In this document: in pieces, positions 1 to 52,483 of the stretch
How the letters are laid out: each line of letters starts with the position of its first letter
How positions within the stretch are numbered: the stretch's first letter is position 1
NCBI GenBank assembly: GCA_029907705.1
Contig: JARYLJ010000011.1
Coordinates: 1-52,483 of the forward strand
Direction: 5' to 3'
DNA from: Methanomicrobiales archaeon
GTDB taxonomy: Archaea > Halobacteriota > Methanomicrobia > Methanomicrobiales > JACTUA01
Length of the DNA: 52,483 nucleotides
Notes under the pieces: model-generated
What the model was told of the DNA's origin: nothing
Databases searched by the model: none
The model's input: the letters and a program-made list of their open reading frames with translations, nothing else
Translations under genes and position numbers: made by a program

Positions 1-679
1 GGCCGTAGATCGCCTGGGTCTCGGGGATGACCGAGAAGACGAGGCTTTTCCCGAAGGAGCCGGGCTTCCGGACTGATGCGGTGATACCGGAGGCGGCGGT
101 GATCCCCTGCCCGATGGCGGAGAGGCCGGCGAACCCGACGGCGAAACCGGCACCTATTGCCGCCCATCCCATCGCCTCTCCCACTTCTCCCGCCTCTGTG
201 AGGAACCCTGTGAATGAGAGGATCAGAATGGCGGTAAGAAGCCCGTAGATCGCCTGGGTCTCGGGGATGACCGAGAAGACGAGACCCCTTCCCACGGAGG
301 TGTCATCGCGGGAGGCAGCAGCAATGCCGGAGGCGGCGGTGATCCCCTGCCCGATGGCGGAGAGGCCGGCGAGTCCCACTGCAACCCCTGCCCCCAGCGC
401 AGCCATACCCATGGGAAGGGGAACCTCTTTCAGACCTCCGCCGAGCAATCCGGTGCTGAGCAGGATGAGGACACCCACGAGGAGGCCGTAAATCGCCTGG
501 GTCTGGGGAACCGCCTGAAAGATGAGGAAAGTGCTGAATTTCTCCTTCCGGGCGACAGAAGAGCCGGCGGCGGCCGCTCCTGCGATTCCTACGCCTATAC
601 CCGAACCGATGGCAGACAGGCCGACGGCAAGCCCTGCGCCGATGATGGCGAGCACTGCACCGAGCGTGAGTTCAGTCAT
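1..679 (-). CDS. atpK: A-type ATP synthase subunit K (proteolipid), at least three hairpins, partial
   Basis: Membrane rotor subunit of the archaeal A1AO ATP synthase, carrying the ion-binding carboxylates. The reading frame starts at ATG 677-679 after GGAGG and stays open to the window edge (226 residues visible). It contains tandem hairpin units of about 80 residues: residues 1-80, 81-160 and 161 onward. The ion-binding motif PETQAIYG occurs in units 2 (E140) and 3 (E220), while unit 1 has PQTQAIYG with Q59 in the glutamate position. The start overlaps the atpI stop by 8 bases, so the genes are co-translated. Methanosarcina-type K subunits have one hairpin of about 80 residues; duplicated and triplicated forms are known in other methanogens. 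Whether a fourth unit follows cannot be seen. The remaining atp genes should lie beyond the left edge. Confidence 0.93.
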   Translation of the reverse strand, partial: MTELTLGAVLAIIGAGLAVGLSAIGSGIGVGIAGAAAAGSSVARKEKFSTFLIFQAVPQTQAIYGLLVGVLILLSTGLLGGGLKEVPLPMGMAALGAGVAVGLAGLSAIGQGITAASGIAAASRDDTSVGRGLVFSVIPETQAIYGLLTAILILSFTGFLTEAGEVGEAMGWAAIGAGFAVGFAGLSAIGQGITAASGITASVRKPGSFGKSLVFSVIPETQAIYG

Positions 680-2657
680 TCGCCACCTCCTTTATCCGGT
701 AACTGAACCGCCGCGCAGAATGGAACGGGGTGAAGGTCCTGCCCCCGCCGGTGTAGAACTTGCCAAAGAACTCCACATACTGCAACCTGAGCGCATGGAT
801 CATCCCCCCCAGGGTCTGCAGGATCAGGTTGAAGATATGCCCTGCGATGGCGAATATGACACCGATGGGAATGACGTACGGGTGCAGGGAGGCGATCATT
901 CCGGCGAGGATATTGATCGTCATGGCAATACCGAGAGTGGCGAGATCGAGTGCGAGTATCCTCGTGTAGGAGAGCCAGTCTCCGAGAAAGTTCGTGATTC
1001 TGAAGAAAGCAAGCGGTCCATGTCCGTAGACGAGCAATCCGAGGCCCAGCAGCAATCCGATCAGCGAGGTGAGCTGGACCGGGGTCGAAAACCGGTACCA
1101 TCCGAAGAACCCCAGAACGAAGACGAGAGCGGCAGGCTGAAGAATGAACCAGACCGCCCGATCGGTGATCGCCTCCCTGATCAGACCCTCCCTGAGATGC
1201 TGGAGGGTGCCCAGCATCAGACCTGCATTGATCTGGATCAACCCGATCGCCAGTGCGACAATCAGGATAGTGACCGGGTCTGCGAGGGGATCGATCACCA
1301 TGAACGGCACCACGATACCGAAGAACCTCGGCAGCAGATCGCCGAAGAACCCACCCTGCAGCATTCCGAAAACCACGCCTGAGATGCCGCAGAGGAGCAA
1401 TATGAAGGAGAGATCGCGGAGCATGGGGTTCCATCGGCCGAACCTGAGAAGAGCGAAGACCGCCAGTATCGCGATGACCATACCGTAGCCTGCATCCCCC
1501 AGCATGAGGCCGAAGTACCCGACGATGAGAGGTGCGATCAGGATCGTTGGATCGATCTCGGTGTATTTCGGAACAGCGAACATTGTGGTCAGCATCTCGA
1601 AGGGTCGGAGCCAGCGCGGATGCTGGTAGGCGGTCGGCACCTCGCGCATCGCATTTTCGTTCATCTGGAACCGGCAGAACGCACATTCGTTTGTGACGAC
1701 ATTCACCAGCCTCTCGAGTTCTGTACGGTCGCTTTCCCGCAGATACCCCTCGATCACCACCATTTCGCGCGAAAGACCGGTGAGGGCAAGGGCCTCCTCC
1801 TCCTTCAGCCGTATCTCCACGTCCTCCATATAACCACGGAGCGTCGGGCCGATTTCGTGCGAAAGAGCCTCCATCTCCATCCGGAGCCTGGAGATCCGCT
1901 CGCGTGTACCCTGGAGCTCCTCTGCGTTGCGTAACAGGATCTCCTGCGGGCTGCCTTCGAGCCGGGGGAGCTGGATCGGCTCCCACATGACCGTGCGGAG
2001 ACGCCTCTCCAGTTCCTGCTGCAGCGAGACCTCCGCCGCTATCAGGAGCGTGGTCGTCTCCCCTGTCGTGCTCGAGTAGACCAGAACCCGATCTCTGCCC
2101 AGGCCCGAGATGGCCTCGAGCAGAGAGGGCGCCTCCGATCGCGGCAGAACGCCGGCGGTAAGATACAGATAGGCAGAAGTGCCCATATGCCTCGTGTCTA
2201 TGCCGAATGGCATCATTAGCTCCGCCCCCTTCCGCTCCCTCTCCAGCATCTCCCTCCTCTCCTCGAGGGAGGAGATCTCCTGCGATAACTGGAAGGCTCG
2301 CTCTCCTCTCCTGAGAAGCGGTTCGATCTGTTCCTTCAGCCGTTCGGCGGGAAGCTCAGGCACGGGTTGCGGCAGGGGTGACCCGGTACCCAGCATTTCG
2401 TGGAGCAGGGATCTCTCCCTCGGGTTCACCCGTTCGAATGCACTCAGGATGCGATCGATCTGCATGCGCAGATCAACGAGCATGGAGAGACGCGTACCCC
2501 TCTCTCCTGGAACGAGGGCGGGTGCATTCTCCCCGGGCCCTTCATGTACGCTCCTTATCTCTAGAAGACCGGCCTCGTGAAGCGATTCCAGGAGGGGGTA
2601 CACATACTTCCTGTGCACTCCGATGGTCGCAAAGAGCATCCTTGCCGGATATAGCAT
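672..2657 (-). CDS. atpI: A-type ATP synthase subunit I (a subunit)
   Basis: Stator a subunit of the A1AO ATP synthase (661 residues), forming the ion half-channels next to the proteolipid ring. The N-terminal half is soluble, charged and partly coiled coil (about 1-340); the C-terminal half is a multi-pass membrane domain containing the family motif LMLGDAGYGM and the characteristic C-terminal stretch with QYVEFFGKFY followed by GGGRTFTPF. Length matches the family. ATG 2655-2657 lies 1 base after the atpH stop, and the 3' end overlaps atpK, fitting the usual archaeal order H-I-K. A second in-frame Met (residue 7) is an alternative start. Confidence 0.95.
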   Translation of the reverse strand: MLYPARMLFATIGVHRKYVYPLLESLHEAGLLEIRSVHEGPGENAPALVPGERGTRLSMLVDLRMQIDRILSAFERVNPRERSLLHEMLGTGSPLPQPVPELPAERLKEQIEPLLRRGERAFQLSQEISSLEERREMLERERKGAELMMPFGIDTRHMGTSAYLYLTAGVLPRSEAPSLLEAISGLGRDRVLVYSSTTGETTTLLIAAEVSLQQELERRLRTVMWEPIQLPRLEGSPQEILLRNAEELQGTRERISRLRMEMEALSHEIGPTLRGYMEDVEIRLKEEEALALTGLSREMVVIEGYLRESDRTELERLVNVVTNECAFCRFQMNENAMREVPTAYQHPRWLRPFEMLTTMFAVPKYTEIDPTILIAPLIVGYFGLMLGDAGYGMVIAILAVFALLRFGRWNPMLRDLSFILLLCGISGVVFGMLQGGFFGDLLPRFFGIVVPFMVIDPLADPVTILIVALAIGLIQINAGLMLGTLQHLREGLIREAITDRAVWFILQPAALVFVLGFFGWYRFSTPVQLTSLIGLLLGLGLLVYGHGPLAFFRITNFLGDWLSYTRILALDLATLGIAMTINILAGMIASLHPYVIPIGVIFAIAGHIFNLILQTLGGMIHALRLQYVEFFGKFYTGGGRTFTPFHSARRFSYRIKEVAND

Positions 2658-2658
2658 C

Positions 2659-2970
2659 TCAACCCCCCGTCACGCGCTGCATGATCCATTTCACTGCGAG
2701 AGGTATGCGCGCTTCTGCCCTCTCCGCGATCTCCTGCTCCTCTCTGACCGCTTCCAATCGTATGCGTTCTGCCTCCCTTTCGGCGTTCTCTCTCGACATG
2801 CGAAGGATCCTGTCGCATTCCCTCTTCGCTTCTGATTCGATCATCTCCCTCTGGATTCTTACCCTCTCCCTCGCCTCCTTCAACAGGGCGTCGGCCCTCA
2901 CCCTCGCCTCGTTTATCAGGCGGAGTGCTTCGAGCTCGGCATTCTTCACCCGTTCGATCTCTTCTGCCAC
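2659..2970 (-). CDS. atpH: A-type ATP synthase subunit H (peripheral stalk)
   Basis: Small coiled-coil stalk subunit (103 residues), the usual first gene of archaeal atp operons. The protein is almost entirely charged helix (heptad-like runs of Glu, Arg, Ala and Leu across residues 5-90), as expected for the H subunit that pairs with E in the peripheral stalk. A GTG at 2968-2970 is taken as start; an in-frame TTG directly upstream (2971-2973) is possible. No strong Shine-Dalgarno is visible. It is followed after 1 base by atpI and preceded on the same strand by the UspA gene with a 60-bp gap. Confidence 0.85.
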   Translation of the reverse strand: MAEEIERVKNAELEALRLINEARVRADALLKEARERVRIQREMIESEAKRECDRILRMSRENAEREAERIRLEAVREEQEIAERAEARIPLAVKWIMQRVTGG

Positions 2971-3033
2971 CAACCTGAACCAACCCCTGCAACCTCTGAA
3001 GAGTGCGTCAGCATTTGATGCCTCTCCTGCGGT

Positions 3034-3897
3034 TCATCTGACCACGAGCACATGGCAATCCGCGCGCCGGATGAGGGTCTCGCTCACCCCGCCCAGAGTC
3101 ATCGCCGGAACATTCGTCCTCCCCTTCGCACCCATCACGAGCAGGGTCACCCCCTCTTCATGGATGATGCGCAGCAGCTCTGTGATTGCGTTGCCTGTAC
3201 GGAGAATCGTATTCACGTGGCGGCATCCGAGCGCGTTGAACTGCCGCTTCAGCCCTTCCAGGCGTTCTGTATCGCGGAGATTGAAGGCCGCCATCTGCGC
3301 CTCGGTCGCATAACCGAGGGAACGGAGATCCTGGATGTGCACGATCGTGACCCGCTCGGGACTCGCCCTTGCCATGCTCTCCAGATATGGGATGCACTTC
3401 TTCGCATCCTCGGAGAAATCCGTTGCATACAGCACATGCTGGAAGAGGCGCTCCCGGGCGAGGGCGCAGGATCGCTCATCGATCGCTTCGACTATATGCA
3501 GCCTGATAATGAGGAGCGGCCTTGTGCCATAATGCAGGACGTTCTCGGTCTCGTTGCCGAGGAACATCTGCTGGAGCATCCCCTTTCCTCGCGATCCCAT
3601 GAGTATCACGGAGTAATCCTTCCTTCTAGACTCCTCCACAATCTCCACCCACGGAATCCCCTTTGTCACCATGGAGATCACCCGGGGCACACCGACCCGT
3701 TCCAGTCGCACCCTCCAGTCTGACAGCACGCCCTCCGCGTATGAGACCATTCCCGGGTCCCTTTCTGCCTCCTGCCTCCCCAGAATATGCAGCAGAGTGA
3801 TCTCCTTCACGCCTGCGGTGACCAGCTCCTGGAGCGCGCAGAACATCTTCTCCGTGTTGCCCGTGAGTTCCACGGGAAAGAGGAGGCGGGAGAACAT
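3034..3897 (-). CDS. tandem universal stress protein (two UspA domains)
   Basis: Cytoplasmic protein of 287 residues with two Usp domains. Each ends in the nucleotide-binding signature G-x2-G-x9-G-(S/T/N): domain 1 contains MGSRGKGMLQQMFLGN and domain 2 MGAKGRTNVPAMTLGG, both followed by a C-terminal beta strand (RPLLIIR, CHVLVVR). This suggests ATP-binding capacity. Start ATG 3897 is chosen because MFSRLLFPVELT is the typical Usp N-terminus; longer in-frame ATGs (3918, 3927) lack a ribosome site. A TATA-like CTTATTAAT on the minus strand (3926-3934) would give a short leader. It lies just upstream of atpH in the same direction, so read-through into the ATPase operon is possible. Confidence 0.88.
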   Translation of the reverse strand: MFSRLLFPVELTGNTEKMFCALQELVTAGVKEITLLHILGRQEAERDPGMVSYAEGVLSDWRVRLERVGVPRVISMVTKGIPWVEIVEESRRKDYSVILMGSRGKGMLQQMFLGNETENVLHYGTRPLLIIRLHIVEAIDERSCALARERLFQHVLYATDFSEDAKKCIPYLESMARASPERVTIVHIQDLRSLGYATEAQMAAFNLRDTERLEGLKRQFNALGCRHVNTILRTGNAITELLRIIHEEGVTLLVMGAKGRTNVPAMTLGGVSETLIRRADCHVLVVR

Positions 3898-4181
3898 GCA
3901 ATCAAAAAGTCCATTCATTCCAGGCATTAATAAGTTTTCCCAGCTCTATTCGGGGAGCTCTGAATTTTCATCGTTCCGACCCTGTTTACCGTGGCGAGCT
4001 TGAGTACAACGGCAGAATGAACGAAGGCATCCCTGTTCGATCCTTTCAGCTCTCATACCTGGAACGGAGCTCTTTGAGACGGCGAAGAGATGGCGCGGGG
4101 AGTGGGTGAACTCCGATCAAAATTTTGGATCGACCCCAAAAATTTTATCGTTCAGGTGCCGATCATAGTACTGAAGAGGAT
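3898..4181. promoter_or_regulatory. divergent promoter region, UspA gene / DtxR-like regulator
   Basis: This non-coding stretch separates two divergent genes. On the minus side there is a TATA-like CTTATTAAT at 3926-3934. On the plus side two AT palindromic cores recur in tandem, CAAAATTTTGG at 4118-4128 and CAAAAATTTTA at 4137-4147, about 20 bp apart. The second is about 40 bp before the regulator start and could include its TATA box; a DNA-binding protein could cover both. A GAGG precedes ATG 4182. Binding is inference. Confidence 0.4.
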
Positions 4182-4643
4182 ATGGTAAACAGCGAGGATT
4201 TCGGGCTTCCCCCCAGGAAGATGGAATATATCAGGTTCCTGAATGACAGGGCAGAGCCGGTGAGGACGAACGATCTGGCAGCACATTTCGGCGTCGATCC
4301 CTCCACCGTGACGAAGACGATGACCGAGCTCTCCGGGATGGGTCTTGTGGCCCACACCCCGTACCGAGGTGTGAGGTTGACAGACGAAGGGGTGAGATAT
4401 GCTGCATTCATCCAGAAGAGACACAGGATTCTTTCTCTGATGTTCACGCATTTCGGCCTGAGCGGTGACGAGGCCTGCAGGGAGGTTGCGCGCTTCGAAT
4501 GCTTCGTCTCGAAGGATGCGATCGACCGGATATGCAGATCGATGGGTCACCCGCGCATGAGCGTCTGCGGCGAGATCACGCACGATCAGGACTGCATGGG
4601 GTACCCGGCAGCGGAAGGATCCGGGATGCAGGAGCCAGGATGA
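4182..4643 (+). CDS. DtxR/MntR-family transcriptional regulator
   Basis: Probable metal-responsive repressor of the adjacent cobalt/nickel transporter (153 residues). Residues 8-70 form a winged helix (FGVDPSTVTKTMTELSGMGL is the recognition region), followed by the helical dimerisation part. The region REVARFECFVSKDAIDRI aligns by eye with the MntR metal-site helix (consensus EVEGIEHHLS), but the first Glu is Ala and the His after the second Glu is Cys, so the metal site differs from classic MntR. The tail is rich in Cys and His (VCGEITHDQDC). ATG 4182 has GAGG upstream; an in-frame ATG at 4125 would add 19 unlikely residues. Its stop overlaps the cbiQ start (ATGA). Confidence 0.75.
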   Translation: MVNSEDFGLPPRKMEYIRFLNDRAEPVRTNDLAAHFGVDPSTVTKTMTELSGMGLVAHTPYRGVRLTDEGVRYAAFIQKRHRILSLMFTHFGLSGDEACREVARFECFVSKDAIDRICRSMGHPRMSVCGEITHDQDCMGYPAAEGSGMQEPG

Positions 4644-5446
4644 TACAGGAGCACATGCCTGACCTCGGGCTGATCACATACTATGCCGAGCGGGGGCAGA
4701 GCCCACTCTCGGCCGTGAGCCCCTGGACGAAACTCATCTCCCTCGTGCTGCTGGTGTCGCTCATCACCGTCTCCAGCGACATGACAGTCATGGCGGCCCT
4801 CTTCGGGGTTGTGCTGCTGATGTTCTTCCTCGCGGGACTGCCAGTAAGAAAGCTCTTCGCATGGTTCCTGCTTCCCCTGCTCTTCGTCGTCTCCCTCGTG
4901 GGGATCATGATCTGGTTTCAGCCCGGGCTCCCGCTCTTCTCGTTTGGTATCGCGGGGGTGCAGATCGCCCTCACAGATCGCGGCGCAGGCCTGTTCGTCA
5001 CCCTGGTCTTCAAGGCGCTCGCATCATTCACCTTCACGCTTCTATTTCTCATGACCACGCGGTACGAGCATCTCGCCGGCATGATTCAGCGGATATTCCC
5101 CCACCCGCTGAACCAGATATTCCTGCTCGCGTACCGTTTCATCTTCATCACGCTTGCGATGATCGGGTCGATGGTGAAGGCACTGAGATCGAGGGGTGGA
5201 GGTATCCTACGCAGTCTGATGATGAGCGGGAGCCTCATCCCGGAGCTCTTCGCGATCACCATCATCCGCTCGCTCGAGAGGGGAGAGAGGGTGCAGAAGG
5301 CGATGATGGCCAGGGGCTATCGCGGGACTCTGACCGCAGATGTGACCATACCCCGGCCGGGGCTGATCGAATATTCTTTTCTGGGCTTTTTTGCCCTCAT
5401 TGTCATCTTGGCGGGCATGAATTCGGTGGGATGGGGGTCGATCTGA
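4640..5446 (+). CDS. cbiQ: energy-coupling factor transmembrane protein CbiQ
   Basis: T (scaffold) component of a group I ECF transporter for Co2+ or Ni2+ (268 residues), coupling the ATPase CbiO to the substrate-binding subunit CbiM. About six hydrophobic segments are visible. The motifs ALRSRGGG and AMMARGYRG are the two Ala-Arg-Gly type coupling helices that contact the ATPase. ATG 4640 overlaps the regulator stop as ATGA, with GGAG upstream. cbiO starts 1 base after the stop. Upstream in-frame extension to 4499 would run through the regulator gene and is not credible. Confidence 0.9.
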   Translation: MIQEHMPDLGLITYYAERGQSPLSAVSPWTKLISLVLLVSLITVSSDMTVMAALFGVVLLMFFLAGLPVRKLFAWFLLPLLFVVSLVGIMIWFQPGLPLFSFGIAGVQIALTDRGAGLFVTLVFKALASFTFTLLFLMTTRYEHLAGMIQRIFPHPLNQIFLLAYRFIFITLAMIGSMVKALRSRGGGILRSLMMSGSLIPELFAITIIRSLERGERVQKAMMARGYRGTLTADVTIPRPGLIEYSFLGFFALIVILAGMNSVGWGSI

Positions 5447-5447
5447 G

Positions 5448-6410
5448 ATGGTCCGGAGCAATCAGGCATCCGAGATGGGGTGCACCAAACGACTGCGTGC
5501 AGGCGAGGAGATCATCCATATCGACTGCGCAAGCCATATGTATCCAGATGGAACTCTGGGAATGCATCGTATGTGCTTCCAGGTGCTTAAAAACGAGATC
5601 GTCGCGATCTGCGGGCCGAACGGGGCGGGCAAATCCACACTCGTGGAGCATCTGAACGGGACACTCACGCCGTACGAGGGGAGAATTGTGGTGGGCGGAA
5701 AGGAGCTGACGGATACAGAGAGCGGAGAATTATGGAGAGAGGTGGGCGTGGTGTTCCAGAATCCCGACGACCAGCTCTTCGCCCCGACCGTTCTTGACGA
5801 TGTCATGTTCGGACCTCTGAACCTGGGTATGACGAGGGAAGAGGCGAGGAACGCCGCCCTCGATGCGCTCCGTTCACTGGGGGTGAGCGAACTCGAGAGG
5901 AAACTCCCTGCCCACCTCAGCTGGGGGCAGAAAAGGCTTGTCTCCATTGCAGGCATCATGGCGATGAAGCCCCGCATCATTGTCCTGGACGAGCCGACAT
6001 CTGGGCTCGACCCGGTGAACAGCAGGAGGATCGAGGATCTCATCGTCAGGATGAGGGCAGAGCACGGGATGAGCGTCGTCGTCGCGACCCACGACCTGGA
6101 ATTGGCCGCACGCATCTCCGACAGGATATACCTGATCAGGGAGGGTTCAGTCCTCGCCGAGGGCTCTCCTGTGGAGATCCTTTACGACACTGAACTGCTG
6201 GGGAAGGCCTCGCTCTGTGCACCCCCGCTCGTGAGAATGTTCCTGGATTACTGCAGGAGGACAGGGGTAGAACCGAAGAGGCGCCCCCTCAGGGGAGAGG
6301 AGTTCATCGATATGCTCGTTGATCGAGAAAAGGCGGGCGACATCGATCGCGATCTTTATTTTGGTAAGATACCAAATTACGTAACGGGCGATCGCATATC
6401 GGAGACATGA
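5448..6410 (+). CDS. cbiO: cobalt/nickel ECF transporter ATPase CbiO
   Basis: ABC ATPase (320 residues) energising Co/Ni uptake. Walker A GPNGAGKST, Q-loop VFQNPDDQLFAPTV (typical ECF ATPase), Walker B IIVLDEPTSGLDP and the His switch VATHD are all present. The ABC signature reads LSWGQKR where the usual form is LSGGQ(K)R, a Gly-to-Trp change. A C-terminal extension of about 60 residues follows the ATPase core. The start is uncertain: the family core begins near residue 22, and Met10 (5475) is an alternative. It sits in the gene order regulator-Q-O-M. Confidence 0.92.
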   Translation: MVRSNQASEMGCTKRLRAGEEIIHIDCASHMYPDGTLGMHRMCFQVLKNEIVAICGPNGAGKSTLVEHLNGTLTPYEGRIVVGGKELTDTESGELWREVGVVFQNPDDQLFAPTVLDDVMFGPLNLGMTREEARNAALDALRSLGVSELERKLPAHLSWGQKRLVSIAGIMAMKPRIIVLDEPTSGLDPVNSRRIEDLIVRMRAEHGMSVVVATHDLELAARISDRIYLIREGSVLAEGSPVEILYDTELLGKASLCAPPLVRMFLDYCRRTGVEPKRRPLRGEEFIDMLVDREKAGDIDRDLYFGKIPNYVTGDRISET

Positions 6411-6430
6411 ATATGGGAGAAGATCGGTAG

Positions 6431-7078
6431 ATGGCGCATATTCACCTCTCTGACGGCTCGTTCACCCTGCCATGGGCCATGTTCTGGTGGGTGTGTGCAC
6501 TCTTTGTCCTGGGGGGGGCGCTCATCCTGTTCAGGAGGAGGAGAGGAGGGGCCTATGAACTGAAGGCGATCGCGCTTGCATCCTTCCTCACCGCTGCACT
6601 CTTCGCCATATTCCAGCTGGAGATTCCGGTCCTCGGAGGCATCCACCTGAACCTCACACCCTTCGTCGGTATCCTCGCGGGCCCTGTAATGGGGTGCCTG
6701 GTGCTCTTCATCGTGAACATACTTTCGGCGGCGGTCGGTCACGGTGGCTGGAGCCTGATCGGGGCGAACCTCCTCGTGAACTTCACAGAGCTGGGGACCG
6801 CTTACATCATCTGGCGGTGGATGAGAGATCTGGCTCTGAACGTGGCGATACGCGGAGGGGCTGCAGCATTCATGGCTCTACTCCTGGGAAACTTCGTGAT
6901 GATCGCGATCATCATGATATCGGGGGTGCAGGGCCAGGTGGTTGAGTTCGGGGAGCTCCTGCTGGTGGGTATCGGAAATCTCGTGGCTGCGGTCGTCGAA
7001 TCGATTGTCACAGGGCTCATACTCGCATACATCCTCAAAGCGCGCCCTGACCTCCTCGATGCGCCGGCGAGGAGGTGA
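6431..7078 (+). CDS. cbiM: cobalt/nickel transporter substrate-binding subunit CbiM
   Basis: Integral membrane S component (215 residues, about six or seven membrane segments) that binds the metal. The N-terminus MAHIHLSDGS corresponds to the conserved Met-His-Ile...Asp-Gly start of CbiM/NikM; removal of Met before Ala would leave Ala-His, keeping a His at position 2 for the N-terminal metal site. GGIHLNLTPF carries the second conserved His. GGGAGA lies 10 bases before ATG 6431. No separate CbiN gene follows, so CbiN is absent here or encoded elsewhere. Whether cobalt or nickel is the substrate cannot be told from the sequence. Confidence 0.92.
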   Translation: MAHIHLSDGSFTLPWAMFWWVCALFVLGGALILFRRRRGGAYELKAIALASFLTAALFAIFQLEIPVLGGIHLNLTPFVGILAGPVMGCLVLFIVNILSAAVGHGGWSLIGANLLVNFTELGTAYIIWRWMRDLALNVAIRGGAAAFMALLLGNFVMIAIIMISGVQGQVVEFGELLLVGIGNLVAAVVESIVTGLILAYILKARPDLLDAPARR

Positions 7079-7910
7079 GAGGGGCAGAAAAGCCGCATGG
7101 CATTCCTTCAACTGCGATGAGCGCATCGACCCCGAGGAAGGCAGAATTCGAAGCAATCACTCCTTTACGTCCCCATCCCTCGAGATTCACGAGGTTCTCG
7201 TCTCCCCTTTTCCCGAGATCACGCGAAGATCGAAGATTCACGATATCGCTCGTGTTATTACGGCCAGATCGCACCTTGTCACCAGATACGTGAAGTTCCC
7301 GAATGAAGAACGCCACCTACCCCGGCCATATCCTCAGTGGTTCTCTCAGTCCGTGCAGGAGGATCGTCCGAAGTTCGGTCAGGAGGCATAAAGGGTGAAT
7401 CCCAGAATGGGGCGCCGGAGCCGCAGGGATGGAGCCATGCGGAGCCGCCTGGAGCGTTTGATACCATGAAAAACCATGAATATGCTCCTGACCCTGATAT
7501 CCAATATCTATATACGGTAATTCCGAAAAAAACCGAAAAATCTCCCGCTGTCATCTTACCCGAAGAAAGACACGACAGGAGTTCTTTCGGAATCGGAACA
7601 GAAAGTGAAATACTTCATTTTTCTCCGTTCAGTTCAAAATTTGGCAATCCGACTACCATACATATGGTCTTCGTGAAGAGTCCATCGGGATGATAGAGGA
7701 GATCCATTTATCACTCTGCGGGGCGATCTACTCTGCACGCGATCGAGTTGCGGGGAAGGGCGCCCCTGCGATGCTGGAGAGTGGAGGGCTGCGTCCTTCT
7801 GAAAGGAATGGCAGGCTTTCTCAGTGGAATTGGTACGCACGGGCGTTCCCAACCCGCCACGGAGGAATCGCCTGGTGGGAGAAGGTGAAAAAATATACGG
7901 GTGGAGGCCG
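7079..7910. other. 832-bp intergenic region holding repeat copy R1
   Basis: No convincing gene. Short open frames here have no family features and are not conserved between repeat copies. The stretch contains copy R1 of the dispersed repeat (about 7150-7520), then AT-richer sequence to 7690, then a leader of about 200 bases before thiI. A run of A residues with adjacent C pairs lies at 7525-7545. Confidence 0.6.
7150..7520 (+). repeat. dispersed intergenic repeat, copy R1 (modules A, B, C)
   Basis: Fullest copy by eye. Module A is around 7231-7256 (GATTCACGATATCGCTCGTG). Module B is around 7351-7385 (CCGTGCAGGAGGATCGTCCG then AAGTTCGGTCAGGAG). Module C is around 7447-7485 (CTGGAGCGTTTGATACCATG then AAAAACCATGAATATG). 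The same modules in the same order are seen in copy R4 and partly in R2, R3 and R5. Boundaries are approximate, and no terminal inverted repeats or target duplications were identified. Confidence 0.7.
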
Positions 7911-9068
7911 ATGGATGAGGCAGAGCCGGTCGAGGAGGAGGGATCAGGGATAAAGAAGGAGTGGCTGGTCCGTTATTCGGAGGTCTTCCTCAAATCCGAC
8001 TGGGTCCGCCGGGGATGGGAGAAGAGGATCGTCGATACCATCAGGAGGAGGATGCCGGCCGTTCGTGCGAGGATCGAGCGCGGGAGGATCTGGCTGGAAG
8101 GGGATGTCGATCCTGAAATTCTCAGGCGCATATTCGGGGTCGCCTCCTTCTCGGAGGTGGAGCATGTTCAACTGGGGGAGCTGGAGGCCTGGCTGCTCGA
8201 TTACTGCCGGAGGCATGACCTGGGGAGTGCCGGAAGTTTTGCGCTCAAAATCAAAAGAGTTGGGGAGCATCCCTTCACATCGGCCGAACTGGCGGCAAAA
8301 TACGGCGATCTTATCCGGAGGGAGTTCGGCGATATCCCTGTGAACCTGAAATCTCCGGAGAAGACAATCCATATCGAGATCAGGGGATCCGATGTGTATA
8401 TCTACGATCACGTCACGAAGGGAGCCGGCGGTCTGCCCTCAGGGGTCGAGGGCACCGTCGTCGCGCTCCTATCGGGGGGAATCGACTCTGTGGTCGCCGC
8501 CTGGCTCATGATGAAGCGCGGATGCCTCGTCGCCCCCCTGTACATATCGATCGCCCCCTTTCTGAACGAGGATCACCTCTCCAGGGCTGAAGAACTGGTA
8601 AATTCCCTGAAGGCCTATCAGCCAGATATCGAACTCCATGTGATCGAAGATCGTTATCTCCAGCTGGCGAGGGAACGGCTCGTGCGAAGGCATCTGGAGA
8701 GGTACACCTGCATCCTCTGCAAGAGGAGGATGTACCGCCTCGCCTGTGATTTTGCCGTGAATATCGGTGCGAAGGGGATCGTGACAGGCGAGTCCCTGGG
8801 CCAGGTGGCGAGCCAGACCCTGGAAAATCTCCTCGTGCTGGACGAGGCCGCCGCCCTACCCGTATATCGACCGCTCATCGGATTTGACAAAGAGGAGATC
8901 ATCGGGATCGCCCGCGAGATCGGGACTTACCGGATATCCACCTCCGGATCCACGGAATGTACAGCCGCGCCGAAGAAGGCGTCCACGGCCGCTAAACTGG
9001 AGAAGATTCGCGAGATAGAGGTGTCCATCGAGGAAGAGATCGGTGATTTGACCGAAGAGGTGCGATGA
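7911..9068 (+). CDS. thiI: tRNA 4-thiouridine synthase ThiI
   Basis: Adenylates and thiolates U8 of tRNA (385 residues); in bacteria ThiI also feeds thiazole synthesis. The order is an N-terminal ferredoxin-like region, THUMP domain (about 60-165), then a PP-loop ATPase with SGGIDS near residue 188. A Cys pair (CILC, about 267-270) follows, and a C-terminal Cys lies in STECTAAPKK. There is no rhodanese domain, as usual for archaeal ThiI. ATG 7911 is chosen because GTGGAGG ends 4 bases upstream; the in-frame ATG at 7824 adds 29 residues without family character. It is the first of three sulfur-transfer genes. Confidence 0.92.
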   Translation: MDEAEPVEEEGSGIKKEWLVRYSEVFLKSDWVRRGWEKRIVDTIRRRMPAVRARIERGRIWLEGDVDPEILRRIFGVASFSEVEHVQLGELEAWLLDYCRRHDLGSAGSFALKIKRVGEHPFTSAELAAKYGDLIRREFGDIPVNLKSPEKTIHIEIRGSDVYIYDHVTKGAGGLPSGVEGTVVALLSGGIDSVVAAWLMMKRGCLVAPLYISIAPFLNEDHLSRAEELVNSLKAYQPDIELHVIEDRYLQLARERLVRRHLERYTCILCKRRMYRLACDFAVNIGAKGIVTGESLGQVASQTLENLLVLDEAAALPVYRPLIGFDKEEIIGIAREIGTYRISTSGSTECTAAPKKASTAAKLEKIREIEVSIEEEIGDLTEEVR

Positions 9069-9162
9069 TGGCTTCGATGAACCCTCCGATGAAAGTAAAA
9101 CCCGTGTTTCACCACAGTAGAGGAGAGGCGGCGCCACCCGATCGAATTTCAAGAGGGGGGAT

Positions 9163-10542
9163 GTGATGATCGTACTCCCCCTGAAGAAGATCCTCTACTG
9201 GTGCGACAGGTGCAATCTGCCCCTCATTGGTAAAAGATGCGCCTGTGGGAATGATGGACGGGCGGTTCCGCTGCTCAAGCCGTACGATGTCCGCCCGGCG
9301 ATGGCGCACGATCTCGAGCTGCTCTACCAGCTCTTGTCCGGACGGTTCGGTATCGCACCCATTCCAGGAGTTGTCCTCCTGAACAAGACCGGGGGGCTGG
9401 ATCGCACCGACCTCGTGATCGCCCATGGAAAGCGGATGGGGTGGCTCACCTTCGATCCTGTCGAAAGAGTCTACAGATTTGACCTCGAACCGGATTTCCT
9501 CCCGCACATCGCCGCACTGGCAACGAGAGGTGTCCTGGATCTCGAAGAAACGGCAGAAGCACCGGAACTGCTGAGGAGGGGACGCATGGGGGGCAAGAGG
9601 TTCCGGGTCAGAACGAAGGAACCGGATGGGGTGTTGATTCTCAGGTTCAAAAAGCAGTGGGGTACCGGTGTGCTGAGGGGTGAATTCGTCAGGGTGAGGG
9701 AGATGGCCCCGCTTAACGAAGAGGGGGCCCGTCCCGATCCCGACTGGGAAGAAGTGGTCGAACGTAATAAATACCACCTGAAGAACCTGGAGAGGAACGC
9801 AATCAGGGAGATCCGCCGGTATATGAAGACGAGACCCCTGGCGAACGTCTCCTTCTCGGGGGGTAAGGACAGCCTGACCGCTCTTACCCTCGCACGGAGG
9901 GCGGGTGTAGGGGAGGCCTTCTTCATCGACACCGGCCTCGAACTGCCCGAGACGCTCGAGATGGCGCACCGGGAGGGCGTCGAGATCATCCCGAAAAGTG
10001 TCGATTTCTGGAAGATGGTGGAGAGAGAGGGTGCACCCAGCAAGGAACGGCGCTGGTGCTCCACGGAGTTGAAGCTGAAGCCTTTGAGGAGGTATCTCGA
10101 GGGGAAGGGGCCGGTCATCACGATACAGGGCAACCGTTGGTACGAGTCTTGGAACAGGTCCTCCCTCGGCGCGATCAGCGAGAACCCGCTCGTCCCGATG
10201 CAGTTGAACATGTCGCCCATCCGCAACTGGAGGGCACTGGAGGTTTTTCTCTATCTGCGCTGGAGGCGCATCGACTGGAATCCACTCTACAACAGAGGCA
10301 TCGAACGGGTCGGATGCTATATCTGCCCTTCCATGCTCGAGAGCGAATACGAGGAATTGAGAAGACTTCACCCCGAACTCACCGAACGATGGGACGAATT
10401 CATCAGAGTGACAGCGAGGGAGACGGGTTACACAGAAGAGTATCTGAGGTGGGGGCTCTGGCGCTGGAAAAGTCTGCCCGCGAAGATGAAGAGGCTCTGT
10501 GAATCCCATGGGGTGTGCATACCTGTCAGATCAGATAAATGA
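9163..10542 (+). CDS. PAPS-reductase-family PP-loop protein with N-terminal zinc ribbon
   Basis: Archaeal member of the phosphoadenosine phosphosulfate reductase superfamily (459 residues); the reaction is unknown. The order is a zinc-ribbon-like N-terminus (WCDRC at 14-18, CAC at 26-28), a PUA-like middle, a PP-loop SFSGGKDSLTAL near residue 230, and a C-terminal CYICPSM pair near 384-388, which in related proteins can bind metal or Fe-S. GGGGGG precedes ATG 9163/9166. Placed between thiI and a cysteine desulfurase, it may activate a substrate with ATP for sulfur insertion; that role is inference. Confidence 0.8.
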   Translation: MMIVLPLKKILYWCDRCNLPLIGKRCACGNDGRAVPLLKPYDVRPAMAHDLELLYQLLSGRFGIAPIPGVVLLNKTGGLDRTDLVIAHGKRMGWLTFDPVERVYRFDLEPDFLPHIAALATRGVLDLEETAEAPELLRRGRMGGKRFRVRTKEPDGVLILRFKKQWGTGVLRGEFVRVREMAPLNEEGARPDPDWEEVVERNKYHLKNLERNAIREIRRYMKTRPLANVSFSGGKDSLTALTLARRAGVGEAFFIDTGLELPETLEMAHREGVEIIPKSVDFWKMVEREGAPSKERRWCSTELKLKPLRRYLEGKGPVITIQGNRWYESWNRSSLGAISENPLVPMQLNMSPIRNWRALEVFLYLRWRRIDWNPLYNRGIERVGCYICPSMLESEYEELRRLHPELTERWDEFIRVTARETGYTEEYLRWGLWRWKSLPAKMKRLCESHGVCIPVRSDK

Positions 10543-10572
10543 CGAGAGGAGAGAATCTCTGAGGGCGATGAC

Positions 10573-11745
10573 ATGGAAGGATTGAAGGGCGATTTTCCGG
10601 TTCTGATGGATCTCATCTACCTCGACAGTGCGTCGACCAGCCTCTCACCCGAGCCTGTACTGGGGGCGATGCTGGACTTCGAGCACAGCTGCCGGGCGAA
10701 TGTGGGAAGAGGCGTCCATGGCCTCTCGCGAATCGCAACGGAACGATACCATGAGGCGCATCTGAAACTCGCATCGTTCATCGGTGCGGATGAGGGGGAG
10801 GTGGTTCTTGTCAGAAATTCCACCGAGGCGATCAATATGGTGGCGTCAGGGCTGGAGTGGAACCCCGGTGACCGCATCATCAGTACGATCATGGAGCATC
10901 ACTCCAACCTCCTCCCCTGGATGAGGCTCCGGCGAAGAGGGGTGGAGCTGGATCTGATCGGGATACGGGGAGATCTCACCATCGATCTCGAGGCCCTCGG
11001 GGATCGGATCGACGGGAAAACGAGGCTTGTCGCACTGACGCACGCCTCCAATGTGACAGGGGTCGTGAACCCGGTGAGGGAAATGGCAGAGGTCTGTCAT
11101 GACCATGGAGCACTCCTGCTCGTGGACGGTGCTCAGTCAGTCCCTCATCTCAGGACGGATGTTTCCAGCCTCGGATGCGACTTCCTCTGTTTCTCCGGGC
11201 ACAAGATGCTCGGACCCACGGGTACAGGTGCGCTCTGGATGAGAGAGCCCCTGCTGGAACCACTCCTCCTCGGAGGGGGCGTGATAGAGCGGGTAACACG
11301 GAATGATTACTCCCTGCTCGAAGGGTACCAGAGGTTCGAGGCAGGCACACCGAACATCGGAGGTGCGATCGGACTCGCGGCTGCGATCGATTATCTGGAA
11401 AGGATCGGGATGCATCGGATGGAGAGCGACGAACAGCAGATGAGGCGCCGCATGATCGAAGGTCTGAGACGGATCGGGGATGTGGTCCTGCACGTTCCGC
11501 CGGATTCGATCCCGGCCATCGGGGTGGTCTCCTTTACGGTCAGGGGGCGCGATCCGAACGAGGTGGCGCTGCTCCTCGACAGCCGGGCGGGGATCATGGT
11601 CAGGTCAGGGCACCACTGCTGCATGCCCCTGATGGACACGCTGGGCCTCGATTCGGGGACGGTGAGGGCAAGCCTGTACCTGTACAACGATATGAGCGAC
11701 GTGGATGCGCTGCTCGCCGCAATCGGAGAGATCGCAGGGGGCTGA
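10573..11745 (+). CDS. cysteine desulfurase, SufS/CsdA-like
   Basis: Class V aminotransferase-fold PLP enzyme (390 residues) converting cysteine to alanine plus enzyme-bound persulfide. PLP-binding Lys211 is in CFSGHKMLGPTGTG, THASNVTG and DGAQSVPH are typical, and the persulfide Cys lies in RSGHHCCMPL (C349/C350). Length is normal. It lies 30 bp after the PP-loop protein on the same strand and is the likely sulfur donor for ThiI and the PP-loop protein, although methanogens may also use sulfide directly. SelA/Csd-type activity cannot be excluded. Confidence 0.9.
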   Translation: MEGLKGDFPVLMDLIYLDSASTSLSPEPVLGAMLDFEHSCRANVGRGVHGLSRIATERYHEAHLKLASFIGADEGEVVLVRNSTEAINMVASGLEWNPGDRIISTIMEHHSNLLPWMRLRRRGVELDLIGIRGDLTIDLEALGDRIDGKTRLVALTHASNVTGVVNPVREMAEVCHDHGALLLVDGAQSVPHLRTDVSSLGCDFLCFSGHKMLGPTGTGALWMREPLLEPLLLGGGVIERVTRNDYSLLEGYQRFEAGTPNIGGAIGLAAAIDYLERIGMHRMESDEQQMRRRMIEGLRRIGDVVLHVPPDSIPAIGVVSFTVRGRDPNEVALLLDSRAGIMVRSGHHCCMPLMDTLGLDSGTVRASLYLYNDMSDVDALLAAIGEIAGG

Positions 11746-12500
11746 TTTGCCCGTTCGGTATATGCTCCTGAATTCCAGCTTATCCGAACTACATATGAAC
11801 GATCGCTTCAGGATCCTCACCAGATCCAGGTTCCTGCCGCATTCACCCGTCATGTCCCCCAGGATCTCCAACAGAATTCAATAGATCATCTGATCGATGA
11901 AATGATGAAATTTTTTACACCTGCAAGAGGGATGAAATACGCACTTTCTGCTTTCGATACAACTGATTATCCCCTCCATGAATCGATCCCGGATGATCTC
12001 CCTGAGAACCGGCTCGGCGGAAGGGGATACCTTCTCCTGTTGCAGATAAAAGGACAGCGATGGGTTCGTTTTTCTTCAATGTATCGTACATCGAGCATCG
12101 ATGTCGAGATCAACCGCATATCCACGGTCTTTCACGGCATTGAGCGCTCCAGGGAGCGACGCTCTGCCACGCCACTGCCGCTCCGACGCTCCTCTCTGCG
12201 ATCCACCCTTATGCCTTCTGACGGGCTTCAGGTGATGTAACGCGATCGATATCGTGAATCCAGAACTCTCGAATGTACTATTTATTCGAAGAAGTGATAA
12301 AAACGTGAAACATCGTGTTTTCATCGAAAAACGATGCACCGTGGGAATGAACGAGAAGAACAGGCAATAATCGGTGTTGCCATGCCATAAGGGGATATGG
12401 ATGGAAGGAGGGAAGGACCGATCGCGATCCTTATCAGAACGGATTCGTGATGAGAATGGCATATTGGAAGAAGGGAGATCGAGGAACTCCGCTTCGTCGT
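11746..12500. other. intergenic region between convergent genes, holding repeat copy R2
   Basis: About 750 bp between the cysteine desulfurase and agmatinase genes, which point toward each other. The left half (11746-12080) shows nothing I recognise. The right half holds repeat copy R2 in inverse orientation. Open frames here have no recognisable family features. Confidence 0.6.
12085..12310 (-). repeat. dispersed intergenic repeat, copy R2 (modules C and A, inverse)
   Basis: Read on the minus strand, module A is at 12241-12305 (complement of ATATCGTGAATCCAGAACTC) and module C at 12121-12155 (complement of TTTCACGGCATTGAGCGCTC). Between them a stretch matching R1 near 7378-7430 (GTCAGAAGGCATAAGGGTGG on the minus strand) is kept, but about 100 bp containing module B is missing. 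The match to R3 in module A is especially clear over some 60 bases. Confidence 0.65.
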
Positions 12501-12509
12501 GAAAAATTA
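12500..12509 (-). terminator. T-run after agmatinase gene
   Basis: On the minus strand AATTTTTCAC follows the agmatinase stop within about 10 bases, a plausible archaeal T-run terminator. Confidence 0.35.
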
Positions 12510-12513
12510 AGGG

Positions 12514-13401
12514 TCATCTCTGCTTATCGGTGTCGGAAGATACGCGTCTGCCCGGCGGTTCCGCGCACGCCCTGACCCAGTGCGCCGCGATGAACTCCCT
12601 GATCATCTCGGCTGCTACAGCGGCGGTCTGGCCTGCATCCACAGGGCAGACCTCCACATAATCGAATGCACTCGACAGCGGACCCAGCGTCCTCACTATC
12701 GCCCGAAGATCGCGCGGCGTGATCCCGAAGGGTTCGGGTGTTCCCACCCCTGGAGTGAGGCAGCAGTCCACGACATCTGCATCGATCGAGAGGTAGATCT
12801 TCCTGCCCTCCACCATCCCCATTATCTCTTCGAGAATCGTCCCGATCCCCCTCGTCGCGACATCATCGGCATCGAAGATCGTCATCTCATGTGCCCTTCG
12901 GTACTGCTCCTCGGTACCGCTCCTGGCACCGATCACGATCGCGTCTTCCACGCCATCCTCGAGGACGCGAGCAGTCGTGCAGGCATGATTACATAGGGAT
13001 CCCCGATACTCCTCGCGTAGGTCGAGGTGGGCATCGCAGACGATGTAAACATCCGGTCTCGCCGCCCTCACGGCGCCGATCGTAATCGAATGCTCCCCAC
13101 CCAGAAGTATCGGCACCTTCATGCGCTGGATGATCCCTTCGATCTCCTGTTCGACCTGCGCCACCACCCTCTCGGGGGAGCACTCCGGCTCCAGATCACC
13201 ACGGTCGAAAAACGGGACGCTTATCAGATCCACATGGTGATGTGGCATATACGATTCGAAGTTGCAGGAGTACTCCCTTATGGCACGCGGCCCGTAACGC
13301 GTGCCCGGTCTGAACGAGGTGGTCCCGTCATAGGGAACACCCAGAATCACATACTTCGCCTGCTCCTCCTCCTCTTTCGCATCCGCAAAGAGAGTGGTCA
13401 T
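12514..13401 (-). CDS. speB: agmatinase family protein
   Basis: Mn-dependent ureohydrolase (295 residues) that hydrolyses agmatine to putrescine and urea. The metal motifs are present: GGEHSIT, CDAHLDLREEY and SIDADVVD, plus FRPGTRYGP and SYMPHHHVD. The conserved Pro after the last Asp of the usual DADVxDP is Cys here (DVVDCCLTPG). It lies 16 bp after the aIF5A gene on the same strand, an arrangement that links it to hypusine formation: in Haloferax an agmatinase is reported to act on an agmatine-modified aIF5A lysine (from memory). Free polyamine synthesis is the alternative role. Confidence 0.9.
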   Translation of the reverse strand: MTTLFADAKEEEEQAKYVILGVPYDGTTSFRPGTRYGPRAIREYSCNFESYMPHHHVDLISVPFFDRGDLEPECSPERVVAQVEQEIEGIIQRMKVPILLGGEHSITIGAVRAARPDVYIVCDAHLDLREEYRGSLCNHACTTARVLEDGVEDAIVIGARSGTEEQYRRAHEMTIFDADDVATRGIGTILEEIMGMVEGRKIYLSIDADVVDCCLTPGVGTPEPFGITPRDLRAIVRTLGPLSSAFDYVEVCPVDAGQTAAVAAEMIREFIAAHWVRACAEPPGRRVSSDTDKQR

Positions 13402-13417
13402 AACTGTTGAAAAAAGA

Positions 13418-13804
13418 TCAGTCGAACTTTCTCTTTCCCATCGATTCTATATAGGTGTACTCCTTTCCGACCTCGATCCGGCTGCGCATCTCCTCAGGGA
13501 CCGAAAGTTCGAACATCGCGTAATCCTTGACGTCCATTATCTGCGCCACATCCCCTGAGATGGAGATCACCTGGCCGCTCTTCCTCTCCACGATCGGAAC
13601 GTACACCTTCGCAGAGACCGGCTGGACGATGGATCTCTTCAGGCCGTCGAATATACCGATCGCATCGATCCTTGCCTTCGCAGCTCCGTGCTTTCCCGGC
13701 TTTGAGACCGCCATACCGACTATCTTACACGGTTCTTCATCGATCACCACATATCTCCCTTCTTTAAGTTTTCCGACCTCTGTCTGTTCCTTCATCAGAT
13801 TCAC
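13418..13804 (-). CDS. eif5A: translation initiation factor aIF5A
   Basis: Hypusine-containing translation factor (128 residues) that helps peptide-bond formation on stalling sequences. The N-terminal SH3-like domain carries the modification loop SKPGKHGAAK with the target Lys38, and a C-terminal OB domain follows (about 72-128). Length is normal for archaea. ATG 13804 or the in-frame ATG at 13795 are both possible starts. It is divergent from the IMPase gene and leads an operon with agmatinase. Confidence 0.95.
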   Translation of the reverse strand: MNLMKEQTEVGKLKEGRYVVIDEEPCKIVGMAVSKPGKHGAAKARIDAIGIFDGLKRSIVQPVSAKVYVPIVERKSGQVISISGDVAQIMDVKDYAMFELSVPEEMRSRIEVGKEYTYIESMGKRKFD

Positions 13805-13870
13805 TCACAAGATGCAAGTAATTTATCACGATCTTATCACATAAATACAGCGTAAACCACGGGGGCAGAT
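13805..13870. promoter_or_regulatory. divergent promoter, aIF5A / IMPase
   Basis: This 66-bp AT-rich gap separates two divergent starts. TAATTTATC (13820-13828) and CACATAAATAC (13838-13848) look like TATA elements usable in either direction. Spacing would give very short leaders. Confidence 0.45.
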
Positions 13871-14650
13871 ATGTCCGATTTCTTCCGCGTTTGCGACGAG
13901 ATAGCCGATGCGGTGACGGAGATATCCGAAGAACTGGCAGGTACCGTGGCTGGTGCCGAGGTGGTCGGACTGGGGGCGGATGGAACTCCGACAAAGAAAA
14001 TCGACCGGGTTGCAGAGGATTGCGCCATCGAATATCTGAAGGCGAGTCAGATATGCAGCCTCGTCATCAGCGAGGAGGCGGGAAAGGTCGCACTGGATGG
14101 GGAGCATGGAACCGTCTTCCTCGATCCGATCGACGGTACCTTCAATGCGACACGCGGGATTCCATTCTTTGCGATCTCCATCGCCTTCGCGGTGGGCGGC
14201 AAAGTGACGAAGGGCTATGTTCGAGACATCCCGCACGGGGAGAGCTTCAGTGCAGAAAAGGGAAAGGGGGCATTCATCGGGGAAAAGAGGATCCATGTCT
14301 CGAAGACCTCGACACTCCATGGCTGTGCGATGAGCATCTACGGCAGGAAGTTCGATCCCAACCGGATCTTCGCCCTCGGCGGGAGGGTGAGGAGATGGCG
14401 TCTTCTGGGTGCCTCCGCACTGGAGCTCTGCTATGTCGCGGCAGGAAGAATCGATGGCTTCATCGATATCAGGGAGACTCTCCGCGTGACAGATGCCGCC
14501 GCCGGCATGCTGATATGCAGGGAGGCGGGCGGCATCGTTACGGATGCGAATGGCGAGGAGTTGACATTTCCTGAAGAGGTGAGCATCGGAAGGACGATCG
14601 TCGCTACGAACGGCTACCTTCATGGGAAGGTCATCGAATATATCAGGTGA
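13871..14650 (+). CDS. inositol monophosphatase / FBPase family phosphatase
   Basis: Mg-dependent sugar phosphatase fold (259 residues). Metal motifs: ISEE (about 67-70), [10 protein letters not shown] (about 84-93) and TDAAAG in the C-terminal half, where the usual form is WDxAAG and Thr replaces Trp. Archaeal members act on inositol-1-phosphate, fructose-1,6-bisphosphate or NADP. The overlap or near-overlap with an NAD kinase gene, together with the M. jannaschii fusion of the same two families, favours an NADP(H) phosphatase or dual role (inference). Confidence 0.88.
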
Positions 14651-14658
14651 AGGAAGGC

Positions 14659-15462
14659 ATGAGGCTCGTACTGGTATCGCGGATGGACGACAGGAGGGCG
14701 GTAGATTTCACAGCAGACCTCGCGGTGAAACTCCAGAAAGAAGGATTTGATGCGATATATCTCCGTGGAACAATCAGCGACAGGGAGCACCTCGGGCTTG
14801 ACCCCGATACGGACCTCGTGGTCGTCGTTGGAGGAGACGGTACCGTGCTGCGGACGATACAGAGGATGCAGAAGCAGATACCGGTGATAGGTCTCAACTG
14901 GGGCGAGGTCGGTTTCCTGGCGGACGTGGAACCGGACGAGGCGATCGAATTCTTCACAAGAATCAGGACCGGGTTCTCCATCGAGAGGAGGATGAGGATC
15001 TCCATAAGATCCGATGGGAAAGAACTCGGGGATGCCCTGAACGAGATGGTCATCGTGACGAGCAGGCCTGCCAAGATGCTCAGATTCAGGGTCCTCGTCG
15101 ACGGCGTGGTGGCGGAGGTCTTCAGGGCGGACGGCGTGCTTGTCAGCACCCCGACCGGTTCGACCGCCTATGCGATGAGCGCCGGCGGGCCGATCGTGGA
15201 TCCAAAGGTCGAGGCATTCCTCCTCGTCCCGCTCGCGCCATATATGCTCTCCTCACGCCCCTGGCTCATCTCATGCGAGAGGAGATTCCAGATACAGCTG
15301 GAAGGCCCCAAGCCCGCCCGCCTGGTGCTCGACGGTCAGCGTGTCTGGAACCTGAAGGGTGGCGAGACGCTCGTACTGGAGCGATCAGCAGAACCGGCGC
15401 TCTTCGTCGATGTGGGAAGGGGTTTTTTCGAAAAGGTGAATAAAAAACTTCGAAACCTTTGA
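14659..15462 (+). CDS. nadK: NAD kinase
   Basis: Phosphorylates NAD to NADP (267 residues). The signature [12 protein letters not shown] carries the GGDGT motif, followed by [13 protein letters not shown] and the substrate region [20 protein letters not shown] 14659 is preceded by AAGGAAGG at a good distance; a GTG at 14647 overlapping the IMPase stop is the alternative and would add four residues. It is coupled to the upstream IMPase-family gene. Confidence 0.93.
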
Positions 15463-15500
15463 TGTACGTTCAATCACCTTAATCATGGGCGAGGAGAATC

Positions 15501-16232
15501 GTGATCTGTTCAGGATGTGAAACGATGGAGGATATGAGGATGAACATACCCTACGCCCAGATCTCGTCCACGCTGAAGGAGTACCTCGGCCTCGAGGGAT
15601 CTCCGGTGGCGATCAATCTGGCGAGGAACAGGGAGGCGATACCCGCCGGAATGGAGGAGATCGCGGAACAGATGCGCCACTGCCAGATGGTGAACCTCGC
15701 GAGGAGGAATGGTGCCATATTCTATGCGACAGTGCAGAAGCACCAGTGCATGGGTGGTGCATGGGCGATGGGACTCAGGGACATCACGGAGAGTCTGAAG
15801 TCAGGGGAGTTCTATTACAAGCTGGGCAAGTTTTCCAGCTGGGCTGCGTGCAAGAGGACGATCGAGAAGGTTCCTCACCTTGGAACAGAGACCTTTGCGA
15901 CGCTGTATGCACCGCTGGAAAAGACGCCTTTCTCCCCGCATGTCGTCATCATCGTCGCCCCTCCGAGAGCGATGCTCAAACTGGCGCAGGCAAGGCTCTT
16001 CAGGACAGGCGGCAGGATATTCTCCACCATGGCCGGCATCCAGTCCGTCTGTGCAGACGCGACGGCCCAGACCTATCTGACAGGAGAGCCGAACTTCTCC
16101 CTGGGCTGCGACGGCTCGAGGAGATTCTCGGGGATCGCCGACCATGAGATGGTGATGGGGCTTCCTGCCGAATTATTGCCTGAGATTGCGGAGGCGATGA
16201 AGGTCGTCGTGAGTGCTCCGGGCTCCATCTGA
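15501..16232 (+). CDS. DUF169 family protein
   Basis: Protein of 243 residues matching by eye the DUF169 family found in methanogens and anaerobes, of unknown function. There is a Cys cluster at the N-terminus (CSGC), then CQMVNLARRNG, HQCMGGAWAMGL and SVCADATAQTYLTGEPNFSLGCDGSR split over residues 180-215; the conserved Cys suggest metal or cofactor binding (inference). GTG 15501 has GAGGAG four bases upstream; ATGs at 15525, 15534 and 15540 are alternatives. It appears to be monocistronic, with a hairpin downstream. Confidence 0.75.
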   Translation: MICSGCETMEDMRMNIPYAQISSTLKEYLGLEGSPVAINLARNREAIPAGMEEIAEQMRHCQMVNLARRNGAIFYATVQKHQCMGGAWAMGLRDITESLKSGEFYYKLGKFSSWAACKRTIEKVPHLGTETFATLYAPLEKTPFSPHVVIIVAPPRAMLKLAQARLFRTGGRIFSTMAGIQSVCADATAQTYLTGEPNFSLGCDGSRRFSGIADHEMVMGLPAELLPEIAEAMKVVVSAPGSI

Positions 16233-16261
16233 AGGCGTATTAGCCCGAAAAATTCGATAAC

Positions 16262-16299
16262 TGATGGGTGGCGGATGTCTGGACCTGCCCCACCCATCA
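16262..16299 (+). terminator. inverted repeat downstream of DUF169 gene
   Basis: TGATGGGTGG (16262-16271) pairs perfectly with CCACCCATCA (16290-16299) around an 18-base loop. No T-run follows, so it may be a processing or regulatory hairpin and not a classical terminator. Confidence 0.45.
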
Positions 16300-16452
16300 A
16301 TCCCATTCGTGGATATATATATCATGATAGAGCGGATGAGTGAGTGGGATGAATACAGAAGAGGGGTGAGGCTTGTTTCAGTATCTGAATGGATTTAAAG
16401 ATCCAGATGACGGCCACCTGCACAGGCACCTGATCCCGGGAGGGCGTTGAGA

Positions 16453-16962
16453 TTGGTGCAGGTATCGATGAAGCTGGAGATGAGCGACACTCCCGGCCAG
16501 CTGGTCAGAGCACTCAAACCGGTATCCGACACGGGCGGAAATATCATCGCCGTTATCCATCAGCGCGAAGAGAGGCGCGAGAAGAAGGATATCATCAGCG
16601 TTCAGATCGTCGTCGAGCTGCCCGAGGGGAGACTGGAAGAGCTGCTCGCGAGGATGCGCGACCAGGGCGTCAGTATTCAGCGACTCGGAACGCAACGCCT
16701 CCTGCATCGGCGATCACTCATCATGATCGGGCATATCATGCATACCGACCTGACGGACACCGTGGATCGGATCGACAAGACGGGTTTTGCAGAGGTATCA
16801 GAGCTGGAGATGATCATGCCGGCCATCTCCGAACCTTCCTCAGCCAGGATCACGATAAGGGCGACCAGCGCGGAGTCGATGGATCGGGCGGTGGAGGTGC
16901 TCAGGGAAGTCGCCCGAGAGAAGGATATTCTGGTCATCGAGCCTCTGGGTGAGGAATCATGA
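16453..16962 (+). CDS. ACT-domain amino-acid-binding protein
   Basis: Small allosteric-type protein of about 169 residues with two ACT-like halves (MKLEMSDTPGQLVRALKPVS for the first ligand loop; a second from about residue 90). Start is uncertain: GGGAGGG at 16438-16444 suits TTG 16453 or GTG 16456, and ATG 16468 is possible. Its stop overlaps the homoserine dehydrogenase start (ATGA). Homoserine dehydrogenases in many organisms carry a C-terminal ACT domain and this one does not, so the protein is a likely separate regulatory subunit sensing threonine or a related amino acid (inference). Confidence 0.75.
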   Translation: MVQVSMKLEMSDTPGQLVRALKPVSDTGGNIIAVIHQREERREKKDIISVQIVVELPEGRLEELLARMRDQGVSIQRLGTQRLLHRRSLIMIGHIMHTDLTDTVDRIDKTGFAEVSELEMIMPAISEPSSARITIRATSAESMDRAVEVLREVAREKDILVIEPLGEES

Positions 16963-17945
16963 GGATCGCGATGATCGGTTTCGGGACGGTGGGGCAGGGG
17001 ATCGCCTCGGTGCTGATGAGGAAGGATCTCGGCCTGACCATCACCGCGATCGCGGATTCACGGAGCGGTCTGATGAGGGATGATGGCGTCGACCTCGCTG
17101 GTGTCCTCGAGAGAAAGAGGGGGGGATTCGTGGTGGGGGACGTGGGCATCTCCCCCATGGATGTGGTGAAGAGGGGGGAGTACGACCTTTTGGTGGAGGT
17201 TTCTCCGACGAATATCCAGACTGCAGAGCCCGCCGCCACATTTATCAGAGAGGCGATCTCGCGAGGTAAGCACGTGGTCTCTTCGAACAAAGGCCCTATC
17301 GCACTCCATCTGAAGGAACTCCGCAGGGCAGCCCTATCGCATGGGGTCCAGCTCCGGTACGAGGCGACCGTCTGCGGAGCGATCCCCATCATGCATGTCC
17401 TCGAAGAGGGTTTGCGGGGAAACAGCGTGAAATCGCTGCATGGAGTCCTGAACGGGACGAGCAACTTCATCCTGACCAGAATGGCGGAGGAGGGGCTGAC
17501 ATACGACCAGGCGCTCGCTGAAGCCCGGGAGATGGGTGTGGCAGAGGCGGATCCCACGTACGATGTGAAGGGCATCGATGCGGCGATCAAGCTGGTGATC
17601 CTCTCGAATACGATCTGGGAGACCGATCTCCGGCTCGAAGATGTCGTTGTCACCGGCATCGATCAGATCACACCCGATGCGATCAGGCTTTCCGAAGACG
17701 AGGATGCAACCATCCGTCTTATAGCAGAGGCGATACCGGAGAGGGGAATCTGCAGGGTCACTCCACGCCTGATACCCAGAAACCACCCCCTCGTGGTGAA
17801 CGGGACACTCAATGCGATCACACTCACCACGGACCTCGCTGGGGCGCTCACATTCGTGGGAAAGGGCGCCGGTTCGATAGAGACCGCGAGTGCGGTGATC
17901 GGGGACATCCTCCATATAAAAGAGCGCTATGCCAGGGGTGCTTGA
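16959..17945 (+). CDS. hom: homoserine dehydrogenase
   Basis: Reduces aspartate semialdehyde to homoserine for threonine and methionine synthesis (328 residues). Rossmann motif GFGTVGQG (7-14), VSSNKGP, the substrate region YEATVCGAIPI and GTSNFIL are all present, and GVAEADPTYDVKGIDAA holds the catalytic Asp and Lys. The protein ends without an ACT domain, matching the separate ACT gene upstream. The 3' end overlaps the next gene by 17 bases. Confidence 0.93.
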   Translation: MRIAMIGFGTVGQGIASVLMRKDLGLTITAIADSRSGLMRDDGVDLAGVLERKRGGFVVGDVGISPMDVVKRGEYDLLVEVSPTNIQTAEPAATFIREAISRGKHVVSSNKGPIALHLKELRRAALSHGVQLRYEATVCGAIPIMHVLEEGLRGNSVKSLHGVLNGTSNFILTRMAEEGLTYDQALAEAREMGVAEADPTYDVKGIDAAIKLVILSNTIWETDLRLEDVVVTGIDQITPDAIRLSEDEDATIRLIAEAIPERGICRVTPRLIPRNHPLVVNGTLNAITLTTDLAGALTFVGKGAGSIETASAVIGDILHIKERYARGA

Positions 17946-19074
17946 GAAGAGGCGGCAGTTCCTCCAGCTGATGAAGAGGTTCACGCTGGAAGAGGGGCAT
18001 TTCACCGTCACCGATATTGCAAGGAAGGCAGGATGCCCCAGAAGTACCGCCCAGGACTGGATCAACCGACTGCTTTCCGAACGGTGCATCATGCTCCTGG
18101 AGGGAAAGAAGGGGCGGCAGGCGGCCCGTTACGCCGCCACCAGCGCGATCATCCGGAGTGCCTGCAAGAGGATCTTCACCACGCTCGACGGGGAATGGGT
18201 GCAGATATACCATGAGTGCCTGAGCGCGAGTTCTGCTGCGTTCTGCGAACACCATCACAGGCTGGCAGGCGGAGCACTCTGTGAGGTGATCAGGGATGGC
18301 ACGCTACTCAGGGAATGCGGCCGCCTGGGAGAGGGGGACGCTGACATCGGGCTGTATCCGAAGCCCTCCGTGGGAGTCCTCGAGATCAGGAAGGAGGCCG
18401 GGAACGCACTGGTCCAGCGCATCAGGTGTGTCGGAGGCCCCGCATATTCGCTGACCGAGATGATGGGTCAGGCGGACGGGGTCACGAGGGTGGATCTCAT
18501 CAGATCGGAGGGCGGACTCGTGGAAGGGGAGGTGATCACAAGGGCGCTGACCTACCTCGCCATCGGCATCGACGATACCGACAGCAGCATGGAAGGTGCG
18601 ACATTCGCACTCGCGATCGCGCTCCTCCAGTTCATATCCAGGATGGAGGGCGTGATGCCGATCGGGCATCAGGTCGTCATCCTGAATCCCGACCTCCCCG
18701 AAAAGACCGTCGGCAACTATGCCAGTTTCATCGAGGTGGCGATCGAACCCGAAATCTTCGGAGATCTCCAGGATAGGGTCATCCACTTCGTCTCCGACGG
18801 GTCTTTCTCCCCTGAATGGGGGATTGCCTTCAAGACCGGATTCTCCGTCACTCCCGAACTGCGTGACTACCTGGCGGGGGCCAGAGGAAGAATTGTCACA
18901 ACAGAGGAGGCAGAGAGGGTGGCGGAAGAAAACGGCATCATCCTGCACGGCGGGAGAGGGAAGATCGGAGCTCTCGCCGCCGTCGCTGCAGTGGGACTGA
19001 GCACCCCGGTTCTCATGGATCCGGAGGGTCGAATGGAGGCCAGATACCCTGCATCCTCGCGGGGATCCAGATAA
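17929..19074 (+). CDS. HTH protein fused to an IGIDDTDS domain, methanogenesis marker 11-like
   Basis: Protein of 381 residues. Residues about 12-60 form a helix-turn-helix (TVTDIARKAGCPRSTAQDWI). From about 208 onward, AIGIDDTDSSMEGATFALAI resembles the nucleotide-binding motif of TiaS (the tRNA-Ile agmatidine synthase), but the rest does not look like TiaS. It fits my memory of the methanogen-restricted marker protein 11 family. A Cys/His-rich middle (CLSASSAAFCEHHHRL, 100-115) and HGGRGKIGALAAVAAV near the end are notable. Function is unknown. ATG 17929 lies inside the homoserine dehydrogenase gene; GTG 17938 is an alternative. Confidence 0.6.
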   Translation: MPGVLEKRRQFLQLMKRFTLEEGHFTVTDIARKAGCPRSTAQDWINRLLSERCIMLLEGKKGRQAARYAATSAIIRSACKRIFTTLDGEWVQIYHECLSASSAAFCEHHHRLAGGALCEVIRDGTLLRECGRLGEGDADIGLYPKPSVGVLEIRKEAGNALVQRIRCVGGPAYSLTEMMGQADGVTRVDLIRSEGGLVEGEVITRALTYLAIGIDDTDSSMEGATFALAIALLQFISRMEGVMPIGHQVVILNPDLPEKTVGNYASFIEVAIEPEIFGDLQDRVIHFVSDGSFSPEWGIAFKTGFSVTPELRDYLAGARGRIVTTEEAERVAEENGIILHGGRGKIGALAAVAAVGLSTPVLMDPEGRMEARYPASSRGSR

Positions 19075-19190
19075 AAAAAGTTTGCATGCCTGAAATTCCG
19101 AACGATTACCTGCCTTCGATCGCCGCCAGCCGACCAAAATCTTGAATAGCTTTTAATCTTAATGATTAATTATGATAAAATGGAGGGAAC
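19075..19190 (+). promoter_or_regulatory. promoter region of acetyl-CoA synthetase gene
   Basis: AT-rich upstream region. CTTTTAATCTTAATG (19150-19164) is a likely TATA box, and GGAGGG (19182-19187) lies 3 bases before ATG 19191, a strong ribosome site. Confidence 0.5.
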
Positions 19191-21083
19191 ATGGCTGAAC
19201 GGTTCGATGTGAAGCTCATCGAGAAGGAGAAGAGGTATTACCCGGATCCCTCGTATAAAGAGAACGCGTGGGTGAAGGACTATCAGAAGATGTACGATGA
19301 GTTCATCGCCGATCCTTCGGCATTCTGGGGGAAGATTGCAGAAGAACTGGACTGGTTCTCGACATGGGATCGTGTGATGGAGTGGAACTACCCTTACGCG
19401 AGATGGTTCCTGAATGCGAAGCTGAACATCACATACAACTGCCTCGATCGTCACGCGAAGAACCACAGGAGAAACAAGGCGGCGCTCATCTGGCGTGGAG
19501 AGAACGGTGAACAGCGCATCTACACGTATCAGCAGCTCTACAAGGCGGTGATGCGCTGCGCAAACGGCCTGAAGAACCTGGGGGTGAAGAAAGGGGACTG
19601 CGTCTGCATATACATGCCCCTGATCCCCGAACAATTGATTGTGATGCTCGCCTGCGCCAGGATTGGTGCGGTGCACAGCGTGGTATTCGGCGGGTTCGGT
19701 GTCAGTGCGCTCAACACCAGAATAAACGATGCACAGGCGAAGATCGTGGTCACCGCAGATATCGCGATGCGGCGCGGCAAGTCCATACCCCTGAAGTCCG
19801 TGGTGGAGGATGCCCTGATCAATGCCCCGAGCGTGGAGAAGGTCGTGGTGCTGAGGAGGCGCGAACCGCTCGTCGAGCTCCAGGATATGGAGATCGATTA
19901 CCAGGAGATGATCAGGGACGTTCCTCCGGAATGCCCTCCGGAGGTGATGGATGCCGAAGATACGCTCTTCATCTTGTATACGAGCGGTTCCACGGGCACT
20001 CCGAAGGGAGTCGTGCACACCTGCGGCGGTTACATGGTGGGGACGTACTATACCACAAAGAACATCTTCGACCTGAAGGAGAACGATGTGTACTGGTGCA
20101 CCGCAGATCCGGGCTGGATCACGGGGCATTCATACATCCTGTACGGTCCGCTGGCGGCCGGTGCGACCGTCTTCATCACAGAACTGACACCCGACTTCCC
20201 TGATCCGGGCAGCTGGTGGAAACTGATCGAGGACGAGGGGATCACCGTCTTCTATACCGCCCCCACCGCCATCAGAATGTTCATGAAGATGGGGGAATCA
20301 TGGCCGAAGAAGTACAACCTCGGTTCCCTGCGTATCCTCGGATCGGTGGGCGAACCGCTGAATCCTGAGGCATTCGAATGGTATTACCACGTAATCGGAG
20401 GCGGCCGGTGCCCCATCGTCGATACCTGGTGGCAGACGGAGACCGGCATGCAGATGATCACGACGATGATCGGGGAACCGATGAAGCCGGGTTTTGCAGG
20501 CAAACCCATCCCTGGCGTGGTGGCGGATGTGATCACGAAGGATGGGAAGAGCGTGCCGCCCGGAAAGGGTGGTTTTCTCGTGATAAAGGAGCCCTGGCCG
20601 GCGATGCTGCGCACCGTATACAAGAACGACGAACGTTACAGAAAATACTGGTACACCCTGGATAACGTCTACATGGCCGGAGATCTCGCGGTGAAGGATG
20701 CTGAGGGCTACATCATGATCCTGGGGCGTGCAGATGACATCATCATCGTGGCCGGCCACAACATCGGCACCGCAGAGGTGGAGAGCGCGCTCGTCTCCCA
20801 CAAGGCGGTCGCGGAGGCGGCAGTCATCGGAAAACCCGACCCGGTCAGAGGCAATATCATCAAGGCATTCGTCATTCTGAGAGTGGGGTTCAGAGCCGGG
20901 GAGAAACTCGTCTCCGAGCTCCAGTACCATGTGAGGATGATGCTGGGGCCCATCGCGGTCCCGTCCGAGATCGAGTTCGTGGACAAGCTCCCGAAGACAC
21001 GCAGCGGCAAGATCATGCGGAGGGTGCTCAAGGCAAAGGAGCTGGGGATGGATCCGGGGGATATCTCCACCCTGGAAGAATAA
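19191..21083 (+). CDS. acs: acetyl-CoA synthetase (AMP-forming)
   Basis: Activates acetate to acetyl-CoA through acetyl-AMP (630 residues). Adenylate-forming motifs: YTSGSTGTPKG (about 263-273), the acetate/acyl pocket motif DTWWQTETGM, and near the C-terminus TRSGKIMRR with the catalytic Lys at about 607. The N-terminus is typical for bacterial and methanogen Acs. It stands alone behind its own promoter. In a hydrogenotroph this provides acetate assimilation into biomass, not methane formation. Confidence 0.95.
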   Translation: MAERFDVKLIEKEKRYYPDPSYKENAWVKDYQKMYDEFIADPSAFWGKIAEELDWFSTWDRVMEWNYPYARWFLNAKLNITYNCLDRHAKNHRRNKAALIWRGENGEQRIYTYQQLYKAVMRCANGLKNLGVKKGDCVCIYMPLIPEQLIVMLACARIGAVHSVVFGGFGVSALNTRINDAQAKIVVTADIAMRRGKSIPLKSVVEDALINAPSVEKVVVLRRREPLVELQDMEIDYQEMIRDVPPECPPEVMDAEDTLFILYTSGSTGTPKGVVHTCGGYMVGTYYTTKNIFDLKENDVYWCTADPGWITGHSYILYGPLAAGATVFITELTPDFPDPGSWWKLIEDEGITVFYTAPTAIRMFMKMGESWPKKYNLGSLRILGSVGEPLNPEAFEWYYHVIGGGRCPIVDTWWQTETGMQMITTMIGEPMKPGFAGKPIPGVVADVITKDGKSVPPGKGGFLVIKEPWPAMLRTVYKNDERYRKYWYTLDNVYMAGDLAVKDAEGYIMILGRADDIIIVAGHNIGTAEVESALVSHKAVAEAAVIGKPDPVRGNIIKAFVILRVGFRAGEKLVSELQYHVRMMLGPIAVPSEIEFVDKLPKTRSGKIMRRVLKAKELGMDPGDISTLEE

Positions 21084-21905
21084 TTTTCTCTGGCTGCCCT
21101 GTCATGGTCAATATTTCATTTTTTCTGGAATGATCCGATTCACCCCTCCAGATAATTTCGATCGCCCGTCTGCCTGCTGCCTGCGTTTTCATTCCTGCAG
21201 GAGGCGCCCCGGTGTGCGATTCCCCCGATCTGTCCCTGATCGAACTTCGGGCGATTTCTACACATACCGAGAACATGGAAGAGATGCATTGAGTTCGTTA
21301 TCCGAAACATGCATGCAGTGGCCGCCGCGTTCGATCTGATCGCTTCGACACGAGCGATATCCTGAATCCAGAATTCCCGATTGTATTCATGTTCGAAGTC
21401 GTGATAACGACGTCCTCTCGAGAGAATAAAAGAGAGGTGAAAACCGATGAATCGCAGATTCCCTGGGTGTTCTCGCAAGGATGCGGAGAGGAGCTGACTT
21501 TAAAAAACCGAGGAGGGTGCGGGCGGCCCGATCTCCGAAATTTTTCATTCAACTGCGATCTGACATGTATGATCGCCTGGTTTTACCTCATATTCTATCG
21601 ACAGGGGGTGCCCCCCATTGCATTTTTCAGGATATCTGCGATCCTCTTGGTTCACTGCCTGTATGCCACTGCCATTTTGAAGTGAACACGATACCCTCGC
21701 TCCCAGTGATCTCCAGACAGACAAATCAGCAGAGACGGAGGTGATCATCGAGCGTGGTGGTGATGCCTGTTGAAATTCCTCTTCTGAAATCATCAGAAAT
21801 CATGAAATAAGCGATACAGTGAACTCCAGACCGCTTTCGCACTCGGGCATACGCCATTCAACAACCTTTATTAAAATACCCAAGAGAAAAGTATATGGTG
21901 AATCG
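21084..21905. other. intergenic region with repeat copy R3 and thioredoxin promoter
   Basis: An 822-bp stretch. Just after acs there is a T-rich run (CATTTTTTC, 21116-21124) that could terminate transcription. Repeat copy R3 follows (about 21190-21440). At 21499 ACTTTAAAAAACC resembles a TATA box but no credible gene follows; the 98-residue frame at 21389-21685 lies partly in the repeat and has no family features. TTTATTAAAATA at 21867-21878 is a good TATA box for the thioredoxin gene. Confidence 0.5.
21190..21440 (-). repeat. dispersed intergenic repeat, copy R3 (modules A and B, inverse)
   Basis: Read on the minus strand, module A covers about 21350-21420 (complement of GCGATATCCTGAATCCAGAA) and module B about 21239-21272 (complement of GATCGAACTTCGGGCGAT). 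The spacer between A and B (21301-21345) matches R4 closely (GCATGCAGTGGCC, GCGTTCGATCTGATCGC on the plus strand). The far side matches R5 through CTCGAGAGGACG and GACTTCGAACATG. Module C is absent or too diverged. Confidence 0.68.
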
Positions 21906-22181
21906 ATGGCAAAACCCGTTTTAATCGATTTTTATGCCGACTGGTGCGGACCCTGCAGACTTCAATCTCCCAAACTGGAGGAGCTGAAGAAGAGGATGGG
22001 GGATGCGATAGAGATTAAAAAGGTGGATGTGGATCAGCACATGGATATTGCGGACCGTTACGGCATCACCGTCGTTCCCACGCTGATCATCGAGAAGAAC
22101 GGAAAGGAGATCAGAAGGCTCGAGGGGTTGACCGATGCAGGGACCCTCGAGACGATACTGAGACCGCTGGTGGAGAAGTGA
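21906..22181 (+). CDS. thioredoxin family protein
   Basis: Small redox protein (91 residues) with the active site WCGPC at residues 13-17 and a cis-Pro in VVPTLIIE. ATG 21906 is chosen because family proteins begin just before the first strand (KPVLIDFYADW); an in-frame ATG at 21819 lies upstream of the TATA box. Its stop overlaps the F420H2:NADP oxidoreductase start (GTGA), so the two are co-translated. The electron donor could be an F420- or NADPH-dependent reductase; the neighbour makes NADPH (inference). Confidence 0.9.
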   Translation: MAKPVLIDFYADWCGPCRLQSPKLEELKKRMGDAIEIKKVDVDQHMDIADRYGITVVPTLIIEKNGKEIRRLEGLTDAGTLETILRPLVEK

Positions 22182-22828
22182 AGGTAGGAATCGTCGGAGG
22201 CACAGGGGAAATCGGGGAGGGGATGGCACTCCGCCTCTCGCAGAGGCACGAGGTATTCATCGGATCAAGGGAGCGTGATAAGGCGCAGACATGCAGCCTG
22301 AGCTGCAGAACGCTGCTCGGCTCCCTCGAACTCCCCTGCAGGGTGCAGGGATGCGACAATCAGGAGGCGGTCGACTCAGCAGAGATCGTCATTCTGGCCG
22401 TCCCATTCCCCCATGCGGCGAATACGATCTCCACACTGAAGGGTTTCGGAGGGAAGATCGTCGTCAGTCCAATCAACCCGATCCAGAGGGCTGAATACTT
22501 CTTCCATGCTCCGCCCCCTGAAGGGTCTGCCGGCCTCATGGTGAAGAGGCTTCTCCCCGCCGATGCACGCCTCTGCGTCGCGTTCAATAACATCGCCGCC
22601 AACAGATGGCGTGATCTGGAGAAACCCCTCAGATACTCGGTGGCCGTGTGCGGGGATGATCCCACGGCGAAGGAGAGGGTGATGGAGCTGGCCGGGAGTG
22701 TGCCCGAACTCGAAGCCTTCGATGCCGGACCGCTCGCCGTCTCCCCGATGGTGGAGAGCCTGACGCCGCTCCTGCTGAATATAGGAAAATACAGCAGAAT
22801 GAAGGATGTCGGGGTCAGATTCCTTTAG
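22178..22828 (+). CDS. fno: F420H2:NADP+ oxidoreductase
   Basis: Transfers hydride between coenzyme F420 and NADP (216 residues). The N-terminal dinucleotide fold has GGTGEIGEGMALRL and the NADP phosphate-binding GSRERDKA. FNNIAANRW and ILAVPFPHA are typical of the family. GTG start overlapping the thioredoxin stop. The next gene starts 23 bases before its stop. In methanogens this enzyme supplies NADPH for biosynthesis from F420H2. Confidence 0.92.
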   Translation: MKVGIVGGTGEIGEGMALRLSQRHEVFIGSRERDKAQTCSLSCRTLLGSLELPCRVQGCDNQEAVDSAEIVILAVPFPHAANTISTLKGFGGKIVVSPINPIQRAEYFFHAPPPEGSAGLMVKRLLPADARLCVAFNNIAANRWRDLEKPLRYSVAVCGDDPTAKERVMELAGSVPELEAFDAGPLAVSPMVESLTPLLLNIGKYSRMKDVGVRFL

Positions 22829-23438
22829 GATCTCCACCATCCTCGAATACCTCGCAGAAAGATATGGCAGTTTGCCGTGGTGGAGAGGCACCGCCGACGA
22901 GATCATGATCGGAGCAATACTCACACAGCAGACGAGATGGGAGAATGTGGGCAGAGCTATCTCGGAGCTCAAATCGCGGGGCTTCGGTCATATGGAGGCC
23001 CTGTACCGTGCGGATCAGGGAGTTATCGAGGATCTGATCAGGTGCACGGGATTCTATCGCGTCAAGGCGAAACGTCTGAAGGCACTGGCGGAGTGCGTCC
23101 AACGACTCGGAGGGATCGGTGCAATGGACTCCATGTCCACATCCAGGCTCAGGGAGGAACTGCTGCACGTGAAGGGTATTGGTGAAGAGACCGCGGACAG
23201 TATACTCTGTTATGCATTTTCACGTCCGGTATTCGTGATCGATGATTACACCAGAAAGATATGCACCTGCGCCGGTGTCATGACGAAAAATTCCGAGCTG
23301 AGAAGACTTTTTGGAGAGGTGCTGCCAGAAGAGCCAGGCGTCTGCCAGCAGGCGCATGCACATATGGTGGAGTACGCAAAGGAGCGGTGCGTGAAGGGGT
23401 TATGCGAGGGATGCCGAATCAGAAGCCTGAATGGATAG
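22806..23438 (+). CDS. endonuclease III-like HhH-GPD DNA glycosylase
   Basis: Base-excision repair glycosylase (210 residues). ILTQQTRWENV (substrate pocket), the helix-hairpin-helix with LHVKGIGEETADSIL (Lys) and VIDDYTRKI (catalytic Asp) are present. The C-terminal cluster region has only three Cys, C-x4-C-x2-C (RCVKGLCEGC), instead of C-x6-C-x2-C-x5-C, so a normal 4Fe-4S cluster is doubtful. This resembles the 3-methyladenine glycosylase III / mismatch glycosylase branch more than classical Nth. ATG 22806 has GAAGG upstream and overlaps fno. Confidence 0.85.
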   Translation: MSGSDSFRISTILEYLAERYGSLPWWRGTADEIMIGAILTQQTRWENVGRAISELKSRGFGHMEALYRADQGVIEDLIRCTGFYRVKAKRLKALAECVQRLGGIGAMDSMSTSRLREELLHVKGIGEETADSILCYAFSRPVFVIDDYTRKICTCAGVMTKNSELRRLFGEVLPEEPGVCQQAHAHMVEYAKERCVKGLCEGCRIRSLNG

Positions 23439-23944
23439 GCCGGCGCCTCCTGCAGGAGGGGCTCGTACGGGCCAACTTCGGAAATATGAGCCTGCGTGCC
23501 GATGGAGGTTTCCATATCAAACGCCGGGGAGAGTTCATGGATGCGGCGTGGGAGCCGGTGTTCGTCCCCTTCGATGGACCCGTTCCAGAGTGCGCGTCCA
23601 CCGAATATCCTGTTCATCGGGATATATATATGAATTCGACATTCGATGCGATCCTCCATGCGCATCCGCCGCACGCGATCGCCCTCTCTTTGCTGGAGTG
23701 GGAGCTGCTCCCTCTGGACAGCGAAGGCAGGCTTCTGGCACCGAGAGTGCCTGTGGTGGAGGGGGAGCCAGGATCGGTGGAACTGGCCGGATCGGTGGTC
23801 AGAGGCCTATCCTCATCACCGGTGGTGATCGCACGCGGGCACGGCACCTTTGCAGCCGCATCGGACCTTCTTCAGGCGTATATACTCACCTCGGTGGTGG
23901 AGCACTCCTCGCAGATACTTCTGATGTTGCTCCGCAGAGGTTGA
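23402..23944 (+). CDS. class II aldolase/adducin family protein
   Basis: Zn-dependent aldolase fold (about 180 residues). FGNMSLR, the metal-site pieces STEYPVHRDIY (Glu), HAHPPHA (two His) and ARGHGTF (His), and LLQAYILTSVVEHSS are typical. Methanogen homologues include fuculose-1-phosphate aldolases that can make lactaldehyde; the real substrate here is not known. ATG 23402 (or 23411) overlaps the end of the glycosylase gene. It is the last gene of the thioredoxin-fno-glycosylase-aldolase run. Confidence 0.8.
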   Translation: MRGMPNQKPEWIGRRLLQEGLVRANFGNMSLRADGGFHIKRRGEFMDAAWEPVFVPFDGPVPECASTEYPVHRDIYMNSTFDAILHAHPPHAIALSLLEWELLPLDSEGRLLAPRVPVVEGEPGSVELAGSVVRGLSSSPVVIARGHGTFAAASDLLQAYILTSVVEHSSQILLMLLRRG

Positions 23945-24270
23945 AGGCCCGGAAGGTAGATTGAGGCGTAAAAGAGGTCGAGAGTTTAGGATAAGGGAAT
24001 ATTCCGCTTTTTTGAGTGTCACGCCTCATCTGGCCACTTCATAAAAGATGGATCAACGGCCCGTTGGTCATGGACGCGGGACGGCATGAAAAGATCAGCC
24101 ACTGCCCCTGATGGGTCGCTATCCATCGCCCGAAGGACCGGATTCTAATCCACATCGACTCTGCGAGAAAGCCCAAAAACTCCTGCTGTACGACTCTTCT
24201 CGCGATAACGCCACCCCAAAAACCATGGGACCAATAAGGATCGATGAAGAGAGACAGGAACCCGTCCCAG
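23945..24270. other. intergenic region between convergent genes
   Basis: 326 bp. GCTTTTTTGAG (24006-24016) follows the palindrome GGAATATTCC (23996-24005) and may end the plus-strand operon. An 8-bp inverted repeat, TGAGGCGT (23962-23969) with ACGCCTCA (24021-24028), encloses both. Nothing gene-like is seen in 24030-24270. Confidence 0.45.
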
Positions 24271-24885
24271 TCACCCCTGCCGGGTTGCTGGTTTATGGGC
24301 CCTGATCACAGACATTCCACTTGCCTTCTCCCCGTAATCCTCGAATACGACCTGCACCACCTCTATTCGGGCAAAACCCGCATCGCGGAGTTCCTTCTTC
24401 AAGGTCACATCCCCCCTGAACCTGGCACTCTCGAAAAACAACCTGCTTTCCGCATCATTCACCAGCTCCTGCCCGAGGGGGCTATCCATTTCGATGACGG
24501 TGAAGATCAGCACCCCACCGGGCCGCAACACCCTGAATGCCTCGGATATCGTTCTTCCCACATCTTCGATGAAAAAAGAACCGAAAACGAAGAGTACACA
24601 TCCGAACCGCATATCCTGCAACGGGAGGCATTCACCCGCCCCCATAATCGCCTCAAGACCCCTTCCCTTCGCGATTTTCGTCATCTCCGGGGATGGTTCA
24701 ATGCCTGCCATCATCTGGAGGGGGATCGCGAATCTTCCCGTCTCTGCACCTATCTCGATAGACCTCTCCTTCTGGGGGATCAATCCTTCCAGTGCATTCA
24801 GGATCGACTGGTATATACGGGGATGCTCGTCAAACCAGCGATCGAATCTCTCCGCCACCGGCTGCGTCGCGGACGATCCCTTCAT
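24271..24885 (-). CDS. SAM-dependent methyltransferase
   Basis: Class I methyltransferase (204 residues). Motif I is IEIGAETGRFAIPL, the post-I acidic residue is in AGIEPSPEM, and FRVLRPGGVLIFTVIE is the typical motif III region of the UbiE-like group. ATG 24885 is chosen because GGAG lies 5 bases upstream; ATG 24900 is the longer option. Substrate unknown. It is single, on the minus strand, downstream of the HEAT-repeat gene with a 150-bp gap. Confidence 0.82.
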   Translation of the reverse strand: MKGSSATQPVAERFDRWFDEHPRIYQSILNALEGLIPQKERSIEIGAETGRFAIPLQMMAGIEPSPEMTKIAKGRGLEAIMGAGECLPLQDMRFGCVLFVFGSFFIEDVGRTISEAFRVLRPGGVLIFTVIEMDSPLGQELVNDAESRLFFESARFRGDVTLKKELRDAGFARIEVVQVVFEDYGEKASGMSVIRAHKPATRQG

Positions 24886-25035
24886 CGCCACTCCTGACAT
24901 GCCTGTCGGTTGAACATCATCGGGGCAGGCGATTTATATGCCTCGATCGTCATCGGTAACGGCGACCTCCTCGAAGAGAGTTTTTCAGATACCCGGAATG
25001 CCTGAGATGCCTCTGAAGGGCAGAAACGGAGGATC

Positions 25036-25803
25036 TCAGCTTTTTGTTTCCCCTCCATTTTCATAACCTCCTCCCGTCGGTGGATTCGCCTCCTGAAACC
25101 GCCTTCTGATCTCCAGAATCGCATGCTTCGCCGCATCCCTCACATCCCTGTTCACATCCTTCATCGCTGAAGATAGTGCCTCAATCTCCCCGGCCCCTCC
25201 GATCCTGCCGAGGGCTGCCGCGGCCCCGATCCTGATCATGTAATGACGGTCTGCGAGTGCATCCCGAAGATGAGGTATCAGGTCACTCCTGCCCAGATCT
25301 CCGAGTACTCTTATCGCCTCGATCCTGATGCAGGTATCACTGGAATTGAGTGCCTCCAGGAATGGATGATGATTCCGTCCTCCTATCTCCAGAAGTGAGG
25401 ACCTGATCCGTGCCGCCAGCTCTTCATCGATCCGGTCTCTCTGTTCGCCATCGCAGAGTAACTGCATCATCGGCCTTACCGCTTCTGCGTCACCGATATC
25501 TCCCAGTGCCTCTGCCGCCCTCTTACGAACGACGGTCGAGGAATCATTCATATCCGTGAGGATTCGGAGAAGCAATGGGATGGCCTCCCTCGACCGCAAA
25601 AACCCGAGTGCGGCGATGATCCTGGCCTGAACAAGACCCTTGTTGGATGGTTCATGCAGTGCATTCAGCAGCAGATCGATCATCCCGCTCCCGCCGATCT
25701 CTGCGATCCCCTCGACCGCTTCGATTCGTATGCGGGGGTCGGGATCATGCAGCTGCGAGGCCAGCCTGTGTCTCTTCCACATATCCAGTATCCCCATCTT
25801 CAT
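25036..25803 (-). CDS. HEAT-repeat / PBS lyase-like repeat protein
   Basis: 255-residue solenoid of about seven helical repeats of around 30 residues (units such as DPRIRIEAVEGIAEIGG, SSTVVRKRAAEALGDIGD and DRHYMIRIGAAAALGRIGG). Such proteins act as protein-interaction scaffolds; no catalytic motif is visible. ATG 25803 follows an in-frame GTG (25806). The C-terminal tail is Gly/Pro-rich and polar. Role unknown. Confidence 0.82.
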   Translation of the reverse strand: MKMGILDMWKRHRLASQLHDPDPRIRIEAVEGIAEIGGSGMIDLLLNALHEPSNKGLVQARIIAALGFLRSREAIPLLLRILTDMNDSSTVVRKRAAEALGDIGDAEAVRPMMQLLCDGEQRDRIDEELAARIRSSLLEIGGRNHHPFLEALNSSDTCIRIEAIRVLGDLGRSDLIPHLRDALADRHYMIRIGAAAALGRIGGAGEIEALSSAMKDVNRDVRDAAKHAILEIRRRFQEANPPTGGGYENGGETKS

Positions 25804-25943
25804 CACTGCCGGATCGCGCGATTCAGCACGCGATCTCTGTCATCAAAGGATATGAATGGAAGGGATCGATCTGCCTTATACCATGATTTCCTCGGATTGA
25901 AAAGGGATAGTTTATCCGAAACCGCTGCTAATAAAATGCAGAT

Positions 25944-26531
25944 ATGGAGGAATTCATCGCTTCTCTCCTCTATTCCTTTGGCGCCATCTTTATCATACTC
26001 GATCCCCTGCTGAGTGTGCCCATATTTGCCGAGATGACGAAGGGGAGGACCGATGAGGAGATCAATCATCAGGCATTCATCGCAGTCGCAGTGGCTGGTG
26101 TTCTAATGTATATCTTCCTGTTCTTCAACTTCCTCATCTTCGACACACTCAAAATTACGATCGCCAGTTTCGAGGTGGCTGGGGGCGTGCTCCTCTTTAT
26201 TCTGGGAATGCAGGAGTCGCTGGGTATTCATATCCATCCGGAGGATAAGGGCCAGGCGAATGCTGCAGGGGTCGTCATCGGCACACCCCTGCTGTGCGGA
26301 CCTGGCACGATCACGACCGTCCTTCTGCTCTCGTCGCAGTTCGGCGTCCTGATCCCTGCGCTCGCGATCGCATTTTCGCTCGTCGCCACCTGGTTGATAC
26401 TCAGACTCTCCTCGCTAATCCTCCGTGTGTTCGGAGATATTGTCATCGGCGTCTTCGCCAGGATGCTCGGGATGCTTCTCGCTGCCATCGCGGTAACCCT
26501 CATCGCGAGAGGGGTTGTCTCTCTCGTCTGA
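25944..26531 (+). CDS. MarC family integral membrane protein
   Basis: Membrane protein of 195 residues with about six hydrophobic segments. The family motif appears as LDPLLSVPIFAEMTKG near the N-terminus, and GTPLLCGPGTITTVLLL is the second conserved region. MarC was once linked to multiple antibiotic resistance but its function is unknown. Its last 117 bases overlap the 3' end of the convergent DUF99 gene. Confidence 0.88.
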   Translation: MEEFIASLLYSFGAIFIILDPLLSVPIFAEMTKGRTDEEINHQAFIAVAVAGVLMYIFLFFNFLIFDTLKITIASFEVAGGVLLFILGMQESLGIHIHPEDKGQANAAGVVIGTPLLCGPGTITTVLLLSSQFGVLIPALAIAFSLVATWLILRLSSLILRVFGDIVIGVFARMLGMLLAAIAVTLIARGVVSLV

Positions 26532-27128
26532 TTGATCGTCGCTACCCAGAAAACCTCTTTCCATGTGCACTTTACGATAGTTCAGCATCGCCCTCGCCAG
26601 TAGCCGGGCCACTCTGATCGGCTCCGGAATCTTCCCTACACGGGTGAAGTGCTGACAGAGGACTTCGTCTGTCCTCCCGTCCAGCCCCCATGACCTGATG
26701 TAGATCTCATATCCTGTATTCAGCCTCAACCTTCTCCTCTGGCCGAGGCGTCTGTATGCATGCAACCTCTCCTCATCACCGGGGAAGTGCCGGAGAATAT
26801 CCTCTTCCAGACCCTCGGAGTCTTCGTATGTGACCACGATCACCGGTACACCGCTTGCGGAAAAGACTTCGGCCGGATCGATGATATTGAACCATGCCAT
26901 CACGCAACCGCCCAGCATCATGAAATTAATATCACATCTCCGAAGGCTTCGGAAGAGCTCTATCACACCCTGAGTCGCATCAGTGCCGCCAACGGTCACC
27001 TCACCGTACCCCACACCATCGATCATGAGATCCTTCCGCATCACCACTCCGGCGAGGATGGAACGGGCACGCCCCCTGAAACTCTCTGCGATTCCGAGCG
27101 CGCGAATGCCCTTCTTGGCGGTATGCAT
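26415..27128 (-). CDS. DUF99 family protein (endonuclease V-like fold)
   Basis: 237-residue protein of the archaeal DUF99/UPF0215 family, structurally related to endonuclease V and listed in some databases as endonuclease dU (from memory). The core (1-192) has GIAESF, VGGTDATQGVIELF and MLGGCVMAWFNIID, and ends with ARLLARAMLNYRKVHMERG. The last 40 or so residues are acidic and hydrophilic and are read from DNA antisense to the end of marC. ATG 27128 is divergent from the glycosyltransferase gene, with a 38-bp gap. Confidence 0.82.
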   Translation of the reverse strand: MHTAKKGIRALGIAESFRGRARSILAGVVMRKDLMIDGVGYGEVTVGGTDATQGVIELFRSLRRCDINFMMLGGCVMAWFNIIDPAEVFSASGVPVIVVTYEDSEGLEEDILRHFPGDEERLHAYRRLGQRRRLRLNTGYEIYIRSWGLDGRTDEVLCQHFTRVGKIPEPIRVARLLARAMLNYRKVHMERGFLGSDDQSDERDNPSRDEGYRDGSEKHPEHPGEDADDNISEHTED

Positions 27129-27166
27129 GAAAGCAATTATGTCAGGCTATCTGATATAGACTATTG

Positions 27167-28084
27167 ATGGATATCAGCCCGGACGAAGTGACCATTCTGA
27201 TCCCGACTCTGAACGAGGCGCCCACGATAGGTGAACTCGTCCGTCAGTTCAGAGCGATGGGTTTTCCAAGGATTATGGTGATGGACGGGCACAGCACCGA
27301 TGGAACGGCTGAACTCGCGATCAGGGAGGGTGCGGAGGTTCTCGTCCAGACAGGCAGAGGAAAGGGGAACGCGATCATCGAGGCGTTTTCGAAGATCACG
27401 AGTCCGTATGTCCTGATGATCGACGGAGACGGGACGTACTCCCCCGCGGATGCAGAGCTGATGCTCACCCCCCTTGCCAAAGGTGCAGATCAGGTGATCG
27501 GGGAGAGGTTCACCAGAGGAAGAGATGCATTTTCAGGTCTGAACCTCTACGGTAATCGTGTCCTCAATTATCTTTTCAAGGTGGCGCATGGGGCGTATCT
27601 GAGTGATATACTCTCCGGTTATCGCGCCTTCAAAATGGCCGCGATTCGCCAGATGCAGCTATTCGAAGGTGGTTTCGAGATCGAGGCTGAGATCGCCGTT
27701 GAATCGGTCAGGAACCAGCACCGAATCGTGGTCGTCCCTGTCAGCTACATGGTGAGGCACGGAACACTCACGAAGCTCCGCCCTTTCAGGGATGGGATGC
27801 GCATCGCTAGGACGATCTACAGCCTCGCGAAGATGAACAACCCGATCTTCTACTTCGGGCTGATCGGCCTCGTGACGGCCCTCGTCGGTACCGGCGTGGG
27901 CGCCTACATCGTGCTGGAGTGGCTGAAGGGAATCGAGCACATTCCACTCACGATTCTCACCATGCTTTTGATCACCCTCGGTTTCCAGATCTTCATATTC
28001 GGACTCATGGGCGATATGATGCTCAGCTTCCATCGCGAGCTGATGCACGAGATCCATAATATGAGGCGCCCTCCACTGCCATGA
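27167..28084 (+). CDS. AglJ-like family 2 glycosyltransferase
   Basis: Dolichyl-phosphate sugar transferase type protein (305 residues) likely starting N-glycan assembly on a lipid carrier for S-layer or archaellum proteins (family-based). The GT-A domain has TLNEAPTIGEL, MDGHSTDGT, MIDGDGTY (metal-binding DxD region) and DILSGYRAF. Two C-terminal membrane helices lie at about 225-250 and 258-285. ATG 27167 is used; a TTG precedes it. It neighbours a convergent pilin-like gene, whose product could be a glycosylation target (inference). Confidence 0.85.
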   Translation: MDISPDEVTILIPTLNEAPTIGELVRQFRAMGFPRIMVMDGHSTDGTAELAIREGAEVLVQTGRGKGNAIIEAFSKITSPYVLMIDGDGTYSPADAELMLTPLAKGADQVIGERFTRGRDAFSGLNLYGNRVLNYLFKVAHGAYLSDILSGYRAFKMAAIRQMQLFEGGFEIEAEIAVESVRNQHRIVVVPVSYMVRHGTLTKLRPFRDGMRIARTIYSLAKMNNPIFYFGLIGLVTALVGTGVGAYIVLEWLKGIEHIPLTILTMLLITLGFQIFIFGLMGDMMLSFHRELMHEIHNMRRPPLP

Positions 28085-28145
28085 CGGGCTTTTCCTCCCC
28101 GTGCTCCGTGCGAGAGATCCCTCTCTGGAAGTGACACTCTGGAGG

Positions 28146-28808
28146 TTACCTGCAATTCAGGTTCAGTGGATACGGAAGGCAGTATCTCCATGGCGGCGGG
28201 GCTCTCCCACCCTGCTGGCGGAAGATATCCCTCGAGATCGTCCTGTTCGTCGCCCTCTCGATGATGTCGACCCTCACCTCGTCCTGTTCGTGAATCGTCC
28301 CATCTGCGAGGTCGATGACCAGTTTTTCGCCAGGCTGCCAGTAATCCCCGGAGCATCCCGAACCACCGATCCACTGGACGCCATAATGGCGGGTGGCGAT
28401 GAAGTGGTGTCCGTTCAGAGTATCGACGACCGCCGGAATCCTGACGCCATTCAGAAATATCTCCGCCCTTATGTGGTCATTGAGGAGATACTCGCTCCCG
28501 TTGTGGAGAAGGACGACCCTGCTGTCGTAATTCAGTTGATACGGTGCGATCTCGCTCGAATGGTATATGGCTTTTATCTCGATGATCCTGGGTGGTTCGG
28601 CGAAGTAGCTGAAATACGGAAGAGAGAAGAGAAGGAGCACGAGAATGGCGAGGATAATGGTGATCGCCACCAGAAGAACGTTTGCGATTGTTGGCGAGGT
28701 CGCCTCCTGCGAGTTCGACCATGGACGTATTCGGCATTTCGCCCCGATCTTTTCGGTTCCGATCTGCTCTCCCGGTAATGCTCTCTCCTGTTCCATGCAC
28801 TTGAACAT
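28146..28808 (-). CDS. archaeal type IV pilin-like protein
   Basis: 220-residue secreted or surface protein. A polar N-terminal stretch of about 37 residues is followed by EATSPTIANVLLVAITIILA, the archaeal pilin (DUF1628-type) pattern of SPxI plus hydrophobic helix, then a beta-rich extracellular part with several Cys. The N-terminal leader is longer than usual; Met5 (28796) is an alternative start. It is the last gene of a minus-strand group with two hypothetical genes. Confidence 0.72.
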   Translation of the reverse strand: MFKCMEQERALPGEQIGTEKIGAKCRIRPWSNSQEATSPTIANVLLVAITIILAILVLLLFSLPYFSYFAEPPRIIEIKAIYHSSEIAPYQLNYDSRVVLLHNGSEYLLNDHIRAEIFLNGVRIPAVVDTLNGHHFIATRHYGVQWIGGSGCSGDYWQPGEKLVIDLADGTIHEQDEVRVDIIERATNRTISRDIFRQQGGRAPPPWRYCLPYPLNLNCR

Positions 28809-28845
28809 GAGTTCAGGAATTGAGCGCCTTAATGGTGAAATCGAT

Positions 28846-29316
28846 TCACCCCTCCAGCAATTTCATGTATGGCATGTATAGCTGCAAAATATAGCGTTCC
28901 TGCTCTTCCAGCGCCGGTGCATCGTCGGGAGAGCTCGCCAGCGCGGTTGCATAAAGGACGATGACCGCATTCGATACTCTCAGCCTTACAGGATCGTCCA
29001 CCACCTGGGGCGATATCCGTATCGGGACCATCTCCATCTCTGGACCCTCGAAATCAGGAAGATTCGGGGATAGCACCACATTTTCGGCGAGATCATGAGC
29101 TCTTGCCCTTACGATGTCGAGCGCCTTCCTGACGAATGGAGGCAGCCTGTATCCTTCCCTGTCCTCCAGTGCCTCGATGCAACGCTGTTCCGAATCGGTG
29201 TATAGCCCCATCTTGAATGTGAGCATTGCAAGGGCGATTCGATGCCCCATCGGCGCCCCGATCTGGTTGCCGATCGGCCTTATCCTTTCGATATACTCAT
29301 TCAGCAGTTTCTTCAT
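28846..29316 (-). CDS. hypothetical protein
   Basis: 156-residue soluble, mainly helical protein with no motif I recognise. ATG 29316 is preferred over longer frames because the upstream part is an out-of-frame Arg-rich shadow of the neighbouring gene. Its start overlaps the preceding gene's end by 20 bases, and the pilin-like gene follows after 37 bp, so it may take part in the same surface system (context inference). Confidence 0.6.
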   Translation of the reverse strand: MKKLLNEYIERIRPIGNQIGAPMGHRIALAMLTFKMGLYTDSEQRCIEALEDREGYRLPPFVRKALDIVRARAHDLAENVVLSPNLPDFEGPEMEMVPIRISPQVVDDPVRLRVSNAVIVLYATALASSPDDAPALEEQERYILQLYMPYMKLLEG

Positions 29317-29716
29317 CCTGTTCGTCCTCCTCGTCCTCTTCTTCGTACCCGTCCCCATCCTCTGCCGACCGCTCCGGCAGAGGGGTGCTGAACCTCTTCT
29401 CCAGCCTGATCGCCAGTATGGTGATGCTCGCCGCGAACAGGATCTGGAGAGGCCACCCATGCTCGACGTCAGGAGAGAGGAACATGATCAGGGTAAAGAG
29501 CGGAACCGCGAGAGAGACGATGTCCTTCCTCGGTTTTTTCAGGGCGATATATGCAAGCAGGAAGGAGCCGGCGATGCAACCAAAGATGCCCGCCTCCCTG
29601 AAGAGGGGGAATGATATCCCAGATAGATTGCCTGCGATCCCTCCGAATGCAACGACGGGGACTCCGATCCACATCCTGCATTTATGAACGCGATTCTCAC
29701 CCTCGGTGCTATCCAT
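29297..29716 (-). CDS. hypothetical membrane protein with acidic tail
   Basis: 139 residues with about four hydrophobic segments (13-100) and an unusual C-terminal tail made mostly of Asp and Glu (about 112-139). No family recognised. It overlaps the next gene, suggesting co-translation. Position suggests a partner of the pilin-like protein. ATG 29716 is the only good start. Confidence 0.6.
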   Translation of the reverse strand: MDSTEGENRVHKCRMWIGVPVVAFGGIAGNLSGISFPLFREAGIFGCIAGSFLLAYIALKKPRKDIVSLAVPLFTLIMFLSPDVEHGWPLQILFAASITILAIRLEKRFSTPLPERSAEDGDGYEEEDEEDEQDEETAE

Positions 29717-29821
29717 CTCTCCTCACAGTACAGGATCGGGCTGCATTAGATAACATGATTTCGAATGGAGTTACGGTCGCCATTCTCTCCGATGCATCTA
29801 TCTCGCATGTACGCCTCATGA

Positions 29822-31104
<1,283 letters not shown>

Positions 31105-31154
31105 GGATATTACTACAACTATGAACTCTTCCTGTTATAAACCATAATAGTGAG
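31105..31154. promoter_or_regulatory. divergent promoter, larB / small membrane protein
   Basis: This 50-bp gap holds TTATAAACCATAATAG (31134-31149), a TATA-like region close to the plus-strand start; the minus-strand gene must use the same short region. Confidence 0.35.
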
Positions 31155-31472
31155 ATGTCCTATCTCCTCTATGTCGCGGTCCTCGGCACGGCAGGGGTGA
31201 GTTTCCTCTATCTGAGGGATCTGCGCATATATGGAAGGACAGGGCTGAAGGGTTACAGGAAGGCAGCGATGAGAGGTGTGCTGTACTCTGCACTTTCACT
31301 CCTCGGCCTCTTCTTCGCTCTTTATGGCAGTGAGATCATCGGTCTGGGTCTGATACTCGGAGCCCTCTATCTCCAGGGGCGTGTGGCGAGGGAGAAGATC
31401 TGGACCGACGAAAAACCGATGGAGCGGTTCTTCGGGAAATGCCGATGTAAAAAAGATAAGGGAGGAAAATAA
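31155..31472 (+). CDS. small hypothetical membrane protein
   Basis: 105 residues with an N-terminal hydrophobic segment (1-20), two more (about 42-58 and 61-74) and a basic Cys- and Lys-containing tail (CRCKKDKGGK). No family recognised. It lies 23 bp upstream of hisS on the same strand and probably shares its transcript. Confidence 0.6.
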   Translation: MSYLLYVAVLGTAGVSFLYLRDLRIYGRTGLKGYRKAAMRGVLYSALSLLGLFFALYGSEIIGLGLILGALYLQGRVAREKIWTDEKPMERFFGKCRCKKDKGGK

Positions 31473-31495
31473 ATTTTCAGGGGAGATTTTTGAGG

Positions 31496-32731
31496 ATGTT
31501 TCAGAGGCCAAGAGGGACGAGGGACTTCCTTCCGGATGAGATGGAGAGGCGCCGCTGGATCGAGGCGAGGATGCGAGAATGTGCGAGGAGGTGGGGGTAC
31601 AGGGAGGTCTGCACCCCCGCCTTCGAGGAGCTCGAACTCTTCACCCTCCGCTCGGGCGAGGCGATCATTCAGGAGATGTACACCTTCAGGGACAAAGGAG
31701 GGAGGGAGATGGTGCTGAGGCCCGAGGTCACCGCGCCAGTGCTCAGGATGTTCGTGAACGAGGGCAGGAACATACCGAAGCCCATCCGTTGGTTCTATTT
31801 TGCCGACTGTTTCAGGTATGAAAGGCCGCAGAAGGGAAGGTACAGACAGTTCTGGCAGTTCGGTGTGGAGCTGATAGGGGCGGACAGTCCCCGGGCAGAT
31901 GCAGAGGTGATTGCGCTGGCAGAGGCGATGCTCAGGGGATGCGGTATCGATTTCGAGATGCAGGTTGGCCATCTCGCTCCTGTGAAGCATCTCCTCTCGG
32001 GATTGCCGAAAGAAGTGGCTGCGAGGGTGATGCAGCTGCTTGACAAGAGGGAGTTTCCTGCATTGCGCGAGTATCTGGAGGAAACGGGTCATCCTGATCT
32101 GTATGATGGGCTTCAGGGTCTGACAGAATGCAGATCCCTCCAGGAGCTCTTCGAGATCATCGGTCATATCGAGGAGGGGGAGTGGATCCAGAGGGTTTGC
32201 AGCGAGCTCGATACATATGGGGTAGATTACTGCCTGAACTTCGGGATCGCGAGAGGGCTGGATTACTACACGGGGACTGTATTCGAGGCCTTTGCCCAAA
32301 ATCTCGGTGCAGAGAACCAGGTACTTGGTGGAGGCACCTACAGGCTGGCACATCTCTTCGGAGGGGAGGATCTCCCCTCCTGCGGCTTTGCCATCGGTTT
32401 CGACAGGGTGATGGTCTCGCTGGGGGAGTTCAGGGTGCCCAGAAAGCCGGCCGTTGCGGTGATCGGCATGCCCGAAGTGGAGGAGTATGCAGCGGCCGTT
32501 GCGAAAGGAATGAGGGGAGCGGGCATCTCTGTGGTGAGGGATACGATGGAGAGGAGCGTCGGTTCGCAGCTCTCCCATGCAGCGAAGATCGCCGAATATG
32601 CGATCATCGTGGGCAGGAAGGAGTGCGAGACGAACACTGTGACATTTAAAAATCTTTTCTCGGGAGAGCAGAGGACGCTCACCCTTCAGGAGGCGATCGG
32701 TGAGGTGGCCGCGCATGGAGATCGCGCGTGA
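31496..32731 (+). CDS. hisS: histidyl-tRNA synthetase
   Basis: Class II aminoacyl-tRNA synthetase (411 residues). N-terminal RPRGTRDFLP, motif 2 region FRYERPQKGRYRQFWQFG, histidine-specific RGLDYYTGTVFE, motif 3 GFAIGFDRVMV and a C-terminal anticodon-binding domain (about 325-411) are present. ATG 31496 follows GGGGAG; an in-frame TTG at 31490 is an alternative. The end overlaps top6B by 17 bases. Confidence 0.95.
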   Translation: MFQRPRGTRDFLPDEMERRRWIEARMRECARRWGYREVCTPAFEELELFTLRSGEAIIQEMYTFRDKGGREMVLRPEVTAPVLRMFVNEGRNIPKPIRWFYFADCFRYERPQKGRYRQFWQFGVELIGADSPRADAEVIALAEAMLRGCGIDFEMQVGHLAPVKHLLSGLPKEVAARVMQLLDKREFPALREYLEETGHPDLYDGLQGLTECRSLQELFEIIGHIEEGEWIQRVCSELDTYGVDYCLNFGIARGLDYYTGTVFEAFAQNLGAENQVLGGGTYRLAHLFGGEDLPSCGFAIGFDRVMVSLGEFRVPRKPAVAVIGMPEVEEYAAAVAKGMRGAGISVVRDTMERSVGSQLSHAAKIAEYAIIVGRKECETNTVTFKNLFSGEQRTLTLQEAIGEVAAHGDRA

Positions 32732-34520
32732 GCTGGCGAAGAAACAGAGAAGCATCAGCGTCGCAGAATTTTTCGAGAGAAACAAGCATCTGCTCGGATT
32801 CGATTCTCCGTCCAGAGGGATCATCACCGCAGTGAAGGAGGCGGTCGACAATGCACTCGACGCCTGCGAGGAGGCCGGAGAACTTCCAGACATATTCATC
32901 GGTGTCAGGCGGGTCTCGGATGATGTGCTTCGTGTGGCAGTAGAGGACAACGGGCCGGGCATCGTGCCTGAACAGGTTCCACCGGTCTTCGGGAAGCTGC
33001 TGTACGGCTCGAGGTTTCACCAGATCAAGCAGAGCCGGGGCCAGCAGGGGATTGGTATCAGTGCCGCGATCCTCTACGCGCAGCTCACGACGGGTAAACC
33101 GGCCGTGATCACCACGAGAACCGATCCCCGCGAAAAGGCATACAGATTCGAACTGATGGTGAAGACAGAGACGAACGAACCGGATGTGAAGTCGATGGCG
33201 GAAGCAGTATGGGACAGGCCCCATGGGACGAGGGTCGAGATCGAGTTCAAGGGAAGCCTCGTGGCAAAGAAGAGGCTGCTCGATTATCTGAAGTTCACAT
33301 CGGTCGTGAATCCCCATGCAAGGCTTCATGCAGAGATCGAGGGCGAGAGTATACTCTTCGAACGTGTGAGCAGCGAGCCGATCAGGTGCCCGAGACCGAT
33401 TCAGCCGCACCCCCACGGGATCGAGCTGGGGACACTCAAAAGGATGATCCAGACAGATGCCGATCTACCACTGGAGGATTTCCTCATAGAGAGGTTCAGC
33501 CGTGTCGGGAAGAAGGCAGCCGCTCTGATTTGCCAGAAGGCCGGAATTGATGCCAGAAAAAAGGCAGGAAAGCTCACCCATCAGGAGCAGAAAGAGCTGC
33601 TCGATGCGATGCAGTCGATCAGCCTGCCTGCCCCGCCTGCCCATGAATGCCTCTCCCCCATCGGGGAAGATCTCATTGCGAAGAGCCTTGAGTCGGAATT
33701 CGAACTGGACTTCGTCAAAGCCAGGACGCGACCCGCTTCGGTCTTCTCGGGCCACCCGTTTCTCATCGAAGCAGCCATCGGATACAGCAGCCGGATGCCA
33801 CATGATGAAAGAGCACAGATCCTCCGATTTGCTAACCGTGTACCCCTCCTCTACCAGCAGGGTGCATGTGCGATCACCGGTTGCATAGCTGACATAAACT
33901 GGAAGCAGTACGGACTGCAGCAGCAGGGCCTTCCTGTCGGACCCGTAATCATACTCGTACACCTCGCATCGACGAACGTGCCGTTTACCTCGGAGAGCAA
34001 GGACGCGGTAGCAGCCATACCAGAGATAGAGAGGGAGATCGATCTGGTCCTCAAAGAGCTGGGCAGGGAATTGAAGAGCTATCTTTCCAGGAGGGAGCGG
34101 AAGAAGCAGGCGGAGGACAGGGCGAGGGCGATCTGTGCCATCATCCCCGAGATCGCCGCCAAGGTGAGCGAGATCGTCGAGAGGCCACCGCTGGACACAT
34201 CCCCCATCGAGGGGAGGATCATGCGGCGGCTTGTCGCACGACGGAGGATCTCTGGAGATAGGGTGCGGATAGAGCTGCGGAACTATACAGACAGGAGAGT
34301 GGATTTAACGGTATTCGAGATCTCGGAGGAGGGGGCACCCGACCCCTCGATCGCACCTGATTTCAGCAGTGGAAATGAGGGGGACTTCACACGCGCCTGG
34401 AGGTGCACTCTGGAGCCCGGGGAGTCATGGCAGGTGGAATATTCGGGTAAAGGAAGAGGGAGCATCGACCTCCGGGGGATTGAGGAACCGCTCAAGCTGG
34501 TGATCGATGATGACCGCTAA
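32715..34520 (+). CDS. top6B: DNA topoisomerase VI subunit B
   Basis: ATPase subunit of topoisomerase VI (601 residues), which relaxes and decatenates DNA. The GHKL fold shows [14 protein letters not shown] (N box), VEDNGPGI and [10 protein letters not shown] (G boxes), followed by the H2TH and transducer domains. A C-terminal Ig-like extension (about 500-601) is present. ATG 32715 has GGTGAGG upstream. It overlaps top6A by 14 bases. Confidence 0.95.
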
Positions 34521-35607
34521 AGAGGAGAGGGATATCCAGGCGCTGAAGCAGCTGCTCGCGATCGCCGATGGTTGGTACCGGCAGATGAGCGAGGGATCGC
34601 TACCTTCCATATCTCTGCCCACCAGAACCAAACAGAACATCGAGTTCGACGAGCAGAGCGAGGTCTGGAAGTACGGGGATCGGGAGAGCCACAGGATCGC
34701 GAACACCGAGAGGAGTGCACTCCATCTCCTCAAGATGGCCTTCGTCATCTGGTTCATCAAGCAGCAGCTGAGAGAGGATCGCTCCTCCACGCTGAGAGAG
34801 CTGTACTATATCACGGAAGGCTGGAAGAGGGCAAAGTTCGAGACGCAGGACGAGAGCAATTATCTGGTCGAGGATCTGGAGATCCTTTCCGGGCTCCAGA
34901 GAGAGGCATTCCATCTGAGGCCTGAGGAGGACGGCGCAGGTGTGTACGGGCCCCTGCGCCTGAAGGAGTTCACCCGCAGAGGTGAGCGGGTGATTCACTG
35001 CCAGCAGGACGTGGGGGAGGCGGGTTACCAGATCCCCAGCAACATGGAAAACGTCGAGTTACTCGATCACGATGCCGGTTTCGTCATCGCGATCGAGACC
35101 GGCGGTATGTATGCGAGGCTCATCGAGAATGGATTCGATGATGAATGGGGCACCATACTGGTGCATCTGAAGGGTCAGCCGGCGCGTTCCACACGCCGCC
35201 TGCTGAACCGTCTGAACAGTCAGTTCGGTCTCCCTGTGGTGGTCTTCACCGATGGAGATCCCTGGTCCTACCGTATTTATGCGAGCGTCGCCTATGGTGC
35301 CATTAAGAGTGCGCATATGTCGGAGCTCCTCGCCACACCTCAGGCGAAGTTCGTGGGAGTTCAGCCCAGCGATATCCGCGATTATGATCTCCCCTCCGAC
35401 AGGCTCTCCGCAAAGGACGTGGATGCGTTGAAGGCGGAGAAGACCGATCCCAGATTCAGCAGCGAGTACTGGCAGCGCCAGATCTCGCTCCAGCTCGAGC
35501 TCGGTTTGAAGTCAGAGCAACAGGCGTTCGCGGCCCGGGGACTGGACTTTGTGACGAAGGAGTATCTACCGGCTCGTCTCGCAGAGATGAATGTGATTCG
35601 GAGATAG
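34507..35607 (+). CDS. top6A: DNA topoisomerase VI subunit A
   Basis: Cleavage subunit, Spo11 homologue (366 residues). The CAP-domain catalytic Tyr lies in [12 protein letters not shown], and the Toprim domain has [10 protein letters not shown] (Glu) and [12 protein letters not shown] (Asp-x-Asp). Start ATG 34507 or 34510, inside the end of top6B. Both subunits are complete, so the enzyme should be functional. Confidence 0.95.
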
Positions 35608-35687
35608 ATCGTGGGCAATACCGGTGACCAGAGGCCGAAGGATGCAGTTCATATGATGATTCCGGCTCCCGCACGAATGGAGGCTGA

Positions 35688-37184
35688 ATGAGGGGAGGGG
35701 TGATCTGGTCAGGGATACTCTCGCGCATCATGAGGGTCGAACCCGTCAGGCGTCAGAGCGGTGTCGCATTCGGTGCAACGGTACTGATGACCGGCATCGG
35801 TTTCGTCTCCACCATGCTCTTCGCTCATTTACTGGGACCTGAGGTGATGGGGGGATACTTCCTCTTCCTCGCCTACTACGGGATCGTCGAGCTCTTCGGC
35901 GATGGGGGCATCGGTGGTGCCGCGGTGAAGCGCATGAGCGAGGGGAGAGAACAGGAGGAGTACTTCACTGCATTCCTCCTCCTTCGTGTATCGCTCTTCA
36001 TCCTTGTCGTGCTTGTCATCTATTTCGCGAGGGATTTTTTTGTCGACCTAAACGAAGAAGGGTTGCTGATGCCACTCATCTGTGCACTCTCCGCGGGCCT
36101 GCTCTTCAGCATCGGTTGCAATACGGCAATGGGTACCGGAAAAGTGGGGATCTCGAAGACCGGGGATATAGTGAATTATCTGGTGAAGGTCGCCATTCAG
36201 ATAGCGGCGGTTCTCCTCGGTTATGGACTCGCCGGACTCGTGGGTGGTGTCATTGCAGGAATGCTTGCAGGATCGCTCCTTTACTGGAGATATGGGAGAT
36301 TGCAGCTGAAGAGGTTCGATTTCAGACACATCAGCAGCCTCGCCGCATTCTCCTTCTGGATATTCCTGACCGCCTCGGGGAACATCATATTCAGTTACAC
36401 AGATGTGATCGTGATCGGTTATTTTCTGGGAAACACGGAGGTGGGAATCTACAGGGTGGCGTATCAGCTCACCTCCGCTGCCACCTTCACCGCCGTCGCA
36501 CTGCAGATCGCCCTGTTCCCAAGAATAAGTAGATGGGCAGCGGATGGCGAACTCCGTTCTGTGGAGAGGGTCCTGAAAAGGGCGTTTTCATACGCGCTTT
36601 TCCTTGCATTGCCCGTCTGCATCGGCGGCACGCTCCTGGGGGACCGGCTGCTGTATTATCTGTACGGCGCTTCTTTCTCCGGTGGAGCCGCCTTTCTACC
36701 CCTCCTCCTGCTCTCGCAGGTGGTGAATGTCTCTCTTCTGCTCATCTCGATGGGCATTTCGGCGCTGAACCGGCCTGACTTCAACTTCAGAGCGACCGGC
36801 GCAGCCGCAACTGCGAACCTCCTCCTCAACATCGCTCTCATACCCGCTCTCGGGATGATCGGAGCGGCGTTTGCGACCCTCGTCTCCATCTCTCTCAATG
36901 CCCTGCTCTCATACCGTTACATCTCGGGGATCATCAGGGTGCACTTCGATGTCAGGGCGATCAGGAATATCATCGTCTCGGCGATCGCGATGATCCCTCC
37001 CCTCGTGATTCTCAGATATGGCGTACCCGATGCAGGAGCAGTCATCACCCTGTGCACGGTGGCGATCGGAGCCGCCATCTATCTGGCGATTCTGTTCAGG
37101 CTCGATCGGAAGATGAAAGACGATCTCCTGATGATCTTCAGGCAGCTGGGTGTGCCGATCCCTCTCTTCATCGAAAGGTTCTGA
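35688..37184 (+). CDS. polysaccharide/oligosaccharide flippase family protein
   Basis: Wzx/MATE-like membrane exporter (498 residues) with about 12-14 hydrophobic segments, probably moving lipid-linked sugars across the membrane. Typical features are FAHLLGPEVMGGYFL near the start, YTDVIVIGYFLGNTEVGIY in the middle and a repeat of the same fold in the second half. GGAGG precedes ATG 35688. It fits functionally with the AglJ-like transferase near 27 kb. T-runs follow at 37211-37226. Confidence 0.85.
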   Translation: MRGGVIWSGILSRIMRVEPVRRQSGVAFGATVLMTGIGFVSTMLFAHLLGPEVMGGYFLFLAYYGIVELFGDGGIGGAAVKRMSEGREQEEYFTAFLLLRVSLFILVVLVIYFARDFFVDLNEEGLLMPLICALSAGLLFSIGCNTAMGTGKVGISKTGDIVNYLVKVAIQIAAVLLGYGLAGLVGGVIAGMLAGSLLYWRYGRLQLKRFDFRHISSLAAFSFWIFLTASGNIIFSYTDVIVIGYFLGNTEVGIYRVAYQLTSAATFTAVALQIALFPRISRWAADGELRSVERVLKRAFSYALFLALPVCIGGTLLGDRLLYYLYGASFSGGAAFLPLLLLSQVVNVSLLLISMGISALNRPDFNFRATGAAATANLLLNIALIPALGMIGAAFATLVSISLNALLSYRYISGIIRVHFDVRAIRNIIVSAIAMIPPLVILRYGVPDAGAVITLCTVAIGAAIYLAILFRLDRKMKDDLLMIFRQLGVPIPLFIERF

Positions 37185-37732
37185 ATTCGAAGGATGGCGA
37201 TTCATCCAGGTTTTTTCCCTCTTTTCCCGAGCACACGTTGTACAGACTTTAAACAAAATACATTCGAGAATTAGGGATTCACCACATCGCTCGTGTCAGC
37301 GCGATCGGATCGAACGTTATGGCCATGTTCATGCATTTCCCGAGTGACGGACGCAACCACCTCTCTGTGATAATATCGGTGCGTGCAGGCGATCGCCCGA
37401 AATTCGATCCAGGAGAGATCGAGATAATCACATGCATGGAAGATGGAACGGCAGGGGGATCGCATGGCGAACCCCCCGGAGCGTTCGATAGCATAAAAAG
37501 CAACGAGAAAAAGGCTGATCCCGGCATGGAAGATCTATATGCTGGGCCTCCTAAAAGTATCCCCATCCGTCGATCCGGTTTATAGAGGAGTTCATCAGAG
37601 GTTGATTCATGAAGCGAATAAATTCACTAAAAATGTCCACTCACCAAATGCGAGGGGCCGCATGATCATTAATTACCGTGCTTACGGAGGCGGTCGTATG
37701 CCGATCTGATCTGCCCTCCCATTCCAGATCGC
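37185..37732. other. intergenic region between convergent genes, holding repeat copy R4
   Basis: About 550 bp. T-runs at 37211-37226 may end the flippase transcript. Repeat R4 covers about 37240-37520. The remainder (37560-37732) is AT-richer with no recognisable gene. Confidence 0.55.
37240..37520 (+). repeat. dispersed intergenic repeat, copy R4 (modules A, B, C)
   Basis: Second complete copy. Module A is at 37261-37300 (GATTCACCACATCGCTCGTG). Module B is at 37381-37415 (CGTGCAGGCGATCGCCCGAA then ATTCGATCCAGGAG). Module C is at 37475-37500 (CCCGGAGCGTTCGATAGCAT then AAAAAG). Order and spacing match R1 and orientation is the same. Confidence 0.7.
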
Positions 37733-38191
37733 TCAGGGCCCCCCCGAGATCTGACGGATATGCCTCTCCGCATCCTTCATCAGCGAGGCCCTGTTATCCA
37801 GTCGGGCGATATCTCTGATCGCCTCGAGGAGATGGATCGATTCCTCCAGAAAGCTCAGGATATCCGCGGGGTACATGTCGATGCCATATTCGTAGAGGAG
37901 GTGCTCGTGTATCTGGTGATGATCCAGACCCTCCTCGCGGAGTTCGAATAATTTGCGTATGAATCTCTTCTCCGGGCACGCGCAGAAGGGGTTGTCACTG
38001 CAGGAGCAGCTGAGAAACTCGCGTGAAAATTCGAGTAACTGCTCACGAAGCTGATCTTCGAGCCTCTCGTACCTCAATCTGGTGCTGATCGCTTCCAGAA
38101 ATGCGGGATGAAATGCCGTATCGGGTATACGGTAACCCAGCGCCCTCTCTATCTTCCTCGACTCCCTGAATCGCGCCTTCGCTGCGATCAA
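37733..38191 (-). CDS. hypothetical protein with CxC...CxC motif (DUF5814-like)
   Basis: About 152 residues. A Cys-rich motif SCSCSDNPFCACPE is followed by a region (FELREEGLDHHQIHEHLLYE then YPADILSFLEESIHLLEAI) that recalls the C-terminal part of DUF5814 proteins of haloarchaea and methanogens (memory-based, uncertain). TTG 38191 is proposed as start because it overlaps the DUF2150 stop as TTGA behind GGGGAAGAGG; an in-frame ATG at 38323 would overlap the upstream gene by 136 bases. Cys may bind zinc. Confidence 0.5.
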   Translation of the reverse strand: MIAAKARFRESRKIERALGYRIPDTAFHPAFLEAISTRLRYERLEDQLREQLLEFSREFLSCSCSDNPFCACPEKRFIRKLFELREEGLDHHQIHEHLLYEYGIDMYPADILSFLEESIHLLEAIRDIARLDNRASLMKDAERHIRQISGGP

Positions 38192-38823
38192 ACCTCTTCC
38201 CCTGCCTCCTCGTCGAAGTTCTTGAGGGACGACATCGCCTCGCTCATCCTCTCGCACTCGATCAGCCATTCGTCGAAGAGCGTCGGCGATTCGAGATCGT
38301 CCTTCAGATATTTGCGGCAGCACGGCGTCCCGTTGATGACATTCGCTCCAATCTCTGCCGCGAAACTGAGCGCGCCTTCCATGTCCTTATCGACCATCTC
38401 GCGACCTTTTTTCACGAGGGATTTCATGTCGCGGTCGTATTCGCCCTTCAGATAGCGCCGGATCGATTCGAAGAGCACCACCTTTGAGAGCTGCAGCATC
38501 TCCACGATCTCCTCGAGATCTCCCTCCGGTGCCTCGCACATCACGATCTTCTCGACCTCTTTCACCTTCTCCATCGCCTCGTCGAGTGTAAAACGGCTGT
38601 TCTGGAAGAGCTTCACGATCTTCAAGGCCTCCAGTGTGATGTCCTCGGAGAAGCTGTCCAGTATCCGGAGACTTTCGGGCACCTCTTCGCTCCCCTCGGT
38701 GAACTCGAAGCTGGCATCCTTCAGTGAATTCAACCAGTTGTCCCACCGCTCCTGGTTGTAAAAAATGTAGAATAACCTCGGCTTTTCGGTAGAAATATCT
38801 GATTTCGCCTTTTTCTTCGCCAT
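38188..38823 (-). CDS. DUF2150 family protein
   Basis: 211-residue archaeal protein of unknown function. The N-terminus FYIFYNQERWDNWLNSL is the recognisable DUF2150 start; the remainder is helical and charged. A Cys pair (TPCCRKYL) lies near residue 168. ATG 38823 faces a divergent radical SAM gene. It overlaps the Cys-rich gene downstream, suggesting the two act together. Confidence 0.7.
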   Translation of the reverse strand: MAKKKAKSDISTEKPRLFYIFYNQERWDNWLNSLKDASFEFTEGSEEVPESLRILDSFSEDITLEALKIVKLFQNSRFTLDEAMEKVKEVEKIVMCEAPEGDLEEIVEMLQLSKVVLFESIRRYLKGEYDRDMKSLVKKGREMVDKDMEGALSFAAEIGANVINGTPCCRKYLKDDLESPTLFDEWLIECERMSEAMSSLKNFDEEAGEEV

Positions 38824-38975
38824 TTCAGTACCATATTTTTCTTTCTGATTAAAGACATTTCTATGTGAGATCCCCGGGATCGCGATCGTCCGGAGTGATG
38901 CTCACGGGATGATCCTGTCACCCCTACGAGGCAGGGACGAAAGCATGATGGCTGATCCAGCCCAGAGTCATATCC

Positions 38976-39908
38976 GTGAAACATGAGCCCTCCTACATTG
39001 CACTGCTCAGATCCGGGGTGCTGGGGGAACGCGTGAAGACGGCGAAGGATCTTCTGAAGGAGTGCCGGGTCTGCCCGAGGGAGTGCGGCGTGAACAGACT
39101 CGAGGACAAGAGGGGATTCTGCAGAACAGGCGCCCTCCCGGTGGTGTCGAGTTTCGGTCCACACTTTGGCGAAGAGCCCCCTCTCGTTGGTTCGCATGGA
39201 TCAGGTACGATCTTCATCACCCACTGCAACATGAGGTGTGAATTCTGCCAGAACTACGAAATAAGTCAGTGCGGCCAGGGCACCGAGTTAGAAATCCGGA
39301 CGCTGGGGGAAATCATGCTGAAGCTGCAGGATAGGGGCTGCCACAACATTAACTTCGTGACCCCGACTCATGTGGTCCCACAGATTCTCGAAGCGCTCGA
39401 ATACGCGGCCAGGGAGGGCCTGGCGATTCCGCTCGTTTACAACAGCGGGGGCTACGATTCGGTGGAGACCCTGAGATTACTCGATGGCGTCTTCGACATA
39501 TATATGCCGGATGCGAAATACGGTGACGACAGGGTGGCCATGGCACTCTCGCATGCCCCCGGGTACACACGCTTCATGAAGGCGGCGCTGCTGGAGATGC
39601 AGCGGCAGGTGGGCGATCTCGTCATCGAAGGTGGCCTGGCTCTCCGCGGGCTGATCATCAGGCATCTCGTCCTCCCCGGGGATCTTGCCGGCACCGAAAA
39701 GGTGATGCGTTTCATCGCGGAGGAGATCTCACGCGATGCATACGTGAATGTGATGGCGCAGTACCGGCCGATGTGGCATGTGCTCGAACCAGGAGATAAC
39801 CCGCTTCTCAGACGTCTGCGGAGGCCCATCACGCTGGAGGAGTACAGATACGCAATCTCCTGTGCAAGGAGGGCAGGGCTCCACCGTGGTTTCTCTGACC
39901 TCTGCTGA
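38976..39908 (+). CDS. radical SAM protein, PflX-like (COG1313)
   Basis: 310-residue radical SAM enzyme. The 4Fe-4S motif is CNMRCEFCQNY. A preceding Cys cluster (CRVCPRECGVNR and CRTGALPVVSSFG) is the pattern of the PflX/AmmeMemoRadiSam-related family. HGSGTIFITHC, LPGDLAGTE and YMPDAKYG fit. The substrate is unknown. GTG 38976 is the start; ATG 38983 is out of frame. Confidence 0.85.
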   Translation: MKHEPSYIALLRSGVLGERVKTAKDLLKECRVCPRECGVNRLEDKRGFCRTGALPVVSSFGPHFGEEPPLVGSHGSGTIFITHCNMRCEFCQNYEISQCGQGTELEIRTLGEIMLKLQDRGCHNINFVTPTHVVPQILEALEYAAREGLAIPLVYNSGGYDSVETLRLLDGVFDIYMPDAKYGDDRVAMALSHAPGYTRFMKAALLEMQRQVGDLVIEGGLALRGLIIRHLVLPGDLAGTEKVMRFIAEEISRDAYVNVMAQYRPMWHVLEPGDNPLLRRLRRPITLEEYRYAISCARRAGLHRGFSDLC

Positions 39909-39947
39909 ACTTCGAGAGTCTTTAACCACGAAGTTCCGACTTGAAGG

Positions 39948-40520
39948 TCACCGGGCGAGCCAGTCGAGCCATCCTTTCTTCCTCTCCCTGTGAAATATGG
40001 CAGCATCCTCCTTCAGCGACCTGATATCCTCGACGGAGAAGATCGTATCCGGATACTTCTTTCCCAGGATATCCATGAGGAGATCCACCTTCGCCCTGGG
40101 CGAGAGGACGAGCAGAACGGATACCACCGAACCGAAGCTGCCCTTCCCCTCGAGCTGCGTGATGCCGAAGCCCTGTTCACGGAGATCGACGATCATGGGA
40201 AACGGGTTGCCCTTCGCGATGATCCTCACGATGACATGCCCGAGTTTTATCCGGTTCTCCATCTCGATTCCGATTACTGTGCCGATCGCATAGCCCGCGA
40301 TATAGGCGAGCAGACAGACCGGATTCGTCAGATTGAAGAGGACGATGCCCGTGGATAGCAGCCAGACACTGATCTCACCCGTCCCCACGGCAGCCGCGAG
40401 ATACTTGAAGCCTCTCGCGATGTATACCTGCCGGATGGTCTTCAGGCTCGTTTCGACGATGCGTGCCGACAGGATGACAAGCGGAAGTACCACCCAGCGA
40501 AAGAACTCCGTCTCCTCCAT
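39948..40520 (-). CDS. DUF5698/DUF2179 membrane protein (UPF0316)
   Basis: 190 residues with three N-terminal membrane segments (about 10-90; ARIVETSLKTIRQVYIARG is typical) and a C-terminal soluble DUF2179 domain (100-180). DUF2179 domains in YitT-type proteins bind small ligands. Role unknown. Convergent with the radical SAM gene. Confidence 0.82.
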   Translation of the reverse strand: MEETEFFRWVVLPLVILSARIVETSLKTIRQVYIARGFKYLAAAVGTGEISVWLLSTGIVLFNLTNPVCLLAYIAGYAIGTVIGIEMENRIKLGHVIVRIIAKGNPFPMIVDLREQGFGITQLEGKGSFGSVVSVLLVLSPRAKVDLLMDILGKKYPDTIFSVEDIRSLKEDAAIFHRERKKGWLDWLAR

Positions 40521-40736
40521 TCAGGTCATCACAGGTATACGTTGATGCCCCGTATATATTGCAGAGATTGGATTGAACTATACCGGGTTATCACTGGCAT
40601 TCCTGATGACCATTGGAGCATCGCATCAGGCATGCATGAGCCTCGCCTGCCTTTTAAGATTCAGCTGACGGTATTTTCTCGATTTTCCGAACATCCGAAA
40701 AATCAGCATGGAATATGGGATGAATCCTCCTTTATC

Positions 40737-41918
40737 CTACCGGCTGACAGCCAGACCGTTCTCCTCCGCGATTTCGACAAATGCATCTGCGAGATGCTGC
40801 ACCTGACGCTCCGATAGCCCGTACGTATTGAACTTCCACACCTTCGTGGCTCCCGGGATGAGCCCGACGATGCCCCTGTCCTTCAGGGCGCTGCTCAAAA
40901 AATATCCCTTTTTTTTATGTTTCTGTGCAATAATATCGAAGGATTCCCTGGTATCCACTCGGGTGAGGGTGTGCTTCCTCGGATACTCACTCAGAATCCT
41001 TGTCCCCTCGATGGATCGGAGCGCCTGAACGACGATCTCTCCCATCTCCAGCTCTCTGCTCCATCTTTTCACCCGGTCGCGTACGGTGGGAAAAGAAGCC
41101 ATCATACCCATGAGGGTAACCCCCATCAGCGTGCAGCCCATCATTTCCACCTCCTTTATTCCAAATGTACGGCCGGTCACATCCCCCCTTGAGGCAGTGG
41201 TCCTCAGCACCTCGTTCGCTCTCTCACTCGTAGTGGCGAGCACCCCGGAAGGGGCGGGGGATGCCATACTCTTGTGCCCGGAACCCACCACGAAGTCGAC
41301 GCCAAGTTCCTTACCATCCACAGGCAAAATCCCGACCGAGTATGCACCATTGTAGAGCACCGGTATGTCATACTGGTGTGCGACCTTCGCAACACCCTTC
41401 ACCTCGTGTTCGTTTCCGAACTGATAATCGAAGTGATCGATGAAGAGGAGGGACGGGTTTCTTCCATATACACTTTTCACCTCCTCGATCTTATCCGCTG
41501 CTGCATCAGCAGTGATATGTCCGGAAGTGCTCTTCGCTATCTCCAGAGGCATGCCGCCCACTGCCTCGACAGCAAGAAATTCGGTGTAGTGGGATAAAGC
41601 GGTAAGCAGGACCGGATCCCCTCTCCCCACATATGCACCTGCGATCGCCTGAAACCCCCTCCTCGCCCCGGGAACGACCCGGGCGATATCCATGTTGAGG
41701 AAAGTGGCGAGTTCTCTGTGGAACTGGTCGACAGGCGGTGTTTTGATGAAGTCCAGCCTGAAGGGTTTGCGGCAGTGATCGCAGACGGAATACCCGTCCC
41801 CATAGGCGATGATCGCCTTCATCGCATCGGAAGTGAGCCTCCCACCCGCCTGTATGGGGTCGATATTGATGTAGAGCTCCTCGACCTGCCTCGTCTCTAT
41901 CCTTCCCGTACATCTCAT
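40737..41918 (-). CDS. pscS: O-phospho-L-seryl-tRNA(Cys):Cys-tRNA synthase (SepCysS)
   Basis: PLP enzyme (393 residues) that converts Sep-tRNA(Cys) to Cys-tRNA(Cys), the tRNA-dependent cysteine route of methanogens. PLP-Lys lies in GSGHKSMASP; the catalytic Cys pair is in YSVCDHC (C46, C49) and a third Cys in EMMGCTLMG. INIDPIQAGGRLT is the family N-terminus, preceded by about 15 extra residues. It overlaps the upstream small gene by 4 bases. SepRS is not in this window. Confidence 0.93.
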   Translation of the reverse strand: MRCTGRIETRQVEELYINIDPIQAGGRLTSDAMKAIIAYGDGYSVCDHCRKPFRLDFIKTPPVDQFHRELATFLNMDIARVVPGARRGFQAIAGAYVGRGDPVLLTALSHYTEFLAVEAVGGMPLEIAKSTSGHITADAAADKIEEVKSVYGRNPSLLFIDHFDYQFGNEHEVKGVAKVAHQYDIPVLYNGAYSVGILPVDGKELGVDFVVGSGHKSMASPAPSGVLATTSERANEVLRTTASRGDVTGRTFGIKEVEMMGCTLMGVTLMGMMASFPTVRDRVKRWSRELEMGEIVVQALRSIEGTRILSEYPRKHTLTRVDTRESFDIIAQKHKKKGYFLSSALKDRGIVGLIPGATKVWKFNTYGLSERQVQHLADAFVEIAEENGLAVSR

Positions 41919-42160
41919 CGGAGAAGCTCCTCCTTCAGGACTCCCAGCTGCCTCCCCATCTCTTCGAGGAGCACTCTGACTCTTTCCTGTTCGCTTTCAT
42001 TCAGTTCATGGGCCGGCGCCGTGCTTCTCAATATCGCACGAATATCCGTCAGCGCGAAGAATGCATGGAAGAGGGAATCGACCGCACGCTGAGACACCAG
42101 ATTCACCATATCAGATTCTCGCGCAAGAAGAGATAGCCTTCTCCCCTGCCGGCCACACAT
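41915..42160 (-). CDS. small helical protein translationally coupled to SepCysS
   Basis: 81 residues (64 if it starts at ATG 42109, VNLVSQRAVDSLFHAFF...). It is predicted to be two amphipathic helices (VSQRAVDSLFHAFFALTDI and SEQERVRVLLEEMGRQL). ATG 42160 lies about 26 bases after a TATA-like ATTTAAAG on the minus strand, allowing a leaderless start. Its stop overlaps the SepCysS start (ATGA). Class I methanogens have a scaffold, SepCysE, joining SepRS and SepCysS; this gene could be a short counterpart, but I see no direct sequence proof. Confidence 0.55.
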   Translation of the reverse strand: MCGRQGRRLSLLARESDMVNLVSQRAVDSLFHAFFALTDIRAILRSTAPAHELNESEQERVRVLLEEMGRQLGVLKEELLR

Positions 42161-42188
42161 ATTCGCACCGGTATGGAAATAACTTTAA

Positions 42189-43277
42189 ATGGCATTTCCG
42201 ATGTTTGATCAGATGCTGGATATCGTCTACGAGCGCGGAGTCGGGAGCAGGGAGAGGATATCCGGGCTCGTAAGGGTGTTAGAGAAGTCATGCCCGGATG
42301 CGTCAGAACTCTGGAGATCCGATGATATCCCCCGATGGGAGCATGAAATCCGCATCGCCGCGGTGGATGGAAGTTACAACAGGCTGGATTTCAGGAACTT
42401 CGTACTCTTTGCGATAGACGCGGAGTCCGTCATGTACGAGGGTGATGGTATCAGGAACCGGCAGGAGGCGGTGGTGGATCTCCTGCGGCCCTACCGCTAT
42501 GCAAAGAACAGGCTGCAGCTCTACATGACACTGCTCGAAATGAGGCTTGCATATCTGACACTGGAAGTGGAGAGGCCGGATCGCCTCCTCTTCGATGGAT
42601 CGCTCTACGGACATGCCATCCGCCCGATGCCGTTCGAGAGGGAGATCTCCGAAGAGACGAGGTCCCGGGTCATGGAGGACTACCTGCCAGAGCTCCAGGC
42701 GGCAATTGAGAGCAACAGAGCGATGATCACTTCGTTTCTCTTCTTCGATGGGATGCAAAAGGATTTCAGGGATGAATTCGCGGAGGCGGCAAGCTATCTG
42801 GAGTACCTGGAGCGTCTTCTGGTCCTGTCCATGCTCCTGAACCGGTACAGGAATTCTCTTATCGGGATATCCAAGACAGCCCAGAGGACCGATTTCTTCA
42901 ACGCAGAGGTGCCTGACATGGCGATCTTCGAGAGATCCACGAAGGGTGCGGGGTGGTCGATCCCTGTTCGGCTCCCGCTTCAGCGCGAGGCGAAGAGGGG
43001 GTTTCCCATACTGGATGATTTTTACAGAGGGCTCGATTTCATGACGTGCTATGCGAGGCTGGAGGATGGAGCGAACATGCTCAGACTGGAATTTCCTTAT
43101 GCGATCGACGAGAGGGAGATCGTTCGCAACCTCTCACTGTTGCGGGAGACAAGCGCCGGAGGTTATCCCTATCTGCTGCGTCGCGCCCACAGGGACGTGG
43201 TGATCGGACATCAGGATATGGAGAGGCTCGCACACCTCTTCGGTCTCTTCGGGCGGACAGGGAGGGAGATGCTGTGA
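42189..43277 (+). CDS. nurA: NurA 5'-3' nuclease
   Basis: DNA end-resection nuclease (362 residues) that works with HerA and Mre11-Rad50. The conserved catalytic AAVDGSYNRL is at about 56-65, RLLFDGSLYGH in the middle, and the C-terminal region has RAHRDVVIGHQDME. It starts the plus-strand operon; the HerA GTG overlaps its stop. The upstream region is short and shared with the divergent small gene. Confidence 0.88.
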   Translation: MAFPMFDQMLDIVYERGVGSRERISGLVRVLEKSCPDASELWRSDDIPRWEHEIRIAAVDGSYNRLDFRNFVLFAIDAESVMYEGDGIRNRQEAVVDLLRPYRYAKNRLQLYMTLLEMRLAYLTLEVERPDRLLFDGSLYGHAIRPMPFEREISEETRSRVMEDYLPELQAAIESNRAMITSFLFFDGMQKDFRDEFAEAASYLEYLERLLVLSMLLNRYRNSLIGISKTAQRTDFFNAEVPDMAIFERSTKGAGWSIPVRLPLQREAKRGFPILDDFYRGLDFMTCYARLEDGANMLRLEFPYAIDEREIVRNLSLLRETSAGGYPYLLRRAHRDVVIGHQDMERLAHLFGLFGRTGREML

Positions 43278-44788
43278 ACGCTGGTGAAGTGCTGGGGCGC
43301 TGCATCGGAGAGGCGACCACAGAGCGGGTGCAGTTCGTATCGAAGAAGATGCCCAGGATCGGGGAGTTCGTGATCCTGGAGTGCGACTTCGGCGCTGTCC
43401 TCGGCATGATCGAGACACTCGCAAGGGGAAGCGTGGCGATACCGGAGGACATCTTCGATCCTGCCTCGGTGGAGAAGATTCGGGCGATGGAGGGGGACGA
43501 GTACTACATACAGGGGAGCGTGAGGATCCTGGGTGAGGTGGAGTCGATGAAGATACCTCGCACTCCTCCGCCCCCAGGCACGCGCGTGATGTGTGCACCC
43601 CCTGTGGTCCTCATGAGAATATTCGGTGACCCCGGAAACGGCATCCGTCTCGGAACACTGGTGACGCAGCCCGAAGTGCCCGTGTACGTGCATACGAACA
43701 GGATGGTCACCAGGCATCTCGCCGTCCTCGCCATGACCGGCGCGGGCAAGTCCAACACCGTTGCGGTCATTGCAGACGGCATCCTCGGGATGAGGGGCAC
43801 GGTCCTGATATTCGATATGCATTCGGAATACATCTCCGCCTCCTTCACCTCCGGCAGGGTCACCCCGATGAGAACCGTCCTCAATCCGAAACACCTCTCC
43901 CAGACGGAGCTTGCGAAACTTGCGAATATACATGGCGAACGTGCGTATGTCCAGTCCAGGTACTTCAGAATGGCCTATACGACGGCGATCAGGGATCTGC
44001 AGGAGAATACGATTGGAATATCGGAATTCTTCATGCATATGAAGGATCTCCTGGACGGCTACCTGGAGGAGGAGCGCTTCAGGGACGACAAAACAGCAAT
44101 CAATGCAGTCAGGAACAAGATCGAGGAGTTCGAGGAGAGGTACGAGCAGATCATCGACCTCACCGGCAGGGAGTTTTCAGAGAGTCTCGTTCCCGGAACG
44201 GTGAATGTGATCGATCTCGGGGCGGTGGATGAGGATGCGGCTGACGTGATCGTAAGCCACGCATTGAGGAAAATCCTCACCGGAAGGAAGCAGTATATCA
44301 GGAAGAGGGAGGGCATCCCCTTCCCACTCCTCATCGTACTCGAGGAGGCCCACATACTCTCCCCGAAGACCCGTTCGACAGATTCCAAGTACTGGATCAG
44401 TCGTGTGGCCAGAGAGGGCAGGAAGTTCGGGGTGGGGCTCTGCCTCGTCTCGCAGAGCCCGAAATCGCTCGATCCTGATTCACTCTCGCAGATGAACAAC
44501 ATGATCATCTCCAGGCTCATACAGCCGGAGGACCAGAGGCATGTACAGAGCGCGAGCGAGAGCCTCTCCGAGGATCTCCTGGCGCAGCTCGCATCCCTGA
44601 ACATCGGAGAGGCGATCGCGATTGGACCGATGACGAAGATACCTGCGCTCGTCAAAATTGACGAGTTCAGGGGGCGTCTCGTCGGTGGCGACATCGATGT
44701 CGTGGGCGAGTGGCGACGGGCAGTGGAGGGAAGGGAACAGGAGAGGGACGCTCGCAGGAGGGAGATCGGTCAGATGGAGGACTATTGA
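43274..44788 (+). CDS. herA: HerA DNA helicase/translocase
   Basis: Hexameric FtsK/HerA-type ATPase (504 residues). HAS-barrel N-terminus (1-100), Walker A TGAGKSNTV, Walker B LLIVLEEAHIL and the arginine/sensor region VARELSFGKFGVG-type (here VAREGRKFGVGLCLVSQSPK). GTG 43274 overlaps the nurA stop and gives the family N-terminus (NAGEVLGRC); a longer frame to 43046 lies inside nurA and is rejected. The stop overlaps mre11 by one base. Confidence 0.92.
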   Translation: MNAGEVLGRCIGEATTERVQFVSKKMPRIGEFVILECDFGAVLGMIETLARGSVAIPEDIFDPASVEKIRAMEGDEYYIQGSVRILGEVESMKIPRTPPPPGTRVMCAPPVVLMRIFGDPGNGIRLGTLVTQPEVPVYVHTNRMVTRHLAVLAMTGAGKSNTVAVIADGILGMRGTVLIFDMHSEYISASFTSGRVTPMRTVLNPKHLSQTELAKLANIHGERAYVQSRYFRMAYTTAIRDLQENTIGISEFFMHMKDLLDGYLEEERFRDDKTAINAVRNKIEEFEERYEQIIDLTGREFSESLVPGTVNVIDLGAVDEDAADVIVSHALRKILTGRKQYIRKREGIPFPLLIVLEEAHILSPKTRSTDSKYWISRVAREGRKFGVGLCLVSQSPKSLDPDSLSQMNNMIISRLIQPEDQRHVQSASESLSEDLLAQLASLNIGEAIAIGPMTKIPALVKIDEFRGRLVGGDIDVVGEWRRAVEGREQERDARRREIGQMEDY

Positions 44789-45921
44789 TGAGGATCGCGC
44801 ACCTCGCCGATTCGCACCTTGGCTTCCGGCAGTATGGTCTATACGAGAGAGAGGAGGATTTCTATGCGATATTCGAAGAGACGGTCGAGAGGATCATCGC
44901 GGAGAGGCCTGACTGCGTCATCCATGCCGGCGATCTCTTCGAACGCTCCCAGCCTCCCACGAAGGCGTTGCGGGTGGTCCAGCAGGCGCTCGGCAGATTG
45001 GACAATGCGGGAATCCCCATCTATGCGGTGCCCGGTAACCACGATATCCTGATCCGACGAAATTCACTCCCCCCGCATATACTCTACGATTATCTGGGGA
45101 TGAAGATCATCGGCGGCAGGAATCCCTGGTATACCCATGGGGAGACCTTCATCGGCGGTATTCCATACAGGTCGAAGATCTATCATGCGGCAATGATAGA
45201 GGATCTGGGGAGGCTCGCCGCGGCAGCGGAGCCCTTCAGAAAACGGATCCTCGTCCTGCATCAGGCGATCGAGACATACCTGCCCTTCGAGTACGAGCTG
45301 AGGCTGGAGGAGATCCCGCCTTCCTTCGACTACTATGCAATGGGGCACATCCACAAAAGGATCGTCGAGACGCACGGCCAGGGGATACTCGCATACCCCG
45401 GCTCCAGCGAACTCTGGTCCATGGACGAACTTTCATCGTACAAGAGAGATGGAAAAGGTTTCAATCTGGTCGATCTGGAACATGACCGTCAGGAATTGGT
45501 GAAGATCGACCTTCCGCTCCATCGTGAAATTCTGGACGAGACGATTCCACTGGAGAGGCTCGAGGAGTATCTGGATTCAATCGTCGAACGGCTCAGAGCA
45601 CTCCCGGAGCGGCCGATTCTCAACGTGAAAATTACGGACGTGAAGGAGGGGTCTGCCCCCGTCTACGCGAAGCTGGAACATGCACTGGGTGATCTCGTCC
45701 TGCAGCTCAGGCCTCGCTTCGTCTCGGCCGAAGAAGAGAATCTGGAGAGCGTGACGGAGGGTTCGCTGGAGATACATGCGGTGATCGCGAAGAGATGTGG
45801 AGATGACAGTGCCCTGTGCGAGCTAGCGCTCTCGCTCTTCGATCTTCTCAGCCGGGGAGATTCCGAACTTTTAGAGGAGGCGTCTGCGATGGCTGAAGAG
45901 GCACAAAGGAGGCTTGCATGA
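44788..45921 (+). CDS. mre11: DNA repair exonuclease Mre11
   Basis: Mn-dependent nuclease (377 residues) for double-strand-break ends. Phosphoesterase motifs: LADSHLG, HAGDLFE, VPGNHDI, LHQAIE and YYAMGHIHK, with PGSSELWS after them. ATG 44788 shares its A with the HerA stop (TGATG). It overlaps rad50 by four bases. All metal-ligand motifs are intact. Confidence 0.95.
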   Translation: MRIAHLADSHLGFRQYGLYEREEDFYAIFEETVERIIAERPDCVIHAGDLFERSQPPTKALRVVQQALGRLDNAGIPIYAVPGNHDILIRRNSLPPHILYDYLGMKIIGGRNPWYTHGETFIGGIPYRSKIYHAAMIEDLGRLAAAAEPFRKRILVLHQAIETYLPFEYELRLEEIPPSFDYYAMGHIHKRIVETHGQGILAYPGSSELWSMDELSSYKRDGKGFNLVDLEHDRQELVKIDLPLHREILDETIPLERLEEYLDSIVERLRALPERPILNVKITDVKEGSAPVYAKLEHALGDLVLQLRPRFVSAEEENLESVTEGSLEIHAVIAKRCGDDSALCELALSLFDLLSRGDSELLEEASAMAEEAQRRLA

Positions 45922-48338
45922 GGCTCGTGAGGCTCGTTCTGAAGAACTTCAGATCCTACAGGGATGCAGACATCGGATTCGGGGACGGTCTGCTGCTCGT
46001 GCTGGGGGAGAATGGATCGGGGAAGACCAGTATACTGGAGGCGATCAGAATCGCTCTCTTCAAGGAGAGCAACGAGAGGATCGACGAACTCGTCCACCAG
46101 GGCAGCGAAAGCATGAAGGTATCGCTTGAGTTCGTATCCAATGGGAATGAGTACCGTGTCGAACGTGAGCGGAGGAGGGGTTCCTCGACGGCGAGGCTCT
46201 TTCACCTCGACAATCCGAATTCGCCTCCCACGCAGGGAGATCGTGAGGTGAGCCGTGAAATCAGGAAGATACTGGGCATCGACGGGGAGCACTTCCTGAA
46301 TGCGATCTACGTGAAGCAGGGCGAGATCGATCAGCTGATCAACGAGAGCGCGGGAGAGAGAAAGAAGATCATCGCAAAACTCCTCGGTATCGAATCCCTG
46401 CAGACCGCCTGGGAAGGGATGAGGATGATCATCGAACCTAGCAACCGGAGAAGGCAGCTGCTCGAAGCTGAGCTCAGGAGGGCCGGAGATATCGAAGGAG
46501 CGCTGAAAAGCGCCAGAGAGATATATGAGAAGAAGGTTCGACAGAAGGAGGAGCTGGAGAGGAAGGCGCTTTGCCACAGGATCAGGCTCGAGGCGCAGCG
46601 GGCCAGACTGAAGGAACTGGATGGGCTGAGTGAAAAGTACACGGAGATATTCAATGGCCTCCGGGAGACGGAGGAGAGGATCGCGGATCGCCAGAGAAGG
46701 GTGGGATCGCTCAATTGGGAGCTGGAGCAGATTGCCAGAGGCGAGGCGAGGATGGCGGCACTCGCGAAGGAGACGAGGCGGATCGTCCCCATGGAGAGAC
46801 TTGGAGAGCTGATCGCACGAAGAGAGCAACTTCGCAGTGAGATCGAGAAAATCCGCAAAGAGATCGAGCTGCTGGAGTCCAGGTTCAGAGAGGTGAAGGA
46901 TCGCATCAGAAAGGATATTGCGAATTGCTCCCGCATACTGGGGAGAGAGGTCGCCGATATACAGGCAATCGAGGAGGCAGCGCAGGACGAGATCCAAAGA
47001 ATGGACCGGGAACTGAAAGAGACGAGAAGTCAACGCGAGGGTCTCGTCCGGACCATATCCTCCATGGAAGGAGGGATCGTAATCGTCAGAGAGAGGATGG
47101 AGGCCCTTCGTTCCGCCAAAGGTGCATGTCCTGTTTGCGAGGCGCCCCTCACTGAAGAGAGGCGGGCAGGGCTGCTGGATGAGGATGCGGCGACGATCGC
47201 TCAGTACCAATGTGAGATTGAAAGAATCAGGGGTGAAGAGAAGATAATCGCCTCGAGGATAGAGGAGATAACGAAGAGGCGGGATCTCGTCCTGCGAACG
47301 GTGAACATTGCGGCATTGAGGGGCATGACGGATCAGCAGACCGATTACTATGATCGGTGCGAAGAGAGACTGTCGGCCCGCGCAGATCGGGAGCGCGAAT
47401 TGTCTGAAATTGAACGCGAGATTTCAGGATTGGAGAGTGAAGCGGGAGTAACTGCCTCTGTCGATGCCAATACCTTCAGGAAGGAGTGGGATCGATTGAG
47501 GCTGGTGGAGAGGGAGTACCACCAGCTGACCGGTATGGTGAACCGCAGGGGAAGGGTCCAGGAGGAGTTGAGCACCCTACAGGGAGAGATCGGGTCGCTG
47601 ATGAAACGGGCCGAGTCGCTGCGCACAGGTATATCCATGCTAAAATACGATAAAAAAGCACACGAGGAATTGAGAGAAGCAACAGAGCAGACGAGTGCAG
47701 AACTGCACCGTCTCGAACTCGGGGAGATATCGGCACGCGCCGAGATGGAGTCTGCGACGAGGGAGATCGAGAGGCTGGAGGGCGAGATGGAAAAAGTGAA
47801 GAGTGCAGCGTCCGAGATTCAGAGGATCGATCTCCACATCGCCCGACTCCAGAAGATCAGGAATCTCTTCGGAAAGGATGGTGTGCAGCGGGATCTCCGA
47901 ATGATCGCCCGACCCATCATCGAGAGGAATATGAGGACGTTCTTTTCTGAGTTCAACTTCGAGTACTCGGATGTTCAGCTGGACGAGGACTACGAGATTA
48001 CTCTGTTCGGTCCATCAGGCAAAATCGGGGTGGGGATGATGAGCGGTGGCGAGCGAATCGCTGTTGCGATCGCGATGCGTCTCGCCCTGGCAAAGGCGCT
48101 CGCTGGTGGCGCGGTGGAGGCGATCATGCTCGACGAGCCGACGATCCACCTCGATACCCAGAGGAGGAGGGATCTCATCCAGGTCTTCAAGAGGCTCGGA
48201 AATATTCCCCAGATGCTGGTCGTCACGCACGACGAGGAGCTTCAGGAGGTGGCGGACACGACAATTATGGTGAGAAAGACCCATGGAATATCCTCTGCCC
48301 AGGTACTTTTACCCGATTCAACAACTGTGGCGCAGTAG
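45918..48338 (+). CDS. rad50: DNA double-strand-break repair ATPase Rad50
   Basis: SMC-like ATPase (806 residues). N-terminal Walker A GENGSGKTS (about 34-42) and Q-loop VKQGEID, long coiled coils, the zinc hook CPVC near residue 404, a second coil, then signature MSGGERIAVAIA and Walker B IMLDEPTIHLD. It is somewhat shorter than many archaeal Rad50 proteins (about 880), implying shorter arms. It is the last gene of nurA-herA-mre11-rad50. Confidence 0.95.
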   Translation: MRLVRLVLKNFRSYRDADIGFGDGLLLVLGENGSGKTSILEAIRIALFKESNERIDELVHQGSESMKVSLEFVSNGNEYRVERERRRGSSTARLFHLDNPNSPPTQGDREVSREIRKILGIDGEHFLNAIYVKQGEIDQLINESAGERKKIIAKLLGIESLQTAWEGMRMIIEPSNRRRQLLEAELRRAGDIEGALKSAREIYEKKVRQKEELERKALCHRIRLEAQRARLKELDGLSEKYTEIFNGLRETEERIADRQRRVGSLNWELEQIARGEARMAALAKETRRIVPMERLGELIARREQLRSEIEKIRKEIELLESRFREVKDRIRKDIANCSRILGREVADIQAIEEAAQDEIQRMDRELKETRSQREGLVRTISSMEGGIVIVRERMEALRSAKGACPVCEAPLTEERRAGLLDEDAATIAQYQCEIERIRGEEKIIASRIEEITKRRDLVLRTVNIAALRGMTDQQTDYYDRCEERLSARADRERELSEIEREISGLESEAGVTASVDANTFRKEWDRLRLVEREYHQLTGMVNRRGRVQEELSTLQGEIGSLMKRAESLRTGISMLKYDKKAHEELREATEQTSAELHRLELGEISARAEMESATREIERLEGEMEKVKSAASEIQRIDLHIARLQKIRNLFGKDGVQRDLRMIARPIIERNMRTFFSEFNFEYSDVQLDEDYEITLFGPSGKIGVGMMSGGERIAVAIAMRLALAKALAGGAVEAIMLDEPTIHLDTQRRRDLIQVFKRLGNIPQMLVVTHDEELQEVADTTIMVRKTHGISSAQVLLPDSTTVAQ

Positions 48339-48850
48339 CGTGCCACGGATAAAGAGAGGAGCGGTTTGCTGAACTGCAGGTGTCGAATGCAAATCCTCGT
48401 TTAGAGCGTTCGGTGAATCGTGAGTTGACTGTTGCTTACCTCCTCTCTTCTCGAGGAGACGTTTTCATCGCGACTCCGAACAGGAGTACATACGGGGATT
48501 CTTGATTCACGAAATCGCTCTTCTCAGGCGATGAAACCGACCGATGCGGCCGCATACACACAATTCCAGATCCTCCGAAGTCCCTATGGATCCCTTTGGA
48601 TCGATCCGGTTCATCAGGAATTCAACCAGGATCGATTCATGGATGGGGTAATCCAGTATATTCATCCATACCCGATCTTCTGATCTCTTTGGACACGGGT
48701 ATCCGATGCAAATTATTCTGGAACTGGATGCAAAGCTGATATGACAGGAACGGGAACAACGATCGTGAGCCGATGGCACCAAACAGGGAATTGTTGATAA
48801 GATGCGTTACCGGAGATCGCGATGGAGAGTGAAACCGAACAGTGCGATCA
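48339..48850. other. intergenic region between convergent genes, holding repeat copy R5
   Basis: 512 bp. Repeat R5 is at about 48430-48540. An 83-residue frame over it (48432-48683) has no family features and is not conserved in other copies. The remainder shows nothing I recognise. Confidence 0.55.
48430..48540 (+). repeat. dispersed intergenic repeat, copy R5 (left part and module A)
   Basis: Contains CTTCTCGAGGAGACG, GACTCCGAACAGGAGTACAT and module A GATTCACGAAATCGCTC (48503-48520), matching R3 base by base over long stretches when R3 is reverse-complemented. Modules B and C are not recognisable, so this copy is truncated or diverged. Confidence 0.62.
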
Positions 48851-49402
48851 TCAGCTCTTCTCCTTTACCGCTTCCTTCTCCTTCTTCTCGCCTTTCTTCT
48901 CAACCTTCTTTCCGATCCTGCGGATGGAGACACAATTGATCACCGCGTCGCCGGTCAGGATATAACGCCGGATCACCGTCCCCAGTACCTCGACGATATC
49001 GTTCACCCTGATATCTTCCGCCGGTGCGGTGAACATCTTCACCGAGATCTCGCCTGTACGATCGGCGACGAGGTACTGCGGTCTGTTCAGGAACCTGAAA
49101 TATGTCCTCTCCACGATCCCCTCTATCCTTACGGGCTTTCCCACCATATTCAGGTTGATCGTTCTGATCCTGACGCTCTTCGCCTCTTTCTCGTATACGG
49201 GCACCAGATCGCTGTACTGTTTCTGGCTCAGGTAATTGAGGGCAGGCGGTATGAGGAGCAGGAGAATCAAGGTCGGAATACCCCAGACAAAGACATCAGA
49301 TTCGCCCGTGGCGAAATAAGTGATGATTAAAATTATTGTGAAGATCAGGAATACGGCCACATGCAGGGCCGTGATCCTCACATGTACATCGCCTATCTTC
49401 AT
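48851..49402 (-). CDS. membrane-anchored OB-fold protein
   Basis: 183 residues. Two hydrophobic segments (about 12-32 and 38-56) are followed by an OB-like beta domain (about 75-165; MVGKPVRIEGIVERTYFRFL, DIRVNDIVEVLGTVIRRYIL) and a Lys/Glu-rich tail. It resembles NfeD- or nucleic-acid-binding-type OB membrane proteins, but no specific family is certain. It lies 9 bp downstream of fdhC on the same strand. Confidence 0.65.
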   Translation of the reverse strand: MKIGDVHVRITALHVAVFLIFTIILIITYFATGESDVFVWGIPTLILLLLIPPALNYLSQKQYSDLVPVYEKEAKSVRIRTINLNMVGKPVRIEGIVERTYFRFLNRPQYLVADRTGEISVKMFTAPAEDIRVNDIVEVLGTVIRRYILTGDAVINCVSIRRIGKKVEKKGEKKEKEAVKEKS

Positions 49403-49411
49403 TCAGCGACT

Positions 49412-50308
49412 CTACTTCAGCGCCGCGATCTCTTTGCGGAACGCCACCCAGTAGAGAACGCCGACGAAGATCATTCCGCCGACGATGTTACCTATGGTGA
49501 CGATTATCATGTTGTTGAGCCAGAACCCGACCCAATTCAAATTGGCGATTCCCAGATATCCCGATACAGCTGTCGGGTCGGCATAGGGGAGCATCAGGAT
49601 TCCTGCGGAGATGAAGTACTGGTTTGCAATGGAGTGCTCGAAGCCAGTGGAGACGAAAGCCATGATCGGGAACCAGATACCGAAGAACTTCCCTATCAGA
49701 TCGTCCGCGCAGATACCGAGCAGTATGGCCAGGTTGACGAGCCAGTTACAACCAACGGCCTTCAGGAATGCAGACCACATCGCTGCCGGTATCAATGCAT
49801 ATTGCACCTTGAATCCTGCGATGGCGATCGCTCTCAACCCGAATGCGGTTGCGGTTACTGCACCCGTCGTTGCATTTACCGAGGTAAACGGCCCCATCGT
49901 CATGATGTAGGCATAGACGATCGATCCGATGAGGTTCCCGATGTACACCCATATCCAGAGGTTGAACACCTGCGCCCAGCTGATCTTATGGATGAATGCC
50001 GCCATCGGTGCGAGCATCGCGTCACCGGTGAAGAGCTCTGCACCGGTGAGCACGGTAATAATCAGGCCCACAGGGAAGACTGCTCCCGTTACAAGTGCAC
50101 TGATACCCGCACTCTGGAAACCATAACGTACAGTGGCATCCGCCGCCTGCACACCTGTGCTGCACACAGTGGCAAGTGCGCCTCCCATCGCGATGTAGGC
50201 ACCAGACATGAATCCACGGAGGATCATGTTCCACCATGGGAGTGCGACCTTGTACTTGCCGGCATCACCAGCTTTTGCCACTATCTGTACTGGAGGATGA
50301 AATACCAT
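49412..50308 (-). CDS. fdhC: formate/nitrite transporter family protein FdhC
   Basis: Formate channel of the FNT family (298 residues, about six membrane helices). Family signatures include FMSGAYIAMGGALA, LFTGDAML near the substrate gate and NLIGSIVYAY. It supplies formate to the formate dehydrogenase encoded upstream. AGAGGTG lies 8 bases before ATG 50308. A long AT-rich leader with palindromes suggests its own regulated promoter, separate from fdhAB. Confidence 0.93.
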   Translation of the reverse strand: MVFHPPVQIVAKAGDAGKYKVALPWWNMILRGFMSGAYIAMGGALATVCSTGVQAADATVRYGFQSAGISALVTGAVFPVGLIITVLTGAELFTGDAMLAPMAAFIHKISWAQVFNLWIWVYIGNLIGSIVYAYIMTMGPFTSVNATTGAVTATAFGLRAIAIAGFKVQYALIPAAMWSAFLKAVGCNWLVNLAILLGICADDLIGKFFGIWFPIMAFVSTGFEHSIANQYFISAGILMLPYADPTAVSGYLGIANLNWVGFWLNNMIIVTIGNIVGGMIFVGVLYWVAFRKEIAALK

Positions 50309-50339
50309 GTTTCATACACCTCTTTTCACATGCAACCTA

Positions 50340-50520
50340 TACCAGCCTCATCCTGAGTATGTATAGGCCAAATTAATGATTTTTTGTGGATATTATTAAT
50401 ACCTTTCTAAATGAGACAGGGATCCACGATAAAGCATATAATTGATGAACGAAAAATTAAATATTTAATTTTAACATTCCCAATATGTTAATTATATTAA
50501 ATGGTAATAAAAATCAACTC
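50340..50520 (-). promoter_or_regulatory. AT-rich upstream region of fdhC with a perfect palindrome
   Basis: Base composition drops sharply in this segment. It contains a perfect 20-bp palindrome (50453-50472; half site AAAATTAAAT) and a second imperfect one, AATATGTTAATTATATT (50478-50494). TATA-like TTAATAATATCC on the minus strand (about 50380-50391) lies about 75 bases before the start. Likely operator and promoter sites for a formate-responsive control (inference). Confidence 0.5.
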
Positions 50521-51147
50521 GAATCGATTCATGGTCCCTTTTTTTCTTTCAGCTGCCATGTCTGACACGATCCCCGATGATGCCGGTGTAACCAGATTCC
50601 TTCATCGACGGTGAAATGCCATGGTATATTGACGATGGGGCACTGCCAGGCGGTTCAATAATCTCTTACTGACGATCATGGCTCTTTTGTGGCTATCGGA
50701 TTGCCGCATCGGTATCCGGCAAAATATCTATAGATCGATGTCCACGAACCTCGATCCGTCTACTATCGTCATCGCAATTAACGCCTTTCTCGAAATAGTC
50801 ACGGCGCAACATTCACGAACCATGGTAACGAAGACCTGAGGTCCGCCAAGCTCAGTAGAGAGGAGATCATACCCGGGCGCCCGAGCAGCGGGGCGAGATC
50901 CCCGAAGAGTCAATCCATTGCCCGAAAATACCATCCGGAGTCATGATTGCGATAGTACTCCGCGATGAGACAAAAGAGAATGGAAGAAAACCGATGGATG
51001 ATGAGGGGCGGACATGGCCAATCCAAATCTCTGACTGCAGTCCCCTGTGCTGTCGGCTCCTCCCACACACCGAAACGATCCGATGAAAACAATCAGTGCT
51101 CGGAGATGCACAGTATATATCGAGCATTCGATTCAGCGCATTGATTG
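50521..51147. other. intergenic region between fdhB and fdhC
   Basis: About 630 bp without a credible gene. Short frames on the minus strand lack family features. I looked for a sixth repeat copy and found only short, unconvincing matches (CATTCACGAACC near 50812). Confidence 0.45.
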
Positions 51148-51165
51148 AAAAAAAATTGTAAATTG
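51143..51165 (-). terminator. T-run after fdhB
   Basis: On the minus strand ACAATTTTTTTTCAATC follows the fdhB stop within about 15 bases (T8 at 51148-51155), a typical archaeal T-run terminator. Confidence 0.55.
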
Positions 51166-51173
51166 TTGGGATT

Positions 51174-52412
51174 TCACTTCTTGAAGATGTCGAAGATCTG
51201 GTCGCTTCCGGTGGCAGCGAGCCTTTCCCGTTCCTTCGGCTCCTCCACGAGAGCCAGGACGGGCAGGGTCATATCCACGCCCGGTTTGTAACCGAACATC
51301 TCCTCCAGGTCCACCTGGAGCGCGTGCATGAAGAGAGCGTTCGGGATGTCCATTGCGCAGAGCTCCTGACACTGGCCGCAGTTGATGCACGAATCTGCCA
51401 CATGCGTGAAACGGATCAGATGGAACATGAAACTCGGAGGCACCTCTCCAGGATTCACGAGATACGGCTTCTTCGTGCTGCACTCCACACAGTAGCAGAT
51501 GGGACAGTTCTCGATGCATGCATAGCACTTGATGCAACGGGATGTCTCGGACATGATCTTCGAGAGTCGCTGATTGCCCGAGCCCAGAGAACCGAAGTCC
51601 TTCTGGCGCCATTTATCGGCGAGCTTGAACATCGCGTTCTCGGTCTTCTTCCTGATCTCGATGCCCTTCTCTGGTGCGGGCATCGTCTCGATCGCTCCTG
51701 CCTCTGTCGCCTGCGTGAGGATGTTCGCCCCCTTCTCACTGCAGACCTCGACGAACGTCGCCTTGCCCGCCTTGTCTCCGATCACTCCCCAGTTGCCGCA
51801 GGCGAGGTCGGCCTGTCGCGGGATCTTCAGCTTGCACCGGCGGCAGTTCGCCCTCCTGCCATAGCCCTGCTCCTCCAGCTCGTCCATGGAGATGCCCTTG
51901 TGGCCGCCCTCGTACTCGATGATGAACTGGCCCTTGTCGATCTCCTCCTTGTGGACGATGTCGGGATCGACGCCGAACTTCTCCTGTATCATCTTCCGTG
52001 CGGTCACCGGACTGACCGAACCACCGCAGTTCACGCCGATCATGACGACATTGTCCAGGTTCACCTGTTTGCGCTTCGCCAGCTCGTAGAGGCCCATCAT
52101 ATCGCAGCCCTTCACAGGCATCGCGATCCTCATGTTGTTGGCCTCGTCCAGATACTTCTTCACCAGCTTGGAGAGGAGAAGGGTACCGCAATGCAGCGAA
52201 CCTGCCAGTTCCTTCACTTCCTTCGGATCCGTGACAAAGACCGGCACCGCATCGTAGATGTCCTGGCCCTTCTTCACCCCGAAGACCCCGTCGACCAGAT
52301 TCTTCTCCAGCATGAACTTCAGCAGACCGGTGACGGCGCCGCCGCACTCGGCCCTCTTCGCCAGCTCCTGGTCCTTCGTCCATGCATACAGCATATCGCC
52401 CTTTGCTACCAT
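51174..52412 (-). CDS. fdhB: F420-dependent formate dehydrogenase subunit beta
   Basis: F420-reducing, FAD- and Fe-S-containing subunit (412 residues) that passes electrons from FdhA to F420. FrhB/FdhB-type features are VMIGVNCGGSVSP and NCRRCKLKIPRQADLACGNW (split across 195-215). The two ferredoxin motifs are CIKCYACIENCPICYC and CINCGQCQELCAMD. ATG 52412 is three bases after the fdhA stop. A T-run follows, then the separate fdhC. Confidence 0.95.
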   Translation of the reverse strand: MVAKGDMLYAWTKDQELAKRAECGGAVTGLLKFMLEKNLVDGVFGVKKGQDIYDAVPVFVTDPKEVKELAGSLHCGTLLLSKLVKKYLDEANNMRIAMPVKGCDMMGLYELAKRKQVNLDNVVMIGVNCGGSVSPVTARKMIQEKFGVDPDIVHKEEIDKGQFIIEYEGGHKGISMDELEEQGYGRRANCRRCKLKIPRQADLACGNWGVIGDKAGKATFVEVCSEKGANILTQATEAGAIETMPAPEKGIEIRKKTENAMFKLADKWRQKDFGSLGSGNQRLSKIMSETSRCIKCYACIENCPICYCVECSTKKPYLVNPGEVPPSFMFHLIRFTHVADSCINCGQCQELCAMDIPNALFMHALQVDLEEMFGYKPGVDMTLPVLALVEEPKERERLAATGSDQIFDIFKK

Positions 52413-52415
52413 CTC

Positions 52416-52483
52416 TCATGCCCCCTGTATCTTCTCTATCTTAACCGCACAGACCTTGAACTCCGGGATCTTCGCCACCGGGT
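52416..52483 (-). CDS. fdhA: formate dehydrogenase subunit alpha, C-terminal end (partial)
   Basis: Only the last 22 residues are in the window: ...PVAKIPEFKVCAVKIEKI and QGA before TGA at 52416-52418. This is consistent with the C-terminus of molybdopterin formate dehydrogenase alpha, and its position directly before fdhB supports it. The rest lies beyond the right edge. Confidence 0.8.
   Translation of the reverse strand, partial: PVAKIPEFKVCAVKIEKIQGA

Follow-up and report, generated by a model that had tools for sequence, protein, structure and literature searches.

A multi-hairpin rotor subunit with capped chain ends and putative half-sites, probably Na+-coupled, in an A-type ATP synthase of Methanomicrobiales

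The K (c) rotor subunit encoded at the edge of our window (the whole stretch of DNA that was analysed, 52483 bases, which is the entire contig C45 of an archaeal genome of 1.79 Mb in 70 contigs) very probably belongs to an A-type ATP synthase whose rotor is made of multi-hairpin chains with capped ends, in which ion sites are put together from half-sites and a chain of n hairpins holds n-1 internal sites, probably for Na+. From the protein sequences we conclude that this description should replace the original prediction of a triplicated subunit with a silent first hairpin. In the proposed scheme several hairpins are fused in each chain and every ion site would lie where two adjacent hairpins meet, hairpin i donating Thr, Gln and Tyr (the partner side) and hairpin i+1 donating the Gln of TM1 together with the Glu. 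The first hairpin would act as an N-cap offering a partner side only, and the last as a C-cap offering only Gln and Glu, with Phe at the partner positions, leaving n-1 complete internal sites and none at the junction between chains. Such a rule would make the "silent" hairpin a working part and the number of ion sites readable from the gene.

The K gene and its operon

The features on which the analysis is built are the following, all but the last on the minus strand.

2..679, minus strand: K-subunit gene, a 226-aa frame that runs off the window end
440..679, minus strand: hairpin 1, the putative N-cap, with Val30 in TM1 and PQTQAIYG in TM2; bounds approximate
590..592, minus strand: Val30 codon (replaces the TM1 Gln ligand)
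503..505, minus strand: Gln59 codon (replaces the ion-binding Glu)
200..439, minus strand: hairpin 2 (inner), with Gln111, Glu140, Thr141, Gln142 and Tyr145; PETQAIYG; bounds approximate
262-260, minus strand: codon of Glu140
2..199, minus strand: hairpin 3 (inner), with Gln191, Glu220, Thr221, Gln222 and Tyr225; PETQAIYG; cut after Gly226
22-20, minus strand: codon of Glu220
672..2657, minus strand: gene for subunit I (a), part of the K operon; overlaps with the beginning of K; PF01496, 72.4 bits against a cut-off of 30.7
2659..2973, minus strand: probable gene for subunit H, lying upstream of I; the best NCBIfam match is AhaH TIGR02926, which at 41.2 bits stays below its cut-off of 48.5
1..55, no strand assigned: 55-bp word identical to positions 87-141 of contig C11; site of the assembly break

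The K frame contains three PF00137 (ATP-synt_C) stretches (E 7e-47, 157.9 bits against a curated cut-off of 24), and Gln59, Glu140 and Glu220, whose codon positions were counted by hand, lie in these three hairpins just as predicted, which bears out the claim of a multi-hairpin K with its first carboxylate missing. A frameshift in the repeat region had been named as a danger to that claim; the window part is a single open frame that no stop interrupts. Hairpin 1 lacks a carboxylate and keeps the partner-side residues Thr60, Gln61 and Tyr64.

The triplicated K subunit of Methanocaldococcus jannaschii is also missing its first carboxylate, and the predicted kinship to this methanogen type holds up in that the window K shares the substitution and finds its best NCBIfam match in NF004913, a 220-aa model (229.5 bits, above the cut-off of 211). 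The number of hairpins does not fit: M. jannaschii K has three, as would any K of exactly the NF004913 type, whereas the window gene has three hairpins on C45 and two more on contig C11 of the same genome. C11 opens with 141 aa of K comprising two hairpins, an inner one with PETQAIYG and a last one with Gln and AETFAIFG, in which Gln and Glu are present and the partner residues replaced. Behind this 3' part of K follow E, C, F, A, B and D in that order, as identified by Pfam, and the gene for subunit I lies directly upstream of K on C45. The two contigs were joined through the split K gene and not by reads; since the 55-bp words at both contig ends recur exactly in a neighbouring hairpin (the first 55 bases of C11 again at C11 241-295), the gap between them looks like an assembly break. 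Three hairpins and two make at least five for the whole gene, so that the original "at least three" was sound for C45 but too low as a minimum, and triplication itself has to be given up.

A sixth hairpin is likely, to judge from relatives. On the A-subunit tree the window operon groups, on a starred branch, with L040, L072, L076 and L077; these four nearest relatives all have n=6. An attempt to settle the count from the assembly alone was dropped: the seven PF00137 matches of the genome do not include the missing K piece, and the first C11 hairpin has no clear assignment to position 4 or position 5 of the relatives.

Contigs that break at exact 55-bp repeats, and the readiness of repeats to collapse in short-read assemblies, raise the question whether the hairpin number or the Gln of hairpin 1 is simply an error in the repeat. 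We regard this as scarcely credible, for other genomes show the Q-first architecture within a single frame, among them eight n=6 genomes whose copy lies on a contig longer than 2 Mb (G011, G012, G017, G036, G115, G118, G129 and G159), and the longest exact internal repeat is at most 38 bp in 21 of the 29 K frames tested, with a maximum of 104 bp.

Distribution among relatives

PF00137 was run against 41 genomes of the order, including the one studied here. Fourteen of the other genomes encode at least three hairpins in one K frame, six in 13 of them and three in one, and in all 14 Gln replaces Glu in hairpin 1. The comparison of K across Methanomicrobiales called for by the original prediction was then widened with a DNA pattern for the Q-first signature, present in 57 of 232 genomes of the order (own genome included), 39 of 392 of the phylum (a set overlapping that of the order), 10 of 389 in the phylum of G232, 3 of 115 in that of G240 and 3 of 237 in that of G238, two of these last without a K gene at the place; no K gene was found at the pattern matches L204 and L205. 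A search for relatives (best 80 of 144, making 78 loci) led to loci labelled Methanomicrobiales (several families), Thermoplasmata, DHVE2/Aciduliprofundum, Nanoarchaeota, Woesearchaeota and others; the named loci with n=6 include strains of Methanocalculus, Methanogenium and Methanoculleus.

Fifteen of the 57 pattern-positive genomes of the order (own included) had already been fetched and 40 more were added; G042 and G043 were left out because the gene starts about 0.5 kb or less from a contig end, and one pattern place in G242 (C108) lies outside the fetched set. Of the two-hairpin K genes picked up by PF00137, the loci read were 12 for 61 genomes and, among the matches listed, 12 for 97; the latter listing also shows a K frame in G257, apparently cut at its start, with no fewer than three hairpins. 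Loci L206-L225 served for operon and tree work only. The fetched frames were divided with a hairpin profile built from ten proteins of the order. The 162 K frames comprised 139 complete ones and 23 that were partial or other; removal of 37 exact duplicates (near-identical proteins being retained) left 102 distinct complete genes: 13 with n=2, 14 with n=3, 24 with n=4, 47 with n=6, three with n=12 and one with n=13.

Proposed half-sites and chain ends

Each hairpin can be given a side A (Gln and Glu) and a side B (Thr, Gln and Tyr). When side B of hairpin i is set against side A of hairpin i+1 in the 102 distinct complete genes, both are intact at 387 interfaces, both are broken at six and none is mixed, while the opposite pairing is mixed at 190 of the 393 interfaces. 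At the last-to-first junction of the chain all 102 genes have both sides broken. The TM1 residue of the N-cap is V, A or I in every one of the 102, and the C-cap always keeps its Q and E and never has a Tyr at the Tyr70 place (102/102 each), though the 102 are not independent events, since the caps are mostly inherited, motifs entered the pattern and the filter, and near-identical sequences were kept. The N-cap motif was part of the search pattern for most loci and of the filter for "complete" genes, as was, in the filter, the C-cap residue following ET; conservation of the cap motifs as such therefore proves little. Loss of the TM1 ligand, loss of the C-cap Tyr and the internal breaks were not selected for. 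It is the pairing statistic, the junctions and the alignment with NtpK (below) that point to hairpin 1 as a half-site donor and to n-1 sites for n hairpins.

The six internal breaks are of two kinds. One falls at the junction of two fused six-hairpin units (L078, L079); in the other an AETPSITA hairpin is followed by one whose TM1 Gln has become Leu, with the Glu kept (L090, L091, L194, L195). A third kind, PETHAISA followed by PQTQVIYG, occurs in the partial gene L227. The pairing was also obeyed in 17 of 17 two-hairpin K proteins that were found through PF00137, lack the PQTQ pattern and were read: L226 and L228-L237 (all from the phylum of G240), L239, which has an additional fragmentary profile match, and L054-L058. 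The four proteins with the second kind of break are six-hairpin chains broken at their third interface and functionally 3+3; if the half-site rule holds, they would have four sites on six hairpins.

These data bear directly on the simplest account of the window gene, namely that hairpin 1 is structural filler whose carboxylate disappeared by drift or as a way of lowering the ion-to-ATP ratio. The replacement of Glu by Gln59 and the absence of the TM1 Gln from the same hairpin are what such a loss would produce, but filler would hardly show Val30, Thr60, Gln61 and Tyr64 unchanged in all 12 six-hairpin proteins of the alignment, nor does loss sit well with the pairing data, in which 0 of 393 interfaces combine a broken side with an intact matching side on the adjacent hairpin. 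We therefore consider simple loss very unlikely and prefer the half-site reading. As to energetics, fewer sites per hairpin lower the ion cost per ring, and the ion-to-ATP ratio depends on the size of the ring; a ring of 12 hairpins built from two six-hairpin chains would have 10 sites and need 3.3 ions per ATP.

One layout falls outside the simple half-site rule. In G641 (L181/L209; L209 9663-10646) a three-hairpin K with Gln for Glu throughout, and T or N in TM1, adjoins a second K gene that encodes one hairpin with all the ligands; this pair is perhaps a two-gene rotor with few sites.

Comparison with known rotors and the coupling ion

The best PDB match of the window protein is NtpK of Enterococcus hirae (2bl2, E 5e-16), in which Leu61, Thr64, Gln65, Gln110 and Glu139 are the Na+ ligands, with Tyr68 beneath (PMC2359735). 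The alignment places LPGTQ and Y68 on hairpin 1 and Q110 and E139 on hairpin 2. NtpK has the same caps as the window family (residues counted from this alignment), an N-cap with Val34, LPGTQ 61-65 and Tyr68 and a C-cap with Gln110 and Glu139 followed by Tyr141 and Leu144, and the one Na+ site that each chain forms between its two hairpins corresponds to n=2 in the proposed rule. The first hairpin of the window K resembles that of NtpK in having V30 and Q59 in place of TM1 Gln and Glu together with T60, Q61 and Y64, and the C11 hairpin resembles the last one, with Gln and Glu kept and the partner residues replaced. The alignment of Thr60, Gln61 and Tyr64 with NtpK Thr64, Gln65 and Tyr68 argues against calling hairpin 1 silent, provided that sites form as they do in NtpK. 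The two differ in length: NtpK has two hairpins and one site per chain, and a ring of ten such chains, or 20 hairpins (PMC2359735), whereas the window gene encodes five hairpins or more, for which the rule would predict at least four sites.

Two methanogens are described in the same source. K is triplicated in M. jannaschii, and in Methanopyrus kandleri it consists of 13 hairpins, each with complete Na+ ligands (PMC2359735, citing Lolkema and Boekema 2003). The M. kandleri subunit is like the window K in the fusion of many hairpins in one chain and unlike it in that all 13 are complete, while the window family is capped at both chain ends and its hairpin 1 lacks both Gln and Glu; M. jannaschii K, with three hairpins, is shorter than both the window K and its six-hairpin relatives. 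NtpK and the triplicated methanogen K are shorter relatives of the capped multi-hairpin chain, and the half-site scheme would unite them with the chains of 4, 6, 12 and 13 hairpins. The same caps appear at n=2, unlike the window K, in the phylum of G240 (labelled Thermococci archaeon), where L228-L237 have a first hairpin with V or I and PMTQSIYG and a last one with Gln and AETMAIFG or AETTAIFG. The c subunit of Pyrococcus furiosus has one site.

The residues make Na+ the probable coupling ion. Coupling to H+, with the Na+ ligands persisting as ancestral leftovers, is a less likely reading that still deserves some weight, as some of these ligands do persist in H+ enzymes (PMC2359735) and no ion test of the window protein is known. 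Against it, hairpins 2 and 3 retain the full set of Gln, Glu, Thr, Gln and Tyr, and in eight genera of Methanomicrobiales the set that ProAD predicts to prevail is one Na+-type A-ATPase beside two H+-type enzymes (PMC11738941).

The other A-ATPase operons of the genome

The genome has two additional A-ATPase operons, both on contig C16, each with a one-hairpin K (motifs Q...PETLVILG and E...PETIVIFG) and with A and I subunits whose best matches are A- and I-subunit models. The one-hairpin form expected for this lineage is present, twice, and the multi-hairpin signature is also frequent in the order, as given above. The three operons agree with the ProAD set and with the three A-ATPase clusters reported for Methanospirillum hungatei JF1 (PMC4704411), likewise a member of Methanomicrobiales with several such operons; the locus labelled M. 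hungatei (L128) has n=3, as against at least five in the window K. The K of the third operon (L010, contig C16 27092-27271) has a Glu at the TM1 ligand place in addition to the TM2 Glu (E...PETIVIFG), a double Glu that recalls the two-carboxylate motif of Fusobacterium (PMC3692424).

Hairpin number and ring size

The values of n raise the possibility, which we put forward tentatively and hold to be rather doubtful, of a divisor rule: a ring fixed at 12 (or 24) hairpins, with evolution altering the number fused per chain. Each chain would cost one site at its junction, so that gene fusion could change gear while leaving the ring unaltered; on a 12-hairpin ring, n=2, 3, 4, 6 and 12 would give 6, 8, 9, 10 and 11 sites and 2.0, 2.7, 3.0, 3.3 and 3.7 ions per ATP. 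If ring size is constant, hairpin numbers would form a natural series of gear ratios in methanogens living on very small energy yields. All values seen except 13 divide 12, and neither n=5 nor n=7-11 occurs among the 102 distinct complete genes; the evidence is modest, because among values up to 6 only 5 is missing. A quick A-subunit tree, in which 19 of the 77 inner branches are open forks, needs a minimum of 15 changes of n for 74 rows with n of at least 2. Running counter to the rule are L095 with n=13, a gene of G240 with n of at least 8 (L093 plus L227, on two contigs sharing 117 bp, one of them with a frame break) and the 20-hairpin ring of NtpK (PMC2359735), and duplication of hairpins in pairs and triples could produce the same series.

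The n=12 genes, three in all, come from MAG contigs of 9-66 kb, which also counts against the rule; they are of two kinds, a single long chain and a fusion of two six-hairpin units; in L078 (1159-4548) and L079 (5217-8579) two complete six-hairpin units, caps included, lie in each 12-hairpin frame. Collapse of repeats as a source of n=4 or n=3 is unlikely, with longest exact repeats of 11-71 bp in ten n=4 genes and 14-17 bp in two n=3 genes, a verdict that is weaker for single draft genomes. An odd hairpin hidden in the Thermoplasmatota K frames, which are about 100-150 aa longer than their hairpins account for, was also considered and set aside, their N-terminal part reading by eye, among the 28 K frames inspected, as a signal-peptide-like stretch and a soluble domain. 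A literature search, with subscription journals mostly outside it, returned no six-hairpin K, no half-site rule for more than two hairpins and no divisor rule; the K-subunit alignments of ProAD grouped by hairpin number (PMC11738941) sit in supplements outside that search.

Other variants of multi-hairpin K

Multi-hairpin K proteins of the Thermoplasmatota type, in L073 (7689-9584), L084, L104, L117, L120, L194 and others, begin, as judged by eye, with a signal-peptide-like start and a soluble domain of about 100 aa before hairpin 1, an odd place for a domain, on the outside of a rotor. In L073 this extra domain is a PKD domain (PKD_4, E 2e-17); the N-terminal parts of L117 and L083 had no Pfam match, and a DNA-polymerase-type match inside the hairpins of L083 was taken for spurious. 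Five Methanomicrobiales genomes (L054-L058) have a two-hairpin K (APLTQTIYG ... TETVALL) with a cysteine-rich KCAACACDAM stretch; in L054 (234-6666) its companions in a compact cluster are A, B, two shorter genes and I, and its best NCBIfam match is NF005174. In L069, L102, L118, L133 and others, labelled Methanoregulaceae and Methanospirillum, the inner hairpins read CETQAIYG, with Cys in place of the Pro before the Glu.
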